This document shows positions 1 through 64,000 of a stretch of DNA of 64,000 bases, piece after piece. Source of the stretch: Cryptosporangium aurantiacum (GTDB lineage: Bacteria; Actinomycetota; Actinomycetes; Mycobacteriales; Cryptosporangiaceae); assembly GCF_900143005.1 (NCBI RefSeq), contig NZ_FRCS01000001.1, positions 992,001-1,056,000 of the forward strand. Direction: 5' to 3'. The notes under the pieces were generated by a model. That model was not told where the DNA came from. It did no database searches and worked only from the letters and a program-made list of their open reading frames with translations. How positions within the stretch are numbered: position 1 is the stretch's first letter; every line of letters begins with the position of its first letter. Position numbers and translations under genes: made by a program.

Positions 1-307
1 GTTCCTGGTGCCGCTGTCGTTCGTCCTGACCGACGCGGGCGAGGGGCTGCTCGGACGCGGGGGCTGGGCAACGGTGCTGGTCGCCGCCGTGGTGGCCGCG
101 CTCGGCGTCGCCGCGCTCGCGGTGGCGACCGGCGGCTGGGTGCTCGGGGTGGGCGCCGTCGGACGCGTCGGCCGGGTGCTCGCGGGGCTCGCCGCGCTGT
201 TGCTGCTCTATCTGGAACCGGTGCCGGTCGTGGTCGGGCTCGTGTTGCTCGCAGCGGCGGCGGCCGTGGCGGTGGTGACCCGCAAACCCGAGGAGGGTGT
301 GGCATGA
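1..307 (+). CDS. TRAP transporter fused permease subunit, C-terminal end (truncated by window edge)
   Basis: Only the last ~101 residues are present; the reading frame is open from base 2. They form hydrophobic stretches (residues rich in Val, Ala, Leu) ending in a short basic tail. The opening LVPLSFV segment resembles the end of the fused 4TM/12TM permease of TAXI-type TRAP transporters. The call rests mainly on the neighbour: the stop overlaps the start of a TAXI solute-binding protein (ATGA), so the two are translationally coupled. The usual TRAP role is ion-driven uptake of organic acids. The part seen alone would be just a membrane-protein fragment. Confidence 0.6.
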   Translation, partial: FLVPLSFVLTDAGEGLLGRGGWATVLVAAVVAALGVAALAVATGGWVLGVGAVGRVGRVLAGLAALLLLYLEPVPVVVGLVLLAAAAAVAVVTRKPEEGVA

Positions 308-1320
308 AGCGACGGTGGATTCGACTACTCGGTGGTGTGCTCGCGCTGGGCGTCGGAGCGACGAGCCTGGCCGGCTGCGGGGGTCGGCGGGACGACGCCA
401 CGACCGACGACGCGGACGCCCCGGTGACCTGCGAAGTCGAGAAGGACACCCGGATCAGCATCGCGACCGGGAACGCGACCGGCGTGTACTTCGCGCTCGG
501 CAACGCGTACGCGGCTCAGATCTCGACCGCGACCGACGGCCGGGTGAAGGCCACCGCGGCGGAGACCGGGGCATCGGTGCAGAACATCCAGCAGCTGGTT
601 CGCGGTGACTACCAGGTCGCGTTCTCGCTCGCCGACAGCGCCGCCGACGCGGTCGCGGGCAAGGGCGCCTTCGACGGCGAGCCGCAGCCGATCCGTGCGC
701 TGGCCCGCATCCACACGAACTACACCCAGGTCATCGCGCGGAACGGCACCGGCATCAGCCGGGTCGAGGATCTCCGTGGCAAGCGGGTGTCGACCGGTTC
801 CCCGAAGTCCGGCACCGAGGTGATCGCCAACCGGCTGCTGGAGTCCGCCGGCCTGGACCCGGCGAAGGACGTGCAGGCCCAGCGGCTCGACCTCGCGAAG
901 ACCGTCGACGCGATGAAGAGCGGGACGATCGACGCGATGGTCTGGTCCGGCGGGCTCCCGACGCCCGGCGTCACCGACCTGTTCACGACCGCGCGGAACC
1001 GGGTGACGTTCCTCGACATCACGCCGCTGCTCCCGGCGATGCGGACGATCAGCCCGGAGTACGAGCAGGCGTCGATCCCGGCCGCTACCTACGGCACTCC
1101 GGCCGCGGTGCCGACGATCGCGGTGCCGAACCTGCTGCTGGTGCCGGAGACGCTCGACGCGAACCTGGCGTGCGTGCTCACGAAGGCGCTGTTCGAGCAG
1201 TTGCCGGCGCTGGTGAAGGCGAACAAGGCGGCGGAGGACATCACGCTGGAGTCGGCGCCGGACACCGAGCCGGTGAAGCTCCACCGGGGCGCGGAGAAGG
1301 CGCTGGAAGAGTTGCGCTGA
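304..1320 (+). CDS. TAXI-family TRAP transporter solute-binding lipoprotein
   Basis: The 338-residue protein starts with a basic n-region, a hydrophobic core and the lipobox LAGC (Cys about residue 24), so it is predicted to be a lipoprotein on the outer face of the membrane. After a short acidic linker comes ISIATGNATGVYFALGNAYA, the typical opening of TAXI (TRAP-associated extracytoplasmic immunogenic) binding proteins, followed by VRGDYQVAFSLADSA and LRGKRVSTGSPKSGTE, also characteristic. It presents an organic-acid-type ligand to the upstream permease, whose stop it overlaps by 4 nt. The ligand cannot be deduced. The start ATG is fixed by the overlap. Confidence 0.85.
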   Translation: MKRRWIRLLGGVLALGVGATSLAGCGGRRDDATTDDADAPVTCEVEKDTRISIATGNATGVYFALGNAYAAQISTATDGRVKATAAETGASVQNIQQLVRGDYQVAFSLADSAADAVAGKGAFDGEPQPIRALARIHTNYTQVIARNGTGISRVEDLRGKRVSTGSPKSGTEVIANRLLESAGLDPAKDVQAQRLDLAKTVDAMKSGTIDAMVWSGGLPTPGVTDLFTTARNRVTFLDITPLLPAMRTISPEYEQASIPAATYGTPAAVPTIAVPNLLLVPETLDANLACVLTKALFEQLPALVKANKAAEDITLESAPDTEPVKLHRGAEKALEELR

Positions 1321-1333
1321 CTAGGGTTGAGAC

Positions 1334-1747
1334 ATGCGGATCGCGTTCGCGGCGGATGACAGCAACGAGTGCGTGGAAGCCGTCCGGGCGTTCCTCGCGA
1401 AGGATCACGAGGTGACGGCCGTCGAGGGCGACTGGCCGGTGATGTCACGCCGGGTCGCCGAGGCGGTCGTCGCCGGTCGCGCGGACTACGGCGTCCTGAT
1501 GTGCTGGACCGGAACGGGTACCGCGATCGCTGCGAACAAGGTGCCGGGGGCGCGGGCCGCCACCGTCGCGGACGCCTGGACCGCGCGCGGGGCTCGGCTC
1601 TGGAACGACGCGAACGTCGTTGCGCTCAGCCTCAAACGGCTCGCGCCGGACGTCGCCGTGGAGTGCGTCGCGGCGTTCCTCGCCGTGCCGGAGCCGGACC
1701 CGGACGAGGCGGCGAACATCGCGCTGCTCGGAGATCCCCCCGGCTGA
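1334..1747 (+). CDS. RpiB/LacAB-family sugar-phosphate isomerase
   Basis: 137 residues matching the RpiB fold: AFAADDSN at the start (family DHAG-like loop is altered), ADYGVLMCWTGTGTAIAANK with the catalytic-type Cys at about residue 57, the RAATV segment and ARLWNDANVVALSLKR, the family's R-HN-ANV region (here RLWNDAN). RpiB enzymes interconvert ribose-5-P and ribulose-5-P; members with changed N-terminal loops often act on other 4-6 carbon sugar phosphates, so the substrate is open. It begins 13 nt after the TAXI protein and may be cotranscribed with it. Its whole 3' three-quarters is overlapped by the open frame of the opposite-strand EamA gene. Confidence 0.75.
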   Translation: MRIAFAADDSNECVEAVRAFLAKDHEVTAVEGDWPVMSRRVAEAVVAGRADYGVLMCWTGTGTAIAANKVPGARAATVADAWTARGARLWNDANVVALSLKRLAPDVAVECVAAFLAVPEPDPDEAANIALLGDPPG

Positions 1748-2584
1748 GCCCGGGCGGTGTTCGGCGGCGGTGACGCCGACGCCGGCGAGCACGACCATGG
1801 CGATGGCCAGGGTCTGCACCGGCGTCAGCGCCTGCCCCAGCACCAGCCACCCGGCCAGCGCCGCCACCGCGGGGCCGAGGCTCATCAGCACGCCGAACAC
1901 CCGCGCCGACAGGCGGCGCAGCGCGAGCAGGTCCAGCGCGTAGGGCAGCGCGGACGAGAGCACCCCGACCAGGCACCCGAGCGCGAACGCCGCCGGATGG
2001 AACCCGGCCGTCAGCCCGACCGGCCCCACCACGACCGCCGCGATCACCGCGGACAGCGCCAGCCCGGACAGCCCACCGCCGTCGGCGTCGCCGAGACGCC
2101 GGTTGAGCACGATGTACCCGGCCCAGCAGCCCGCGGCGATCAGCGCGAGCACGATGCCGACCAGGTCGGCGTGCGGCAGGCCACCACCCAGCAGGACGAC
2201 GCCGACGAGCGCGCACACCGCCCACCCGGCATCGCGCGGACGCCGGGACAGCGCGAGCGCCAACCCGAGCGGACCGAGGAACTCGATCGTGATCACCGCA
2301 CCCAGCGGCAGCCGGTCGATCGCCAGGTACACGCACGTGTTCATCGCGGCGGTCAGCAGGCCGAACCCGGCAGCCAGCCGCCACCGGATGACGGCCACCC
2401 GTCCGCGTCCCACCACCACCGCCGCGAGGCCGAGCGCCAGCGCCGCGCCCACCAGGCGCGCCGCGACCATCCCCAGCGGCCCCAGCACCCCGAACAGCGT
2501 CGCCGCCAGCGCAGCGCCGAACTGCAGCGAGCACACACCCGCGAGCACCAGCCCCGCGCCCTCCGCGGTCGTCCTCCGTGTCAT
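1445..2584 (-). CDS. EamA/RhtA-type transporter (drug/metabolite superfamily) with antisense-overlapping tail
   Basis: From ATG 2584 the protein has about ten hydrophobic segments arranged as two EamA halves (LVLAGVCSLQFGAAL at the start; RRPRDAGWAVCALVGVVLLGG opening the second half), typical of RhtA-like amino-acid or metabolite exporters of roughly 290 residues. The membrane domain ends near residue 277 (VVLAGVGVTAAEHRPG). No stop codon follows, and the frame stays open for another ~100 Arg/Gly-rich residues antisense to rpiB, giving 379 residues. That tail has no recognisable fold and is probably a fortuitous readthrough, a real extension or a sequence error. An earlier TTG/ATG upstream at 2656 would overlap the LysR start and is not favoured. 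Divergent from the LysR gene. Confidence 0.7.
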   Translation of the reverse strand: MTRRTTAEGAGLVLAGVCSLQFGAALAATLFGVLGPLGMVAARLVGAALALGLAAVVVGRGRVAVIRWRLAAGFGLLTAAMNTCVYLAIDRLPLGAVITIEFLGPLGLALALSRRPRDAGWAVCALVGVVLLGGGLPHADLVGIVLALIAAGCWAGYIVLNRRLGDADGGGLSGLALSAVIAAVVVGPVGLTAGFHPAAFALGCLVGVLSSALPYALDLLALRRLSARVFGVLMSLGPAVAALAGWLVLGQALTPVQTLAIAMVVLAGVGVTAAEHRPGSAGGISEQRDVRRLVRVRLRHGEERRDALHGDVRREPFEAERNDVRVVPEPSPARGPGVRDGGGPRPRHLVRSDRGTRSGPAHQDAVVRATGDDRLGDPA

Positions 2585-2654
2585 GGCCTCGACGCTTCCA
2601 GCGCCGGGGGCACCCAGGGAAATACCTTTTGCGCAGCACTTATGCTTCGCTGGC

Positions 2655-3554
2655 ATGGACGTCGAACTACGTCATCTGCGCGCGCTGGTGGCGATCGTCG
2701 AGGCGGGAACGATCACCGCGGGCGCGGCCCGGCTGGGCATCGCGCAGCCCGCGCTCTCCCGGACGCTGCGCCAGCTGGAGAACCGCGTCGGGACGACGCT
2801 CCTCGACCGTTCGACCCGCCACCTGGAGCCCACGCACCGCGGCCGGGCGTTCTACGACCGGGCGCGGGCGATCCTGGCCACGGTGGACGACGCGGTGGCC
2901 GAGGCCGCGGGGCCCCGGCCGCTGCGTCTCGGCTACGCCTGGGCGGCGCTCGGCAGCCACACCACGCCGCTGCTCCGGGCGTGGCGCGAGGCCCATCCGG
3001 ACGTCCCGGTCGAGGTGCACCGGGTGGACACCCGGACCGCCGGGCTCGAACACCGTCTGGTCGACGTCGCCCTGCTGCGGTCGCGGCCCGAGGACGCCGG
3101 GGTGCGCGGGCATCCGCTCTACCGCGAGCCGCGGCTGGTCGCGTTGCCCGACGTCCATCCGCTGGCGGGCGCCGACGTCCTGGAACTCGCCGACCTGAGC
3201 GGCGAGACGATCGCGCTCTGCCCGCCGATCGGCACGACCAGCCTCGATCTGTGGCCCGCCGAGCGGCGTCCGACGTCGGCGGTCGAGGTCGGCAACGTCG
3301 ACGACTGGCTCAACGTCATCGCGTCCGGGGGAGCAGTCGGGGTCACCGCGGCGGGGAGCCGGCACACCCATCCCTATCCGGGCGTCGTCTACCGGCCGCT
3401 GCGCGGGGCGCCGCCGATCACGGTCTACGTGGCCTGGACCGACGGCCCCGCCCATCCGGCATTGGAGGAGTTCGTCGCGCACCTGGTCGGCGGCGTGCAT
3501 GCTGGCGGTGCGGCCGTGCGGGGTGAGAGGGTCCGACCATGCGCAAGTACGTGA
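2655..3554 (+). CDS. LysR-family transcriptional regulator
   Basis: 299 residues. The N-terminus MDVELRHLRALVAIVEAGTI followed by AAARLGIAQPALSRTLRQLE is a classic LysR winged HTH (residues 1-60); the remainder fits a periplasmic-binding-like effector domain. The ATG at 2655 lies 70 bp from the divergent EamA start, so it probably controls that exporter, as is common for LysR/EamA pairs. The last 16 bp overlap the downstream adenylate-kinase-like gene in another frame. Effector unknown. Confidence 0.88.
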   Translation: MDVELRHLRALVAIVEAGTITAGAARLGIAQPALSRTLRQLENRVGTTLLDRSTRHLEPTHRGRAFYDRARAILATVDDAVAEAAGPRPLRLGYAWAALGSHTTPLLRAWREAHPDVPVEVHRVDTRTAGLEHRLVDVALLRSRPEDAGVRGHPLYREPRLVALPDVHPLAGADVLELADLSGETIALCPPIGTTSLDLWPAERRPTSAVEVGNVDDWLNVIASGGAVGVTAAGSRHTHPYPGVVYRPLRGAPPITVYVAWTDGPAHPALEEFVAHLVGGVHAGGAAVRGERVRPCAST

Positions 3555-4219
3555 TCATGGGCGTCCAGGGCAGCGGGAAAGGCACCCAGGCGACGATGCT
3601 CGCCGACGATTTTGACCTGGTCCAGATCAGCGTCGGCGACATCCTCCGGTGGCAGGTGCAGCACCACACGAAGATCGGGGCGCAGGTCCGCCGGATCGTG
3701 GCCGCCGGCGAGCTGGTGAGCGACGACCTGGTGGGGTCGCTCGTCCGGAACCGGCTCGAGCTGCACGACTGGAACTACGGCTTCATCATCGACGGGTTTC
3801 CCCGCAACCGGCCGCAGGCGGAGTTCTTCCTGGAGAGCTACGACATCGACGGCGTGATCCACCTCGAACTCCCGGACGACGAGGTGCGCCGCCGGGTGCT
3901 CAACCGGCGGCTGTGCACGCGCTGCGGGATGGACTACAACCTGATCGCGCACCGGCCGAAGATCGAGGGGCGGTGCGACGTCTGCGGCGGTGAGCTCGCG
4001 ACCCGCGAGGACGACGCCGAGCACGCGCTGGAGGCCCGGCTCCGCGACTACCACACGAAGACGAACCCGGTCCTCGAGCTGTTTCGCCGCAAGGAGTTCG
4101 TCATCTCGATCGACGCCCGGCCGGACAAGATCACCGTCCAGCGTCAGATCCGCACCGAGCTGGGCCTGCCGATCACCCGCGGGCCGGAGAACCGGGCCCG
4201 GGACGGGCGGACGTCATAG
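3539..4219 (+). CDS. Adenylate kinase family protein (zinc-type LID)
   Basis: 226 residues. P-loop GVQGSGKGTQ at residues 8-17 (Gln where canonical Adk has Pro), GDILR and GFPR NMP-binding elements (DGFPRNRPQAE), a LID with two Cys pairs (CTRCG and CDVCGG about 15 residues apart) that would bind zinc, and RLRDYHTKTNPVLE near the end. It should catalyse phosphoryl transfer between ATP and AMP or another NMP. In actinobacteria the housekeeping adk normally sits between secY and map in the ribosomal cluster; this copy is next to a LysR gene, overlapping its stop by 16 bp, so it is likely a paralogue. Substrate preference is uncertain. Confidence 0.82.
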   Translation: MRKYVIMGVQGSGKGTQATMLADDFDLVQISVGDILRWQVQHHTKIGAQVRRIVAAGELVSDDLVGSLVRNRLELHDWNYGFIIDGFPRNRPQAEFFLESYDIDGVIHLELPDDEVRRRVLNRRLCTRCGMDYNLIAHRPKIEGRCDVCGGELATREDDAEHALEARLRDYHTKTNPVLELFRRKEFVISIDARPDKITVQRQIRTELGLPITRGPENRARDGRTS

Positions 4220-4966
4220 GCCTTCCGGGTCGTGCCCCAGCGCGGTGCGTCCGCCGTCGACCGGTAACACGGCGCCGCTGACGAAGCTCGCGTCCGGACC
4301 GAGCAGGAACGCGACGACCGCGGCCACCTCCGAGGCCCGCGCCACCCGGCCGAGCGGGTGCAGCCGCGCCATCTCCGCCTCGACGGCGGGGTGGGCCTCG
4401 ACGTACTCCCGGTACCGCGCGGTCTCGACCGAGCCGGGCGCCACCACGTTGGCCCGGATCCCGTCCGGCCCGTACTCCACCGCGAGCGCCCTGGTCAGGC
4501 CCTCGATCGCGGACTTCGCGGCGACGTAGGGCAGCGAGCCGGGGACGGCGAGGCGGGCCTGCCAGGACGAGACGTTCACGATCGCCCCGCCGGTCCCGCC
4601 GAGCCGGAACCGGCGTACCGCCACCGTGGAGCCGGCGACGACCAGGTCGACGTTGCGCCGGATCGCGTCCGAGACGTGTTCGGCCGGCGCCGCGTGGACC
4701 GACAGATCCTGGAACACCGCGGCGTTGTTGACCCAGCCGGTCAGCGTCCCGAGCTCGGCAGCCGCGGTGGCCGCGCGCTCCATCGCCGCCTCGTCGGAGG
4801 CGTCGGCGGCCACGGCGACGACACCGGGGTGCGGCGCTGTCCACTGCAGTGTTCCGGCGTCCCGGTCGACGGCGGCGACCGCACCGCCGTCGTCCAGGAG
4901 CCGTTCGACGATCGCCCGGCCGATACCGCCGCCGGCGCCGGTCACTACGTACGAGGGGTTGGTCAT
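4214..4966 (-). CDS. SDR-family oxidoreductase
   Basis: 250 residues from ATG 4966, which is preceded by a GAGGGG ribosome-binding site; a TTG nine bases earlier is an alternative. The Rossmann motif TGAGGGIG is at about residues 9-16, NNAAV follows, and the catalytic set is NVSSW then YVAAK (Tyr-x-x-x-Lys). The C-terminal FLLGPDASFVSGAVLPVDGG is the usual classical-SDR ending. It would be an NAD(P)-dependent alcohol/ketone oxidoreductase. It starts 6 nt after the stop of the upstream acyl-CoA ligase on the same strand, so the two form an operon, perhaps for a fatty or aromatic acid. Its 3' end overlaps the adk-like gene by 6 bp (convergent). Confidence 0.88.
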   Translation of the reverse strand: MTNPSYVVTGAGGGIGRAIVERLLDDGGAVAAVDRDAGTLQWTAPHPGVVAVAADASDEAAMERAATAAAELGTLTGWVNNAAVFQDLSVHAAPAEHVSDAIRRNVDLVVAGSTVAVRRFRLGGTGGAIVNVSSWQARLAVPGSLPYVAAKSAIEGLTRALAVEYGPDGIRANVVAPGSVETARYREYVEAHPAVEAEMARLHPLGRVARASEVAAVVAFLLGPDASFVSGAVLPVDGGRTALGHDPEGL

Positions 4967-4971
4967 GCCCC

Positions 4972-6498
4972 TCAACGGTACTGCTGGCGCAGCTCTCGCT
5001 TGAGCACCTTGAGACTCGGCCCCAGCGGTAGCTGGTCGACGACCTCGACCCGGCGTGGGTACTTGTGCCGCCCGAGGTGCTCCTTCGCGAACTCCACCAG
5101 CGCAGCAGTGTCCACCGCACTCCCGGGGGCGCCGACCACCACCGCGCAGATCTCCTCGCCGTGCACCGGGTCGGGCACCCCGATCACCGCGGCCTCGGAC
5201 AGCCCTGGGTAGCGGAGCAGCACCTCTTCGACCTCGCGCGGGTACACGTTGAAGCCGCCGCGGATGATCAGGTCCTTCTTGCGGTCGACGATCGTGATGA
5301 AGCCCTCGGCGTCCTTGGTGCCGAGGTCACCGGTGCGGAACCAGCCGTCGACCACCGCGGCGGCGGTCGCCTCGGGGTTGCCGAGGTAACCGCTGAACAC
5401 GTTGTGCCCGCGGATCACGATCTCCCCGAGTTCGCCGGTCGGCAGCAGCTCGATGCGCTCGTCGATCTCGGCGCGCGCGATCTCGACGTCGACACCCCAG
5501 AGCGCGTGCCCGACCGAGCCGGCCTTGGTGCCGAAGTGCGGCTGGTTCACCGACGCGCTCGGCGAGGTCTCGGACAGCCCGTATCCCTCGTACACCGGCG
5601 TCCCGAACGTCTTCTCGAACGCCTCCAGCACCGGGACCGGCAGTGAAGCGCCACCGGAGACCGCGATCTTGAGCTGCGGCAGCTCCGGCAGATCACGGGC
5701 CACCTCGACCAGCCGGACGTACATCGTCGGCACGCCGTGGAACGTGTTGACCCGCTCCCGCTGCATCAGCGCGATCGCGTCCGCGGCCTCGAACCGGGGG
5801 AGCAGCACGACCGTGGCGCCGACCCGCCACATCGTGTTCAGGCTGACCGTCTGGCCGAACGAGTGGAACAGCGGCAGCGCGCCGAGCGCGATGTCGTCCG
5901 GCCGGGCGTCGTTGGCGTCGAACGCGTTGACGGTCGCGTTCAGCACCATGTTGAGGTGGGTGAGCACGGCGCCCTTCGGGCGTCCGGTGGTCCCGCTGGT
6001 GTAGAAGATGACGGCCGGGTCGTCGGCGTCCCTGGTGAGGTGCAACGGCAGCGGTTCGGCGTCCTGCTCCTCCAGGCGGGGGACGCTCTGCAGCTGCGGC
6101 ACCGCGGGGCCCACGGTGAACGTCCGCACTCCGGACGCCGTCCCGGCGGCCAGGCCGACCTGCGCCACCGCCACGTGGCAGAGCAGCAGCGAGGCGCCGG
6201 AGTCGCGCAGCACGTGCTCGACCTCCTCGGCCGAGAGCAGCAGGTGCACCGGCACCACGACGCCGCCGGCGGCGAGGATCGCGTAGTAGGCGCGGGGGAA
6301 CTCCGCGGTGTTCGGCGCCATCAGTGCGACCCGGTCGTCCGGCCGGACCCCGGCCTCGACGAGCGCGGCGGCCTGAGTGCGGACCTGCTGCCACATCTCC
6401 CCGAACGTGATGCGCTGCTCGCCCTCGATCAGCGCGAGGTGATCGGGACGGCGTCGTGCCGATTCGGCCAGGATGCTGGCCAGCGAGAGGGTGGTCAT
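4972..6498 (-). CDS. Acyl-CoA synthetase (FadD-like, AMP-forming)
   Basis: 508 residues of the ANL superfamily. Visible motifs: YTSGTTGRPKGAV (P-loop A3), GYGLSETSPS (A5), GWFRTGDLG (A7), and DRKKDLIIRGGFNVYPREVE (A8/hinge) with the catalytic Lys near the end (LPLGPSLKVLKREL). It activates a carboxylic acid, most likely a medium or long-chain fatty acid, to the CoA thioester. It is the first gene of a two-gene unit with the SDR. No clear ribosome-binding site precedes ATG 6498 and TAATTT lies ~10 bp upstream, so a leaderless transcript is possible. A TetR-type dyad lies in the promoter. Confidence 0.9.
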   Translation of the reverse strand: MTTLSLASILAESARRRPDHLALIEGEQRITFGEMWQQVRTQAAALVEAGVRPDDRVALMAPNTAEFPRAYYAILAAGGVVVPVHLLLSAEEVEHVLRDSGASLLLCHVAVAQVGLAAGTASGVRTFTVGPAVPQLQSVPRLEEQDAEPLPLHLTRDADDPAVIFYTSGTTGRPKGAVLTHLNMVLNATVNAFDANDARPDDIALGALPLFHSFGQTVSLNTMWRVGATVVLLPRFEAADAIALMQRERVNTFHGVPTMYVRLVEVARDLPELPQLKIAVSGGASLPVPVLEAFEKTFGTPVYEGYGLSETSPSASVNQPHFGTKAGSVGHALWGVDVEIARAEIDERIELLPTGELGEIVIRGHNVFSGYLGNPEATAAAVVDGWFRTGDLGTKDAEGFITIVDRKKDLIIRGGFNVYPREVEEVLLRYPGLSEAAVIGVPDPVHGEEICAVVVGAPGSAVDTAALVEFAKEHLGRHKYPRRVEVVDQLPLGPSLKVLKRELRQQYR

Positions 6499-6504
6499 GG
6501 CCGA

Positions 6505-6523
6505 AAATTAGCAGCGCTAGTTT
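6505..6523. promoter_or_regulatory. Candidate TetR operator between acyl-CoA ligase and tetR gene
   Basis: AAATTAGC-AGC-GCTAGTTT is an inverted repeat with 7 of 8 arm positions matched. It lies 7 bp upstream of the acyl-CoA ligase start and 72 bp upstream of the divergent TetR-family gene, the expected place for a shared operator. Binding by that regulator is inferred. Confidence 0.5.
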
Positions 6524-6594
6524 CCTGGCGGGCGGTTTCCCGGCGAACCGCTTTGCAAAGATGGGGCCGACCGCCGAGCCCGGGGAGGTACCCG

Positions 6595-7257
6595 ATGGCG
6601 CGACCCCGAAGACCGCTGCTGAGCCGTGAACGCATCGTCGGCGCGGCGCTCGCGCTGGTGGATGCCGAAGGGCTGGACGCGCTCTCCACCCGGCGGCTGG
6701 CCGCGGAGCTGGGCGTCAGCGGGCCGTCGCTCTACAACCACCTGGCCACCAAGGAGGAGCTGCTCGACGCGGTCGTCGACACCGTAGTCGGCGAGGTCGA
6801 CATCACGATGTTCGCCCGGGTCGTGGACGGGGGGACCAGCTGGCGGGCGGCGCTGCACGACTGGGCGCACTCGTACCGGGCCGCGCTGGCCGCCCACCCG
6901 AACATCGTCCCGGTGCTCGCGCAGGGGCCGGGGCACCGGCCGAACGCGCTCCGGCTGGCCGACGCGGTATTCGGCGGGCTGGTCGACGCCGGCTGGCCGC
7001 GCGGCCAGGCCACCCGGATCGGTGCGCTGATGCGGTACTTCGTCACCGGGTCGGCGCTGGGCTCGTTCTCCCGCGGCTTTCCGGACGACGCCCGGGTGTA
7101 CGCCGGCCGGTATCCGCACCTGTCCGAGGCGCACCTGCTCGCCGACCACCAGCGCGCGATCGACGACGGCGCGTTCGACGCGGGCCTGGAAGCCCTGCTC
7201 GACGGCCTGGAACTGCGCTACTCCCGCCTGGTCACCGCGCGGCCACCCGCTGAGTGA
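6595..7257 (+). CDS. TetR-family transcriptional regulator
   Basis: 220 residues from ATG 6595 with a GGGGAGGT ribosome-binding site. Residues 1-55 form the TetR HTH (SRERIVGAALALVDAEGLDA, then LAAELGVSGPSLYNHLATKEE). The C-terminal ligand domain is the type seen in actinobacterial TetR/AcrR proteins. It is divergent from the acyl-CoA ligase/SDR pair with an intervening dyad (6505-6523), which makes it the likely local repressor, possibly sensing an acyl-CoA or the free acid. Confidence 0.88.
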   Translation: MARPRRPLLSRERIVGAALALVDAEGLDALSTRRLAAELGVSGPSLYNHLATKEELLDAVVDTVVGEVDITMFARVVDGGTSWRAALHDWAHSYRAALAAHPNIVPVLAQGPGHRPNALRLADAVFGGLVDAGWPRGQATRIGALMRYFVTGSALGSFSRGFPDDARVYAGRYPHLSEAHLLADHQRAIDDGAFDAGLEALLDGLELRYSRLVTARPPAE

Positions 7258-7271
7258 CGCCGAACCGGCCG

Positions 7272-7901
7272 CTAGCGGCTACTTACGGCCCGGTTTCGCG
7301 TCGGCACGCGGGGGCGGTACTCGACGACGGTGAGCGCTAGGCCGACATAGCGGTCGATCAGCTCGGGGAGCGGCGTCCGCCCCTCCGGGCGGTACCACTG
7401 GGCGATCGCGTTGCAGGCCGCGATGATCATGCGCCGGGCGTCGTCGGGCTCGGGCGTCCGGAACAGGCCCTGCGTGACGCCGTCCGCGATCACCTCGCGG
7501 AAGCGGTCGGTGGCGGTCGCCTGCCGCGCGCGCAGCGCGGCGTGCTGCTCGGGGTTGAGGCTCCGGCCCTCGGTCAGCTCCAGCTGGCTGCTGCCGCGCG
7601 GCCCGCTGCGGAACCGGACCAGCGCCTCGACCAGCGCTGCCAGCCGCTCGGCGGGGTCGTCGCCGACGCCGGCCAGCGCGTCGTCGCAGGCCTGGTCGTA
7701 GACGTCCATTCCCTCGTCGAGCAGCGCGTACAGCAGCTCCTGCTTACCGCCGTAGTAGTGGTACAGCGCGGAGAGGCTGACCGCGGCCCGGTGCGCGATG
7801 TCCCGGATCGAGGCGCTGCCGTAGCCGCGCTCGGCGAACTCCACCCGGGCGGCGGCGAGCAGCGCTTCGTGGCCCGGTGGGCGGAGCGGGGCGGCGGTCA
7901 T
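7272..7901 (-). CDS. TetR-family transcriptional regulator of the acyl-CoA dehydrogenase cluster
   Basis: 209 residues from ATG 7901. HTH: LLAAARVEFAERGYGSASIR followed by AHRAAVSLSALYHYYGGKQE. The C-terminal half has NAIAQWYRPEGRTPLPELID, a pattern common in KstR/FadR-like TetR proteins controlling fatty acid or sterol degradation. It is divergent from the acyl-CoA dehydrogenase at 8028; the 126-bp gap carries ACGTTTGTT (7916-7924) and, inverted, AACGAACGT (7989-7997). Repression of the downstream genes with relief by an acyl-CoA is inferred. It ends 14 bp from the other TetR gene (convergent). Confidence 0.87.
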   Translation of the reverse strand: MTAAPLRPPGHEALLAAARVEFAERGYGSASIRDIAHRAAVSLSALYHYYGGKQELLYALLDEGMDVYDQACDDALAGVGDDPAERLAALVEALVRFRSGPRGSSQLELTEGRSLNPEQHAALRARQATATDRFREVIADGVTQGLFRTPEPDDARRMIIAACNAIAQWYRPEGRTPLPELIDRYVGLALTVVEYRPRVPTRNRAVSSR

Positions 7902-7915
7902 TGGCTCGCAGCCTA

Positions 7916-7997
7916 ACGTTTGTTCACTCGTATGGTGGTTCCGCGCGCTGGTGTGCACTGGACAGCGGCTAGTACCCAGAAGTAACTTAACGAACGT
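7916..7997. promoter_or_regulatory. Divergent promoter region with inverted ACGTTTGTT / AACGAACGT elements
   Basis: Two nine-base elements in inverted orientation (8 of 9 matched) lie at 7916-7924 and 7989-7997, one next to each divergent start. They could be half-sites or two binding sites for the TetR protein at 7272-7901. The spacing of ~64 bp is unusual for one dimer. Confidence 0.35.
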
Positions 7998-8027
7998 CCA
8001 GCGGGTTACCTGAGAGGACGACGCGCC

Positions 8028-9185
<1,158 letters not shown>

Positions 9186-9194
9186 GTTGCCCGC

Positions 9195-9557
9195 ATGGGT
9201 CTGTTCACGGTGGAAGAAGCTCGGGACGAGCTCGCAACGCTACTGCCGGTGCTCGACGAGATCGTCGCGCTCCGGGCGGACGCCGCGGAGCTCGCCGCCG
9301 CTGTCCGGCTGAACGGCCCGCCGACCGACCTGGGTGGCCTTCCGGAGTTGAAGGCCGCCCAGGCACGGCTGGACGAGCTGATGACCACCGTGCAGCAGAC
9401 CGGCGCCGAGCTGAAGAGCCTGGCGCCGCTGCTGATCGACTTCCCGGCCGATCTGGACGGGGTGTCGGTCCTGCTCTGCTGGCTTGAGGGTGACCGCGCG
9501 CTGAACTGGTACCACCGCACCGATCTGGGTTTTGCCGGCCGAAGGCCGCTGAGCTGA
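9195..9557 (+). CDS. DUF2203-domain protein
   Basis: 120 residues that match the DUF2203 pattern: FTVEEARDELATLLPVLDEI at the start, a helical middle, then LLIDFPADLDGVSVLLCWLE and DLGFAGRRPLS at the end. Function of the family is unknown; it is a small soluble, largely helical protein. It is 9 nt after one acyl-CoA dehydrogenase and 10 nt before another, so cotranscription is very likely. Confidence 0.82.
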   Translation: MGLFTVEEARDELATLLPVLDEIVALRADAAELAAAVRLNGPPTDLGGLPELKAAQARLDELMTTVQQTGAELKSLAPLLIDFPADLDGVSVLLCWLEGDRALNWYHRTDLGFAGRRPLS

Positions 9558-9567
9558 GGGAGCGCCG

Positions 9568-11331
9568 ATGGCGTCGCTGCTGTTGTCGAGGCGGGACCTG
9601 GAATTCCTGCTGTACGAGTGGCTCGACGTCGAAGCGCTGACCAAGCGCCCGTACTACGCCGACCACTCGCGCGACACGTTCGACGCCGCGATGGACCTGG
9701 CGGAGGAGGTCGCGACCGAGCACTTCGCGACCCACAACAAGCGCGCCGACGCCGAGGAACCACAGTTCGACGGTGTACGCGTGACGATGATTCCCGAGGT
9801 CAAGCAGGCGCTCGACGTCCTCGCCGAGACCGGGTTGCTGTCCGCGGCGCTACCGGCGGAGGTCGGCGGTGGCCAGGTGCCCGGCGTCGTCGCGCGGGCC
9901 TGTTTCGCCTGGTTCCAGGCGGCGAACGTCGGCACCGCCGCGTACCCGTTCCTCACGCTCGGCAACGCGAACCTGCTGCTCACGCACGGCAGCCAGGAGC
10001 TGGTCGACCGGTACGTCCGCCCGATGCTCGAAGGGCGTTTCCACGGGACGATGTGCCTCTCCGAGCCGCAGGCCGGTTCGTCGCTGGCGGACATCGTCAC
10101 GAGGGCAGAGCCCCAGGACGACGGCACGTACCGGGTCTTCGGCAACAAGATGTGGATCTCCGGCGGTGACCACGAGCTCGGCGAGAACATCGTCCACCTG
10201 GTGCTGGCGAAGATCCCCGGCGGCCCGGCGGGCGTCAAGGGCATCTCGCTGTTGGTCGTGCCGAAGTTTCTCCCGGACGGCGCGCGGAACGACGTCGTCC
10301 TGGCTGGTTTGAACCACAAGATGGGCTACCGCGGGACCACCAACACGATGTTGAACTTCGGCGAAGGCGGAGCCGGAGCCGTCGGGTACCTGGTGGGGGA
10401 GCCGCACCGCGGCCTGACCTACATGTTCCACATGATGAACGAGGCGCGGATCGGCGTCGGCGGCGGCGCGACCGCGCTCGGCTACACCGGGTACCTGAAG
10501 GCGCTGGACTACGCGAAGAACCGTCCGCAGGGCAGGCCGGTCGCGGGCAAGGACCCGAACGCCCCGCAGGTGCCGATCATCGAGCACCCGGACGTCCGGC
10601 GGATGCTGCTCGCGCAGAAGTCCTACGTGGAAGGCGCGCTCGCGCTCAACCTGTACTGCGCCCGCCTGCTGGACGAGGAGCGCACCGCGCCGGAGGCCGC
10701 CGACCGCGACCGGGCGCACCTGCTGCTCGACGTGCTGACGCCGATCGCGAAGAGCTGGCCGTCGCAGTGGTGCCTGGAGGCCAACGACCTGGCGATCCAG
10801 GTGCACGGTGGTTACGGGTACACCCGCGAGTACGACGTCGAGCAGCACTACCGCGACAACCGGCTGAACCCGATCCACGAGGGGACCCATGGCATCCAGG
10901 GTCTCGACCTGCTCGGCCGCAAGGTCGTGATGCAGGGCGGCGCCGGGTTGGCGCTGCTCGGCGCGACGCTCGGGGAGACCGTGGCGCGGGCGACCGCGGC
11001 CGGCGGCGAGGCGGCGGTGCTCGGCGCGGCGCTGGGAGCGGCCGCCGAGCGGGTCGGGGCCGTGACCGCGACGCTCTGGGGGTCCGGTGACCCCGAGGTG
11101 GCGCTGGCCAACGCGTCGATCTATCTGGAGGCCGTGGGGCACACGGTCGTGGCGTGGATGTGGTTGGAGCAGTTCCTCGCCGCTGATGCCCGGGAGGGCG
11201 CGTTCTACGACGGCAAACGCCAGGCCGCGCGCTACTTCTACCGCTACGAGCTCCCGAAGACCGGCCCCCAGTTCGACCTGCTCGTGTCCCTCGACCGCAC
11301 CACCCTCGACACGTCGTCGGACTGGTTCTAA
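9568..11331 (+). CDS. Large acyl-CoA dehydrogenase with extended C-terminal domain
   Basis: 587 residues, about 200 longer than the short-chain type, fitting the subfamily with an acyl-CoA dehydrogenase C-terminal extension (FadE5-like). Motifs: MCLSEPQAGSSLADIVTRAE, a long FAD-binding middle, QVHGGYGYTREYDVEQHYRD and NPIHEGTHGIQGLDLLGRKV, with the Glu in HEGT at the catalytic base position. Good ribosome-binding site (GAGGGAG) before ATG 9568. It belongs to the same beta-oxidation unit as 8028-9185. Bacterial members act on a broad range of straight-chain acyl-CoAs. Confidence 0.9.
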   Translation: MASLLLSRRDLEFLLYEWLDVEALTKRPYYADHSRDTFDAAMDLAEEVATEHFATHNKRADAEEPQFDGVRVTMIPEVKQALDVLAETGLLSAALPAEVGGGQVPGVVARACFAWFQAANVGTAAYPFLTLGNANLLLTHGSQELVDRYVRPMLEGRFHGTMCLSEPQAGSSLADIVTRAEPQDDGTYRVFGNKMWISGGDHELGENIVHLVLAKIPGGPAGVKGISLLVVPKFLPDGARNDVVLAGLNHKMGYRGTTNTMLNFGEGGAGAVGYLVGEPHRGLTYMFHMMNEARIGVGGGATALGYTGYLKALDYAKNRPQGRPVAGKDPNAPQVPIIEHPDVRRMLLAQKSYVEGALALNLYCARLLDEERTAPEAADRDRAHLLLDVLTPIAKSWPSQWCLEANDLAIQVHGGYGYTREYDVEQHYRDNRLNPIHEGTHGIQGLDLLGRKVVMQGGAGLALLGATLGETVARATAAGGEAAVLGAALGAAAERVGAVTATLWGSGDPEVALANASIYLEAVGHTVVAWMWLEQFLAADAREGAFYDGKRQAARYFYRYELPKTGPQFDLLVSLDRTTLDTSSDWF

Positions 11332-11993
11332 GCGACGGTCTCCACCGTGTCCTCGTAGCCGTGCATCCAGACCGCGGCGTCGAGGACGCGGAGCAGGCTG
11401 ATGTCGGAGATGCCGCCGATGTCGTCCCGGATCGAGGCCAGTGATTTCGCGCGCTCGGGATCGGTGTGGAACCACGAGTGCAGGCAGTGTGTGATGTCCC
11501 GCGGCTTGCCCAGCACGCGCGCCACCACGATGTCGTAGCAGGGCAGCAGGTGCGGCCGCTTCCGGGCCAGCAGCTTGGTGGCGGTCATCCGTCCGAGGTG
11601 CGGGAAGTCATCGCTGAGCAGCATGCTCGCGAGCGTCCCGGCCGCCGACGCCGGGTCGATCTCGGATTTCGGCGCCTCGTAGATCGGGGTGTGCGGGATC
11701 CGCCGGAGCAGCGCGGAGAGCCGGTTGGCGTGCGTCTCCAGGATCGCGATCGCGGACACCGGCTTGATGTCGGTGCCGAGGCACCGGACCGCGGTCAGGT
11801 CCGCGGCGGTGAACTGGTGGGCGACGTCGGCGCGGTCGCCACCGCCGTCCAGCCGCTCGAAACGTGCCCCGGTGTAGAGGTCGGTGTTGAAGTACCGACC
11901 GACGTTGACGATCGCGGCCTGGCGCAGGTCTCCGTACACGAACCGGTCGAGTGTGTGATGCGCGAACTGGTAGTCGGGTGAAGTCTCGGACAC
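11328..11993 (-). CDS. Uncharacterised protein, DUF6308-like
   Basis: 221 residues from GTG 11993, chosen because AGGTGA lies four bases upstream; a TTG at 12038 would add 15 residues. The segment FTAADLTAVRCLGTDIKPVS, followed by a long helix and MTATKLLARKRPHLLPCYD, resembles the DUF6308 family of actinobacteria, a helical protein with a possible helix-hairpin-helix-like TKLLARKRP turn. No catalytic motif is certain and the function is unknown. It converges with the acyl-CoA dehydrogenase, overlapping its last 4 bp. Confidence 0.6.
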   Translation of the reverse strand: MSETSPDYQFAHHTLDRFVYGDLRQAAIVNVGRYFNTDLYTGARFERLDGGGDRADVAHQFTAADLTAVRCLGTDIKPVSAIAILETHANRLSALLRRIPHTPIYEAPKSEIDPASAAGTLASMLLSDDFPHLGRMTATKLLARKRPHLLPCYDIVVARVLGKPRDITHCLHSWFHTDPERAKSLASIRDDIGGISDISLLRVLDAAVWMHGYEDTVETVA

Positions 11994-12144
11994 GCTGTCA
12001 CCTGCGCTCTCGTGGACTGGACCGGTTCGGGCCGACAATCACTCCCAATATAGGTGGTTATTTCCGTTTTACGCGAGACTGGCCGGATGCCGTGCGTGGC
12101 CCGCGGGAATACGGTCGCGGGGGAGCGAGGAGAACGGAGCCGCG

Positions 12145-13131
12145 ATGAGCACGGAGACGCCCCCGAAGGAGTTCGAGCGCGCGCCCAACCACTTCACCGA
12201 CCGGGTCGGGTCACCCGACTGGCCGCTGGAGGCCGGACGCTACCGCCTGGTCGTCAGCCGGGCCTGTCCCTGGGCGAGCCGCGCGGTCATCGTCCGGCGG
12301 CTGCTCGGGCTGGAGTCCGCGCTGTCGATGGCCGTCGCCGACCCTATCCAGGATGAGCGGAGCTGGCGGTTCACGCTCGATCCGGACGGGCGGGATCCGG
12401 TCCTCGGCATCCGGTACCTCGGCGAGGCCTACTACGCCCGCGAGCCGGAGTACGACGGTGGGATCAGCGTCCCGGCGATCGTCGACGTGCCCAGCGGCAA
12501 GCTGGTCAGCAACGACTACCCGGAGATCACGCTCAACCTGGAGATCGACTGGGCGCCGCTGCACCGCGACGGCGCGCCCGACCTCTACCCGGAACCGCTG
12601 CGGGACGAGATCGACGAGGTCAACGACGCGGTGTTCCGGGAGGTCAACAACGGGGTGTACATGGCCGGGTTCGCCACGCGCCAGCGCTCCTACGAGCGGG
12701 TCGCGCACCGGCTGTTCGAGCGCCTCGACGCGCTGGAGGAGCGGCTCACCGACGGCCGGTACCTGGTCGGCGACACGATCACCGAGGCCGACATCCGGCT
12801 GTGGGTGACGCTGGTGCGGTTCGACGCCGTGTACCACGGCCACTTCAAGTGCAACCGGCGCAAGCTCGCCGAGTACCCGGCGCTGTGGGCCTACGCCCGC
12901 GACCTGTTCCAGACGCCCGGCTTCGGCGACACGGTCAACTTCGACCACATCACCCGGCACTACTACCAGGTGCACCGGAACATCAACCCGACCGGGATCG
13001 TGCCGATCGGCCCGGACCTGCGGCTCTGGCTGACCCCGCACGGCCGGGAGGACCTCGGTGGGCGCCCGTTCGGTGACGGGACGCCGCCCGGCCCGGTGCC
13101 GCCCGGCGAGACCGTGCCCCCGATCGGCTGA
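12145..13131 (+). CDS. Glutathionyl-hydroquinone reductase-like (xi-class GST fold) protein
   Basis: 328 residues. N-terminal thioredoxin fold with catalytic CPWA (SRACPWASRAVIVRRLLG, Cys about residue 43), VPAIVDVPSGKLVSNDYPEI binding loop, and a helical C-terminal GST domain containing DTITEADIRLWVTLVRFDAV and a conserved Tyr-rich segment near HITRHYYQVHRNINP. YqjG/xi-GSTs reduce glutathionyl-hydroquinones; most actinomycetes lack glutathione and use mycothiol, so a mycothiolated substrate is plausible but inferred. The Pro-Gly-rich tail is followed at once by a 13-bp tandem repeat. Confidence 0.88.
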   Translation: MSTETPPKEFERAPNHFTDRVGSPDWPLEAGRYRLVVSRACPWASRAVIVRRLLGLESALSMAVADPIQDERSWRFTLDPDGRDPVLGIRYLGEAYYAREPEYDGGISVPAIVDVPSGKLVSNDYPEITLNLEIDWAPLHRDGAPDLYPEPLRDEIDEVNDAVFREVNNGVYMAGFATRQRSYERVAHRLFERLDALEERLTDGRYLVGDTITEADIRLWVTLVRFDAVYHGHFKCNRRKLAEYPALWAYARDLFQTPGFGDTVNFDHITRHYYQVHRNINPTGIVPIGPDLRLWLTPHGREDLGGRPFGDGTPPGPVPPGETVPPIG

Positions 13132-13140
13132 CGTGGTCGG

Positions 13141-13205
13141 TTCGCGGGGTCGGTTCGCGGGGTCGGTTCGCGGGGTCGGTTCGCGGGGTCGGTTCGCCGG
13201 GTCGG
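13141..13205. repeat. 13-bp tandem repeat, five units
   Basis: TTCGCGGGGTCGG is repeated five times head to tail, the last unit with one change (TTCGCCGGGTCGG). It fills the gap between the GST-like gene and the LPMO gene (convergent stops at 13131 and 13216). No open frame or hairpin with a T-run explains it. Confidence 0.95.
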
Positions 13206-13215
13206 CGCGGTGCGG

Positions 13216-14169
13216 CTAGCCGCGGCGGTGGCGGGGGCGTGGGCGGTAACGGAGCGCGAGCAGGCCGATCGTCCCGATGACGGCCAGCATGGCCGCGATC
13301 CCGGCCACCACCGGCCATCGGCTGCTGTTCATCATTCCGGTCGGTTCCTGCGCCGCGACCGGTGACGGGTCGACCGCGTCCGCCTCGTCCGCCGTGTCCC
13401 TGGCGTCCGCGGCGTCCGCGGCGTCCGCGGTTCCGCCTGCGGCGGCGGTCGGCTCGTCGCCTGCGCTCCCCGCTGCCGGTGCGACGGACGCCTGCCGCGA
13501 CGGCGTCGCCGCGGCAGTTTTTTCGGTGCCCTTCGACGGCGGGAAGACGACGTCCGAGCAGGAGTAGTACGTGTCGGCCGTGCTCGAGTTCTGCCAGATC
13601 GTGTAGACGACGTGCTGCCCGGCCCGGCCGGTCGGCATCCGTCCGGGCAGGACATACGCGCCGCCGGTGCGGCGGGGGTCGGTGATCGAGAGGAACGGCT
13701 TGCTCTCCAGGTCGGCCCAGCGCAGCGCGCGGCCCGGCTGGTATCCCGGCTTGGTGACGTAGAGCCGGAACGTGCCCTCGTGCGGGATCGTCGTCCGGTA
13801 CCGGAACGTGAACGTCGCGCCCGGCGTGACCTGGGTCGTCGGCCAGTCCGCGCGGGCCAGGTCGAGTCCGGCGTACTTCGCCAGCCCACCGCTGCAGAGC
13901 TTCCCGTCCGGGATCACCGAGCGGTCCCGGCCGTTCACGTTCGCCACCCGCAGGTTGTCCCACGCCGCCGCGGCGCCCGGCTCGCTGGCCGCGATCGCCG
14001 CCGTGCAGGCCGCTGATCGTGCGTCCTTTCCGCCGTCGGGACCGCACGCCGCCGCGCGCGAGACCGGAGCGGTGAGAGCGCCATGGGCCGACGCCGCGTC
14101 GGCGGGCAGGCCGAGCGCGACCAGTAGCCCGAGGAGCGCACCGACGCCTGCCAGCCGGAGCTTGTTCAC
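13216..14169 (-). CDS. Lytic polysaccharide monooxygenase (AA10) with C-terminal membrane anchor
   Basis: 317 residues from GTG 14169, which has AGGAGG eight bases upstream. A signal peptide ends ASA, exposing the mature N-terminal His of HGALTAPVSR. The second copper His is in TIPHEGTFRLY, and the domain ends with YTIWQNSSTADTYYSCSDVVF, all hallmarks of AA10 copper LPMOs that oxidatively cleave chitin or cellulose. Instead of a carbohydrate-binding module there is a Thr/Ala/Asp-rich linker (~residues 200-270), one transmembrane helix (WPVVAGIAAMLAVIGTIGLL) and a basic tail, so the enzyme should stay tethered to the cell surface. The gene is divergent from a LacI regulator with an operator between them. 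Confidence 0.9.
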   Translation of the reverse strand: MNKLRLAGVGALLGLLVALGLPADAASAHGALTAPVSRAAACGPDGGKDARSAACTAAIAASEPGAAAAWDNLRVANVNGRDRSVIPDGKLCSGGLAKYAGLDLARADWPTTQVTPGATFTFRYRTTIPHEGTFRLYVTKPGYQPGRALRWADLESKPFLSITDPRRTGGAYVLPGRMPTGRAGQHVVYTIWQNSSTADTYYSCSDVVFPPSKGTEKTAAATPSRQASVAPAAGSAGDEPTAAAGGTADAADAADARDTADEADAVDPSPVAAQEPTGMMNSSRWPVVAGIAAMLAVIGTIGLLALRYRPRPRHRRG

Positions 14170-14378
14170 CGGTGAACCCTCCTTCACCCGGGCAGCCGCC
14201 ACCGGAACAGGCGGCCGCCTAACTCTGGGTACGCACGCGCGCTACGAGGGGTTCAGTCATGCTCGGGGCTCGCCCGTGCTGCCGGCTCTGATCCACGGTC
14301 TGGTCTCGAACCGGAGACGTGTTACCGCGGTATTGACAGCGCCCCTGTGCCTGCGCGGTACTGTGTCGGTCGACCAAC

Positions 14379-14394
14379 GAGAAAGCGCTCTCTC
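14379..14394. promoter_or_regulatory. LacI/CebR-type operator
   Basis: GAGAAAGCGCTCTCTC is a dyad around AGCGCT with 7 of 8 arm positions paired. It matches the general LacI-family operator form (central CG; Streptomyces CebR uses TGGGAGCGCTCCCA). It lies ~115 bp upstream of the LacI gene and 210 bp upstream of the LPMO gene. Confidence 0.65.
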
Positions 14395-14509
14395 TGGGCT
14401 TCGGTGCCGTCGTGGGTGGCCCCCGTCCCGTGACTGTCGCGAAGAGACGGTTGGGCGCGCCGCGCGCAGGTCGGGCGGCGCTTCGACGGACGGAATCGGG
14501 GGTGTGCCG

Positions 14510-15559
14510 GTGGCGAGCGGGGTCCGGTCGGGCTGGGGCCCGCGTCCGACGCTGGATGCGGTGGCCGAACTCGCGGGTGTCTCGCGGGCAACGGTGTCCC
14601 GGGTGGTGAACCAGTCCTCGAAAGTGGGCCCCGAGGTGCGGGCACGCGTCGAGGATGCGATCCGCACGCTCGGGTACGTGCCGAACCCGGTGGCCCGTAG
14701 CCTGGTCACTCGCCGTACCGACGCGGTCGCGCTGGTCGTCGGCGAGCCCTCGAACATGGTGATGACCGACCCGTGGCTCTCCCGGTTGATCCTCGCCACC
14801 AGCCGTGAACTCGGCGACGCGGGGCGTCAGGCCGTGCTGCTGTTGACCGGCGGCGTCGCCGACGACCACGACCGGATCTCGCGGTACCTCGCGGGCGGGC
14901 ACGTCGACGGGGCGATCGTGCTGTCCGTGCACCGCACCGACCCGCTCGGACCCGCGCTCCGGGACCTTCCGGTGCCGGTGATGTTCGGCGGGCGGCCGTG
15001 GGTCGACGACCTCGGCTCCGCCGGCTCGATCGACGTCGACCAGCGTGATGGCGCGCGACGTGCGGTCGAGCACCTCGTCGGTCTCGGACGTCGTCGGATC
15101 GCGACGATCACCGGGTCGCTCGACCAGCGGGCGGCCGTCGAGCGGCTGGACGGGTATCGCGGTGTGCTCGAGGAGTACCGGGACACGCTCGGCGAACCGG
15201 ACCCCGACCTGATCGCGCACGGTGACTTCACCCGCGGCGGCGGCGAGCGGGCGATGACCGAGCTGCTCGAACGGACGCCGGACTTGGACGCGGTGTTCGC
15301 GGCGAGCGACCTGACCGCGGCCGGGGCGCTCGCCGTCCTGCGGCGTGCGGGCCGGCGGGTGCCCGAGGACGTGGCGGTGATCGGGTTCGACGACCTCGAG
15401 GAGGTCGCCGCCTGGACCGAGCCGCCGCTGACCACCGTGCACCAGCCGGTGAGCGCGTTCGGGCGGCGGTTGGTCGAGGCGCTGCTCACGATGCTGACGG
15501 GTGGCGAGCCGGTGCGCGAGGTGCTCCCGGTTCACCTGGTGCGCCGCGCGTCGGCGTAG
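14510..15559 (+). CDS. LacI-family transcriptional regulator
   Basis: 349 residues. The HTH PTLDAVAELAGVSRATVSRV with VNQSSKVGPEVRARVEDAIR is a canonical LacI headpiece plus hinge region; the rest is a ribose-binding-protein-like core (DGAIVLSVHRTD, RRAVEHLVGLGRRRIATITG, DAVFAASDLTAAGALAVLRR, VAVIGFDDLE). GTG 14510 is the preferred start; GTG 14504 is possible. With the AGCGCT-centred operator upstream and the divergent LPMO, it probably senses a mono- or oligosaccharide from polysaccharide breakdown and represses itself and perhaps the LPMO. Confidence 0.9.
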   Translation: MASGVRSGWGPRPTLDAVAELAGVSRATVSRVVNQSSKVGPEVRARVEDAIRTLGYVPNPVARSLVTRRTDAVALVVGEPSNMVMTDPWLSRLILATSRELGDAGRQAVLLLTGGVADDHDRISRYLAGGHVDGAIVLSVHRTDPLGPALRDLPVPVMFGGRPWVDDLGSAGSIDVDQRDGARRAVEHLVGLGRRRIATITGSLDQRAAVERLDGYRGVLEEYRDTLGEPDPDLIAHGDFTRGGGERAMTELLERTPDLDAVFAASDLTAAGALAVLRRAGRRVPEDVAVIGFDDLEEVAAWTEPPLTTVHQPVSAFGRRLVEALLTMLTGGEPVREVLPVHLVRRASA

Positions 15560-15570
15560 CGCGCGTGGCG

Positions 15571-15690
15571 GTGCTCGTCCGCAGGGGCCTGTGCTCGTCC
15601 GCGGGGGCCTGTGCTCGTCCGCATGGGTCTGTGCTCGTCCGCAGGGGCCTGTGCTCGTCCGCGGGGGCCTGTGCTCGTCCGCGGGGGTGG
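15571..15690. repeat. 20-bp tandem repeat, six units
   Basis: GTGCTCGTCCGCRGGGGCCT is repeated six times directly after the LacI stop, with single-base variation (GCAGGGG, GCGGGGG, GCATGGGT). It is non-coding by position. Together with the hairpin at 15823-15868 it makes up most of the ~500-bp gap before the convergent MBL gene; nothing else was recognised in 15691-15822 and 15869-16068. Confidence 0.93.
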
Positions 15691-15822
15691 TCTCGTACGC
15701 GCCGTCGGCGGTGAGGGCGCCGTCCGTGGGGCGGTGCCGTTCGCGCCGTTAGTCGGTTCGTGGTGGACGTTTGTGTCGGCCGGTTCCTCTGTGGTTGTCC
15801 GATCGTCGGGGTGGGCGGTGAA

Positions 15823-15868
15823 TGGGTGACCCGTAGCAGGTGTGTACGCACCCGCTACGGGTCACCCA
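15823..15868. terminator. Long hairpin between convergent genes
   Basis: Arms TGGGTGACCCGTAGCAGGTG and CACCCGCTACGGGTCACCCA pair at 19 of 20 positions around a 6-nt loop. No T-run follows, as is usual in high-GC actinobacteria. It lies between the converging LacI and MBL genes and probably stops transcription from both sides. Confidence 0.65.
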
Positions 15869-16068
15869 CGTGCGGCCGCCAGCCCGGCAAATGGGAAGCC
15901 GGGACTGCGACTAGCGGATCTCGGTCGAGGTTGCTCGAATGCCGGGACGCACCGCCCGGCTGCTGGACGCACCGGTGGTCGAGCCCGAACGATGCGGCGT
16001 GGAGCACGTGATAGCGAGCCCTCGGCCACATCGTTCCGAGCGGAGCGGCGATAGCGCCGCGCTTCCGC

Positions 16069-17007
16069 TCAGGCGTAACAGGTGAGCGGCTTGCCGCCGT
16101 TGAACGTCACCATGTCACCGAGAATCCGGGGAATGTCGAGCGGAGCGCCGAGCGGGAGGCCGTCGAGCTCGGCGTAGGCACGATGCAGGTTGCCGACGAT
16201 GCGCTCGCTGTCGGTCAACTCCGCGTACCGGCCCAGATCGGTCTCCCGGGCGGCGTCCAGCGGTGACAGACCCGCATCCTTCGCCGCGCGGGCGGTGTCC
16301 TGCACGAACTCCAGGTACTCCAGGACCGTGCCGATCACCTCCGGACCGCACACCGGCCCGTGCCCCGGGACGATCGTCGTGGGTTGGAGCGGCGCGATGA
16401 CCTCGGACAGCACCCGAATCGACCCGGCCACCGAGCCCGACATCAGGAACGGCGTGCCGCCGTTGAACACCAGGTCACCGGCGTACAGCACGGACCGCTC
16501 CGGGACCCAGACGATCGAGTCGTTCGTGGTGTGTGCCGGCATCCCGACGTGCCGCACCTCGCACCGTAGGTCGTCGACCCAGAGCGTCACGCGCTCGCGG
16601 TAGGTGAGGAACGGTGCCGCGGTCGGGAGCGTGCCAAGATCGAACGGCTCCCAGACGGCCTGGACCAGGGGCAGGCCGCGCAGCACCTCCGTCCGGGTCT
16701 CCTCGTGCGCGACGATCGCCGCTTCGCGAAACAGCGCGTTGCCGACCGTATGGTCAGGGTGGCTGTGAGTGTTCACCAGTACGCGCATCGGTTGATCGGT
16801 CACCGAGGCGACCGAGTCCCGAAACGCACGGGTACGCCGCTCGGTGGCGCAGGCATCCACCAGCGTGACGCCGTCGCGGCCGACGAGGAAGCCCGTGTTG
16901 TTGATGAACCAGCTGCCGTCCGGCTGGATGTAGGCGTAGAGGCCGCCGCCGAGATCCTCGATCAGCGCGGCGTCGATCGAGGTGTGGTCGTGCGGTGATG
17001 TGCTCAC
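16069..17007 (-). CDS. MBL-fold metallo-hydrolase
   Basis: 312 residues from GTG 17007 with GGAGGGAC upstream. Metal motif NTHSHPDHTVGN (HxHxDH), further His in MPAHTTNDSI, Asp in YAGDLVFNGG and His in VPGHGPVCGPE complete a dinuclear site. The long C-terminal helical part (EYLEFVQDTARAAKDAGLSP) is typical of glyoxalase II/quinoprotein-hydrolase-like members. Substrate unknown. Longer open frame upstream of 17007 is repeat-derived and not believed to be translated. Confidence 0.87.
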   Translation of the reverse strand: MSTSPHDHTSIDAALIEDLGGGLYAYIQPDGSWFINNTGFLVGRDGVTLVDACATERRTRAFRDSVASVTDQPMRVLVNTHSHPDHTVGNALFREAAIVAHEETRTEVLRGLPLVQAVWEPFDLGTLPTAAPFLTYRERVTLWVDDLRCEVRHVGMPAHTTNDSIVWVPERSVLYAGDLVFNGGTPFLMSGSVAGSIRVLSEVIAPLQPTTIVPGHGPVCGPEVIGTVLEYLEFVQDTARAAKDAGLSPLDAARETDLGRYAELTDSERIVGNLHRAYAELDGLPLGAPLDIPRILGDMVTFNGGKPLTCYA

Positions 17008-17177
17008 GTCGGTCCCTCCGGTCACGGTGCGCGCGCCGGGACCGCCTGGCCCCGGCGCTCGTTGGCACGCTAGTGCCAACGGCGGACATCGCGCCGTGAT
17101 CCGCCGAAATCCGGCCCATCCGGACGCAGCGCGCCGCCCGGGCATGCCCCGCCCGGCGCCTGCCCCGCTCCGCGCTC
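17008..17177. other. Intergenic start of the 17.0-18.1 kb gene-poor interval
   Basis: About 1.09 kb between the MBL gene and the stop of the SANT-like gene has no convincing gene on either strand. It contains the 40-bp repeat array (17178-17380), a duplicated GCGGCGTCGCGCCGGGC element near 17480-17518, and the dyad at 17606-17642. From 17643 to 18094 nothing clear was seen; open frames there are Arg/Gly/Ala-rich with no domain. Confidence 0.6.
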
Positions 17178-17380
17178 GCGCAGCTTCCGTGCCGCGCGTC
17201 CGCCGCGCGTCCGCCGTGTGCCGGGCCTGCGCAGCTTCTGTGCCGCGCGTCCGCCGTGTGCCGGGCCTGCGCAGCTTCTGTGCCGCGCGTCCGCCGTGTG
17301 CCGGGCCCGCGCAGCTTCTGTGCCGCGCGTCCACCGCGTGCCGCGCCCGCGCAGCTCTCGTGCCGCGCATCACGCGCAAT
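17178..17380. repeat. 40-bp tandem repeat, about four to five units
   Basis: Units starting GCGCAGCTTCTGTGCCGCGC begin at 17229, 17269, 17309 and (diverged) 17349, each 40 bp long; an earlier, 51-bp variant begins at 17178. The inner copies at 17229 and 17269 are identical. Six-frame translations are Arg/Cys/Ala-rich and unlike proteins, so the array is taken as non-coding. Confidence 0.9.
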
Positions 17381-17605
17381 CACAGCCCGCTCCCACCCGC
17401 GCCGTGCCGGGCCGGCTCGCGTAGTGCGCAACCCGCGCGGTCGCAGCGCGCCGCCCCCGATCACGCCCCGTGCGGCTGCCGCGGCGTCGCGCCGGGCGAC
17501 CGCGGCGTCGCGCCGGGCTGCTCGGACTACGCGCGGGGCAGCGTGCGGGTCAGTCCTTGGCCGCTGATTAGGGCCGCATGCCCAGGTAGAGCCAGCCGCT
17601 CGCCG

Positions 17606-17642
17606 CATACTGCTGTTTCCGGTGCTCCGAAACAGCAATATG
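17606..17642. promoter_or_regulatory. 37-bp dyad of unknown function
   Basis: CATACTGCTGTTTC and GAAACAGCAATATG pair at 13 of 14 positions around a 9-base centre. It is AT-rich compared with its surroundings. No gene starts immediately beside it; the form suits a protein-binding site or a leftover mobile-element end. Confidence 0.45.
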
Positions 17643-18094
17643 TGGTTCGCCTCGATCGGTGCCTGCGGTATCGACCTCCAGATATGGTGCGCACGCCGCG
17701 CCCGAATCCGGCTCAGTCGGACGTACCAGCGCGCCTGAGCGCGGAGGCGCGGCGCAGCCACTGCTCGGCGCACAGCCGCTATCACAACGGAGCAGCCGAT
17801 GGCCTCTACCGTGGGGCCCGCTCAGGACGAGGACGGCGTCCGCGCGCGACGACCCCTCACTGGTGACCGTTGCGGCTACGCGCGTGTGCGGCGGACCTGG
17901 GCTCGGCGTTTCAGATCGTCGCGCCGCCGCCGTTCGATCCCTGGGCGGGCCGCCTGCAGCCGTCGGGTTGGCTGCTGGGCGGGCCGCTCATGGTCGCGAG
18001 GGACGCTGCGGGGTTGGGCGGCGTGGCGGTCGGGTTGGGTGCCTGGCCGTGCCGTGCGCGGCACCGGGTTGGCCGCTGGGGGCGTGCGCGGCTG

Positions 18095-18934
18095 TCAGGT
18101 TCGGTCCCGGGACGGGGCGCCGACGCCTGTCAGGTTTGCCTCCTGGGCGGGCCGCGCGGGGATCTGGCCGGTGGTGTCGGGATGGCCTAGTCCGTAGGCG
18201 GCCGTGTCGAGGCCTCGGCCGACGAGCCGCCAGCGGGACGGCGGCAGCGACAACCGGCGGGCAGCTGCGGTGGAGCGGTGGGTCGCCGTGAGTCGCTCCA
18301 GCGCCATTGCGGCTGCGCCCCGGCTCGAGTGGACGCTGATGTGGTCGGAGACGGTGCCGTACTGGTCGACCAGACCGTCGATGGTCAGCACCCACACCGC
18401 GGACCGGTACTCGTCACGGGCGACGAGGTACCGCGCCTCCAGGTCGCCGCCGGGTGTGCAGCCCAGCCGGTCGACGGTGTCGAGGACGCTGTGCGACAGC
18501 CGTAACTGGACCAGCCGGCGGTGGGTGTGCAGCTCGGTGGCTCCGACGGTTGCGGCCAGCTCGCCGAGCGGAGTGCTGCGGCGCCAGCCTTCGACCAGGA
18601 TCGCGTCGGCGGCTGGCGTCCAATAAGTGCCGTTGCTGTGCGCGCGTCGGGACGCGCGCCAGTCGTACGTGGGGGTGCCGTTGAGCTGCTCGCGCAGCCA
18701 GTTCTCGGCGGCGGCCCCGCGCAGCGATAGGCCCGGAGGGGTCAGCAGCCGCAGCGCGCCCCGGACCGCGCCGGGCGTCCGCTGCAGTTCTTCGGCGATC
18801 TGCTCGACGCTGGAACCGGCGGCGAGCGCGGTGACCACGGTGGAGTACTCGTCGTCGGTCCACGGTTCGCCGGAGCGTCGGGCTAACACGCGGATCGGGG
18901 TCGCCTGGTCGTTGACGGTGCCTTGAGCGGACAT
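18095..18934 (-). CDS. Hypothetical protein with two Myb/SANT-like helix-turn-helix repeats
   Basis: 279 residues; ATG 18934 has GGAGGG nine bases upstream. Two similar blocks are visible: EPWTDDEYSTVVTALAAGSS with VEQIAEELQRTPGAVRGALR (about 23-62) and GTYWTPAADAILVEGWRRST with LGELAATVGATELHTHRRLV (about 101-143). Each has the Trp-Thr start and three-helix spacing of Myb/SANT or sigma-like HTH domains. The C-terminal ~110 residues have no recognised domain. A 34-bp palindrome lies 21 bp upstream, pointing to a DNA-binding, possibly self-regulating protein. No family name can be given safely. Confidence 0.65.
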   Translation of the reverse strand: MSAQGTVNDQATPIRVLARRSGEPWTDDEYSTVVTALAAGSSVEQIAEELQRTPGAVRGALRLLTPPGLSLRGAAAENWLREQLNGTPTYDWRASRRAHSNGTYWTPAADAILVEGWRRSTPLGELAATVGATELHTHRRLVQLRLSHSVLDTVDRLGCTPGGDLEARYLVARDEYRSAVWVLTIDGLVDQYGTVSDHISVHSSRGAAAMALERLTATHRSTAAARRLSLPPSRWRLVGRGLDTAAYGLGHPDTTGQIPARPAQEANLTGVGAPSRDRT

Positions 18935-18955
18935 GAGTGCCGTCCCTCCGTCGTG

Positions 18956-18989
18956 GTGACAGCGACCGCCGTACGGCGGTCACTGTCAC
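18956..18989. promoter_or_regulatory. 34-bp near-perfect palindrome upstream of the SANT-like gene
   Basis: GTGACAGCGACCGCCGT and ACGGCGGTCACTGTCAC are uninterrupted inverted arms matching at 16 of 17 positions, with no loop. It sits 22 bp before ATG 18934 (minus strand) and next to an AT-richer stretch (18990-19015) that could hold the promoter. Probably an operator. Confidence 0.65.
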
Positions 18990-19053
18990 TACGTTAGAAC
19001 AGGGGTACGACAAAAACGGGGGTGTGGATTGGCGTCGGCTGCGAGATCCGTGC

Positions 19054-19347
19054 CTACCAGTCGCGCCAGGGGTCGGTCAGCTCCAACGGGTGCAGGCCGC
19101 GTCGAGCGGTCAGCGTGCCGAGGTCGACCCCGGCGGCGGTGAGCACCGCGCCGAAGTACTCCGCGAGTTCTTCGCGCTCGCCTGTCTCGATCCGGGCGTG
19201 TTCGAGGTCGACGGCGTTCAGGGCTCGCACGGCACGCTCGACGGCGTTCCAGATCGCCCCGTCGTCGCTCGGAGACTGACGCCCGACCTCGTGCTGGTAA
19301 GCGTCCAGGACGGCGTCGACCTCTTCGATGAAGACCGGCGGCCACAA
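19054..19347 (-). CDS. Small hypothetical protein, start uncertain
   Basis: 97 residues from TTG 19347: a short acidic helical protein (FIEEVDAVLDAYQHEVGRQS, then a DLEHARIETGEREELAEYF stretch, ending LELTDPWRDW). No family recognised. The frame stays open and protein-like for 24 codons upstream (LPVEDAYAAQLWPP) to a TAG, with no ATG, GTG or further TTG and no ribosome-binding site, so the true N-terminus may be longer with an unusual start, or the gene may have lost its 5' end. It lies between the SANT-like gene and the cox operon on the same strand. Confidence 0.5.
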   Translation of the reverse strand: MWPPVFIEEVDAVLDAYQHEVGRQSPSDDGAIWNAVERAVRALNAVDLEHARIETGEREELAEYFGAVLTAAGVDLGTLTARRGLHPLELTDPWRDW

Positions 19348-19517
19348 TTGCGCTGCATACGCATCTTCGACGGGAAGAGTGCCGGCGGCTACAGCCGCGG
19401 CATCCTCGGCGACGCGGCGTGACTATCGCTCGGTCGGACGTTTCGGCACGGGCGGCAGCCTAGTCAACTCCGGTCGTGCCGCGAGTGGCGGGACGCGCGC
19501 TCAGCCACAGCTGATCG

Positions 19518-19557
19518 GATTGCATTCGGAAGGGCTATACGTCTTCCAAATGCAATC
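19518..19557. terminator. Inverted repeat, AT-rich (terminator or operator)
   Basis: GATTGCATTCGGAAG and CTTCCAAATGCAATC pair at 14 of 15 positions around a 10-base loop. It is much less GC-rich than its flanks. It follows the cox operon terminator and precedes the small gene 19054-19347, so it may be a second terminator or a regulatory site of that gene. Confidence 0.45.
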
Positions 19558-19587
19558 TGCCTCGCGGTGTCACTCGAGCGTGGGCGC

Positions 19588-19622
19588 GGGCTGAGGCTCG
19601 GCGCGTGGCCGAGCCTCAGCCC
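19588..19622 (-). terminator. Terminator of the cox operon
   Basis: A perfect 15-bp stem (GGGCTGAGGCTCGGC with its complement) and 5-nt loop lies 6 bp beyond the coxG stop codon. There is no T-run. Its position at the end of a seven-gene operon makes termination the natural reading. Confidence 0.75.
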
Positions 19623-19628
19623 GTGCGG

Positions 19629-21422
19629 TCAGCTCTTCCTGCGGCCGGCGCGCCGACCGAGGAGGTAGGCGAGGAACGCGATGATTGCGACGAGGCCGAG
19701 TGCCTTCTTCGGCTCGCGGAGCTGGGCCTCCGCGATGGCCCTCGCGAGTGCGAGAGCATCCAGCGCGTTGTCGTCCGAGGCGGCAGGCGGCGTGAAGGCC
19801 GGGGCCGGGCGGCTCGCTGCCGGGGCGGACGAGGCGGGCCGTGCGGTCGCTGCGGCTGACGCGGTCGCTCCGGCTGGCGCGGTCGTACCGCTCGGCGTGG
19901 TGCTCGGAACTGGTCCGGTGCTCGGAGCCGGCGCGGTGCTCGGAGTAGATGCGGTGCTCGGAGCCGGCGCGGTGCTCGGAGTCGATGCGGTGCTCCGAGC
20001 CGAGGTGGTGTCCGGAGTTGGTGCGGTGCTCCGAGCCGAGGTGGTGTCCGGGGTTGGTTCGGTGCTCGGAGCCGGGGTGGTGTCGGGAGTTGGTGCGGTG
20101 CTCCGAGTCGGGGTGGTGTCGGGAGTCGGGGTGGTGCTCTGAGTCCGGGTGGTGCTCGGAGTCGGGGTGGCGCTCGTGGCTCGGGGCGTGCTGGTGGCCG
20201 CGCCGCTCGGGGCCGGACCGCCGTCCGCGGCGATCGGCTCGGCGGCGGCGGTCGCTGTGGCGTTGCCCGCGATCTCCGCGGCCGGCGTTTCCGCGGGTGC
20301 GGTCGCGGGCGCCGGGGCGCCGTCTGCGGCCACCGGTGCGCTCTTCACCGTGCTGCCGTTGGCGGCTGCGACGCCGCTGTCCGATGTGGCCTTCGCGGCC
20401 GCGGTGCGCTTGCGCGGGGTGGTCTTCTTCGCGGGTGCGGCGCTGGCGGAGCCGGTCGCGGCCTCGGTGGCGCTGCCCTCGGCGCCCGGGGATTTTGCGG
20501 TCCCGGCGCCGGTGGCCTTCGCCGTGGTTGTCTTCGAACCCGTGGTCTTCGAGCCGGTAGCTTTCGCGCTGGTGGCTTTCGCGCCGGACGACTTCGCGCT
20601 TGCGCCCTTCGGCGCGGACGCGGTGCCCGCGGCGGTGGCGCCGGAGGACGCGGCGTCCGCGGCGGTGGTGCCCGGGGCGGTGGTGCCCGCGGCGGTGGTG
20701 CCCGCGGCGGTGGTGCCCGGGGCGGTGGTGCCCGGGGCGGTGGTGCCCGCGGCGGTGGTGCCCGGGGCGGTGGTGCCCGCGGCGGTGGTGCCCGCATCCG
20801 CAGCGCCAGCGGCGGTGGTGGTGCCGGAGGTTGCGGTGTCCGCGGCGGGGGTGGCCGAGGCGGTGGTGCGGGGGGCTGCGGTGTTCGGGACGGCGTCCGA
20901 GAACGTCGGCTTCGGCACGGCGGTGCCCTCTGCGGCTGCCGCCCCCGCACCGGTGCCGACCGTGGCCGGCGCGTCTCCCGCGGCGAGCATCGCCTGCAGG
21001 TTGGTCGCGAACTGGGCCATCATCTGCTCGGTGACCGTGTTGATCACGCCCTGCCCCATCGCGGCGGCCCGGCCGGACAGGTTGACGTCGGCGGTCACGG
21101 TGCCGTGCGTGGTGGTGCCGTCGGAGGTCAGCGCCAGCTGTGCGGTCGCCTCCGCGGTGCCCTGCCCGCGGGCTTCCTTCGCCTTGCCGCGCAGCGTCGC
21201 CCGGTGCTCGTCCGGGTGCCGCTCCACCACCTCTAACTGACCCTTGTACTGCATGGTCACCGGACCGAGCTTGATCTTCATCCCGACCTGGTAGGCGTCC
21301 TCGGACAGCGTGTTGAGGACCTGTGCGCCGGGCAGGCACGCTGCGACCCGCTCGAAGTCCATCAACGTCGACCAGACCTGGTCGATCGGGGCAGTCACGT
21401 CGAACGCGCTGTCGAGCTGCAT
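19629..21422 (-). CDS. coxG: CoxG: SRPBCC-domain CO dehydrogenase membrane anchor with giant low-complexity linker
   Basis: 597 residues; ATG 21422 has a GGGAAG site and overlaps the coxE stop by one base. Residues 1-150 are the CoxG SRPBCC domain (DVTAPIDQVWSTLMDFERVA, then MQYKGQLEVVERHPDE). The end (KALGLVAIIAFLAYLLG, basic tail) is a transmembrane helix, matching known CoxG proteins, which tether CO dehydrogenase to the membrane and help pass electrons to quinone. Between them lie ~400 residues of low complexity: nine GTTAA/GTTAP repeats (211-255), a Lys/Ala/Thr histone H1-like basic part (~270-345) and Pro-Thr-Ser repeats (419-510). Usual CoxG proteins are about 200 residues, so the linker is exceptional. 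Confidence 0.88.
   Translation of the reverse strand: MQLDSAFDVTAPIDQVWSTLMDFERVAACLPGAQVLNTLSEDAYQVGMKIKLGPVTMQYKGQLEVVERHPDEHRATLRGKAKEARGQGTAEATAQLALTSDGTTTHGTVTADVNLSGRAAAMGQGVINTVTEQMMAQFATNLQAMLAAGDAPATVGTGAGAAAAEGTAVPKPTFSDAVPNTAAPRTTASATPAADTATSGTTTAAGAADAGTTAAGTTAPGTTAAGTTAPGTTAPGTTAAGTTAAGTTAPGTTAADAASSGATAAGTASAPKGASAKSSGAKATSAKATGSKTTGSKTTTAKATGAGTAKSPGAEGSATEAATGSASAAPAKKTTPRKRTAAAKATSDSGVAAANGSTVKSAPVAADGAPAPATAPAETPAAEIAGNATATAAAEPIAADGGPAPSGAATSTPRATSATPTPSTTRTQSTTPTPDTTPTRSTAPTPDTTPAPSTEPTPDTTSARSTAPTPDTTSARSTASTPSTAPAPSTASTPSTAPAPSTGPVPSTTPSGTTAPAGATASAAATARPASSAPAASRPAPAFTPPAASDDNALDALALARAIAEAQLREPKKALGLVAIIAFLAYLLGRRAGRRKS
19893..20168. repeat. Degenerate coding repeats (Pro-Thr-Ser-rich) in coxG
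   Basis: Encodes CoxG residues 419-510: imperfect blocks such as STAPTPDTTSAR and STASTPSTAPAP repeat at roughly 10-13 residues. At DNA level the pattern is GGTGCTCGGAGCCGGCGC and variants. It is in frame throughout. Confidence 0.85.
20658..20792. repeat. 15-bp coding tandem repeat, nine units, in coxG
   Basis: Nine exact 15-bp units (variants of GCCCGCGGCGGTGGT and GCCCGGGGCGGTGGT) encode GTTAA or GTTAP nine times in CoxG residues 211-255. Unit length is a multiple of three, so copy-number change keeps the frame. Confidence 0.95.
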
Positions 21423-22966
21423 CAGTCTCTTCCCTTCCGGAGGTCCCTTGCTCGGCCGCATGCGGCGACCGCGGCGGCAACCTCGTCCAGTGCGGCCAGG
21501 CTATGCCCGCTGACGAACGCATCGCAGTACGGGAGGGCAGCCGCCATCCCCCCGACCTTCGGCGCATACCCGGCAGCGGCCTTCCGCGGGTTGACCCAGA
21601 CGATCCGGTGAGCGAGCCGCCGGAGCCGGGCCATCTGGGCCGCCACCTCGGACGGTTCGTCCTGCGCCCAGCCGTCGGAGAGTACGACGACCACCGCACC
21701 CCGGGCGATCCCGCGCCGCCCGTACGAGTCGAGAAAATCCCGCAGCGACGCGGCGAGCCGAGTGCCGCCCGCCCAGTCCGGGGCGGCCGCTGCGGCGCGA
21801 CGGAGGGCGAGATCCGGGTCGCGGCGGGCGAGCGGCCGGGTCAGCCGAGTCAGCCGGGTGGCGAACACGAACGCTTCCGCGCGCGCACCGGCCACCGAGC
21901 CGTGCAGCAGCGCGAGGAACACCCTGGTGTACGGCTCCATCGACCCCGAGACGTCGCACAACAACACCAGCGGCCGTGGACGGCGCCTACGGCGCCGATG
22001 CACGAGTGCGACCGGATCCCCACCGGTCTTCCGCGCGTCTCGTACGGTGCGGCGGACGTCGATCCGCTCGCCGTTCCTCGTGGACGGCCGGGTGCGGCGG
22101 GTCCGGCGGAGCGGCGTAGCCAGCACGAGGTGCCGGACGAGCCGGCGGACCGCGTCGACCTCGTCGGCGGTGAGCTCGGCGAACGCGGTGTGCGCGAGCC
22201 GCTCGGCCGCCGAAGCCAGCGCCGGCACCGCACGGGGTTCCCCGGGGGCGCCGGTCGGGGCGGTGGAGGGCAGACCTGCCCCGGACGGTGTCAGCTGCGA
22301 AGGACGGTTGTCCGGTGGCGCGGGGCGGGTCTCGGGTGGGGTGTCCGGGAGCGTCGGTGCGGTGGGGTCGCCTCGGTGGTCGGCCAGGTCCACGGGTGGT
22401 GCCGCGTCGCCGAAGATGCCGTCGAACACCGCGTCGAACGCGGGCAACTGGGTGGCGTCGGCGACCAGCGTGGTGCGGGCGGTCCAGTAGAGACGGTCCC
22501 GGGTCCGCGGGGGCACCAGCCGCAGGGCGGAGGCGAACCGCGCGGCCCGGTCGGTGCCCGCCGGGACGCCGCCGCGGTGCAGCGCGTCGACGAACGCCAC
22601 GGCCAGCGCCGCCGGCTCCGCAGCGAGCCCGCCACGGTCAGCGTGACCGCCAAGGCCTGCGTGACCGCCGCGGTCAGCGTGACCGCCAAGGCCTGCGTGA
22701 CCGGCGGGGCCAGCGTGACCGCCGCGGTCAGCGTGACCGCCAGGGCCAGCGTGACCGGCGGGGCCAGCGTGACCGGCGGGGCCAGCGTGACCGGCGGGGT
22801 CAGCCTGACCGGCGGGGCCAGCCTGACCGGCGGGGCCAGCCTGACCGGCGGGGCCGGCGTGACCGGCGGGGCCGGGAGGATCGGCGCGGCCCGGAGTGCG
22901 GTGGTTGCCGGGCGGGTCATGGTCGCCGGGCGGGCGGGCGTCGGCGGGGCCGGTGGGATCAGGCAT
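21422..22966 (-). CDS. coxE: CoxE-like VWA-domain protein with N-terminal collagen-like repeat
   Basis: 514 residues from ATG 22966, overlapping the coxD stop by 8 nt. The C-terminal half is a VWA domain with MIDAS motif DVSGS (PLVLLCDVSGSMEPYTRVFL) and WVNPRKAAAGYAPKVGGMAA near the end, the CoxE pattern. CoxE works with the AAA+ ATPase CoxD in maturing the Mo-Cu site of CO dehydrogenase. Residues ~32-113 are a run of Gly-X-Y triplets (GPAGQAGPAGHAGPAGHAGP), broken once or twice, i.e. a collagen-like stretch not expected in this family; triple helix formation is only a possibility. Start could be internal, after the repeat. Confidence 0.85.
   Translation of the reverse strand: MPDPTGPADARPPGDHDPPGNHRTPGRADPPGPAGHAGPAGQAGPAGQAGPAGQADPAGHAGPAGHAGPAGHAGPGGHADRGGHAGPAGHAGLGGHADRGGHAGLGGHADRGGLAAEPAALAVAFVDALHRGGVPAGTDRAARFASALRLVPPRTRDRLYWTARTTLVADATQLPAFDAVFDGIFGDAAPPVDLADHRGDPTAPTLPDTPPETRPAPPDNRPSQLTPSGAGLPSTAPTGAPGEPRAVPALASAAERLAHTAFAELTADEVDAVRRLVRHLVLATPLRRTRRTRPSTRNGERIDVRRTVRDARKTGGDPVALVHRRRRRRPRPLVLLCDVSGSMEPYTRVFLALLHGSVAGARAEAFVFATRLTRLTRPLARRDPDLALRRAAAAAPDWAGGTRLAASLRDFLDSYGRRGIARGAVVVVLSDGWAQDEPSEVAAQMARLRRLAHRIVWVNPRKAAAGYAPKVGGMAAALPYCDAFVSGHSLAALDEVAAAVAACGRARDLRKGRD
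22628..22873. repeat. 18-bp coding repeat array in coxE
   Basis: GTGACCGGCGGGGCCAGC-type 18-bp units (plus a variant CGTGACCGCCGCGGTCAG) repeat about a dozen times and encode the Gly-X-Y stretch of CoxE. All visible units keep the frame. Confidence 0.9.
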
Positions 22967-24098
22967 GGGGGGCTCCGGTGAGCCAGCCCAGCCCGCGACC
23001 CCGCACCAGCTCGAGGTCGTCGCGGCTCTTGAGCACCGAGCCCAGCGTCGTCGCGGCCACGTCCGTGGGCAGGGCGTCCAGCCGGGGGACGCCGAGCAGC
23101 GTCAGCGCCGCGACCCAGTCCACGGTCTCCGCGATGCCCGGCGGTTTCTCCAGGTCGAGGCCGCGCATCCGGGCGACCGCGGCGGTGGCGTCGAGCGTGA
23201 GCGGCAGCGCGCTGTCGGGCACTCGGCGGCGCACGATCTCGGCCGCGCGGTCCGGCGAGGGGTAGTCGATCCAGTGGTACAGGCAGCGGCGCTTGAGCGC
23301 GTCGTGCAGATCCCGTGTGCGGTTCGAGGTGAGGACGACGATCGGCGGATGAGTCGCGCGGACGGTGCCGAGTTCGGGAATCGTGACGGCGGACTCGGCG
23401 AGGAGCTCGAACGTGAACGCCTCGAAGTCGTCGTCGGCCCGGTCCAATTCGTCGATGAGTAACACCGCAGGGCGGGGGCCGGGATGCTCCAGCGCCGCGA
23501 GTAGTGGACGCCGCAGCAGGTAGTCGCGGGTGAAAAGGTCGGTCTCGGCGAGCCGTTCGTCGCGCGCCTCGGCCATCCGGATCGCGAGCAGCTGCCGCGG
23601 GTAGTTCCACTCGTAGAGCGCCTCGGCGGCGTCGATGCCCTCGTAACACTGGAGCCGGACCAGCGGCGTGTCCAGCGCTCTAGCCAGCGCCTTTGCCGCC
23701 TCGGTCTTGCCGACCCCGGGCTCGCCCTCGAGCAGCACCGGCTGGGGGAGGCGGACGGCGAGGAACAGCGCGGTCGCCAGGCCGGGGTCGACGACGTAGT
23801 CGGCGGCGTCGAGGGCGGCGGCCAGCGTTTCGACGTCGGGGAGGGCCGCGGCGACCTCCGGGGCGGCGCCTGGCCGCGCCGCCCCGGAGTGCGGTGGTGC
23901 GCCCGCCTGCGGCGGTGCGCCCCCGTGCGGCGGTGCGCTCCCGTGCGGCGGTGCGCTCCCGTGCGGCGGTGCGCTCGCGTGCGGCGGTGCGCTCGCGTCG
24001 GCCTGCGGTGGTGCGCCCGAGTCGGCCTGCGGTGGTGCGCCCGCGTCGGCCTGCGGCGGTGCGCCGGAGTGCGGCTCCGACCCCGCCCCGGCCGTCAC
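22959..24098 (-). CDS. coxD: CoxD-like MoxR AAA+ ATPase with Pro/His-rich N-terminal repeat
   Basis: 379 residues; start ATG 24098 overlaps the coxF stop (ATGA). Walker A GEPGVGKT is at residues 125-132 and Walker B VLLIDELD at 212-219, followed by sensor region VVLTSNRTRDLHDALKRRCLY. CoxD is the chaperone-like ATPase that inserts sulfur and copper into the CO dehydrogenase active site. Residues ~9-75 are tandem blocks of APPHGS and APPQAD, absent from ordinary CoxD proteins (~295 residues). His-rich repeats could bind metal such as Cu, but that is speculation. Confidence 0.88.
   Translation of the reverse strand: MTAGAGSEPHSGAPPQADAGAPPQADSGAPPQADASAPPHASAPPHGSAPPHGSAPPHGGAPPQAGAPPHSGAARPGAAPEVAAALPDVETLAAALDAADYVVDPGLATALFLAVRLPQPVLLEGEPGVGKTEAAKALARALDTPLVRLQCYEGIDAAEALYEWNYPRQLLAIRMAEARDERLAETDLFTRDYLLRRPLLAALEHPGPRPAVLLIDELDRADDDFEAFTFELLAESAVTIPELGTVRATHPPIVVLTSNRTRDLHDALKRRCLYHWIDYPSPDRAAEIVRRRVPDSALPLTLDATAAVARMRGLDLEKPPGIAETVDWVAALTLLGVPRLDALPTDVAATTLGSVLKSRDDLELVRGRGLGWLTGAPHA
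23883..24074. repeat. Coding repeat (APPHGS/APPQAD) in coxD
   Basis: Encodes CoxD residues 9-72 as about ten 5-8-residue units built on GCGCCGCCGCAC/CAG. Units such as GTGCGCTCCCGTGCGGCG repeat directly at DNA level and stay in frame. Confidence 0.85.
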
Positions 24099-25216
24099 CC
24101 GCGGTCCGCGAGGTACCGCCGACGGCAGCCCGCGGCGCAGAAGTACACGGTTCCGCCGTCGTGGCCCGGCGCCTGGATCGCGCTGGCTGTGACCGCGACG
24201 GTCATCCCGCAGACAGGATCGATCGCAGTCCCCGGTCCGGCTCCGGCCGCTGGCCCGGTTCCCGTCGCCGGCTCGGTTCCCGTCGCCGGCTCGGATCCGG
24301 CTGCCGGCCCGGCTGCCTTCGCCGCCTCGACGGCCGGGGAAGGTCCGTCGAGGACGGCGAGCGGCACGATGCCGGGTGGCACCACCGGCTGCCCCCCTGC
24401 GGTGGTGCCGTGACCGGCGGTGTCGGTATCCGACTCGCCCGCTGCGGTGTTTCCGGCGGCGCTGGACGCGGCGGTGCCGGCACCCAATGCCACCCCACCC
24501 ACGGCGGTTCGCCGGACGGCGTGAAGAGAAGAACGGAGAGCCACGATCTCAGCGAGGATCGACAACGCGACCTCGGGCGCGGTGCGCCCGCCCAGGTCGA
24601 GGCCCGCGGGCGAGTGCACGCGGGCTCGCTGCTCGTCGCTGACGTCGAGCGAAGCGAGAACGGCCGCGCCACGGCGGCGGGAGGCCACCAGCCCGACGTA
24701 GGGCACCCCGGCGCGTAGAGCCTCCTCCAGCGCGGGCTCCTCGTCCCGGCCGTGGGAAGCCACCACGACCGCGTCGGCGGCCGCCGGAGCCCCGCCGGGG
24801 TCGATCTCGAACCCCAGCGGCGTGCCCAGTGCTGCCAGCGCTGCGCCGATCGGGGTGTCGCCGATGACGACCAGGCGCGGCGCCGGGCGGTGCGGCTCCA
24901 GGAAGATTTCCAGGCTGCCGCCGGACAGGCACGGGTTCGCGACGGTCACGGCGCCCTCCTCCACGACGGTGGAAGGCGCCCCCGCGGAAATGCGGAGCAG
25001 CAGCGGATCCCCGGTACCGAGCGCCGCCAGTGCATGCACCCGCACCGACGACTCGGCGCAGGTCCCGCCGACGAAGCCCTCGATGGCTCCGTCGGCGCGA
25101 ACCAGCGCGGTGTCGCCGGCGTGCGCGCTGGCCGGTTTGCCCGCGCGCACGACGGTGGCTTTCACGAAGGGCTGCCGCGACCGAGCGAGTTCGGCAGCCA
25201 GGTCTGTGAGGCTCAT
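24095..25216 (-). CDS. coxF: CoxF/XdhC-family protein with C-terminal YHS domain
   Basis: 373 residues from ATG 25216, sharing one base with the coxL stop. XdhC/CoxF features: LARSRQPFVKATVVRAGKPA, GFVGGTCAESSVRVHALAAL (Cys-containing first domain), and a Rossmann-like LVVIGDTPIGAALAALG. XdhC-type proteins handle molybdenum cofactor sulfuration and insertion. The C-terminal IDPVCGMTVAVTASA plus TVYFCAAGCRRRYL is a YHS metal-binding domain (Cys-Gly-Met and C-x3-C), a known companion of CoxF. The Ala/Gly-rich linker before it (EPATGTEPATGTGPAAGAGP) is another short repeat. Confidence 0.87.
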   Translation of the reverse strand: MSLTDLAAELARSRQPFVKATVVRAGKPASAHAGDTALVRADGAIEGFVGGTCAESSVRVHALAALGTGDPLLLRISAGAPSTVVEEGAVTVANPCLSGGSLEIFLEPHRPAPRLVVIGDTPIGAALAALGTPLGFEIDPGGAPAAADAVVVASHGRDEEPALEEALRAGVPYVGLVASRRRGAAVLASLDVSDEQRARVHSPAGLDLGGRTAPEVALSILAEIVALRSSLHAVRRTAVGGVALGAGTAASSAAGNTAAGESDTDTAGHGTTAGGQPVVPPGIVPLAVLDGPSPAVEAAKAAGPAAGSEPATGTEPATGTGPAAGAGPGTAIDPVCGMTVAVTASAIQAPGHDGGTVYFCAAGCRRRYLADRG

Positions 25217-27609
25217 CAGATCGGGGGAGTGGCCCGGCCCTGCATCGCCGCCCATACCCGGTCCGGGGTGCACGGCATGTCCAGGTGGGTCACCCCGTAC
25301 GGGGCAAGTGCGTCGACTACGGCGTTCACTACGGCCGGCGGCGAACCGACGGTCGCGGATTCACCGATGCCCTTCGCACCGATCGGATGGTGCGGCGACG
25401 GGGTGACCGTGAAGTCGGTCTCCCAGTCCGGGACCTCCATCGCGGTCGGGATCAGGTAGTCCATGAATGATCCGCCGAGGCAGTTGCCCTGCTCGTCGAA
25501 CCCGATGAACTCCATCAACGCCATGCCGACGCCGTCGGTCAGGCCACCGTGCACCTGACCCTCGATGATCATCGGGTTGATCCGGGTGCCGCAGTCGTCC
25601 ACCGCGATGAACCGGCGAACCTTGACGTGCCCGGTGCCCGGATCGACGTCGACGACGCAGATGTACGCGCCGTACGGGAACGTGAGGTTCGGCGGGTTGT
25701 ACGTGACCTCGGCGTCCAGGTTGCCGTCGATGCCGTCCGGCAGCTCGACCGTGCCGTGGGCGCCCATCGCGATCTCGGCCATCGTCTTGCCCTGGGACGG
25801 GTCGCCGGTGACGAACCAGCGGCCCTTCTCCCACTCCAGGTCCTCCGGCCGCACCTCGAGCATCGCCGCCGCGATCAGTTTGGCCTTCTCCCGCACCTTG
25901 CGGGTGGCCAGCGCGACCGCGCCGCCGCTGACCGGCGTCGACCGGCTCCCGTAGGTGCCGAGCCCGAACGGGGTGTTGTCGGTGTCGCCGTGCACGACCT
26001 CGATGTCCTCGGGCGGGATCCCGATCTCCTCGGCGACGATCTGCGCGAACGTCGTCTCGTGGCCCTGGCCCTGGGTCTGGACGGAAAGGCGCACGACGGC
26101 CTTGCCGGTCGGGTGGACGCGCACCTCGGCGCCGTCGGCCATGCCCAGCCCGAGGATGTCCATGTGGCGGCGGGGCCCGGCGCCGACGGTCTCGGTGAAG
26201 AACGAGATGCCGATGCCCATCAGCTCGCCGTTGGCCCTTTTCGAAGCCTGCTCGGCGCGCAGCTCGTCGTAGCCGGCCCGCGACAACGCCAGCCGCATCG
26301 TCTTCTCGTAGTCGCCGGAGTCGTACTCCCACCCGGTCTTGTTCGCGTACGGGAACTGTTCCGGCCGGATGAAGTTCTGCAAGCGGATCTGCGCGGGGTC
26401 GAGCTCGAGCTCGGCGGCGAGAACGTCGACCATCCGCTCGATCAGGTACACGGCCTCGGTGACCCGGAACGAACACGCGTAGGCCACCCCGCCCGGCGCC
26501 TTGTTCGTGTAGACGCCGGTGACCTTGCAGTACGCGGCCTGCAGGTCGTAGCTGCCGGTGAAGATGTGGAAGAAGCCGGCCGGGTACTTCGTCGGGTTCG
26601 CGCTGGCGTTGAACGCTCCGTGGTCGGCGATGACGTGCGTGCGCACCGCCAGGATCTTGCCCTCGCGAGTCGCCGCGACGTCGGCCTTCATGATGTAGTC
26701 GCGGGCGAACGACGTCGACATCAGGTTCTCCGACCGGTCCTCGACCCACTTCACCGGCTTGCCGGTCACGATCGAGCCGACGACGGCCAGGATGTAGCCG
26801 GGGTAGATGCCGACCTTGTTGCCGAAACCGCCGCCGATGTCCGGGCTGATCACTCGGATCTTGTGCTCGGGCAGACCCGCGACCAGCGCGAACACGGTCC
26901 GGTGCGCGTGCGGGGCCTGGGTGGTCTCGTACAGCGTCAGCTTGCCGTCGATCGCGTCGTAGTCGGCGATCGCGCCGCAGGTCTCCATCGGCGCCGGGTG
27001 CACGCGCGGGTAGATCACTTCCTCGGAGACGACCACCTCGGCGTCGGCGAAGACCGCGTCGGTCTCCGCCTCGTTGCCGGCTTCCCAGTCGAAGATGTGG
27101 TTGTCGGTCTTGCCTTCCTTGTCGTCCCGGATGATCGGCGCGTCCGCGTCGAGCGCCTTCCGGACGTCGATGACCGGGTCGAGGATGTCGTAGTCGACGT
27201 CGATCAGCTCGAGCGCGTCCCGGGCGGCGTACCGGTCCTCGGCGATGACGAACGCCACCTCCTGGCCCTGGAAGCGCACCTTGTCGGTGGCGAGCACGGC
27301 CTGGACGTCGTAGGACAGCGTCGGCGCCCAGGCCAGGTTGAGGCCCTCGAGGTCGGTGCCGGTGATGACCGCGAGCACCTTCGGATGCGCCAGCGCCTCG
27401 GTGGTGTCGATCGAGAGGATCTTCGCGTGCGCGACCGGGGAGCGCAGGATCGCGCCGTGCAGCATCCCGGGCAGCACGATGTCGTCCAGGTACTTGCCCT
27501 TCCCGCGGACGAAGCGCGGGTCCTCCTTGCGCTGGAGACGCCCGAAGCCGATCGGACGCGACTCGTCGCCTGCGGCGGGGTTGGTCTCGCGGGTTTCGGT
27601 GACGGTCAT
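25216..27609 (-). CDS. coxL: Aerobic CO dehydrogenase large subunit (form I)
   Basis: 797 residues from ATG 27609, overlapping the coxS stop by 4 nt. The loop AYACSFR (residues 376-382, bases 26464-26484) contains Cys379, the ligand bridging Cu to Mo in true (form I, AYXCSFR) CO dehydrogenases; form II enzymes have a different loop. The cofactor-binding DIGGGFGNK and [13 protein letters not shown] and the C-terminal [12 protein letters not shown] with the active-site Glu are present. It oxidises CO to CO2 with water, feeding electrons through CoxS and CoxM to the respiratory chain. Intact, with no missing key residue; strongly suggests ability to scavenge atmospheric CO. Confidence 0.96.
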
Positions 27610-28076
27610 GCCTTCACCTCGCTGTTCTTCGCTGCCCACTGGACCGAGCGCACGATCGTCGAGTAACCCGTGCAGCGGCAGATCTGACCGGAGATCGCGG
27701 AGCGGATCTCGGTCTCGTCCGGGTCGGGGTTGCGGTCGAGGAGGGCTCGCGCGGTCATCATCATGCCCGGCGTGCAGAACCCACACTGCAGACCGTGCTC
27801 CGCCATAAAGCCTTTTTGGACGACGTCCAGCTCGCCGTTCTGAGCCAGGCCCTCCACCGTCTTCACTTCCCGGCCGGCGGCCATCGCGGCCAGCACCGTG
27901 CAGGACTTCACCGGTTCGCCGTCCATCAGCAGGACGCAGGTGCCGCAGTTGCTGGTGTCGCAGCCCCAGTGCGTCCCGGTCAGCCCCAGCGTGTCGCGGA
28001 CGAAGTGCACCAGCAGCGTGCGGGGTTCGCACTCGGCGGTGACCTCGGTGCCGTTGACGGTCATCGTGATCTGCAC
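27606..28076 (-). CDS. coxS: Aerobic CO dehydrogenase small subunit, 2x[2Fe-2S]
   Basis: 156 residues. First plant-type cluster ligands Cys39, Cys44, Cys47 and Cys59 ([12 protein letters not shown], then SC), second cluster Cys98, Cys101, Cys133 and Cys135 ([18 protein letters not shown]). It carries electrons from the Mo-Cu site in CoxL to FAD in CoxM. It starts 4 bp after coxM and overlaps coxL, typical of the M-S-L order. Confidence 0.96.
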
Positions 28077-28080
28077 TGGA

Positions 28081-28953
28081 TCAGCCCTCCGAGGCCCGTG
28101 CGGTGGCGGTACGCAGGACGCGCTTGGTCAGTTCGGCCGCGAGGTGGCGCTTGTAGTCCACCGGGCCGCGCTGGTCGGCGACCGGGTCGCAGTCCTCGGC
28201 GGCTCGCTGGGCGGCCTCGGCGAACAGCTCTTCGCTCGGCGGGTTGCCGGTGAGGAGCTCCTCCGCCCGGGTGGCCGTGTGACCGTCCAGCCCGACCGAC
28301 GTCAGCCCGACCGCGGCGTGCGTGATCGTGCCTGCCGGGCTCAGCGTGATTGCGGCTCCGGCGGCGGCGATCGCCCAGTCGCCCACCCGGCGCTCGACCT
28401 TCTCGTAGGCGCTGCCGGAGCGCGGCAGGACCGGGAACCGGATCTCGGTGAGCAGCTCGTCCTGGGCGACCGCGGTCTCGTACGGGCCGCGGTGGAGCTC
28501 CGGCATCGTGAGGACCCGCTCGCCGTCCAGCCCGCGGATCACGACTTCGGCCCGTAACACTTCGCACACCGTCGACAGGTCCTCAGCCGGATCGGCCTGG
28601 CAGAGCGAACCGCCGATCGTCCCGCGGTTCCGGACGATCGGGTCGGCGATCACCTTCTCGGCGTCGGTGACGATCGGGAACAGCCGCGCGATCAGGTCGG
28701 ACGCCAGTAGGGTGGCGTGCCGGGTCAACGCTCCGATGCGGACGGTCGAGGCGTCCTCGACCAGGTAGTCCAGCTCGAACAGGTCGTTGATGTCGATCAG
28801 CCACTCGGGCCGGGCCAGGCGCAGTTTCATCATCGGCAGCAGGCTGTGTCCGCCCGCGATCACCCGCGACTCCGGGCCGTGTCTCTGTAACAGGGCCAGC
28901 GCGTCCTCGACGCTCTCCGCACGGGCGTAGTCAAAGGGAGCCGGAACTTGCAC
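28081..28953 (-). CDS. coxM: Aerobic CO dehydrogenase medium (FAD) subunit
   Basis: 290 residues from GTG 28953, which has GGAGG eight bases upstream; a longer open frame to 29055 would run into the divergent promoter and contains no family sequence. FAD-binding motifs [17 protein letters not shown] (about 29-45) and [15 protein letters not shown] (about 108-122) are those of the CO dehydrogenase FAD subunit. It is the promoter-proximal gene of the operon coxM-S-L-F-D-E-G and is divergent from a LysR gene. Confidence 0.94.
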
Positions 28954-28992
28954 CTGAGTGCCTCCACATCGGCAGATGGGATTTCCGCGGCC

Positions 28993-29026
28993 GACCTTGT
29001 TACCGGCGTTCACGGGTGTCAAGGTC
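28993..29026. promoter_or_regulatory. Candidate LysR-binding dyad in the coxM/lysR promoter
   Basis: GACCTTG (28993-28999) and CAAGGTC (29020-29026) are perfect inverted heptamers 20 bp apart in the 104-bp gap between the divergent coxM and lysR starts. LysR proteins typically bind such dyads to activate the divergent operon. Confidence 0.5.
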
Positions 29027-29057
29027 GTCATAAGCGAACGGTTAAGAGGTGTCATCG

Positions 29058-30002
29058 ATGACGCTGAGCCAGTTGCGAACCTTTGCTTTAGTCGTTCGGC
29101 TCGGATCGCTCCGCGCGGCTGCCGCGGAGCTCGGAGTCAGCGAGCCCGCCGTTTCGGCAGCGGTCGCCGCGCTGCGTCAGGAACTCGGCGATCCGCTGTT
29201 CGTGCGCGCCGGCGGGGGCATCGCGTTCACGCCGGGTGGGCGCCGCCTGGCCGTGCACGCGGAGGAGATCGTCGGCCTGGCCGACCAGGCTCGCCGCGAG
29301 GTGGCCGAGACGAACGGTTCGACGACGTCGCTGCGGGTCGCCGCGACCAGCGACTTCGCCGAGCACGCGGCGTGCGCTCTGCTCGACGCGTTCACCCGGC
29401 GGCTGCCGGACTGCGAGGTCGAGCTGGTGGTGTCGGACGGGGCGGCGCTCGGTGACGCGCTGGTCCGGCGTGCGGTCGACGTCGTCCTGGGGCCGCGCCC
29501 CGGGAGCGGGGGTTTCGACGCGGTGCCGTTCCTGCGGTACCAGCGGATCCTCGTCGCGTCGCCGGACCGTCCGCTGCCCGAGCTCTCGCTCGGTGCCGCG
29601 CTGCGCCAGGTATGGCTCACCGGGCCGGCCGGGCTGGAGGAACTGTCGGAGGAGGGGCGGTGGCTGGCCGGGCAGTCGGCCTGGCCCGACCTGGTGCGGT
29701 TCCCGAGCGAGACCGAGGCGGTCGCGGCGGCCCGGGCCGGCGACGGGGTGATGCTCGCGCTGGGGCACGTGGTGCGCGCCGACCTGCGGCACGGGACGCT
29801 GGTGCGGCTCCCCGTCCCCGGTACGCCGGTACAGGGGCTCTGGTACGCGACGTTGCTGGGGCGCGGGCGGGCGAGTGCGGCGGCGCGGGCGTTGCAGCAG
29901 TTCGTGACGACGCCCGGCGCGACCGCGGCGATGCTCGCCCCACCCGGCGCCGCCCCCACGGCCCCGCGTCGTCCTCCGGTGCACGTCGCACTTTGGAGCT
30001 AG
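29058..30002 (+). CDS. LysR-family regulator, probable regulator of the cox operon
   Basis: 314 residues from ATG 29058 with AAGAGG at eight bases; a GTG nine bases earlier is in frame. HTH: TLSQLRTFALVVRLGSLRAA and AAELGVSEPAVSAAVAALRQ. The effector domain (LRVAATSDFAEHAACALLDA) follows. Divergent placement next to coxM is common in actinobacterial CO dehydrogenase clusters and suggests it activates them. Its stop overlaps the convergent ABC permease by 4 bp. Confidence 0.88.
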   Translation: MTLSQLRTFALVVRLGSLRAAAAELGVSEPAVSAAVAALRQELGDPLFVRAGGGIAFTPGGRRLAVHAEEIVGLADQARREVAETNGSTTSLRVAATSDFAEHAACALLDAFTRRLPDCEVELVVSDGAALGDALVRRAVDVVLGPRPGSGGFDAVPFLRYQRILVASPDRPLPELSLGAALRQVWLTGPAGLEELSEEGRWLAGQSAWPDLVRFPSETEAVAAARAGDGVMLALGHVVRADLRHGTLVRLPVPGTPVQGLWYATLLGRGRASAAARALQQFVTTPGATAAMLAPPGAAPTAPRRPPVHVALWS

Positions 30003-30859
30003 GCGGCCTCACCCATCGGCGCTCTCGCCGGCTTAGTCGTCTTCGGCCAGTTTCGGGCAGGGCGACGGGCGAAGCGGCGGGTCGTCGCGGGGACGAAGAT
30101 CGCCAGGATCACGGCGGCGTAGAGGAGGGTCGCGGTGATCGGGTGGGCGAGGGGCCAGGCGCCCGCGTCCGGCGCGGTCGGGTTACCGCACAGCTCCCGC
30201 ACCGCCTGCCCGAGCGCGCTGACCGGGTTCCACTCGGCGATCGTCCGGAGCCACGTCGGCATCCCGCCGGTCGGCACCATCAGGTTCGACACCATCGCGA
30301 TCGGCAGGACGACCAGCGAGAGCTGCCCGGCGGCTTCCTGGCTCCGGAGCACCAGCCCCAGATAGAGCCCCACCCACGTCATCGCGAACTGGACCAGCAA
30401 TAACAAGCCCAAAGCAGCAGCCAACCGCCATACCCCGCGGTCGAACCGCCAGCCGACGAGTAGTCCGCACAGCCCCATCAGGACGAAGTTCACCAGCCCG
30501 TAGACGCTGGTCGCCAGCGCCTGCCCGAACGGCACCGCGGTGCGGCTGATCGGCATCGAGCGGTACCGGTCGACGACGCCCAGCTGCGCGTCCCGGGACA
30601 TCGTCACCAGCGGGGGAATGATGCTCACGGCGATCAGCACGAACAGCCCGGGGATCAGGTACTCCCGGTAGCCGCCGCCGGGCACCTGGATCGCGCTGCC
30701 GATGATGTAACCGAACGCGACGACCAGCACCAGCGGCGCCGACAGCGTCACGACGAGGCCCGCCGGGTCGTGGCGGAGTTTGGTGAGTATCCGTTCGGCC
30801 GCGGCGAGGCTGTCGACGACGGCTCCGCGTGTCCGTCCGTAGGGGAGGATCTCGGTCAC
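29999..30859 (-). CDS. ABC-2 type permease (DrrB-like)
   Basis: 286 residues, GTG 30859 overlapping the stop of the ATP-binding gene by 4 nt. Six hydrophobic segments, the first after a cytosolic N-terminal helix (LVVTLSAPLVLVVAFGYIIG), and GGMPTWLRTIAEWNPVSALG near the end, typical of daunorubicin-resistance DrrB/ABC-2 exporters. With the ATP-binding protein it should form an exporter of a hydrophobic or antibiotic-like compound. Substrate unknown. Confidence 0.86.
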   Translation of the reverse strand: MTEILPYGRTRGAVVDSLAAAERILTKLRHDPAGLVVTLSAPLVLVVAFGYIIGSAIQVPGGGYREYLIPGLFVLIAVSIIPPLVTMSRDAQLGVVDRYRSMPISRTAVPFGQALATSVYGLVNFVLMGLCGLLVGWRFDRGVWRLAAALGLLLLVQFAMTWVGLYLGLVLRSQEAAGQLSLVVLPIAMVSNLMVPTGGMPTWLRTIAEWNPVSALGQAVRELCGNPTAPDAGAWPLAHPITATLLYAAVILAIFVPATTRRFARRPARNWPKTTKPARAPMGEAA

Positions 30860-31776
30860 GCTGCACGCTCCGTCCGGTCGAGGAACACTTCGTCGAGGGT
30901 GGGGCGCCGGAGCCGGACGTCGGCGACGACCAGGCCGTCGGCGTCCAGGGCCCGTACGACGTCGGGCAGTGTCACCGCGCCGGCCGGGAGCGGTGCGGTG
31001 ACCCGCGTTCCGGCGACGTCCGGCCGGGCGGTGGCCCAGCGTCCGAGCACGGCGGCCACCGCGTCGGCGTCGGACGGATGCTCGACGACCACGTCGATGC
31101 GGGCGCCGAGGGTGTCCTTGAGGACGTCGGGGCTGCCTTCCGCCACGACACGGCCGCCGTCGACGATGACGACGTGGTCGGCGAGCCGGTCGGCCTCCTC
31201 GAGGTACTGCGTGGTGAGCAGGACGGTGGTGCCGGCGGCGGCTCGGTCGGCGACGCTCGTCCAGATCTCCTGGCGGCTGCGCGGGTCGAGGCCGGTGGTC
31301 GGCTCGTCCAGTACCAGCAGCGCCGGTTCGACCAGGAACGCCGCGATCAGGTCGAGCCGTCGGCGCATGCCGCCGGACCACGTGCGGACCAGGCGGTTCC
31401 CGGCCTCGGCCAGGTCGAAGCGGGCCAGCAACTCGTCCGCGCGGCGCCGGGCGGCGCGTCGGCCGAGGTGCAGCATCAGCCCGAGGATCACCAGGTTCTC
31501 GCGGCCGGTGAGGTCGTCGTCGACGGCGGCGTGCTGCCCGGCGAGGCCGATCAGCGCGCGGACGCGCTGCGGCTGGGTGACGACGTCGAATCCCCCGACG
31601 GTGGCGTGGCCCGCGTCGGGGGTGGCGAGCGTCGTCAGTATCCGGACCGCGGTCGTCTTGCCTGCGCCGTTCGGGCCGAGCAGGGCGCAGACGCTGCCTT
31701 TCCCCACTGTGAGGTCGAGCCCGTCCAGGGCGCGGACGTCGTCGTAGGTCTTCACCAGCTCGTGGGCTTCGATCAT
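30856..31776 (-). CDS. ABC transporter ATP-binding protein (DrrA-like)
   Basis: 306 residues from ATG 31776, preceded by GGGAGGG. Walker A GPNGAGKTTAVRILTTL, signature WSGGMRRRLDL, Walker B LLVLDEPTTGLD, and the C-terminal half (RRPTLDEVFLDRTERAA) characteristic of DrrA. It powers the adjacent permease. A dyad (31787-31813) lies directly upstream, shared with the divergent TetR gene, so derepression by a toxic compound is likely. Confidence 0.9.
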   Translation of the reverse strand: MIEAHELVKTYDDVRALDGLDLTVGKGSVCALLGPNGAGKTTAVRILTTLATPDAGHATVGGFDVVTQPQRVRALIGLAGQHAAVDDDLTGRENLVILGLMLHLGRRAARRRADELLARFDLAEAGNRLVRTWSGGMRRRLDLIAAFLVEPALLVLDEPTTGLDPRSRQEIWTSVADRAAAGTTVLLTTQYLEEADRLADHVVIVDGGRVVAEGSPDVLKDTLGARIDVVVEHPSDADAVAAVLGRWATARPDVAGTRVTAPLPAGAVTLPDVVRALDADGLVVADVRLRRPTLDEVFLDRTERAA

Positions 31777-31786
31777 CGAGCCCTCC

Positions 31787-31813
31787 CTTACTGCGATCGG
31801 TGTTCGCAGTAAG
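31787..31813. promoter_or_regulatory. TetR-type operator between ABC exporter and tetR gene
   Basis: CTTACTGCG and CGCAGTAAG are perfect 9-bp inverted arms around ATCGGTGTT. A direct copy of CGGTGTTCGCA (31798-31808) recurs at 31833-31843. The site lies 11 bp before the ATP-binding gene start (minus strand) and 52 bp before the TetR start. Confidence 0.7.
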
Positions 31814-31864
31814 GACGCTACCCGACTGGGTACGGTGTTCGCAAACGACGAATCAGGAGTGCTG

Positions 31865-32554
31865 ATGCCCGACGAGCCGATCTGGCTCCGCCCGGAACGA
31901 GCAGGGCACGGACCCGCGCCGGAGCACACCCGGGAGCGGATCGCGGCGGCGGGTATCGCGCTCGCGGACGCCGACGGGCTGGCCGCGGTGTCGATGCGCA
32001 AGGTCGCGGCCGCGCTGGGAGCCGGGACCGCGTCGCTCTACCGATACGTGGCCACCCGGGACGAGTTGGTGGCGCTGATGGTCGACGCGGTGAACGGCGA
32101 ACTCGGGTATCCGCGGCCGACGACCGGCGACTGGCGGGCCGACCTGCTGGCGATCGGTCACGACCTGCGGACGTTGTACCGGCGGCACACGTGGCTGGTG
32201 GAGATCCAGCCCGCGGCGACCGGCATCGGGCCGAACGGAGTGGCCTATCTGGAGCAGGCGCTGGCAGCGCTCAGCGTCCTGGACCGCCCGGCCGGGACGA
32301 AGCTGGAGGCGGTGGCGATGCTCAGCGGCGTAGTGAGCCTGTTGGCGCGGGACGAAGCGTCGGCGCGGTCGGCCAGTACGGCGGACGGTCGTGCGGCCAC
32401 CGCGCGCTACCTCGCTGCGGTGGCCACGCCGGAACGCTATCCGCACCTGGCCGCTGCGCTCGGATCGGTGGGAACCGCCCCTGCCGTGCACTCCGACCCC
32501 TTCGACCGCGTCATCGGCGGCCTGCTGGAAGGGCTTCTGGGTGGTCAGAGCTGA
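31865..32554 (+). CDS. TetR-family regulator of the ABC exporter
   Basis: 229 residues from ATG 31865 with AGGAG five bases upstream. HTH: TRERIAAAGIALADADGLAA, KVAAALGAGTASLYRYVATR. C-terminal part has the TetR class (TetR_C) pattern. Divergent from the DrrAB-like pair with an excellent dyad in between; expected to repress exporter and itself. It overlaps the convergent lipoprotein gene by 10 bp. Confidence 0.88.
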   Translation: MPDEPIWLRPERAGHGPAPEHTRERIAAAGIALADADGLAAVSMRKVAAALGAGTASLYRYVATRDELVALMVDAVNGELGYPRPTTGDWRADLLAIGHDLRTLYRRHTWLVEIQPAATGIGPNGVAYLEQALAALSVLDRPAGTKLEAVAMLSGVVSLLARDEASARSASTADGRAATARYLAAVATPERYPHLAAALGSVGTAPAVHSDPFDRVIGGLLEGLLGGQS

Positions 32555-33093
32555 GAGATGATCTTCTCCGCGGTAGCGGTGGCGACGGTCTGGTCGCCCG
32601 CTTCGTCGCCGGCGCCGGTCGCGTAGACGTCGACCAGCAGGTCACCGCTGCGGACGAAGAGGTGCCCGGCCGAGGTGTACGCCTCGTCGCCGACACCGTC
32701 GACGTCGATCGCGTCGGGGTCGCGCACCGCGAAGTCGTCCGCCGACGTGGGGGACAGGAACACCGCGAGCACGCCCTCCTCGAGCTGCCACTGGCAGGTG
32801 CGCGTCGGGCCGGAGTCGGCGTCGCCGCGGTCGACCTGGGTGATCTCCCGGGACGTCAGCGCGTTGACGTCGGCCGGGGTCAGCAGCTCGCACGGATTCG
32901 GGACCTCGCCGCTGTCAGCGGCGGTGTCGGTGGTCGGCTCGACGGTGGGGGAGGCGGAGGCTGCGGACGTCGTCGGACGCGGCGACGGCGCCGCATCGTC
33001 GGTGGAGACGTCGATCGAGCCGCACGCGGTGAGGGCGAACAGCCCGGTGGCGGCAGTGGCGGCGAGCAGGACGCGAACGGTCCGGGCGGTCAT
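32545..33093 (-). CDS. DUF3558-type lipoprotein
   Basis: 182 residues from ATG 33093. Signal peptide with lipobox LTAC (LFALTACGSIDVS), a Ser/Thr/Pro linker to about residue 62, then the conserved core VPNPCELLTPADVNALTSRE, TRTCQWQLEEG and DVYATGAGDEAGDQ. Matches the DUF3558 family of surface lipoproteins common in actinobacteria; function unknown. The two Cys residues (PCELL and TCQW) are the family pair and probably form a disulfide. Confidence 0.8.
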   Translation of the reverse strand: MTARTVRVLLAATAATGLFALTACGSIDVSTDDAAPSPRPTTSAASASPTVEPTTDTAADSGEVPNPCELLTPADVNALTSREITQVDRGDADSGPTRTCQWQLEEGVLAVFLSPTSADDFAVRDPDAIDVDGVGDEAYTSAGHLFVRSGDLLVDVYATGAGDEAGDQTVATATAEKIISQL

Positions 33094-33233
33094 CGTGCGT
33101 ACTCCTTCGGAGCAGGATGGCGGCCTCGGAGTGGATCCGGCCGTACGCACAGGGTCCCGTTCGTCGCAGACGGGGACGATCGGCAAAACGACGCCCGGTG
33201 TGTTCGTCGGGCGACACACGCCCCACGGGCATC

Positions 33234-34088
33234 TCAGGCGGCTTGGAACGACCGCTTGGCCAGCCCCATGAAGAAGCCGTCGACGGTCGTGGTCACCGGT
33301 GCTTCCGGGTCGGTCGCTGCGCCGAGCGTGACGAACAGCGGAGTGAAATGCTCGACGGTGGGGTGCGCGTACGGCATGCCCGGCGCGCGGTCGCGGAACG
33401 CGGACAGTTCCTCGACGTCGCCGCGCTTCAACGCGTCCGCGGCCCAGGCGTCGAACTCCGCCGACCAGCCGGGAGCTTCGGCGTCCAGGCGGTAGTCGCG
33501 CAGGAAGCGCAGGCCGTGGGTCATGAACCCGGAGCCGATGACCAGGACGCCTTGGTCACGCAGCGGCCGGAGCCGTTCGCCGAGCGCCAGCAGCCGGGCC
33601 GGGTCGTGGGTCGGGATGCTCATCTGCAGCACCGGCACGTCCGCGTCCGGGTACATGACCTTGAGCGGAACCCAGGCGCCGTGGTCGAGGCCCCGGTCGC
33701 GGTGCTCGTAGACGGTCTCGGTGTCGGGCAGTACCGAGAGCAACTGCGTGGCCAGGTCGCTGGCGTCCGGGGTGTCGTACCGCATCCGGTAGTACAGCGG
33801 GTCGAAGCCGCCGAAGTCGTAGACCGGCGTGGTGTTGGCCTGGGTGCTGCTCACCGAGAGCGGCGCGCTCTCCCAGTGCGCGGAGACGATCACGATCGCC
33901 CGCGGTTTCGGCAGCGACCGGGCCCAGGCGAACATCTCGTCCATCCAGAGCGTGTCCTCGAAGAGCGGTGGTGCGCCGTGGCTGAGGTAGATCGACGGCA
34001 GGGCGCCGTCCTCGGGCGTCCAGAGCCGGTGCGGCCCGGCGGCTGCGGCCTTCTGCAGGTGCGTCGCGAACGGGTGCGGACCGGCCAT
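33234..34088 (-). CDS. Class III extradiol dioxygenase (DODA/YgiD-type)
   Basis: 284 residues from ATG 34088. LSHGAPPLFEDT, IVIVSAHWESAPLSVSSTQ, RGLDHGAWVPLKVMYPDADV and GSGFMTHGLRFLRDY carry the His residues of the LigB-type metal site seen in DOPA 4,5-dioxygenases, ending with TVDGFFMGLAKRSFQ. It should open catechol-type rings or act on a similar dihydroxy compound. Divergent from a MarR gene with two operator-like dyads, suggesting induction by a phenolic or redox-active ligand. Confidence 0.87.
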   Translation of the reverse strand: MAGPHPFATHLQKAAAAGPHRLWTPEDGALPSIYLSHGAPPLFEDTLWMDEMFAWARSLPKPRAIVIVSAHWESAPLSVSSTQANTTPVYDFGGFDPLYYRMRYDTPDASDLATQLLSVLPDTETVYEHRDRGLDHGAWVPLKVMYPDADVPVLQMSIPTHDPARLLALGERLRPLRDQGVLVIGSGFMTHGLRFLRDYRLDAEAPGWSAEFDAWAADALKRGDVEELSAFRDRAPGMPYAHPTVEHFTPLFVTLGAATDPEAPVTTTVDGFFMGLAKRSFQAA

Positions 34089-34111
34089 GGCGGTGTCCTT
34101 CGGGGTCGGAG

Positions 34112-34129
34112 AAGTTGATCTCTCAACCA
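34112..34129. promoter_or_regulatory. MarR operator copy 1
   Basis: AAGTTGA-TCTC-TCAACCA, with the core GTTGA-N4-TCAAC perfectly paired. It lies 23 bp upstream of the dioxygenase start and 31 bp (centre to centre) from copy 2, i.e. three helical turns. Confidence 0.6.
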
Positions 34130-34142
34130 AAGTACGACGTGA

Positions 34143-34160
34143 AAGTTGAAGCGTCAACTT
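34143..34160. promoter_or_regulatory. MarR operator copy 2
   Basis: AAGTTGA-AGCG-TCAACTT, perfect 7-bp arms. It is nested in a wider dyad, GTACGAC (34132-34138) and GTCGTAC (34163-34169). It abuts the favoured ATG of the MarR gene. Confidence 0.68.
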
Positions 34161-34688
34161 ATGTCGTACACTGGAGGGGTGACCAGCTCTGCCGACCCCG
34201 GTGCCCCCGCCACGGCGCCGCTCTGGCTGGATCCCGACCAGCAGCGCACCTGGCTGCGGCTCGCGGGGCTCCTCATCAAGCTTCCGGCGGCACTCGACGC
34301 GCAGCTCCAGCGCGAGGCCGGCCTGAGCCACTTCGACTACATGGTGCTCTCGCGGCTGTCCGAGGCGCCGAACCGCACGCTGCGGATGAGCCAGCTCGCC
34401 GAGCTGGCCAACGGATCGCTGTCCCGGCTGTCGCACGTCGTCAAGCGGTTGGAGCAGCGCGGCTGGGTGCGGCGGCAGCCCTGCCCGGAAGACGGGCGGG
34501 CGACGAACGCCGTGCTCACCGAGGACGGCTGGGACAAGGTGGTGCAGACCGCGCCGGGGCACGTCGCGACGGTCCGGTCGCTGGTCGTCGACCCGCTCGA
34601 CCCAGCCCAGCTGGCGCAGTTCGGCGACCTGGTCGGCACGCTGCTCGCCCAGGTCGACCCCGCGGGCGACTGCCCCGGCCAGGACTAG
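34161..34688 (+). CDS. MarR-family transcriptional regulator
   Basis: 175 residues if started at ATG 34161; GTG 34179 is an alternative but its GGAGG is only one base away, too close to help. Core: LSHFDYMVLSRLSEAPNRTL, QLAELANGSLSRLSHVVKRL and the wing WVRRQPCPEDGRATNAVLTE, a standard MarR winged helix with dimerisation helices at both ends. It is divergent from the extradiol dioxygenase; the perfect operator overlapping its own 5' end implies autorepression, possibly on a leaderless message. Confidence 0.86.
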   Translation: MSYTGGVTSSADPGAPATAPLWLDPDQQRTWLRLAGLLIKLPAALDAQLQREAGLSHFDYMVLSRLSEAPNRTLRMSQLAELANGSLSRLSHVVKRLEQRGWVRRQPCPEDGRATNAVLTEDGWDKVVQTAPGHVATVRSLVVDPLDPAQLAQFGDLVGTLLAQVDPAGDCPGQD

Positions 34689-34700
34689 GCGGCGCCTCCG

Positions 34701-34910
34701 CTAGTTGGCCAGTTCGTAGCCGGCCTCGTCGACCGCGGCGCGCACTTGCTCGACGTCGACCGGCGCCTCGCTGGTCACGGTCACCGCGCCGGCCGCGAGG
34801 TCGACGTCGACGGCGGTGACGCCCGGGATCTCGCCGACCTCGGACTGGACCGCGTTGACGCAGTGCTGGCAGGTCATCCCGGTCACCGGGTAGGTCGCCG
34901 TGACGGACAT
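34701..34910 (-). CDS. copZ: Copper chaperone (heavy-metal-associated domain)
   Basis: 69 residues, a single HMA domain: VTGMTCQHCVNAVQSEVGEI (MxCxxC metal site, Cys14 and Cys17 by count) then VDVDLAAGAVTV and a C-terminal VDEAGYEL. It binds Cu(I) in the cytosol and hands it to other proteins. It is 19 bp downstream of csoR on the same strand, forming a copper-response unit; no CopA ATPase is adjacent. Confidence 0.88.
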   Translation of the reverse strand: MSVTATYPVTGMTCQHCVNAVQSEVGEIPGVTAVDVDLAAGAVTVTSEAPVDVEQVRAAVDEAGYELAN

Positions 34911-34929
34911 CGTGAATCCTCTCTCGGTT

Positions 34930-35214
34930 TCAGGAGCGGACGAGCCGCGCGATCGCGTCGGACGCCTCGCGGACCTTCGCGTCGGCTTCCGGGCCTCCGT
35001 TGCGAGCGGCGTCGACCACGCAGTGCGCCAGGTGTTCGTCGAGCAGGCCCAGCGCGACCGACTGCAGTGCCTTGGTCGCCGCCGAGACCTGGGTGAGGAT
35101 GTCGATGCAGTACTCCTCCTGCTCGACCATCCGCTGCAGCCCGCGGATCTGGCCCTCGATGCGCCGCAGTCGCTTGAGGTAGGCGTCCTTGTCGGCGATG
35201 TATGCGTGTGCCAC
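34930..35214 (-). CDS. csoR: CsoR-family copper-sensing repressor
   Basis: 94 residues. Helical fold LKRLRRIEGQIRGLQRMVEQ, with ligands Cys in EEYCIDIL, His in EHLAHC and Cys in the same AHC, the x-H-C pattern of Cu(I) CsoR (Cys-His-Cys). The upstream operator GTACCC-N5-GGGTAC at 35256-35272 matches the CsoR consensus. It represses itself and copZ and lets go on Cu(I) binding. Confidence 0.92.
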   Translation of the reverse strand: MAHAYIADKDAYLKRLRRIEGQIRGLQRMVEQEEYCIDILTQVSAATKALQSVALGLLDEHLAHCVVDAARNGGPEADAKVREASDAIARLVRS

Positions 35215-35250
35215 GGCCGCCGTCCCTTCGTCGTCCGGCTCAGGTCGCTC

Positions 35251-36195
35251 CTACTGTACCCCCCTAGGGTACTTGGCGTGAGAGGCTGACCCGCTCGCGC
35301 CGGGCGGGACGTCGAGCAGGTCGACGCCGAGATTGACCGCGCCGAGGTACGCGTCGCCGAACCGGCGGAGCGTGAGCAGCCCGGACGCGTCGAACAGCGC
35401 GTCGGTGGCGTTCCGGACGTTCCGCGCGTCCCGCCGCCGGTACGGCGGTGCCGCGTAGACCCGGTCGCTCACCGCGTCGTCCAGGAACAGCTGGGTGCTG
35501 AGCACGGTCCGCCGGTCCAGGTAGACCTTGGTGTGCAGGTGCGGCGCCCGTCCGACGTACCAGCCGGGGTAGATCGTGGTGAACCGCACGACGCCGGCCC
35601 GGTCGGCGACCTGGGCGCCCCGCAGGTACGTGGTCTCGTCGCCGGGCTGGGCCTCGGCGTCGCCGCTGCTGTACGAGCCGTCGGACGTCCGGGTGGCGTA
35701 GCCCATCGGGTCGGCGGTCGGGTCGCCCGCAGGCAGCTCCGCGCCGAGGCGGTTCGGCCACCCCGGCGGTGGGTTCGGTGGGGCGGGCCGGGCCGGGACG
35801 TCGAAGCCGGAGTACCGCCCGGTGGCGTCGCAGTGCCAGACCTCCACGACCGCGTCCGGTACCGGCCGCGACTGGCAGCCGGCCCCGTCGACGACCCGCA
35901 GCGCGAGCTGCAGCGTCGTACCCGGGCGGTTCTCCCGGATGTCGCTGCGCAGGCGGTCGACGTCGAACCAGTACGGGCCCTGGGTGAGCTGACGCGACGG
36001 GCGGCAGGTCCGGGCGGTCCGGAGGAGCGCGAGCGTCGCCGCGTCGACCGGGCCGCCGAACTCGCTCAGCCGGGCGTCACCGCGCCTGCCCTCGTCGCAG
36101 CCGGCCAGGCCGGCCGCGGCCACCCCGGCCGCGCCGACGCCGAGCGTGCCGACGGTGAGCGCCCGGCGTCTGTTGATCCGGCGATCCAGTCGCAT
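35251..36195 (-). CDS. Secreted intradiol dioxygenase-like protein (Tat signal)
   Basis: 314 residues. The N-terminus RRINRRRALTVGTLGVGAAG is twin-arginine-like and LAGC gives a possible lipobox, so export is likely. The catalytic domain has GPYWFDVDRLRSDI, VVEVWHCDATGRYSGFD and YPGWYVGRAPHLHTKVYLD. The Tyr residues plus the HLH pair are the non-heme Fe(III) ligands of protocatechuate/catechol dioxygenases. An exported version is a minor, poorly understood group. Its last bases carry the csoR operator, linking the two genes only by position. Confidence 0.83.
   Translation of the reverse strand: MRLDRRINRRRALTVGTLGVGAAGVAAAGLAGCDEGRRGDARLSEFGGPVDAATLALLRTARTCRPSRQLTQGPYWFDVDRLRSDIRENRPGTTLQLALRVVDGAGCQSRPVPDAVVEVWHCDATGRYSGFDVPARPAPPNPPPGWPNRLGAELPAGDPTADPMGYATRTSDGSYSSGDAEAQPGDETTYLRGAQVADRAGVVRFTTIYPGWYVGRAPHLHTKVYLDRRTVLSTQLFLDDAVSDRVYAAPPYRRRDARNVRNATDALFDASGLLTLRRFGDAYLGAVNLGVDLLDVPPGASGSASHAKYPRGVQ
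35256..35272. promoter_or_regulatory. CsoR operator
   Basis: GTACCCCCCTAGGGTAC, perfect 6-bp arms and TACCC/GGGTA halves as in known CsoR boxes, 41 bp upstream of csoR. It lies inside the last codons of the intradiol dioxygenase-like gene (stop 35251), so operator and coding sequence share bases. Confidence 0.88.
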
Positions 36196-36369
36196 GTGAA
36201 ACCCCCAGTCTGGCGCGTCTCCGGCGAAAGAGAGATATGCCGGGAGAATCCGGTCGCGCTGGTGGGAGTCTGGCGGAAGTGGGCGCCGAGGCGCGGCCCC
36301 GTGCGGTGTCCCGTTTGCGGGCGTTCGCGCGGGGAACCGGACGTGTCACCGGTGAGAAAGGGAGAGGCC

Positions 36370-36798
36370 GTGGACCGCAACGTGCTGTCGGGAGCGCTGC
36401 TCGGCGTCGGCGTCGCCGCGTTCGTCGACGAGACCGTGTTCCACCAGCTCCTGCACTGGCACCACTTCTATGACAAGTCCACGGCCGCGGCCGGGCTGGT
36501 GTCCGACGGGCTGTTCCACGCGTTCGGGTGGTTCGCCACGGTCGCGGCGCTGTTCCTGTTCGCGAGCCTGCGCCGGCGCCGGACGTTCGCCGCCCGCCGC
36601 TGGTGGGGCGCGCTGCTGGCCGGGGCGGGAGCGTTCCAGCTCTACGACGGCACGATCCAGCACAAGCTGCTCGACCTGCACCAGATCCGCTACCACGTCG
36701 ACGTGGCGCCCTACGACTGGGCCTGGAACCTGTCGGCGGTGGCTCTGCTCGGCGTCGGCATCACGCTCCTGCTGCGCGCGCCCGCGGTCGGCCGGTGA
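36370..36798 (+). CDS. DUF2243 membrane protein
   Basis: 142 residues from GTG 36370 with GGGAGAGG just upstream. Four hydrophobic segments and conserved pieces DETVFHQLLHWHHFYDKS and LYDGTIQHKLLDLHQIRYHV, the DUF2243 signature rich in His. The family is commonly found beside CtaG-like proteins, as here (the next gene overlaps by 4 nt). Function unknown; His-rich periplasmic loops suggest metal, possibly copper, handling. Confidence 0.85.
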   Translation: MDRNVLSGALLGVGVAAFVDETVFHQLLHWHHFYDKSTAAAGLVSDGLFHAFGWFATVAALFLFASLRRRRTFAARRWWGALLAGAGAFQLYDGTIQHKLLDLHQIRYHVDVAPYDWAWNLSAVALLGVGITLLLRAPAVGR

Positions 36799-37538
36799 CT
36801 CACCACGGCGAGGTCTCCGTCACCGGCCTGCTGCTGCTCGCGTCCGCGCTGGGGCTGCCGCTGCTCTGCTACCGGCTCGCCGTCGACGAGGCGAACCGCC
36901 GGCACGGGTCCTGGCCGGTCTGGCGGACCGGCTGCTGGGTGGCCGGGCTGGGCGCGCTCGCGATCGGACTCCTGCCGGGGCAGGGATTCCTGCCGCACAT
37001 GGTGTCGCACCTGCTGGTGGGCATGGTCGCGCCGCTGCTGTTCGCGCTCGCGGCCCCGGTGGAGCTCGCGCTGCGCGCGCTTTCGGTGGAGCGAGCCCGG
37101 GCGCTGGTACGGGTGCTGCGCGCGGCTCCGGTGCGGACGCTGGGCCACCCGGTGACCGCAGCAGTGCTCAACGTCGGCGGGCTCTGGCTGCTGTACCTGA
37201 CGCCGCTCTACCCGGTGCTCTCCGGCCACCCGCTCCTGCACGTCCACCTGCTGGTCGCCGGGTACCTGTTCGCCGCGGCGATCCTCGGCACCCACCCGCG
37301 GCCGGCCGGCTACCCGCTGCGCGCCGCGGTGCTGGTGGGCTACCTCGCCGCGCACGGCGTCCTCGCGAAGTACCTGTACGGGCATCCGCCGGCCGGGGTC
37401 TCCGCGGCGGACGCCGAGCTCGGCGCCCAGCTCATGTACTACGGCGGCGACGCGGTCGACCTGGTACTGATCGTCCTGCTCTGCCGCGCCTGGTTCCGGA
37501 CGCTCGACCGCCGCGAACCGCTTCCTGTGCGGAGCTGA
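36795..37538 (+). CDS. CtaG-type cytochrome c oxidase assembly protein
   Basis: 247 residues, GTG 36795 overlapping the previous stop (GTGA). Six or seven hydrophobic helices, with GFLPHMVSHLLVGMVAPLL and HLLVAGYLFAAAILG, AAHGVLAKYLYG, AQLMYYGGDAVDLVLIVLLC typical of the caa3_CtaG family, which helps place copper in heme-copper oxidases. It forms a two-gene unit with DUF2243, close to the CopZ/CsoR module. Confidence 0.85.
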   Translation: MTHHGEVSVTGLLLLASALGLPLLCYRLAVDEANRRHGSWPVWRTGCWVAGLGALAIGLLPGQGFLPHMVSHLLVGMVAPLLFALAAPVELALRALSVERARALVRVLRAAPVRTLGHPVTAAVLNVGGLWLLYLTPLYPVLSGHPLLHVHLLVAGYLFAAAILGTHPRPAGYPLRAAVLVGYLAAHGVLAKYLYGHPPAGVSAADAELGAQLMYYGGDAVDLVLIVLLCRAWFRTLDRREPLPVRS

Positions 37539-37565
37539 AGGCCGGCCCGCCCCCGCCGAGAGACC

Positions 37566-38165
37566 TCAGTCGCCGTCGTACCGCTGCTCGCGCCACGGGT
37601 CGCCGTAGTCGTGGTACCCGACCCGCTCCCAGAACCCCTTCTTCTCGGCGGTCAGCAGCTCGATCCGCGTCACCCACTTCGCCGATTTCCAGAAGTACAG
37701 GTGCGGCACGAGCAGCCGGGCCGGGCCGCCGTGCTCCGGCGTCAGCGGCTTCCCGTCGTACCCGAAGGCCACCCACGCCTTTCCGTTCCGCAGGTCGGCC
37801 AGCGGGAGGTTCGTCGTGTACCCGCCGTACGAGTGCACGAGCGCGTACCCCGCTGCGGTGTCCACGCCCTCGAGCAGCGTGTCCAGCGAGACGCCCTCCC
37901 AGGCCGTCCCGAACTTCGACCACTTCGTGACGCAGTGGATGTCGACGGTCGGCTTCTCCCGCGGGAGCGCCTGGAGCTCGGTCCACGACCACCGGTGCCG
38001 GGCGCCGGTCTCGGTCGTGATGCTGAACTCCCAGGAGTCCAGCGACACCCGCGGCGTCGGCCCGGCGGAGAGCACCGGGAACCCGTCGGTGACGTACTGG
38101 CCGGGTGGCAGCAGGCCGCTGGCGGGCCGGCGGCGTCCCTGAAAGCCCGGAGAGAAGATCGCCAC
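37566..38165 (-). CDS. Sulfite oxidase-like molybdopterin oxidoreductase
   Basis: 199 residues from GTG 38165, chosen for CAGGAG seven bases before; a longer ATG form at 38222 is possible. The Mo-binding Cys is in DIHCVTKWSKFGTAWEG, followed by HGGPARLLVPHLYFWKSAKW. This is the YedY/small actinobacterial sulfite-oxidase-like family. No Tat signal precedes the short form, so it may be cytosolic. Substrate unknown; the co-location of a second molybdoenzyme near the cox operon is noteworthy but not evidence of cooperation. Confidence 0.84.
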   Translation of the reverse strand: MAIFSPGFQGRRRPASGLLPPGQYVTDGFPVLSAGPTPRVSLDSWEFSITTETGARHRWSWTELQALPREKPTVDIHCVTKWSKFGTAWEGVSLDTLLEGVDTAAGYALVHSYGGYTTNLPLADLRNGKAWVAFGYDGKPLTPEHGGPARLLVPHLYFWKSAKWVTRIELLTAEKKGFWERVGYHDYGDPWREQRYDGD

Positions 38166-38309
38166 GCGGTGCTCCTGTCGTGCGCGGGGTTTGGTTGCGC
38201 TCCAGTCTGCCGCGTGGTGCATCGCAGTTCCTTCGGTCGGATGACTGCTCAGCTCGTTTCACTCCTGGCCGACGGGCACGGCGTCGAACCAGCGGAGAGG
38301 CGGCATGGC

Positions 38310-38546
38310 ATGAACCTCGTCGAGGCCCGTCAGGCGGTGGAGTGGGTCTACGGTCCGCGTGCGTCCGGGATCTGGGGAGACCTGCTGCTCGCATCCGGGC
38401 TGGAGGGCACCGAGACCGATCCGGCCGCGTTCGACCGGCTGCTCGCCGCGATGCGGTCGGCGGCGCCGGTGACCGCGCTCTGCGGCGAAGCGCTGATGCT
38501 CCGAGCCAAGAACCACGCTGCCCGCGAGCGGACCGCGCGCGCATAG
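38310..38546 (+). CDS. Small hypothetical protein
   Basis: 78 residues from ATG 38310 with GAGAGG ~9-13 bases upstream: MNLVEARQAVEWVYGPRASG, then LLLASGLEGTETDPAAFDRLLAAM and a basic C-terminus. Helical, no family recognised. A 6-bp hairpin (38550-38568) follows the stop. Divergent from the Mo oxidoreductase. Reasonable coding look, but short. Confidence 0.45.
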   Translation: MNLVEARQAVEWVYGPRASGIWGDLLLASGLEGTETDPAAFDRLLAAMRSAAPVTALCGEALMLRAKNHAARERTARA

Positions 38547-38549
38547 CGT

Positions 38550-38568
38550 CCCAAATGCGTTTTTTGGG
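38550..38568 (+). terminator. Weak terminator-like hairpin
   Basis: CCCAAA and TTTGGG pair around TGCGTTT directly after the stop at 38546. Small stem, no T-run after it. Confidence 0.35.
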
Positions 38569-38593
38569 CGTTTAGTTAGGTTAACTTTGAGTA

Positions 38594-40705
38594 GTGAAAC
38601 GCAGAACGATGTCCGCCGCTTGGGCACGGATGCGGGATCTCGTCCTGCCGGCGGGCGTCTGGCTCGTGCTCTGCGCGATCGGGGCGACGGCACTCTCGTG
38701 GGCTGACCGGACGAGCCGGGACGACCTCGTGCAGCGCTTCGACATGCGGGTGTCGCTGGGCAGCCAGTTCGTGGCGAGTTACGTCCAGGACGTGTTGGCG
38801 CGGGAGCGCACCCAGGCCGAGACGTTCCTCGCGGCCAAGACGGTCGCCGCCGCCGATTTCCGGCGCTCGGTCGCCACGTTCGGTTACCCCGCCGCGGTGC
38901 TCATCGACGGGAACGGGCGGTTGCTGCACGTCGAGCCGCCGAACCCGGCGTTGATCGGCACGAACATGATCGCCAAGTACGCCCACCTGCGCACGGCTGT
39001 GCTCACCGGCGTACCGGCGGTCTCCGCCGTGGTCCCGTCGGCGGCAGAGAAGGTCCCGGTGACCGGGTTCGCGATGCCGTACGACACGCCGTACGGGCGG
39101 CGCGTGTTCTCCGGCGCGGTGGAAGTGGCCCGCAGCCCGCTCTCCGCCTACCTGGCCAAGGCGCTCACGATCCCGGGCAACCGCGTATACCTCGCCGACA
39201 ACGCGGGCCGGGTGGTGGCCGCGAACCAGTCGGTGACCGGCCGGACCAACGCGCTGGCCACGGCCGAGCCGGCCCTCGCCGAGGCGCTGGCCACGCACGA
39301 GTCCGGCCGGGTGTTCGACACGTACACCGTCGGCGGCAAGCGCTGGACGTTCAGCAGCTACCCGGTGAGCGGCACCGCGTGGCGGCTGGTCGCCACGGTG
39401 CCGGACGCCTCGCTCTACGGACCGCTGGCCGGCGCCACCACCGCGGGCCGGGTCGGGCTGGGCACCGCGGCCGTCGTCGGTCTAGTGGCGGTGGTCATCG
39501 CGGCCAAGGGCTCGCGCAGCCGCCGTGAGCTGCGGCTGAGCGAGGAACGCTTCCGGACGGTGTTCGACCGCTCGCTGGTCGGGATGGCGCTCACCGACCT
39601 CACCGGCCGGTTCCGCCAGGTCAACGAGGCCTTCTGCGCGATGCTCGGCCGCACCCCGGAGGCAGTCACGAAGCTGACGATCGCCGAGATCCTGCACCCG
39701 GACGACGTCCCGGCCACCCAGGCCGCGATGCAGGAGACGCTGGCCGGTGCCCGGCCCGGCTTCCGGCTGGAGAAGCGGTACCTGCACGCCGACGGCCGGG
39801 TCGTGTACGGCGCCACCACGATCACGCTGCTGCGTGACCTGCACAACCAGCCGGTGCGGTTCACGGTCCAGGTCGTCGACATCACCGACCGGAAGCGGCT
39901 GGAGGCCGAGGAGGCCGCCGCCCGCGCGCAGCTGGCCCGGCACGCCGACCAGCTGGAGCGGATGAACGGCAACCTCACCGACGCCAGGGATCGGATGGCG
40001 GACTTCGTCGCGATGCTGTCGCACGACGTCCGGCAGCCGATCACCGGCATCCTCGGGTACGCCGAGACCCTCACCGACGACTGGGAACACCTGCCCGACT
40101 CGCGGAAACAGCAGTACCTGCTCGGGATCGAATCCGCCGGTCAGCGGCTGAACCGCCTGGTGGAGGAGATCCTCACGGTGGCGCAGCTGGACGCGGGGGT
40201 GCTCACCGCCAAGCCCGTCGCGGTCGACCTGCGCGCGGCCGTGCACGAGGCCGTCCTGACGCTCCCGCCCGACCAGGCGCTCGACGTCTCGGTCGCCGTG
40301 CCGGAAGGGCTGTTCGTGCAGGTCGACCCCGGCCACTTCCAGCAGATCGTCACGAACCTGCTCGGCAACGCGGTCAAGTACGGCGCGCCACCGTTCGACC
40401 TGGTCGCCAGGCCGCTCGGCCGCACGGTGGAGCTGGTGATCTGCGACCACGGCGAGGGTGTGCCGCCGGAGTTCGTCCCCCAGCTGTTCGACCGGTTCAG
40501 CCGTGCCGAGACCGGTGTCGCGACGACGAAGCGCGGCACCGGGCTCGGTCTCCATATCGTCCGGACGCTGGCCGAGGCCGGGCACATCGGGATCACGTAC
40601 CGGCCGAACCGCCCGACCGGCGCGTGCTTTCTCGTGGACCTGCCCGCGGCCGAGCGGGTGCTGCCCGGTGTCAGTCCTGCCAGCGCCCGCGGACGCGGAA
40701 CGTGA
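38594..40705 (+). CDS. PAS-domain sensor histidine kinase
   Basis: 703 residues. One N-terminal membrane helix (~16-38), an extracytoplasmic Cache-like sensor (~40-280), a second helix (GRVGLGTAAVVGLVAVVIAA), a PAS/PAC domain (LSEERFRTVFDRSLVGMALT; ends with RFTVQVVDITDRK), then HisKA with the phospho-acceptor His477 in SHDVRQPITGILGYAETL and a HATPase with NLLGNAVKYG, DHGEGVPPEF, GTGLGLHIV. All kinase boxes are intact. No response regulator is adjacent, so it is an orphan. GTG 38594 or ATG 38609 are possible starts. Confidence 0.92.
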   Translation: MKRRTMSAAWARMRDLVLPAGVWLVLCAIGATALSWADRTSRDDLVQRFDMRVSLGSQFVASYVQDVLARERTQAETFLAAKTVAAADFRRSVATFGYPAAVLIDGNGRLLHVEPPNPALIGTNMIAKYAHLRTAVLTGVPAVSAVVPSAAEKVPVTGFAMPYDTPYGRRVFSGAVEVARSPLSAYLAKALTIPGNRVYLADNAGRVVAANQSVTGRTNALATAEPALAEALATHESGRVFDTYTVGGKRWTFSSYPVSGTAWRLVATVPDASLYGPLAGATTAGRVGLGTAAVVGLVAVVIAAKGSRSRRELRLSEERFRTVFDRSLVGMALTDLTGRFRQVNEAFCAMLGRTPEAVTKLTIAEILHPDDVPATQAAMQETLAGARPGFRLEKRYLHADGRVVYGATTITLLRDLHNQPVRFTVQVVDITDRKRLEAEEAAARAQLARHADQLERMNGNLTDARDRMADFVAMLSHDVRQPITGILGYAETLTDDWEHLPDSRKQQYLLGIESAGQRLNRLVEEILTVAQLDAGVLTAKPVAVDLRAAVHEAVLTLPPDQALDVSVAVPEGLFVQVDPGHFQQIVTNLLGNAVKYGAPPFDLVARPLGRTVELVICDHGEGVPPEFVPQLFDRFSRAETGVATTKRGTGLGLHIVRTLAEAGHIGITYRPNRPTGACFLVDLPAAERVLPGVSPASARGRGT

Positions 40706-41840
40706 TGCCTGCGGCGTCCAGCCGCTCCACCAGCCGATCACCCATCGCGACCGCGGTCGTGACCTGACCGGCGGTCTCCGGCAGCGTATCGCCGGCCAGG
40801 CACAGCGTGGCCTCGGCGAGCATCACCGCGGTCGACGCGTAACCGGGGTCGCGGTCGCTGTGCACCTCGGTGAGCACCCGCTGCCCGCCGCCGACGCCGG
40901 TGAACCGGACCGAGAACCAGCCCTCTTCCCGCTGCTGCGCGGTCGGCCCGTCGCCGGACGTCCAGCGCCCCAGGACCTGGTTGCGCAGCGGCGGGATCTG
41001 CGCCGCGGCGATCAGCGCCCCGGTGCCCGCGAGGATCGCCGCCGCGTGCACCGGCGAGGGCAGCGCGAGGTAGTGCGCGTAGCTGAAGTCCGGTCCGTAC
41101 CGGTCGAGCGTGGCCGCCGAGCGCGCCACGACCTGCGGGTCGAGCGTCGGCAGCGGCACGTTCCAGACCCCCACCGGATGCGTGCGGGGGAGCGGGCCGG
41201 TGAGGTGCACCCGGCGGCCGTTCGGCCGGCCTTCCTTGCGCCGGCGCTCGCGGAACGCGCGCTGCGCGCCCGGCAGGTCGCCGACCGCCTCGACCAGCGA
41301 GTGCACGGTTCCCGCCGACGGCCGGCCGGACGCCCGGACGAAGCTCTCCACCTGCAGTGGGACGTCGTCCGGTAACTGGCCGACGGTGTAGTACGCGCCG
41401 AGGTCGGCCGGGATCGAGTCGAACCCGCACGCGTGCACGATGCGGGCGCCGGTGCGCAGTGCGGTCTCGTGGTGCCGCAGGTACATCTCGTCGACGAACC
41501 GCGGCTCGCCGGTCAGGTCGGTGTAGTCGGTGCCCGCGGCCGCGCACGCCGCCACCAGCGGCTCGCCGTACCGCGCGTACGGACCGACGGTGCTGGCCAC
41601 CACCCGCGCCGACTCGGCCACCGCCCGCAGCGACGCGGCGTCCGTCGCGTCCGCCTCGAGCAGTGGCAGTTCAGCGTGAGTGGGCCCCAGCCGGTCGCGG
41701 ACCGCGGCCAACTTCGACCGGTTCCGCCCGGCGAGGGCCCACCGGAGCCCGGCCGGCGCATGCGCCGCGAGGTACTCCGCGGTGAGGCCACCGGTGAAAC
41801 CGGTGGCTCCGAACAGGACTACGTCGTACGAGCGCGCCAT
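40671..41840 (-). CDS. Saccharopine dehydrogenase-like / trans-acting enoyl reductase-like protein
   Basis: 389 residues. NAD(P) fold YDVVLFGATGFTGGLTAEYL (GxTGFTG), RNRSKLAAVRDRLG, then VASTVGPYARYGEPLVAACA and DYTDLTGEPRFVDEMYLRHH, matching mycobacterial proteins annotated as saccharopine dehydrogenase/enoyl reductase (Rv2449c-like). It is probably involved in lipid reduction rather than lysine metabolism. The 3' end overlaps the histidine kinase by 35 bp. Confidence 0.84.
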   Translation of the reverse strand: MARSYDVVLFGATGFTGGLTAEYLAAHAPAGLRWALAGRNRSKLAAVRDRLGPTHAELPLLEADATDAASLRAVAESARVVASTVGPYARYGEPLVAACAAAGTDYTDLTGEPRFVDEMYLRHHETALRTGARIVHACGFDSIPADLGAYYTVGQLPDDVPLQVESFVRASGRPSAGTVHSLVEAVGDLPGAQRAFRERRRKEGRPNGRRVHLTGPLPRTHPVGVWNVPLPTLDPQVVARSAATLDRYGPDFSYAHYLALPSPVHAAAILAGTGALIAAAQIPPLRNQVLGRWTSGDGPTAQQREEGWFSVRFTGVGGGQRVLTEVHSDRDPGYASTAVMLAEATLCLAGDTLPETAGQVTTAVAMGDRLVERLDAAGITFRVRGRWQD

Positions 41841-41865
41841 CGGGCAAGGGTATCGGCGAAGCCGA

Positions 41866-43482
41866 CTACCGACGAGCGGAAGCCAGTTCCACGACGTTCT
41901 CGACGTCGTTCGCCGGCGGCGCCGCCGGAACCGGCTCCGCGTTGCTGGTGCGCAGCGCGACCTCCCGGATGAACAGCACCGCGACGAACGCGAGCAGCGC
42001 GAACGGTGCCGCGTAGAGGAACACGTCGCCGGCCGCGTGGCCGTAGGCGTCCATCACGACCGTCCGGATCGGGGCGGGCAGCGTGGCCAGGTCGGGCAGG
42101 CTGCCGCTGTCGCCGCCGGTCGACGTCACGCCGAGCGCCCGCAACCCGTCGGCGAGGTAGTCGGTGACCTTGTGGCCGAGCACCGCGCCGAGCGCCGAGA
42201 CGCCGACCGCACCGCCCAGGCTCCGGAAGAACGCGACCGTCGAGCTCGACGTCCCGAGTTCGCTGACCCGGACCGTGTTCTGCACGGCCAGCACCAGGTT
42301 CTGCATCGTCATGCCGAGGCCGACGCCGATCAGCGCCATGAACAGCGCCAGGTGCCAGTAGGGCGTGTCAGCGCGGGCCGTGCCCATCAGCGCGAACCCG
42401 ACCGTGACCAGGAACGCACCGGCGACCAGGAACCGCTTCCACTTGCCGGTGGCGGTGATGATCCGGCCGGAGATCGTCGAAGCCAGGAACAGGCCGCCGA
42501 TCATCGGCAGCGTCCGCAGGCCGGACACCGTGGGGGAGTCGCCGCGGGCGATCTGGAAGTACTGGCTGAGGAACACGCTCGCGCCGAACATCGCCACACC
42601 GACGAACAGGCTGGCGACCGTGGCGAGCACCACCGTGCGGTTGCGGAACAGGCCGAGCGGGATGATCGGCTCGACGGCCCGCGACTCGACGAACACGAAC
42701 AGCGCACCGAGGACGAGCGCGCCCGGCACCATCAACGCGGTCTCCCAGGAGAGCCAGCCGAACTGGTCGCCTGCGAGCGAGACCCAGATCAGCAGCAGCG
42801 AGACCGCCGCGGTGACCAGCGTGGCGCCGAGGTAGTCGATCTTCACCTTCCGCTTGATCACCGGCAGGCGCAGCGTCTTCTGCAGGACGACGATCGCCAG
42901 CGCCGCGATCGGGACGCCGACGTAGAAGCACCAGCGCCAGCCGAGCCACGAGGTGTCGACGATGATGCCGCCGATCAGCGGTCCGCTGACCGTCGCGACC
43001 GCGAACACCGCACCCAGGTAACCGGAGTACCGGCCGCGCTCCCGCGGCGAGATCATCGCCGCCATGATCACCTGGGCCAGCGCGGTGAGACCGCCGACGC
43101 CGATGCCCTGGACAGTGCGGGCCGCGATCAACTCACCGATGTTCTGCGAGAGCCCGGCGAGGGCCGAGCCTGCGACGTAGATGACCAGCGCGATCTGGAC
43201 CAGCATCTTCTTGCTGGTGAGGTCGGCGAGCTTGCCCCAGATCGGGGTGGTGGCGGTGGTGGCGAGCAGCGTGCTCGTGACCACCCAGGTGTAGGCGGAC
43301 TGGCCGCCGTGCAGGTCGGTGAGGATCGTCGGCAGCGCGTTGGTCACGATCGTGGACGACAGGATCGCCACGAACATGCCGAGCAACAAGCCGGTCAGCG
43401 CCTCGAGGATCTGGCGGTGCGACATCGGCTCGGCTGTCGGTGGTGCACCGGCGGCTGGCCTCCCCTCGATGGTTGTCGTCAT
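41866..43482 (-). CDS. DHA2-type MFS multidrug transporter (first of three)
   Basis: 538 residues, about 14 hydrophobic helices. ATG 43482 with GAAGGGAAA upstream. Motif A-like GKLADLTSKK, RGRYSGYLGAVFAVATVSGPLIGG (motif C region) and TPIWGKLAD. Likely proton-driven drug or metabolite export. Divergent from the second MFS gene with the dyad 43547-43565 between them. A hydrophilic tail of ~40 residues is present. Confidence 0.88.
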   Translation of the reverse strand: MTTTIEGRPAAGAPPTAEPMSHRQILEALTGLLLGMFVAILSSTIVTNALPTILTDLHGGQSAYTWVVTSTLLATTATTPIWGKLADLTSKKMLVQIALVIYVAGSALAGLSQNIGELIAARTVQGIGVGGLTALAQVIMAAMISPRERGRYSGYLGAVFAVATVSGPLIGGIIVDTSWLGWRWCFYVGVPIAALAIVVLQKTLRLPVIKRKVKIDYLGATLVTAAVSLLLIWVSLAGDQFGWLSWETALMVPGALVLGALFVFVESRAVEPIIPLGLFRNRTVVLATVASLFVGVAMFGASVFLSQYFQIARGDSPTVSGLRTLPMIGGLFLASTISGRIITATGKWKRFLVAGAFLVTVGFALMGTARADTPYWHLALFMALIGVGLGMTMQNLVLAVQNTVRVSELGTSSSTVAFFRSLGGAVGVSALGAVLGHKVTDYLADGLRALGVTSTGGDSGSLPDLATLPAPIRTVVMDAYGHAAGDVFLYAAPFALLAFVAVLFIREVALRTSNAEPVPAAPPANDVENVVELASARR

Positions 43483-43532
43483 CGGTTTCCCTTCACTTTC
43501 ACCGAGCCGAGCATTTAGCTCCTTGACGCACA

Positions 43533-43565
43533 CAACTTTATCTCAGAAGTTGCTTGGTGCAACTT
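43533..43565. promoter_or_regulatory. Operator-like dyads between divergent MFS genes
   Basis: AAGTTGC-TTGGT-GCAACTT (43547-43565) is a perfect dyad; CAACTT at 43533-43538 with AAGTTG at 43547-43552 makes a second, overlapping one. The AAGTTG half-site resembles that of the MarR operator at 34143-34160. The 180-bp intergenic region separates MFS genes 41866-43482 and 43662-45674. Confidence 0.62.
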
Positions 43566-43661
43566 TGTAAATGTGTGACGTGACCGACGTGCGGCGCTCG
43601 AAGTGTCTCGAGAAACGTGCTATACGGGACTTATGCCGCTTAATGGACGGAACTCGGTCGC

Positions 43662-45674
43662 GTGACGGCCGGCGACGTCGCGACGGGCCGCCCGGCGGCG
43701 CTGTCCCGGACCCAGATGAACCTGGTCTTCACCACGATCCTGCTCGGCATGCTGCTGGCCGCACTCGACCAGACGATCGTCTCGTCGGCGCTGCCCACGA
43801 TCGTCGCCGACCTCGGCGGCGCCGGGCACATGGCCTGGGTGGTCACCGCCTACATGCTCACCGAGGCGGTGGCCTCGGTGCTGGTCGGCAAGTTCGGCGA
43901 CCTGTTCGGCCGGAAGGTGATCTTCCAGCTCTCCGCGATCCTGTTCGTGCTCGGCTCGGCGGTGGCCGGCCTCGCGCACAACATGACGCTGCTGATCATC
44001 GGACGCGCGATCCAGGGCATCGGCGGCGGCGGGCTGATGGTGACGGCGCAGGCCCTCATCGCCGACGTCATCCCGTTGCGGGACCGCGGCCGCTACCAGG
44101 GCGCGCTCGGAGCCGTTTTCGGACTCACCACCGTCCTGGGCCCCACGCTCGGCGGCCTGTTCACCGACCACCTGTCCTGGCGCTGGTGCTTTTACATCAA
44201 CCTGCCGGTGGCGGTCGTGATGGTCGTGATGGCGGCTCGCACGATTCCCTCGGTCACGATCGCGACCAAACCGCTGATCGACTACCTCGGCATCGTGCTG
44301 GTCACGCTCGGCGTGGTCTCGCTGATCATGGCGCTGGAGTGGGGCGGCGACGAGTACGCGTGGACCTCGTCGGTGATCCTTGGGATGTTCGGCTGCGCCG
44401 CCGCGTTCTTCCTCCTGTTCGTGCTGGCCGAGAAGCGGGCACCGGAGCCGATGCTGCCGCTGCGCCTGTTCGCCAACCCGGTGTTCACGGTCTGCTCGGT
44501 GCTGTCGTTCGTCGTGGGCTTCGCGATGCTCGGCGCGATGACGTTCCTGCCGTCCTACCTGCAGTACGTCGACGGGGTCTCGGCCACCGGTTCCGGGTTC
44601 CGCACGCTGCCGCTGATGGCGGGCCTGCTGATCATGTCGATGGTCAGTGGCTCGGTGATCAGCCGGACCGGCAAGTACAAGGTGTTCCCGATCGTCGGGA
44701 CCGCGGTGATGGCCGTCGGACTGTTCCTGATGTCGAGGATGGACCAGCACACCGGCGTCCTGCTGGAGTCCGTGTACATGTTCGTGCTGGGCTCCGGCCT
44801 GGGGCTGGCGATGCAGGTGCTCACGATCGCGGTGCAGAACACGGTCGCCTACGGCGACCTCGGGACCGCGACGGCGGGCGTCACGTTCTTCCGGACGGTC
44901 GGCAGCACGGTCGGTACGGCGGTCTTCGGGACGCTCTACTCCAACCAGCTGACGAGTGAGCTGGCCACGGCGTACGCGGCGGTGCCAGGGGTGTCGTCGA
45001 GCACGATCACCGACCCGGCGGCGTTGCACACGCTCCCCGAGGCCGACGCCGAGCCGTTCATCAGCGCGTACGCCAGCGCGATCAACCACGTCTTCACCTG
45101 GGTGGTGCCGATCGCGCTGGTCGGGCTGCTGGTCTCGTTCTTCCTCAAACAGGTGCCGCTGCGGGACACCGCGCGGGCCGGGGCCACCGACGTCGGCGAG
45201 GGATTCGGTACGCCGGACACCGCGGACGCCGACCGGCAGCTGGAACGGACCGTCGCGCAGCTGATCCGGCGGCGGGCGTCCACCGCGGCGCCGTCGATCC
45301 TGGCCGGATCGGGCACCGCGCTGAGTCCGGGGCAGGCGTGGGTGGTGGGCCAGGTCCACTTGCGGGGACGCCGGGGGAGCCCGCCGACGCTGGAGGACGT
45401 CGCGGCCGCCCACCGGGTACCGGCGGACGTGCTCGCACCGGTGTTCCTGCAGGCCGTGGAGGACGGCCACCTGCGTCCCGAGGGCGGCGGGCTGGCGCTC
45501 ACCGCTGCGGGCTCGGCGGCGTTCGCGCAGATCACCGCCGCGTGGCGGCAGTGGCTGGTCGGTCAGCTCGAGGACTGGGACACCACCGACCCGATCGACC
45601 GAGCCCGCCTCGACCGCGCCATAGACGCCCTAGCCGACCGCCTGCTGGAGGAGGAGGCGGCCGCCCGGGCGTAG
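43662..45674 (+). CDS. DHA2-type MFS transporter fused to a C-terminal MarR-like winged-helix domain
   Basis: 670 residues. Residues 1-~510 form a 14-TM transporter (LDQTIVSSALPTIVADLGGA, GKFGDLFGRK motif A, RGRYQGALGAVFGLTTVLGP). After a ~25-residue acidic linker, residues ~530-670 show RQLERTVAQLIRRRASTA, ALSPGQAWVVGQVHLRGRRG, PTLEDVAAAHRVPADVLAPV, LTAAGSAAFAQI and WRQWLVGQLEDWDT, the helix and wing pattern of a MarR-type regulator. It may tie export to gene regulation from the membrane. GTG 43662 start lacks a good ribosome-binding site. Confidence 0.82.
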   Translation: MTAGDVATGRPAALSRTQMNLVFTTILLGMLLAALDQTIVSSALPTIVADLGGAGHMAWVVTAYMLTEAVASVLVGKFGDLFGRKVIFQLSAILFVLGSAVAGLAHNMTLLIIGRAIQGIGGGGLMVTAQALIADVIPLRDRGRYQGALGAVFGLTTVLGPTLGGLFTDHLSWRWCFYINLPVAVVMVVMAARTIPSVTIATKPLIDYLGIVLVTLGVVSLIMALEWGGDEYAWTSSVILGMFGCAAAFFLLFVLAEKRAPEPMLPLRLFANPVFTVCSVLSFVVGFAMLGAMTFLPSYLQYVDGVSATGSGFRTLPLMAGLLIMSMVSGSVISRTGKYKVFPIVGTAVMAVGLFLMSRMDQHTGVLLESVYMFVLGSGLGLAMQVLTIAVQNTVAYGDLGTATAGVTFFRTVGSTVGTAVFGTLYSNQLTSELATAYAAVPGVSSSTITDPAALHTLPEADAEPFISAYASAINHVFTWVVPIALVGLLVSFFLKQVPLRDTARAGATDVGEGFGTPDTADADRQLERTVAQLIRRRASTAAPSILAGSGTALSPGQAWVVGQVHLRGRRGSPPTLEDVAAAHRVPADVLAPVFLQAVEDGHLRPEGGGLALTAAGSAAFAQITAAWRQWLVGQLEDWDTTDPIDRARLDRAIDALADRLLEEEAAARA

Positions 45675-45703
45675 CGCGCCGGGGCACCCGAGGAAGGACG
45701 CAA

Positions 45704-45736
45704 AACCGGTCCCTAAGGCGCGCTGAGAGACCGGTT
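45704..45736. terminator. Terminator-like inverted repeat between convergent MFS genes
   Basis: AACCGGTC and GACCGGTT are perfect 8-bp arms around a 17-base loop, between the stops at 45674 and 45754. Confidence 0.45.
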
Positions 45737-45753
45737 AGGCGTCAACAGGAGCG

Positions 45754-47334
45754 TCAGTGCGCGACCGGCGTCTCGACCGGGGTGGCGCCGCGGCGGACGC
45801 CGACGTAGGCGACGACCGCGCCGATCAGGCAGACGATGCCGGTGACCAGCACCGCGGTGTGCACGCCGTTGACGAACGCCTGCGCGCTGCCCTCGACGAT
45901 CGCGGACTGGACCTGCGCCGACACCCCGGCCGGAGTGGGCGCGACGCCCTGCGCGACCGCGTCCTTGGCCTCGTGCAGGCCGCTCGCCAGCGGAGCGGGC
46001 ACCCCGGCGGCGGTCAGCTCGCCGGTCAGCGTGCTGCCGACCCGGCCGGACAGCACCGACAGCAGCACCGACGTGCCGAGCGCGCCACCCAGCTGCAGCG
46101 CGGTGGCCTGCAGGCCACCGGCGACGCCGGCGTCCTTCACCGGCGCGTTGCCGACGATCGCCTCCGACGACGCGGACAGCACGATGCCGGTCCCCAAGCC
46201 CAGCCCGACGAACGACGGCCAGAGCGTCAGGTAGGAGGAGTCGACGCCGAGCCGCAGCAGCGCGAGCAGCGCGACGGCCTGCAGCAGCATGCCCAGCGGC
46301 ATCGTGAGCCGCGGACCGTACTTGTCGGTGAGCGCGGCACCGATCGGCGCGGCCACCACCGAGGCCAGGCTCAGCGGCAGCGTCAGCAGGCCGGCCTCGA
46401 CCGCCGTGTACACGCGGACGTTCTGCAGGTAGAGCAGCACGTAGAAGATCGTGCCGAGCAGCGCGAAGAAGTTGACCGCGGTGATCACCGTGCCGATCGC
46501 CAGCGACCGGTTGCGGAATAGCCGCATCGGCAGCAGCGGGTGCTCCAGGTTCTTCTCCGCGAGCACGAACACCAGCAGGATCAGGACGCCGAGCAGCAGC
46601 GTGCCGAGCGTCTTCGGCGAGCCCCAGCCCCAGCTCTCGCCCTGCACGACCGCGTAGACGATCGCGAGCATGCCGAGCGCGAGCAGCACGACGCCCGCGA
46701 TGTCGAACCGGTGGTGACCGGTGCTGTTCTTGCTCTTCGGCAGTACCCAGGCCCCGAACGCGAGCGCGATCACGCCGATCGGCGCGTTGAGGTAGAACAC
46801 CGACTCCCAGTTGACGTGCTCGACCAGCAGCCCACCGACGATCGGCCCGAGCGCGGTGGAGACCGACGAGACCATCGCCCAGATCCCGACCGCCCGGCCG
46901 AACGTCGAAGGCGGGAACACCGCACGCAGCAGCCCCAGCGTGTTCGGCATCAGCAGCGCGCCGAACACCCCCTGGAGCGCGCGGAACACGATGACGCCCT
47001 CGATCGAACCGACGAGCCCGATCGCGATCGACGCGACCGTGAAGCCCGCGACGCCGATCAGGAAGAACGTGTGCCTGCCGAACCGGTCGCCGAGCTTGCC
47101 GCCGAGCACGAGCACCGCGGCCAGCGCCAGCAGGTAGGAGTTCGTGACCCACTGCAGCTGGGGGAGCGTCGCGTTCAGGTCCGCGCCGATATAGGGGTTG
47201 GCGATCGCGACGACGCTGCCGTCCAGACCGACCATGAACAGGCCGAACGCGACCGCGATCAGCGTAAGCCAGGGGTTGGACCGCACATCGCGGGCGGGCG
47301 CGGGCAGCGCGCGGACAGGGGTGACCACGGACAT
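45754..47334 (-). CDS. DHA2-type MFS multidrug transporter (third of three)
   Basis: 526 residues, about 14 TM helices, with VGLDGSVVAIANPYIGADLN, GGKLGDRFGRHTFFLIGVAG and GRAVGIWAMVSSVSTALGPI. It lies 41 bp downstream of a MarR gene on the same strand, the usual arrangement for a drug efflux pump under MarR control. Confidence 0.88.
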   Translation of the reverse strand: MSVVTPVRALPAPARDVRSNPWLTLIAVAFGLFMVGLDGSVVAIANPYIGADLNATLPQLQWVTNSYLLALAAVLVLGGKLGDRFGRHTFFLIGVAGFTVASIAIGLVGSIEGVIVFRALQGVFGALLMPNTLGLLRAVFPPSTFGRAVGIWAMVSSVSTALGPIVGGLLVEHVNWESVFYLNAPIGVIALAFGAWVLPKSKNSTGHHRFDIAGVVLLALGMLAIVYAVVQGESWGWGSPKTLGTLLLGVLILLVFVLAEKNLEHPLLPMRLFRNRSLAIGTVITAVNFFALLGTIFYVLLYLQNVRVYTAVEAGLLTLPLSLASVVAAPIGAALTDKYGPRLTMPLGMLLQAVALLALLRLGVDSSYLTLWPSFVGLGLGTGIVLSASSEAIVGNAPVKDAGVAGGLQATALQLGGALGTSVLLSVLSGRVGSTLTGELTAAGVPAPLASGLHEAKDAVAQGVAPTPAGVSAQVQSAIVEGSAQAFVNGVHTAVLVTGIVCLIGAVVAYVGVRRGATPVETPVAH

Positions 47335-47375
47335 GGAGCGGTGGTGCCTCTTTCTGATTCGGTGAGAGCGGGGAC

Positions 47376-47825
47376 TCAGCCCGCGTGCATCCGCCTGGCC
47401 AGCGCGATCAGCCCGGGAAGGGCCTCGCCGATCGCGGCGACCTGTGCGGGGTCCAGGCCGTCGAGCGCGGCCAGGAGGTAGTCGGCGGTCAGGCCGTCGA
47501 CCGAGGCGAACTGCTCCCGCGCGTCGGCGGTCGGGTGCAGGTGGACGACCCGCCGGTCGTTCTCGTCGGGGACGCGCGTGAGCAGTCCTTCGCCCACGAG
47601 GTGTGACACCAGCGCGCTGACGTTGTTCGCCTTCATCAATAGGGCATCGGCGGCTTCCCGCACCGTGATGCCCTCACGCTCGCCGACCAGCCGGAGGAGG
47701 GCCAGCTGCGCGTCGGGCGGTTTGGGGCGTGCGTAGTCGAGCGCCAGGCGCCGCTCGACCGTGCGCATGAGCACCGGGAGAACGGCGGTCAGCCCGGCCG
47801 CGACGTCCTCGGGGTTGGGTGCCAC
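47376..47825 (-). CDS. MarR-family regulator of the MFS efflux pump
   Basis: 149 residues from GTG 47825. Winged helix: DAQLALLRLVGEREGITVRE, ADALLMKANNVSALVSHLVG, wing VPDENDRRVVHLHPTADARE. First gene of an operon with the MFS at 45754. No ribosome-binding site precedes the GTG; repeated ATAGCTAT boxes (47835-47866) lie ~10 bp upstream and may be both its promoter and operator. Confidence 0.87.
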   Translation of the reverse strand: MAPNPEDVAAGLTAVLPVLMRTVERRLALDYARPKPPDAQLALLRLVGEREGITVREAADALLMKANNVSALVSHLVGEGLLTRVPDENDRRVVHLHPTADAREQFASVDGLTADYLLAALDGLDPAQVAAIGEALPGLIALARRMHAG

Positions 47826-47834
47826 GTCCGAAGA

Positions 47835-47866
47835 ATAGCTATGGATAAATAGCTATGCAACCATAG
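47835..47866. promoter_or_regulatory. ATAGCTAT repeat region, candidate operator/promoter
   Basis: Two palindromic ATAGCTAT boxes (47835-47842 and 47849-47856), 14 bp apart, overlap CTATGG...CCATAG arms (47839-47866). It lies in the divergent gap between the MarR gene and the XylF-like operon and is markedly AT-rich for this genome. Confidence 0.55.
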
Positions 47867-47981
47867 TGATCTGGCCCACGCCCCGTAACGGATGGATAAC
47901 AGGCCTTCACGCGGCGTACTCACCGCCTATATGTTCCCGGCCACAACAATTCGGTTCTTCAACGAGGAAGGCGGGAGAGGC

Positions 47982-49073
47982 ATGCGCATACGCGCACTCG
48001 GAATGGTTGCCCTCGGCGCCGTGACGGCGCTGATCCTGGCGGCCTGCGGCAACGACGACTCGTCCGACACGGCCGACACCGGTTCGTCGGTCAAGGGGAA
48101 GGTCGGCGTGATCCTTCCGGACACCCAGTCGTCGGCCCGCTGGGAGAGCTTCGACAAACCGTTACTCACCAAGGCGTTCGAGGAAGCCGGCGTCGAGGCC
48201 GACATCCAGAACGCGCTCGGCGACAAGAGCAAGTTCGTGTCGATCGCGGACGGCATGATCCAGGACGGCGTCTCGATCCTCGCGATCGTCAACCTCGACT
48301 CCGCGACCGGCGCCCAGGTGGAGGCCAAGGCCAAGGCCGCCGGGGTGAAGACGATCGACTACGACCGGCTGACGCTCGGCGGCTCCGCCGACTACTACGT
48401 CTCGTTCGACAACGTGAAGGTCGGCGAGCTGCAGGGGCAGGGCCTGGTCGACTGCCTCACCGCGGCGAAGAAGACCAACCCGTCGATCATCGAGCTGAAC
48501 GGCTCGCCGACCGACAACAACGCCACGCTGTTCAAGCAGGGCTACGACTCGGTCCTCGACCCGAAGTACAAGGAGGGCTGGAAGAAGGTCGGCGACCAGA
48601 GCGTCCCGGACTGGGACAACGCGAAGGCCGTCACGATCTTCGAGCAGCTGCTCACCGCGGCCGGCGGCAACGTGGACGGCGTCCTCGCGGCCAACGACGG
48701 GCTGGGCAACTCGGCGATCACCGTGCTGAAGAAGAACGGCCTGAAGGTGCCGGTCACCGGGCAGGACGCCACGGTCGGCGGCCTGCAGAACATCCTCGCC
48801 GGTGACCAGTGCATGACCGTCTACAAGCCGATCAAGCAGGAGGCCGAGGGCCTGGTCAAGCTCGCGGTCGCGCTGCTGAAGGGCGAGAAGGCCGAGACCA
48901 CCGGCACGGTCCGCGACGACCAGGGCAAGCGGGACGTGCCGTCGCTGCTGCTCACGCCGCTGCCGATCACCAAGGACTCGGTGAAGGACGTCGTCGCGGA
49001 CGGCTTCGTGACCAAGGCCGAGCTGTGCACCGGCAACTACGCCACGCTGTGCACCGAGGCCGGCGTCGTTTGA
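47982..49073 (+). CDS. Sugar ABC transporter substrate-binding lipoprotein (XylF-like)
   Basis: 363 residues from ATG 47982 with GGGAGAGG upstream. Lipoprotein signal ending LAACG. Periplasmic-binding fold: KVGVILPDTQSSARWESFDK, IADGMIQDGVSILAIVNLDS, IELNGSPTDNNATLFKQGYD, GVLAANDGLGNSAITVL and PVTGQDATVGGLQNILAGDQ. It matches the xylose/ribose-type binding proteins with a distinctive DGM and Cys pair (QCMT, ELCTGNYATLCTE). First gene of a transporter unit with the next two genes and a ROK regulator. Confidence 0.88.
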   Translation: MRIRALGMVALGAVTALILAACGNDDSSDTADTGSSVKGKVGVILPDTQSSARWESFDKPLLTKAFEEAGVEADIQNALGDKSKFVSIADGMIQDGVSILAIVNLDSATGAQVEAKAKAAGVKTIDYDRLTLGGSADYYVSFDNVKVGELQGQGLVDCLTAAKKTNPSIIELNGSPTDNNATLFKQGYDSVLDPKYKEGWKKVGDQSVPDWDNAKAVTIFEQLLTAAGGNVDGVLAANDGLGNSAITVLKKNGLKVPVTGQDATVGGLQNILAGDQCMTVYKPIKQEAEGLVKLAVALLKGEKAETTGTVRDDQGKRDVPSLLLTPLPITKDSVKDVVADGFVTKAELCTGNYATLCTEAGVV

Positions 49074-49080
49074 TCCCTCC

Positions 49081-49112
49081 CGCACCGGTGGGCGTAGCCG
49101 CCCACCGGTGCG
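49081..49112 (+). terminator. Intercistronic hairpin after the binding-protein gene
   Basis: Perfect 14-bp arms CGCACCGGTGGGCG and CGCCCACCGGTGCG, 4-nt loop, 7 bp after the stop and 22 bp before the next start. It is probably a partial terminator or mRNA stabiliser, so that more binding protein than ATPase/permease is made. Confidence 0.65.
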
Positions 49113-49134
49113 CCTCGCCCCGAAGGAGGTGTCC

Positions 49135-49917
49135 GTGACCGACACGCCCATCCTCGAACTACGCAAGATCAACAAGAGCTTCGGGCCGGTCCAGGTCCTG
49201 CACGACATCGACCTCGCGGTCCACGCCGGTGAGGTGACCGCGCTCGTCGGCGACAACGGCGCGGGCAAGTCGACGATCATCAAGTGCATCGCGGGCATCC
49301 ACCACGTGGACTCCGGCGAGTTCTTCTTCGACGGACAGCCGGTCACGCTGAACAGTCCTCGCGACGCCGCCGCGCTGGGCATCGAGATCGTCTACCAGGA
49401 CCTCGCGCTGGCCGACAACCTCGACATCGTCCAGAACATGTTCCTCGGACGCGAGTCCAAGAGCCGGCTGCGGACGCTCGACGAGGGCGCGATGGAGACG
49501 CAGGCCCGCCGGGTGCTGGCCAGCCTGTCGGTCCGCACCGTGAAGTCCGTGCGCCAGCCGGTGAGCAGCCTCTCCGGCGGGCAGCGGCAGACGGTCGCGA
49601 TCGCGAAGGCCGTGCTCTGGAACTCCCGGATCGTCATCCTCGACGAGCCGACCGCGGCGCTCGGCGTCGCCCAGACCCGGCAGGTCCTCGACCTGGTCCG
49701 GCGGCTGGCCGACCGCGGCCTCGGCGTCGTCCTGATCTCCCACAACATGAACGACGTCATCGAGGTCGCCGACCGGATCGACGCGCTCTACCTGGGCCGG
49801 ATCGCGGCCGAGGTGCAGGCCGCCGACACCACGGTCGGCCAGGTCGTCGAGCTGATCACGACCGGCCGGTCGGGCGACCTCGGACTCTCCCGCGCCACCG
49901 CCGACGCGAACCTGTGA
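49135..49917 (+). CDS. Sugar ABC transporter ATP-binding protein (single-domain, XylG/FrcA type)
   Basis: 260 residues from GTG 49135 with AAGGAGG upstream. Walker A GDNGAGKST, signature SSLSGGQRQTVAIAKA, Walker B VILDEPTAALGV. One nucleotide-binding domain only, unlike the two-domain RbsA at 57768. It dimerises to power the following permease. 7 bp separates it from the permease start. Confidence 0.9.
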   Translation: MTDTPILELRKINKSFGPVQVLHDIDLAVHAGEVTALVGDNGAGKSTIIKCIAGIHHVDSGEFFFDGQPVTLNSPRDAAALGIEIVYQDLALADNLDIVQNMFLGRESKSRLRTLDEGAMETQARRVLASLSVRTVKSVRQPVSSLSGGQRQTVAIAKAVLWNSRIVILDEPTAALGVAQTRQVLDLVRRLADRGLGVVLISHNMNDVIEVADRIDALYLGRIAAEVQAADTTVGQVVELITTGRSGDLGLSRATADANL

Positions 49918-49924
49918 GGCGCTC

Positions 49925-51349
49925 ATGACCCCAACCACCCCCGCGATCCGCGACATCCCCGACGCCGACGCGCAGGCGTTCTCCGAAGACGTCGGGCCCC
50001 GCAACGTCGTGGAGGCGTTCCGCGCCTACGTCGACCGGGTCCGCGGCGGCGAGGGCGGCGCGCTCCCGGCCGTGCTCGGCGCGGTCGTCCTCGTCGTGAT
50101 CTTCGCCAACGCCAGCGACGTCTTCCTCAGCAAGGGCAACTTCGCGAACCTGCTGCAGCAGGCCGCGCAGATCTCGGTACTCGGCATGGGCATGGTGTTC
50201 GTGCTGCTGATCGGCGAGATCGACCTGTCGGCAGGCACCGCGGGCGGCGTCTGCGCGGCGGGCATGGCGCTGGCGCTCAACGACGACGGCAACCTCCGCG
50301 CGTCGCTCGGCACCGGCGTGTTCGTCGTGCTGATGCTGATCATGGCCGCGACCGTGGTGCTGGCCGCGCTGTCCCGGCTCTGGATCCCGGCCGCGATCGT
50401 GGCGATCGGCATCGTCATCGCGGTGGCGCAGCTGGGGTCGACGCAGCTGCTCGCGATGTTCCTGTCGGTCGCGGTCGGCACGTCGATCGGCGTCCTGATC
50501 GGGTTCCTCGTGGCCCGGATCGGTATCCCGTCGTTCATCGTGACGCTGGCCCTGTTCCTCGCTTGGCAGGGCGCGCTGCTGACGTTCATCGGCACCGGCG
50601 CGGCGATCCCGACCCGCAGATTCGACCTGGTCAACAACATCGAGAACGGCTACATGCCGGTGGTGTTCGCGTGGGTGGTGTGGGGGCTCTCGATCGCCGC
50701 CTACCTGGCGGTCACCGCGCACCGCGCGATCAGCCGACGGCGGGCCGGTCTGTCGGCCGAACCGCTGGACCTGGTGCTCGTCCGGGTGGCCGCGATCGCC
50801 GCGGTGACCGGGCTGGCCGTCTACGTGCTCAACCAGGATCGCTCGCGCACGGTCTTCGCGAAGATCCAGGGCGTCCCGTGGTCGGTGCTGCTGGTCGCGG
50901 TCGTGTTCGTGTTCTGGACGCTGATCCTGACCAGGACCCAGTACGGGCGCTTCATCTACGCGGTCGGCGGCAGCAAGGCGGCGGCCCGCCGGGCAGGCAT
51001 CGACGTCGCGCGCGTGCGGATGTCCTGCTTCATCATCTGCTCCGGCATGGCGGGGCTGGCCGGGATCATCGGCGCGTCGTACCTGGGCGGCGTCCCGTCC
51101 GACTTCGGGAAGAACACGGATGTCCTCTATGCTGTGGGAGCTGCCGTTATCGGCGGTACCTCACTCTTCGGCGGACGAGGGAAGATCCGTGACGCGATCA
51201 TCGGCGCGATCGTCATCGCGATGATTCCGAACGGACTGAACCTGATCAAGAACATCAGCTCGGCCTACGTCTTCCTCGTCACCGGCCTGGTGCTGCTGGT
51301 CGCCGCCGGTGCGGACGCGCTCTCCCGCAGGCGTCCCGCGGAGGACTGA
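49925..51349 (+). CDS. Sugar ABC transporter permease (XylH-like)
   Basis: 474 residues, about ten or more hydrophobic helices, long for the family. GMVFVLLIGEIDLSAGTAGG is the branched-chain/xylose permease motif; TQYGRFIYAVGGSKAAARRA and AVGAAVIGGTSLFGGRGKIR complete it. Acts with the ATP-binding protein and XylF-like binding protein for monosaccharide uptake, probably a pentose. 7 bp before the ROK gene. Confidence 0.9.
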   Translation: MTPTTPAIRDIPDADAQAFSEDVGPRNVVEAFRAYVDRVRGGEGGALPAVLGAVVLVVIFANASDVFLSKGNFANLLQQAAQISVLGMGMVFVLLIGEIDLSAGTAGGVCAAGMALALNDDGNLRASLGTGVFVVLMLIMAATVVLAALSRLWIPAAIVAIGIVIAVAQLGSTQLLAMFLSVAVGTSIGVLIGFLVARIGIPSFIVTLALFLAWQGALLTFIGTGAAIPTRRFDLVNNIENGYMPVVFAWVVWGLSIAAYLAVTAHRAISRRRAGLSAEPLDLVLVRVAAIAAVTGLAVYVLNQDRSRTVFAKIQGVPWSVLLVAVVFVFWTLILTRTQYGRFIYAVGGSKAAARRAGIDVARVRMSCFIICSGMAGLAGIIGASYLGGVPSDFGKNTDVLYAVGAAVIGGTSLFGGRGKIRDAIIGAIVIAMIPNGLNLIKNISSAYVFLVTGLVLLVAAGADALSRRRPAED

Positions 51350-51356
51350 TTCCACG

Positions 51357-52529
51357 GTGCCCCGCTCCACGGTCGTGCGTCCGGAAGAGATCCGGCGTCA
51401 CAACCTCAGCCAGGTCCTGCAACAGATCCACCGGCGCGGCGAGCTGACCAGGGCGGAGCTGACCACGTCGCTCGGGCTCAACCGCAGCACGATCGGTGAC
51501 CTGGTGGGCGACCTGGTCCGGCAGGGCGTGGTGGACGAGCACGTACCGGGCGGCGGGGAGAAGGCCGGGCGTCCCTCGCACGTGGTGGCGCCCCGGCCGG
51601 ACGGCCCGTACGTGCTGGCCGTCGAGGTCGAGGTCGAGCGGATCGTCTCGGCGGCGGTGGGGCTCGGCGGCCGGGTGCACGTCCGGCACGAGACCGTCGT
51701 CGCCGAGCCGGGCCCGGCCGCCGTCGTCACCCAGATCGCCCGCGACGCGCGCCGGCTCGCCGCCCGGATGCCGGCGAGCGCGACGCTGGTCGGCGTCGGG
51801 GTGAGCGTGCCCGGCACGATCCAGCGCGCGGACGGGCTGGTCGTCCACGCGCCGAACCTGCGCTGGCGGAACGTCCCGTTCGGCGCGCGGCTGCGGACGA
51901 GGCTCGGGGCCGACCTCGACGTCCGGATCGGCAACAACGCGAACCTCGGCGCGCTCGCCGAGCATCAGCGCGGCGCCGCCCGGGCGATGCGCGACGTCGT
52001 CTACATCGTCGGGTCGGTCGGCGTCGGTGGCGGCGTGATCGTGGACGGCGCCGAGATGTACGGGGCCGGTGGGTACGCCGGCGAGATCGGCCACATCATG
52101 CTGAACCCCGACGGCCCGGAGTGCCACTGCGGCAGCAACGGATGCGTCGAGACGTACCTCGGCGAGCACGCGCTGCTGCGGGAGGCGGGGGTCGCCGACG
52201 ACGCGTTCGGCCCGGCCGCGGTCGCCGGCGTGCTGGCCGACGCCGAGCGGGGCGTGCCACCGGCGGCCGACGCGGTGGCCACCGTGGCCACGAGCCTCGG
52301 CCGCACGCTGGCGATCCTGATCAACGTGTTCAACCCGGAGGCGATCGTCGTCGGCGACACGCTGGCCGAGATCCTGCGGATCGAACGGCCCCGGGTGGAG
52401 CGCGAGGTGGAGCGGCGCGCGATGGCCGCGGCCCGCGGCTGCACGGCCCTGCTGACCCCGGACCTCGGACGCGACTCGTCTCTCATCGGCGCCAGCGAAC
52501 TCGCCTTCCAGGCTCTGTTCGCCACATAA
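51357..52529 (+). CDS. ROK-family transcriptional regulator (XylR-like)
   Basis: 390 residues from GTG 51357. Winged HTH (VRPEEIRRHNLSQVLQQIHR, ELTRAELTTSLGLNRSTIGD), then a ROK sugar-kinase-like fold (VGVSVPGTIQRADGLVVHAP, GYAGEIGHIMLNPDGP) with the zinc-binding CHCGSNGC motif. Typically represses pentose genes and is released by the free sugar. It is directly behind the XylFGH-like transporter genes and probably in the same message. Confidence 0.9.
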   Translation: MPRSTVVRPEEIRRHNLSQVLQQIHRRGELTRAELTTSLGLNRSTIGDLVGDLVRQGVVDEHVPGGGEKAGRPSHVVAPRPDGPYVLAVEVEVERIVSAAVGLGGRVHVRHETVVAEPGPAAVVTQIARDARRLAARMPASATLVGVGVSVPGTIQRADGLVVHAPNLRWRNVPFGARLRTRLGADLDVRIGNNANLGALAEHQRGAARAMRDVVYIVGSVGVGGGVIVDGAEMYGAGGYAGEIGHIMLNPDGPECHCGSNGCVETYLGEHALLREAGVADDAFGPAAVAGVLADAERGVPPAADAVATVATSLGRTLAILINVFNPEAIVVGDTLAEILRIERPRVEREVERRAMAAARGCTALLTPDLGRDSSLIGASELAFQALFAT

Positions 52530-52533
52530 TTGT

Positions 52534-52577
52534 CCAGTTTTCGACGCATCCGTTCGCGGTGATACGTCGAAAACCGG
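52534..52577. terminator. Hairpin between convergent ROK and isomerase genes
   Basis: GTTTTCGACG and CGTCGAAAAC are perfect 10-bp arms around an 18-base loop, flanked by CC/GG pairs after one mismatch. Between converging stops at 52529 and 52594, so it probably terminates both transcripts. Confidence 0.6.
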
Positions 52578-52593
52578 CCACGTTTCTCGGCGG

Positions 52594-53589
52594 CTACTCG
52601 GGCAACGTCGAGAGCAGCGCTTTGCGGATGATGCGCTGGGCAGCGAGGGCGTCCTGGGCGTCCTGGGCGGCGCGCAGGGCGTCGCGGTCGACGAGGTCGA
52701 GCGCCCGGTAGATCGCGCGCATCACGTCGATACCGTCCCGGGCCGCCTGCACCTGGTCCTCACGGAACGGGAACTGGTCGAGCTGCCAGACGCCGTCCCA
52801 TCCCAGGTCACGGAGCGTCCAGAAGAACTCGAACGTCTCGGTGAGGTGCACCGACCCGACGACCATGTCGTCGTCCCAGCCCCGGAAGTTGTCGTTGACG
52901 TCGATCGCGAACAGCCGGCCGCGGGAGATCGCGAGGCGCGCCGCGTCGGCGGGTGACTCACCACCGTAGAGCGAGTGCCCGAAGTCGAGCAGGATGCCGA
53001 CGTTCGGCAACCCGATCTCCTCGATGCCGAGCAGCGTCCGGGCCACGCCGGAGAACACCATCCGGTTCCGCGGCTCGCGCGGCTTGTACTCGATCGCGAA
53101 CTTGAGGTCCGGGAACGTCGCGGCCAGCTCGCGCACGCCGTCCAGCGAGTACTTCCAGAGCTGGCCGTAGTCGGCCTGGAACGGGTAGTCCCACCCGTCC
53201 TGGCCCGGCCAGAGCTTCACGTAGTCGCAGCCCAGTTCGCGCGCCACCTCGGCGCCCTCCGAGATCAGCGACAGGGCTTCGCGACGCACGGCGGCGTCCG
53301 GGTTCGTGAACGCGCCCTTGACGAACTTCCGGGTGTAGATCTCCGGCGTGATCGCGATCGCCCGCAGGTTGTTGCGCTTGAGCGCGTCGGAGACGTCGGA
53401 GACCGCGAGGTCGACCGGGTTGAACGGGTACGTCAGGTCGACGACGGAGAGCGAGCCGACCTGGCCGGCCCGGTCGATGGCCTCCAGCGTCGTGACCGGG
53501 GGACCGTATCCGTCCGTGGCGTAACGGTCGACGTACTGCCCGAAGTGCCAGATGCCGGCACCGAATAACGGCTCCATGTGAATATCCAT
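52594..53589 (-). CDS. Xylose-isomerase-like TIM-barrel sugar isomerase/epimerase
   Basis: 331 residues. ATG 53589, or ATG 53577 ([20 protein letters not shown]). AP-endonuclease-2/xylose-isomerase TIM-barrel features: [33 protein letters not shown] (metal Glu), [16 protein letters not shown] (Asp/His), [29 protein letters not shown]. It should interconvert a ketose and aldose (or epimerise). Divergent from the transketolase operon with a shared 145-bp promoter region, hence probably co-regulated and part of the same pathway. Confidence 0.82.
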
Positions 53590-53592
53590 TCA
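53579..53592. promoter_or_regulatory. GAATAGATATTC-like element at the isomerase start
   Basis: TGAATATCCATTCA has perfectly paired TGAAT/ATTCA arms and on the minus strand reads TGAATGGATATTCA. It spans ATG 53589. Related elements occur at 53720 and 61506. It may be an operator or a -10 region of a leaderless message starting at ATG 53577. Confidence 0.5.
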
Positions 53593-53719
53593 TAGCCGAA
53601 TGGGAGATGCGGTCAACGTAGTTTCCGGCAGATTTCCTGTCAACGGTGGCCTGCGGCAAACACATGCTTGACGAACGGCGAATCTTCGGCCCACGCTATG
53701 CGTATGCAAATTCGAGCCG

Positions 53720-53731
53720 GAATAGATATTC
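53720..53731. promoter_or_regulatory. GAATAGATATTC dyad before the transketolase operon
   Basis: Perfect dyad GAATA-GA-TATTC ending 3 bp before ATG 53735. It can be the operator of the SorC or ROK regulator, or contain the -10 box of a leaderless transcript. Confidence 0.55.
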
Positions 53732-53734
53732 AGC

Positions 53735-54613
53735 ATGTTAGTGGCTGACCCACCGCTGGCGGCGGAGTACCGCGAACTGCGCGCCCGGCTGGCCGGCCTC
53801 GACATCGAGGCTAAGGCCGCTGAGTTGCGCCGGATCTCGCTCGCCGTGCGTCGCAGCGTCGTCGAGATGATCGCCACCGCCAAGCTCGGCCACATCGGCG
53901 GCGACTTCTCCGTCACCGACATCCTGGTGACCTGCTTCGCCGGCGTGCTGAACCTGGACCCGACCCGTCCGCACTGGGAGGACCGCGACCGGTTCGTCCT
54001 GTCGAAGGGACACTGCGCGGCGTCGCTCTACTCCACGCTCGCGTACTGCGGTTTCTTCCCGCGCAGCGAGCTGGCCACGTTCATGGCGCCGCTGTCCGCG
54101 CTCAACGGCCACCCGAACCGGGTGAAGGTGCCGGGCGTGGAGACGAACAGCGGCCCGCTGGGCCACGGGTTCCCGGTCGCGACCGGCGCCGCTCTCGCCG
54201 CGAAGCTCGACGACAAGTCCTGGCGCACGGTCGTCGTTCTCGGCGACGGCGAGATGCAAGAGGGCAGCAACTGGGAGGCGGCGATGACCGCCAGCCACTA
54301 CGAGCTGGCCAACCTCACCGCGGTCGTCGACCGCAACCGCCTCCAGCAGGGCGCCCGCACCGAGGAGACGAAGTCCCTCGAACCGTTCGGCGACAAGTGG
54401 CGCGCGTTCGGCTGGGAGCTGCGGGAGGTCGACGGGCACGACCACGTCGCGCTGCTGCAGGCCCTGGAGCCGTCGACCACCGGCAAGCCGGTCGCGATCG
54501 TCGCCAACACGATCAAGGGCAAGGGCGTCTCGTTCATGGAGGACCGGGTCGAGTGGCACCACAAGGTGCCCAGCCCCGAGCAGGTCCGTCTCGCTCTGGA
54601 GGAATTGGTATGA
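53735..54613 (+). CDS. Transketolase, N-terminal (TPP-binding) subunit
   Basis: 292 residues from ATG 53735. KLGHIGGDFSVTDILVTCFA, FVLSKGHCAASLYSTLAYCG, TNSGPLGHGFPVATGAALAA, VLGDGEMQEGSNWEAAMTAS (GDG-N TPP/Mg motif) and NTIKGKGVSFMEDRVEWH. Only the first half of a transketolase; the following gene holds the other. It transfers a two-carbon ketol unit. Overlaps the second subunit gene by ATGA. Confidence 0.92.
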   Translation: MLVADPPLAAEYRELRARLAGLDIEAKAAELRRISLAVRRSVVEMIATAKLGHIGGDFSVTDILVTCFAGVLNLDPTRPHWEDRDRFVLSKGHCAASLYSTLAYCGFFPRSELATFMAPLSALNGHPNRVKVPGVETNSGPLGHGFPVATGAALAAKLDDKSWRTVVVLGDGEMQEGSNWEAAMTASHYELANLTAVVDRNRLQQGARTEETKSLEPFGDKWRAFGWELREVDGHDHVALLQALEPSTTGKPVAIVANTIKGKGVSFMEDRVEWHHKVPSPEQVRLALEELV

Positions 54614-55572
54614 GCGTCACGACGGAGGTTCCGACCTACGACTGCCGGAAGGACTTCGCCGACGAGCTGATCCGGCTCGCCGAGGCCGACGAGCGCATCG
54701 TCGCGGTCTGCAACGACTCGGTCGGCTCCAGCAACCTCGTCGGGTTCCGTGAGCGCTTCCCCGACCGGCTGATCAACGTCGGCATCGCCGAGCAGGACCT
54801 GGTCGGCGTCGGCGCCGGCCTCGCCAACGGCGGCAAGATCCCGTTCGTCTCGGCTGCCGCGCCGTTCCTCACCGGGCGTGCGCTGGAGCAGATCAAGGCC
54901 GACGCCGCGTACAGCAACACTCACGTCGTGCTCTGCGGCCAGAGCCCGGGCATGGCTTACGGCGAACTCGGGCCGACGCACCATTCGATCGAGGACCTGT
55001 CCTGGATGCGGGCGGTCGCGAACCTGCCGGTCGTCGTCCCGGCCGACCCGGAGCAGACCCGCGCCGCGGTGCGCTGGGCCGCGGCCAACCCGGGCCCGTC
55101 GTTCCTGCGCATCCCGCGGTTCAAGGTCCCGGCGGTGACGCCGCCGGACGCGCCGTTCGGCCCCGGCATCTCGAACACGCTCACCGACGGCGACGACGTC
55201 ACGGTGATCGCGGTCGGCACGCTGGTGTCCCGCGCGCTGGCCGCCGCCGAGCAGTTACGTGCCGAGGGCATCGGGCTGCGCGTGATCAACATGCCGTTCG
55301 TCGACCCGCTCGACGTCGACGCGGTGCTCGCCGCTGCCCGCGAGACGCGCGGCCTGATCACCGCGGAGGAGGCGACGGTCAGCGGTGGCCTCGGCGCCGC
55401 GGTCGCGTCGCTGGTCGCCGCCGAACACCCGGTGCGGATGCGCATCCTCGGCATCCCGGGTGTGTTCGCCCCGACCGGTAGCGCCGACTTCCTGCTCGAG
55501 CACTTCGGACTGACCGCCGACGGCATCGTCGCCGCCGCCAGAGAGTTGCTCGGCCATGGCCTCCACGGATAG
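54610..55572 (+). CDS. Transketolase, C-terminal subunit
   Basis: 320 residues. Pyrimidine-binding domain with catalytic Glu in NVGIAEQDLVGVGAGLANGG, QSPGMAYGELGPTHHSIEDL, and the transketolase C domain (ITAEEATVSGGLGAAVASLV). Two-gene transketolases occur in several sugar operons, including apulose-4-phosphate transketolases; substrate here unproven. It overlaps both neighbours (4 bp, then 17 bp). Confidence 0.92.
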   Translation: MSVTTEVPTYDCRKDFADELIRLAEADERIVAVCNDSVGSSNLVGFRERFPDRLINVGIAEQDLVGVGAGLANGGKIPFVSAAAPFLTGRALEQIKADAAYSNTHVVLCGQSPGMAYGELGPTHHSIEDLSWMRAVANLPVVVPADPEQTRAAVRWAAANPGPSFLRIPRFKVPAVTPPDAPFGPGISNTLTDGDDVTVIAVGTLVSRALAAAEQLRAEGIGLRVINMPFVDPLDVDAVLAAARETRGLITAEEATVSGGLGAAVASLVAAEHPVRMRILGIPGVFAPTGSADFLLEHFGLTADGIVAAARELLGHGLHG

Positions 55573-57058
55573 ATCCTTGATCCTCGCGATCGACCAGGGC
55601 ACCAGCGCCACCAAGGCGCTCCTGGTCGACCGGTCGGGCGCCGTCGTCGGGTCGGCGTCCGCGCCGCTGGGTGCTTCGCACCCGCGCCCGGGCTGGGTCG
55701 AGCAGGACCCGATCGAGGTCTGGGACAGCGTCCGTGCAGCCGTCCGTTCGTTCGATCCGGACGACGCTGCGCGCGTCGTCGCGGTCGGGCTCAGTACCCA
55801 GCGCGAGTCGCTCGTGCTCTGGGACCGGACCACCGGTGAGCCGCTCGGCCCGCTGCTGGGCTGGCAGGACCGGCGTACCGCGGACCGGTGCGCCGAGCTG
55901 CTCGCGGAGGGTGCCGGTCCGCTGGTCGCCGACGTCAGCGGGTTACCGCTGGACCCGATGTTCTCCGCGCTCAAGGCGCAGTGGCTGCTGGACACGTACG
56001 ACCCCGGCCGCGGCCGGGACCTGTGCCTCGGCACGATCGACTCCTGGCTGCTCAGCCGGTTCAGCGGCGGGCGCGAGCACGTCACCGAGATCGGCAACGC
56101 CTCGCGCACCCAGCTGCTCGACGTGCGGCGCGGAGCCTGGGACGACAGGCTGCTGGAGCTCTTCGGCGTGCCCGCCGCGGTGCTCGGCGAGGTCACGCCG
56201 TCGGACGGCCCGTTCCCGGCCGTGCGGGGCCTCGACCCGGTGCCGGACGGCGTCCCCGTGCTGGCGGTGCTCGGCGACTCGCACGCCGCGCTGTTCGCCC
56301 ACGCGGGCTGGCGGCCGGGCGTCGTCAAGGCGACCTACGGCACCGGATCGTCGGTGATGGCCGTGCTCGGTGGCCCGGCCGACGCCGCGGGCGGGCTGTG
56401 CCTGACCGTGGGCTGGCAGCACGGTGGAGCAGCGCCGACGCTCGCGCTGGAGGGCAACATCCGGTCCTCGGGCCGGACGCTGACCTGGCTCGCTGACCTG
56501 TTCGGCGTCTCCACGACCGAACTGCTGGATTCGGCGGGGCCGTCCGCCGAGGGCGTCGCGCTGGTGCCCGCGTTCGGCGGGCTCGGCGCCCCCTGGTGGG
56601 ACGCCGACGCGGTCGCCACGGTCAGCGGCCTCACGCTCGGCACCGGCCGTCCGGCGCTCGCCAGGGCCGCGATCGAATCGGTGGCGTTCCAGGTCGAGGA
56701 CGTCGTCGCGGCCGTCGAGGCGGTCGGCGGCCCGATCGAGACGCTGCTCGCCGACGGCGGGCTGTCCCGCAGCGCGACCGTCATGCAGGCCCAGGCCGAC
56801 CTGTCCGGACGCGCGGTCCGCCGGGCCGACGACGCCGACCTGTCCGCGCTCGGTGCGGCGCAGCTCGCCGGGGTCGGCGCCGGCCTCTGGAGCGTCGCCG
56901 ATCTGACCGACCGCGCCCGGGCCACCACCGCGTTCGCGCCGGCCACCACCCCGGAACAGCGCCGGGACGGACGCGCGGGCTGGCACGCCGCGATCGCGCG
57001 GTCCCGCACCCAGCCGCTGGCTGACACCCCCGTACCTGTCTCGAGGAGGCACCCGTGA
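55556..57058 (+). CDS. FGGY-family carbohydrate kinase
   Basis: 500 residues. ILAIDQGTSATKALLVDRSG (phosphate-1), GLSTQRESLVLWDRTTGEPL, YGTGSSVMAVLGG (phosphate-2), LVPAFGGLGAPWWDADAVAT and TLLADGGLSRSATVMQAQAD, the full FGGY set. Phosphorylates a ketose or polyol, probably at a primary hydroxyl. By context it makes the substrate of the split transketolase. It overlaps the transketolase by 17 bp and DUF2291 by 4 bp. Confidence 0.9.
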   Translation: MASTDRSLILAIDQGTSATKALLVDRSGAVVGSASAPLGASHPRPGWVEQDPIEVWDSVRAAVRSFDPDDAARVVAVGLSTQRESLVLWDRTTGEPLGPLLGWQDRRTADRCAELLAEGAGPLVADVSGLPLDPMFSALKAQWLLDTYDPGRGRDLCLGTIDSWLLSRFSGGREHVTEIGNASRTQLLDVRRGAWDDRLLELFGVPAAVLGEVTPSDGPFPAVRGLDPVPDGVPVLAVLGDSHAALFAHAGWRPGVVKATYGTGSSVMAVLGGPADAAGGLCLTVGWQHGGAAPTLALEGNIRSSGRTLTWLADLFGVSTTELLDSAGPSAEGVALVPAFGGLGAPWWDADAVATVSGLTLGTGRPALARAAIESVAFQVEDVVAAVEAVGGPIETLLADGGLSRSATVMQAQADLSGRAVRRADDADLSALGAAQLAGVGAGLWSVADLTDRARATTAFAPATTPEQRRDGRAGWHAAIARSRTQPLADTPVPVSRRHP

Positions 57059-57771
57059 CGCAGTCATCGTCGACCGAGTCACCTGCCGCGACGAGGGCGC
57101 CCACTCCCGGCCCGGCCCGCGCGCGCACGGTGAGTACCCGGCCGAGCCGGAAGGTTCGTCTGATCCAGGCCGCCGTCGTGGTGCTCGTGCTCGCCGCGAT
57201 GGGGCTGTCGACCGAGTGGCGCTCGGCCGACGCACCGGCCACCCGCGCCGAGGCCGAGCAGACGTTCGACCCGGCGGCCTACGGCAAGGAGACGTTCCCG
57301 AAGGTCGCGCCGCTGATCGAGCAGAACGCGGTGCCGCTCACCGAGCTGGTCCCGGCCCTGGTCGCCGACGCGGACGCGGCCGGCGAGAAGTACGGCAAGC
57401 GCGAGGGCACCAGCCCGTACAGCTTCCCGGCGAGCGCCGAGGGCACCGGCGGTGAGCTGAACGGCAGCATGCTGTCGCTGACCGTCGAGGGGTTGCCCGC
57501 CAACACCCAGGTCTGGGTCCAGGTCGGCCCGGCGATCACCGGCACCTCGCTGCGCGACGCCACCGGGACGATCAAGTTCGGCGACTTCCTGAACCAGGTC
57601 CAGTACGCCGACGCCGGCACCGCGCTGAACAACGAGGTGCGGACCACGGTTCTGGCCGGGGTGCAGCCCGCGACCCTCAAGGGCAAGAAGATCGCGGTCA
57701 CCGGCGCCTTCACGTTCCTCACCCCCGAAGTCGTGACGCTCACCCCGGTGAAGTTCGAGGTCGCCCCGTGA
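57055..57771 (+). CDS. DUF2291-family membrane-anchored protein
   Basis: 238 residues from GTG 57055 (GTGA overlap). One N-terminal transmembrane helix (LIQAAVVVLVLAAMGLST) and an extracytoplasmic domain with FDPAAYGKETFPKVAPLIEQ and IKFGDFLNQVQYADAGTALN, the DUF2291 signature. The family is often encoded beside Rbs-like sugar transporters; its role is not known, perhaps assisting the binding protein. Overlaps the ATPase gene by 4 bp. Confidence 0.86.
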   Translation: MTQSSSTESPAATRAPTPGPARARTVSTRPSRKVRLIQAAVVVLVLAAMGLSTEWRSADAPATRAEAEQTFDPAAYGKETFPKVAPLIEQNAVPLTELVPALVADADAAGEKYGKREGTSPYSFPASAEGTGGELNGSMLSLTVEGLPANTQVWVQVGPAITGTSLRDATGTIKFGDFLNQVQYADAGTALNNEVRTTVLAGVQPATLKGKKIAVTGAFTFLTPEVVTLTPVKFEVAP

Positions 57772-59306
57772 CCGCCGTGCTCAGCGCGTCCGAGATCACG
57801 AAGGTCTTCGGCGGCACGCACGCGCTCAAGGGCGTCGACTTCGAGGCGCACCCCGGCCGGGTGACCGCGCTGTTCGGGGAGAACGGCGCGGGCAAGTCCA
57901 CGCTGATGAAGATCCTGGCCGGGATCGAGTCGCCGACCACCGGTCACATCGCGGTCGACGGCGAGCCGGTCGTGTTCGGCTCGGCGCGACAGGCTGCCGA
58001 CACCGGGATCGTCATCATCCACCAGGAGCTCAGCCTCTGCGCGAACCTGTCGATCGAGGACAACCTGTTCCTCGGCCGGGAGCGGGTCACCGCGGCCGGT
58101 GCGGTCGACCGGAAGACGGAGCGCGGGCTCGCCGCGGACATCCTGCGGCGCCTGGAGGAGGAGATCGATCCCCGGACGCTCGTCGGCGAGCTACGGCTGG
58201 GCCAGCAGCAGCTGGTCGAGATCGCCCGCGCGCTGCTCCAGGACGCCCGGGTCCTGATCATGGACGAGCCGACCTCCGCGCTCTCCGAGCCCGAGGTCGA
58301 GGTCCTGTTCCGGCTGATCCGCGAACTGACCGCGCACGGCGTCGCGGTCGTCTACATCTCCCACCACCTCGACGAGGCGCTGGCGATCGCCGACGACGTC
58401 GTCGTGCTGCGGGACGGTTCGCTGGTCGCCACCGCCGCGGCGGACGACGTCGACCTGGGCTGGATCGTCCGTCAGATGGTCGGCCGGGACTCCGAATCGC
58501 TCTTCCCGGACCGGGACACGGTGCTCGGCGACGAGCTGCTCACGGTGTCCGACCTGGTCGTGCCCGACCCGACCAACGCCGACCGGCTCGCGATCGACGG
58601 GTTGTCGGTGCGCGTCCGGGCCGGGGAGATCGTCGGGCTCTACGGGCTGATGGGCGCCGGGCGCACCGAGCTGCTCGAGGCGCTCGCCGGGCGGATCCCG
58701 ATCCAGTCCGGCTCGGTGGAGCTGGGCGGCGAGCCGGTGACCAGTCACGACGGCATCCGCGACCGGATCGCCCGCGGGCTGATGCTGGTGCCCGAGGACC
58801 GCCAGCGCGACGGGCTCGTCCAGACGATGACCGTGGGGGAGAACCTCTCGCTCGCCGGCCTGCTCGCGTTCGTCAAGCGGGCCTTCCTCAACCGCGGCAG
58901 CGAGGACACCGCGGTCGCGCGCACGATCAAGGACGTCACGGTCAAGACCAGCAGCCCCAAGTCGCCGATCGGCGCGCTGTCCGGCGGCAACCAGCAGAAG
59001 GTCGTCATCGGCAAGGCGCTGCTCACCGACCCGCGGGTGCTGCTGCTCGACGAGCCGAGCCGCGGCGTCGACGTCGGTGCCAAGGCCGACGTGTTCGCGC
59101 TGATGGCCGAGCAGGCCCAGCGGGGCCTGGCCGTGCTGTTCACCACCTCCGAGGCGGAGGAGGCACTGCACATCCCGGATCGGCTGCTGGTACTGGCCCG
59201 CGGCCGGATCGTCGGCGAGTTCAAGCGCGGTGCCCTGACCCGCGAGGACCTGATGGCCGCTTCGGGCGGCAGTGTTCCGTCGAAGAAGACCGGAGAAGCG
59301 TCATGA
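57768..59306 (+). CDS. Sugar ABC transporter ATP-binding protein (two-domain, RbsA-like)
   Basis: 512 residues. First domain Walker A GENGAGKSTLMKILAGIESP, Walker B LIMDEPTSALSE; the second has a degenerate P-loop (GLMGAGRTELLEALAGRIP) and an LSGGNQQKVVIGKALLTDPR signature, VLLLDEPSRGVDVGA. It energises uptake through the adjacent RbsC-like permease. Overlaps neighbours by 4 bp on both sides. Confidence 0.92.
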   Translation: MTAVLSASEITKVFGGTHALKGVDFEAHPGRVTALFGENGAGKSTLMKILAGIESPTTGHIAVDGEPVVFGSARQAADTGIVIIHQELSLCANLSIEDNLFLGRERVTAAGAVDRKTERGLAADILRRLEEEIDPRTLVGELRLGQQQLVEIARALLQDARVLIMDEPTSALSEPEVEVLFRLIRELTAHGVAVVYISHHLDEALAIADDVVVLRDGSLVATAAADDVDLGWIVRQMVGRDSESLFPDRDTVLGDELLTVSDLVVPDPTNADRLAIDGLSVRVRAGEIVGLYGLMGAGRTELLEALAGRIPIQSGSVELGGEPVTSHDGIRDRIARGLMLVPEDRQRDGLVQTMTVGENLSLAGLLAFVKRAFLNRGSEDTAVARTIKDVTVKTSSPKSPIGALSGGNQQKVVIGKALLTDPRVLLLDEPSRGVDVGAKADVFALMAEQAQRGLAVLFTTSEAEEALHIPDRLLVLARGRIVGEFKRGALTREDLMAASGGSVPSKKTGEAS

Positions 59307-60418
59307 GCACCGCGACCGCTCAACCCCCGACGACCGAACGCCGCGAAGCGGCGGCCGAGGCGGCCGCCCAGGCGCATCGGCTGCGCCTGCTGAACGTGGC
59401 GTTCGAGGCGCGCGCGTTCATCGCGCTCGCGGTGCTGATCATCGTGTTCAGCCTGCTGTCGGACACGTTCCTCACGGTCACGAACGTGATCACGATGACC
59501 AAGCACGTCGCGATCAACGGCATCCTCGCGCTCGGCATGCTGCTGGTGATCCTGAAGGGCGGCATCGACCTGTCGGTCGGCTCGATCGTGGGCCTGTCCG
59601 GGGTCGTCGCCGGTGAGCTGCTCGGCGGCGTGAAGCTGTTCGGCGTCATCGCCTACCCGCCGGTCTGGGTGACGATCCTGGTCGCGATCGCGGTCGGGAC
59701 GATGGTCGGTGCGATCAACGGCATCCTCGTGACGCGATTCAACGTCGCGCCGTTCATCGCGACGCTCGGCATGTTGTACGTCGCCAGAGGCGCGGCGCTG
59801 CTGATCTCCGACGGCGAGACGTACCCGAACCTCGGCGGCGACCCCGAGCTCGGCAACACCGGCTTCGACTTCCTCGGCACCGGCAAGCTGCTCGGCATCC
59901 CGGTCTCGATCTACCTGCTGGCGCTCCTGGCGATCGTGATCACGGTGCTGATCCGCAAGGCGCCGTTCGGCCGGTGGCTCTACGCGACCGGCGGCAACGA
60001 GCGGGCGGCCGAGCTGTCCGGCGTGCCGGTGCGGCGGGTCAAGGCGCGCGTCTACATGATCTCCGGCGCCTGCGCGGCGCTGTCCGGGCTGATCATCGCG
60101 TCCGAGCTGACGTCGGCCGCGCCGCAGGCCGGTGAGACGTTCGAGCTGAACGCGATCGCCGCGGTCGTCATCGGCGGCGCGGCGCTCTCCGGCGGCCGCG
60201 GCAACGTGCGCGGCACCCTCGTCGGCGCGTTCGTCATCGGCTTCCTCGCCGACGGCCTGGTCAACCTCGGCGTCTCGACGTTCTGGCAGATCTTGATCAA
60301 GGGCGCGGTGATCGTGCTGGCCGTTGTCCTCGACCAGGGCCAGCAGCGGTTCCAGAAGCGCGGAGCCGCCGCAGCGGCGGCCGCCGAGACGGTACCGACG
60401 CCGGCCAAGACCCCCTGA
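59303..60418 (+). CDS. Sugar ABC transporter permease (RbsC-like)
   Basis: 371 residues with about ten hydrophobic segments; GMLLVILKGGIDLSVGSIVG is the RbsC motif and NAIAAVVIGGAALSGGRGNV the conserved cytoplasmic loop. Works with 57768 and 60464. The tail is Ala-rich. Confidence 0.92.
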   Translation: MSTATAQPPTTERREAAAEAAAQAHRLRLLNVAFEARAFIALAVLIIVFSLLSDTFLTVTNVITMTKHVAINGILALGMLLVILKGGIDLSVGSIVGLSGVVAGELLGGVKLFGVIAYPPVWVTILVAIAVGTMVGAINGILVTRFNVAPFIATLGMLYVARGAALLISDGETYPNLGGDPELGNTGFDFLGTGKLLGIPVSIYLLALLAIVITVLIRKAPFGRWLYATGGNERAAELSGVPVRRVKARVYMISGACAALSGLIIASELTSAAPQAGETFELNAIAAVVIGGAALSGGRGNVRGTLVGAFVIGFLADGLVNLGVSTFWQILIKGAVIVLAVVLDQGQQRFQKRGAAAAAAAETVPTPAKTP

Positions 60419-61450
<1,032 letters not shown>

Positions 61451-61455
61451 GGGAT

Positions 61456-61487
61456 CCCGGGCCGCGTCCGCGAGGGCGCGGCCCGGG
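61456..61487 (+). terminator. Terminator after the Rbs-like operon
   Basis: CCCGGGCCGCG and CGCGGCCCGGG, perfect 11-bp arms around a 10-base loop, 5 bp after the stop at 61450. The SorC gene therefore probably has its own promoter. Confidence 0.7.
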
Positions 61488-61505
61488 GGATGGATACACT
61501 CGCGC

Positions 61506-61518
61506 GGAATAGATATGA
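61506..61518. promoter_or_regulatory. GGAATAGATATGA element before the SorC gene
   Basis: Shares GGAATAGATAT exactly with the element at 53719-53729, and sits 12 bp before ATG 61530. May be a -10 box or an autoregulatory half-site. Confidence 0.45.
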
Positions 61519-61529
61519 GGGAGACGCCG

Positions 61530-62498
61530 ATGCCGGTCACCGGCGTGCGCACCGCGGGCGCCGAGCAGCTGCGGATGCTGGCCAAGGTCGCCCGGATGTA
61601 CCACGAACAGGGCATGCGCCAGCCCGAGATCGCCGCCCAGCTGAACATCTCGCAGCCGCGCGTCTCCCGGTTGCTCAAGGAGGCGACCACCCGCGGCATC
61701 GTCCGCACGGTCGTCGTGCTGCCGCCGGGCGTCCACACCGAGCTGGAAGAGCAGCTGCAGCAGCGGTACGGCCTGCGTGACGCAGTGGTCGTCGACACCG
61801 ACGGCTCGAACGGCGACGTCATTCCGGCGCTCGGCGCCGCGGCCGCGGTCTACCTCGACGCGACGCTCAAGGGCGGCGACGTCATCGGCATCTCGTCCTG
61901 GAGCGAGACGCTGCTCGCAGCCGTCGACGCGATGCACCCCAAGCACACCCAGGTCGCCGACCGGGTCGTCCAGATCGTCGGCGGTGTCGGCAGCCCGGAG
62001 GCGCAGGTGCAGGCCACCCGCCTGACCGGGCGCCTGGCCGAGCTGACCGGGGCCCGGCCGGTGTTCGTCCCGTCTCCGGGCCTGGTCGGGACGCCCGCGA
62101 TCCGGCGCGCGCTCACCCAGGACGACGCGGTGGCCGCGGTGATGGCGCAGTGGAAGGAACTGACCGTCGCGCTGGTCGGCATCGGCAGCCTGGAGCCGTC
62201 GCCGCTGCTGCTGCAGTCGGGGAACGCGGTCGCCGAGGCCGACCAGGACGAGCTCCGCGCGCTCGGCGCGGTCGGGGACGTCTGCCTGCGGTTCTTCGAC
62301 GACCACGGCCGGCCGGTGAAGTCCCGGCTCGACCAGCGGGTCGTCGGGATCTCCAGCGCCGACCTGCGGACGATCGAGCGGCGGGTCGCGGTGGCCGGTG
62401 GCGAGCGGAAGCTGTCGGCGGTCCGGGCCGCGCTGCTCAACGACTGGGTGAACGTGCTGATCACCGACGTCGACACCGCCGAACGCCTGGTCGCCTGA
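61530..62498 (+). CDS. SorC/DeoR-type sugar-binding transcriptional regulator
   Basis: 322 residues from ATG 61530 with GAGGGAG six bases before (an ATG at 61515 is in frame but poorly placed). HTH: LAKVARMYHEQGMRQPEIAA, LNISQPRVSRLLKEATTRGI. SorC sugar-binding domain with SSWSETLLAAVDAMHPKHTQ, VVQIVGGVGSPEAQVQATRL, FVPSPGLVGTPAIRRAL. It probably senses a phosphorylated sugar and controls the transketolase/kinase/Rbs operon. Confidence 0.9.
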   Translation: MPVTGVRTAGAEQLRMLAKVARMYHEQGMRQPEIAAQLNISQPRVSRLLKEATTRGIVRTVVVLPPGVHTELEEQLQQRYGLRDAVVVDTDGSNGDVIPALGAAAAVYLDATLKGGDVIGISSWSETLLAAVDAMHPKHTQVADRVVQIVGGVGSPEAQVQATRLTGRLAELTGARPVFVPSPGLVGTPAIRRALTQDDAVAAVMAQWKELTVALVGIGSLEPSPLLLQSGNAVAEADQDELRALGAVGDVCLRFFDDHGRPVKSRLDQRVVGISSADLRTIERRVAVAGGERKLSAVRAALLNDWVNVLITDVDTAERLVA

Positions 62499-62558
62499 AC
62501 AGAGTCGTTTCCGGTGCCAGTGGGGCGGCTATGACCAGTGTGGGAGGTGATCCGTCCG

Positions 62559-62951
62559 ATGAGTACCGATTGTGAACCGACGGTCCAACTGGACGTAGAG
62601 CACGAACCGATCCCCGCAGCGACCGCACAGGTGCGCGGCCGAGTCCGCGCGCTGCTGGCCCAGTGGCGCATCGGCGGCACGGCCGCCGAGGACATCCTGC
62701 TCGTCGTGCACGAGATGGTCGCGAACGTGATCGACCACGCCCGGACGCCGTTCCGCCTCGCGGTGCAGCTCTGCGGCTCGTTCGTCCGGGTCTCGGTGCA
62801 CGACGCCAGCCGGCGGCCGCTCGTCGTCCGGGCGTTCGATCCGGAAGCCACCCGGGGGCGCGGGCTGCCGCTGATCGCCGCGATCTCGGAGCGCTGGGGG
62901 TGTTCTCAGCAGTCGGACGGCAAGACGGTCTGGGCTGCGATTCCGGTGTAG
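62559..62951 (+). CDS. RsbW-like anti-sigma factor ATP-binding protein
   Basis: 130 residues from ATG 62559, with GGAGGTGAT eight bases upstream. HATPase_c-like single domain: VRGRVRALLAQWRIGG, DILLVVHEMVANVIDHARTP (N-box), DPEATRGRGLPLIAAISERW (G-box). Such proteins act as serine kinases or anti-sigma factors in partner-switching stress networks of actinomycetes. No sigma factor or antagonist is adjacent. Confidence 0.84.
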   Translation: MSTDCEPTVQLDVEHEPIPAATAQVRGRVRALLAQWRIGGTAAEDILLVVHEMVANVIDHARTPFRLAVQLCGSFVRVSVHDASRRPLVVRAFDPEATRGRGLPLIAAISERWGCSQQSDGKTVWAAIPV

Positions 62952-62990
62952 CGTCGCAAGCCCACACCGGGCGCTGGGATCGGAGCGGAC

Positions 62991-63737
62991 ATGGGCGCAC
63001 CGACGGTCACCGAGGTCGCGGCGGGCGTGCACTTCGTCGAGGGTGATGCGGTCAACTGGGTGGTGCTGACCGACGGCGACGCGCTCACGCTGATCGACGC
63101 CGGGTACCCCGCCGACGTCGACGCGGTGCGCCAGTCGCTCGACCTGATCGGCTGCCGGCCCGACCAGATCGCCGCCGTGCTGATCACCCACGGGCACGTC
63201 GACCACATCGGTTCGCTGCCCGCGCTGCTCAACGGATCAACGCCGGTCTACCTGTCGCAGCCCGAGGTCCGGCACGTGCACGGCGAGTACCGCGAACAGG
63301 CCACCCCGATCGACGTCGTCCGCAACCTGCACCGGCCCGGTTACCTCGGCTGGTCGCTGTACCTGGCGCGGTCCGGCGCCCTGAAGCACGTCACGCTGCC
63401 GGCCGCGGCCCCCTTCCCGTCGGACGGGCCGCTGAACGTGCCCGGCCGGCCGATTCCGGTGCCGACGCCGGGCCACACCTCCGGTCACACCTGCTACCTG
63501 CTGCCGGACGCGGGCGTGATCCTCACCGGCGACACGCTGGTCACCGGCCATCCGACGTCCCGGATCGAGGGCCCGCAACTGCTGGCGCCGATCTTCCACC
63601 ACGACCGGCAGCGCACGGTGGAGGCGCTGGACACGCTCGAAGCGCTGGACGCCGACATCGTCCTGCCCGGCCACGGCCCGGTGTACCGCGGCTCGATCCG
63701 CGAGGCCGCCGCACAGGCTCGCGAGCGCGCGGCCTAG
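62991..63737 (+). CDS. MBL-fold metallo-hydrolase (second copy type)
   Basis: 248 residues from ATG 62991 with GGAGCGG upstream. LITHGHVDHIGSLPALL (HxHxDH), PVPTPGHTSGHTCYLLPDAG, LTGDTLVTGHP and VLPGHGPVYRGSIRE complete the metal site. Compact, without the C-terminal helical domain of the 16069 protein, so of a different subgroup. Substrate unknown. Overlaps the convergent gene by 4 bp. Confidence 0.88.
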   Translation: MGAPTVTEVAAGVHFVEGDAVNWVVLTDGDALTLIDAGYPADVDAVRQSLDLIGCRPDQIAAVLITHGHVDHIGSLPALLNGSTPVYLSQPEVRHVHGEYREQATPIDVVRNLHRPGYLGWSLYLARSGALKHVTLPAAAPFPSDGPLNVPGRPIPVPTPGHTSGHTCYLLPDAGVILTGDTLVTGHPTSRIEGPQLLAPIFHHDRQRTVEALDTLEALDADIVLPGHGPVYRGSIREAAAQARERAA

Positions 63738-64000
63738 CTTTTCCGGCGGCGGAGCAGGCCGCCACGCTTCTCCGGCGGCGGGTCCGGCGTGGGCGGCGCC
63801 GGCCGGGGAATCGTCGACGGGTCGCGCGGGGGGAGCCGGACCACGAGGTGCGGCGGTAGGCCGGCGCCGATGTGGTGCAGCAAGCCGGGGTCGGCCGCGA
63901 TCATCGTCGGTTCGACCGCGACCCGCATGCCGTCGTGCCCGACCAGTTGCCGACCGCCGTCCGGCCAGACCAGCATCGCGGCGCACTCCGTGTACCGGAC
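63734..64000 (-). CDS. C-terminal end of an unidentified protein (truncated by window edge)
   Basis: The frame is open to the right edge; 88 residues are visible. Readable segments: MLVWPDGGRQLVGHDGMRVA, EPTMIAADPGLLHHIGAGLP, then a Pro/Arg-rich tail ending RGGLLRRRKS. It is probably a longer protein. No family can be named. Confidence 0.5.
   Translation of the reverse strand, partial: VRYTECAAMLVWPDGGRQLVGHDGMRVAVEPTMIAADPGLLHHIGAGLPPHLVVRLPPRDPSTIPRPAPPTPDPPPEKRGGLLRRRKS

Follow-up and report, generated by a model that had tools for sequence, protein, structure and literature searches.

Among described systems, those closest to the locus analysed here are the RecA-NDp/PafBC damage regulon, the D5-like regulators of phage T5, the GcrA and Myb/SANT proteins and the SF1 helicases of defence systems. 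In the sections of the literature drawn on here, a LexA-independent DNA-damage promoter is given the consensus tTGTCRgtg-8 nt-TannnT (PMC5656591), is named RecA-NDp and is assigned to PafBC (PMC6789036; PMC11804915), which is activated by ssDNA and acts at a −26 motif (PMC11804915). The gene considered here lies in a 64-kb window (the whole stretch of Cryptosporangium aurantiacum DNA that was analysed, to which plain coordinates refer) and encodes a protein with two HTH units. Judged by its promoter it would be a newly found member of the known PafBC regulon, from a family that was undescribed in the searches made.

The double-HTH gene (18095..18934, minus strand) starts with ATG and encodes 279 amino acids; its ribosome-binding site GGAGGG, assigned by sequence, lies at 18944..18949 on the same strand, and GACGGAGGGACG at this site is identical in the four genus orthologues. 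An AlphaFold2 model of the 279-aa protein (29 sequences as input; mean pLDDT 76.4, pTM 0.53) predicts three-helix units at residues 27–63 and 107–143 and an alpha/beta part at approximately 150–260. Unit 1 (residues 25–64; 18743..18862, minus strand) starts with W25-T26 and has predicted helices at 27–38, 43–50 and 54–63, and unit 2 (residues 105–145; 18500..18622, minus strand) starts with W105-T106 and has predicted helices at 107–118, 123–130 and 134–143, with the pLDDT of 10-residue blocks ranging from 74 to 94 and from 75 to 96, respectively. W25 and W105 are invariant across 20 aligned family members, an alignment that excludes partial matches; unit 1 contains one tryptophan and unit 2 contains two. 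The two Trp-Thr-started three-helix units that the earlier note had read from the sequence are thus present both there and in the model, and the structure prediction it had proposed as a check returns both. The C-terminal alpha/beta domain (residues 150–260; 18155..18487, minus strand), when modelled alone, reached a mean pLDDT of 82.3; its best structural match was to the designed protein Top7 (Z 5.3), and none of the chains compared was a convincing relative, a result that does not show this predicted fold to be new.

Pfam and NCBIfam gave only weak HTH matches to the 279-aa protein, all below the cut-off, and PADLOC matched nothing; no catalytic domain was recognised by any of the three, and no paper on the family was recognised in literature searches. 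The proposal of an undescribed family agrees with the lack of a Pfam or NCBIfam match above cut-off. The likeness to the D5-like regulators of phage T5 lies in the HTH profile and is common to both units: PHROG 323 (‘transcriptional regulator, D5-like’) matched the whole protein at E 1.9e-8 (best stretch, residues 20–64 on profile positions 141–188 of 319), residues 1–95 with unit 1 alone at E 8e-6 (positions 136–188) and unit 2 alone weakly, at E 0.058 (positions 96–138), and it was found at E<=0.01 with 16 of the 20 family members. From these positions both units resemble the HTH region of D5 in reversed order, and no match to the 279-aa protein ran in order over most of the profile length. 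The gene differs from the D5-like regulators further in being chromosomal with a promoter of its own; a phage origin was rejected, since a tblastn search of 50,697 phage records produced nothing at E<=1 and no relative turned up when viral contigs were scanned twice with alignments.

Structurally, unit 1 has its neighbours among response-regulator and quorum-sensing HTH domains (best Z 6.7), and unit 2 superposes on a Cdc5 Myb repeat (7qtt_P, Z 5.0, 1.5 Å over 44 residues; spliceosomal Cdc5 8c6j_O, Z 4.9, 1.6 Å over 45 residues). As a Z near 5 is common among three-helix units, ‘Myb-like’ describes shape only and carries no claim of descent. Neighbours among viral models were D5-, GcrA- and Myb-named proteins at E 0.015 to 0.13, the GcrA-named ones at E 0.015 and weaker, and no GcrA profile match was listed. 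Like the GcrA and Myb/SANT proteins, the 279-aa protein has Trp-started three-helix units in tandem, with Cdc5 and c-Myb among structural neighbours, whereas its C-terminal alpha/beta domain is additional to theirs and the Pfam Myb family is absent from its matches up to E 10; PF00249 was matched by one of the 20 family members (E 4.8e-4). A Myb signature consists of three regularly spaced tryptophans, and this is absent from the 279-aa protein. The earlier label of Myb/SANT-like holds for the tandem Trp-started units and the Cdc5 superposition and fails on the Pfam match and the three-Trp signature, and the PHROG 323 match together with the structural D5 and GcrA neighbours is a likeness of the HTH units only.

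The dyad noted earlier, described below, stood, yet a more widely conserved cis element directly upstream of it had been overlooked: a promoter of the RecA-NDp/PafBC type (TTGTCG-N11-TAACGT; 18991..19013, minus strand), with TTGTCG at 19008–19013 and the −10-like TAACGT at 18991–18996. Its TTGTCG, 11-nt spacing and TAnnnT fit the published consensus, and these features are common in this genome to recA, uvrA, uvrB, ligA, radA and ung; it differs from the described regulon in that the weak ‘gtg’ positions read TAC, and in that the double-HTH family did not appear among the regulon members in those sections of the PafBC literature that were drawn on. Alignment of the four orthologue upstream regions yielded one conserved block, TTGTCGTAC-N4-GTTCTAA(A/C)GT, with a partly conserved N4, directly before the dyad.

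Genome-wide, TGTCRNAC-N8-TANNNT has 29 matches in 9.58 Mb as compared with two for the reversed control. Eleven of the 29 sites precede, at distances of 6–178 nt, ligA, uvrB, uvrA, recA, ogt, radA, ung, gyrB and three DNA-processing genes (a XerC/D-type recombinase, a DUF222/HNH gene and another HNH gene), and the double-HTH gene, 56 nt after its motif, is the twelfth. The downstream gene of each site was picked by script and 20 of the 29 products were scanned; those without an evident repair link were OpuAC, pheS, guanylate kinase, glyoxalase, DUF4132 and a peptidase/esterase, and three of the 20 gave no match. At recA the motif stands 59 nt before the recA family match and is followed after 8 nt by the nearest in-frame ATG, although the true start may lie further downstream. 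The pattern TGTCGTAC-N4-GTTCTA occurs without mismatch at only two places in the genome, here and ahead of the DUF222/HNH gene (L034, G000:C8:334905), which suggests that the latter gene is damage-controlled too. Adjacent WYL matches (C13:195522-195716 and 196814-197005), about 4.7 kb from pafA (C13:201758-203107), are presumably PafB and PafC, names that we assign from the neighbourhood near pafA. Two pafA genes are above the family cut-off in the genome (G000:C13:201758-203107 and C30:49726-51075), and between the first of them and the pafBC-like pair there is a 692-aa ORF whose start resembles that of an exported protein.

Orthologues are present in all four genomes of the genus (own included), the other three being 81–92% identical; one genus-mate has in addition a paralogue at 34% identity, and in the single sister-genus genome there is none. 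Of 397 genomes from the order, 26 match at E<=1e-3, short partial matches included, and of 394 in the class sample five match at E<=1e-10, own genome included. A first genome scan with the single protein as query found no relative, and a further scan yielded 28 (25 from Nocardia and one each from Arthrobacter, Sinomonas and Brachybacterium). Seventeen plasmid records matched, 13 of them actinobacterial (eight from Nocardia) and four from E. coli, the last being weak.

The promoter motif is carried by all four genus orthologues. TGTCR-N11-TAnnnT stands within 160 nt upstream at 23 of 26 homologue loci, including all 23 from Nocardia, against two of 2,724 other 160-nt blocks of the same loci; these counts come mostly from one genus, with related loci partly of the same species, and are thus not independent. 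The 26 are those with usable upstream sequence and a chosen start (L079 and L081, which begin at or near the gene, were omitted from the 28), and L085, L087 and L088 have no motif within 160 nt. A further set of 23 loci has the motif at 13 (four of the genus, seven of the genus Nocardia and both N-terminal helicase fusions), the remaining ten being the genus paralogue L007, then L008, L009, L013, L017 and L018 (another family, stand-alone), three further Nocardia-genus copies (L020, L030 and L031) and the nuclease fusion L022; among plasmid copies with an annotated start it was found at one of six. The motif still recurs in three groups, namely the genus Cryptosporangium, Nocardia, and the fusions plus the plasmid pXL100 copy of a further family. 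In the helicase fusions and the pXL100 copy the start codon stands 6 nt after the motif, so that no leader is left. From its promoter, the double-HTH gene is very likely induced by DNA damage.

The dyad GTGACAG...CTGTCAC (18956..18989) spans the putative transcription start; its 34 bp without a spacer, one mismatched pair of 17 (16/17 pairs) and distance of 21 bp (18935–18955) from the ATG were confirmed as noted earlier, and it extends to 42 bp (18952–18993) with 19 of 21 pairs (90%). In a match/mismatch scan it scored 15, whereas the highest score among 12 first-order Markov simulations of 64 kb was 13; yet it does not stand alone in the window, where four other dyads scored 14–17. Among the 29 motif sites, start codons (ATG/GTG) are found at offset 6 in six and at offset 7 in seven, whereas any other offset up to 59 nt after the motif has at most four; as leaderless genes would give such peaks, transcription probably starts 7–9 nt after the −10 hexamer, that is at 18982..18984 (minus strand) within the left arm of the dyad. 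A genome search for further palindrome copies, proposed earlier as a check, found the mismatch-free dyad core at this one place only, and with up to two mismatches there were 185 matches against 473 for the reversed pattern, hence no excess; the dyad as operator of a wider regulon was accordingly rejected. Outside the genus the dyad was not found, Nocardia having other hairpins and the leaderless relatives none. Because a dyad or hairpin between promoter and start codon recurs with differing sequence, a local brake fits better than a shared regulon operator, and the dyad is best read as a lineage-specific brake, either operator or RNA hairpin. That it acts as a brake at all seems somewhat more probable than that it does not.

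In one sister genome an SRPBCC-like gene, the double-HTH gene, a metallo-beta-lactamase-fold gene and a LacI-type regulator gene stand, by eye, in the same order as in the window. The reading as an operon was rejected, there being by eye no same-strand gene after the double-HTH gene in four Nocardia loci; in three of them it is faced by a transporter-like gene on the other strand, and no repair-like neighbour gene was seen by eye in any. Several further features of the window were recorded. The top-scoring dyad in the window, a near-perfect one of 46 bp with 23-bp arms and no spacer (15823–15868), sits between the LacI-type regulator gene and the metallo-beta-lactamase-fold gene, and about four 40-bp tandem repeats (17202–17361) lie inside the longest metallo-beta-lactamase-fold ORF reading or just upstream of it. 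A perfect 16-bp inverted repeat with a 5-nt loop (19587–19623), terminator-like, is found just downstream of the SRPBCC-like gene (ORF 19629–21461, minus strand), in which 18-bp repeats (19821–20198) encode a Pro/Thr/Ser-rich stretch. Between the double-HTH gene and its upstream neighbour lies a 97-aa ORF with a TTG start (19054–19347; DUF5713-like at E 3.8e-5, below the cut-off), for which there is no room at the syntenic place in genome G001.

The form of the brake can be weighed from the conservation of the dyad. It is kept in all four genus genomes, where 58 of 59 cells are standard pairs counting G-U. Two pairs are doubly changed, both before the putative transcription start and hence presumably untranscribed, which favours a DNA site; among shuffles, 363 of 500 reach two doubly changed pairs, and 11 of 500 reach each of the covariation score and the paired percentage. 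Of 11 non-Watson–Crick cells, ten are G-U (G-T) and one is C-A, a composition that points more towards RNA than towards an operator. With only eight pairs involved, neither argument is decisive. That the dyad acts as a hairpin at the 5′ end of the mRNA, controlling stability or translation, and is no operator is a possibility of appreciable weight, though short of an even one. The presumed 5′ ends of the four orthologues do fold into a 5′ hairpin, but the folding z-scores are −2.9, −1.4, −0.3 and +0.6, of which only one is notable. In Nocardia genes the 5′-UTR is longer and its hairpin is another one, and in the 11 of 23 leaders that align well four of 23 pairs are doubly changed (reached by 17 of 500 shuffles) with 15 doubly changed cells (reached by none of 500), in line with a hairpin; against it, the pair types of these leaders are below those of the shuffles (498 of 500 reach them) and the RNAalifold covariation terms are small, at −0.45 for 15 leaders (double changes in six of 19 pairs) and 0 for four leaders of another type (one of 11 pairs). 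The same 11 leaders have an invariant second hairpin around the GGGGG ribosome-binding site, 3′ of the covarying one, which also speaks for RNA. Rfam gave no match at gathering score in four loci and only sub-threshold miRNA-family matches in the window, which are taken as generic hairpin scores, and it gave no match in Nocardia L062, L070 or L076. As to layout, the 5′-UTRs of L062–L068, L071–L073 and L084 run from an invariant GGTAGGACACAGTCGGAG through the covarying long hairpin to the GGGGG hairpin, and in them CACAG could pair with CUGUG beside the start codon. Within the genus, autorepression is the simplest form of the brake and is plausible on these data, with the mRNA hairpin as its main rival; that the dyad is bound by the double-HTH protein itself is conceivable at a little under even chances.

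Three other explanations bear on the gene and its promoter. The SOS box consensus is TCGAAC-N4-GTTCGA, with which TCGTACCCCTGTTCTA (18995..19010; TCGTAC-N4-GTTCTA) within the promoter agrees at ten of 12 positions. LexA control through this weak candidate box, alone or together with PafBC, would accord with the four orthologues, where N4 varies and GTTCTA is kept, with 11/12 boxes near the motif sites of recA and uvrA in the same genome and with the dual control of some genes that the consulted sections of one report describe (PMC8223512); it is nevertheless unlikely, as nine sites of equal quality occur in the 64-kb window, the promoter site included, and the Nocardia promoters lack the GTTC half though TGTCR and TAnnnT are kept. 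The protein might instead be a DNA-processing accessory in repair or defence, its module guiding to DNA structures or sites, with the dyad regulated by something else. In Arthrobacter L085 a related HTH module is joined to a UPF1-like SF1 helicase (AAA_11/AAA_12; PADLOC MkoC E 2.4e-59), in L023 to a UvrD-like helicase (PADLOC GajB E 5e-12) and in L022 to Sigma70_r4 together with a TnsA-like nuclease, and by eye L024 is a GajB-like helicase fusion similar to L023; we take MkoC and GajB to denote the Mokosh and Gabija defence systems. The SF1 helicases of such systems thus carry relatives of the module, whereas the 279-aa protein has no helicase part. The promoter class that the gene has in common with repair genes, and the absence of further mismatch-free dyad cores that could form a regulon, would suit such an accessory, but no catalytic domain is recognised in the protein, most of the members seen stand alone, and an HTH within a fusion may serve targeting and so be uninformative on the role of the lone protein; this role is possible for the protein without being the expected one. 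Ordinary coincidence, by which a generic HTH protein would have acquired both its dyad and its promoter-like match incidentally, was already disfavoured and is very improbable: HTH shapes are common and the structural Z values are about 5–7, yet the motif counts (29 against two in the genome; 23/26 against 2/2724 at the homologues) and the retention of the dyad in four of four genomes stand against coincidence.

Overall, the gene probably encodes a damage-induced stand-alone DNA-binding protein with a PafBC-type promoter and the dyad as local brake. Upon DNA damage, PafBC would be activated and bring RNA polymerase to TTGTCG-N11-TAACGT, as at recA, and the induced protein would act on DNA via its two HTH units, while the dyad over the transcription start would keep the gene quiet or shut it off again. 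In the simplest form the dyad would be an operator for the gene's own product, giving negative feedback; in the alternative form its transcribed part would fold as a 5′-terminal hairpin of the mRNA. A broader joint reading is more speculative and rather improbable, in which the double-HTH family belongs to the PafBC response as an inbuilt feedback arm, induced by damage together with recA and bearing a brake over its own start (the dyad in the genus Cryptosporangium, the covarying leader hairpin in Nocardia), and in which the module has been passed to repair and phage-defence helicases and nucleases. The promoter evidence extends the RecA-NDp/PafBC class to this lineage. The described role of PafBC is to activate its regulon; if it does induce a DNA-binding protein with a brake of its own, actinobacteria, Nocardia among them, would possess a regulator of a second tier or a repair factor not recognised before.
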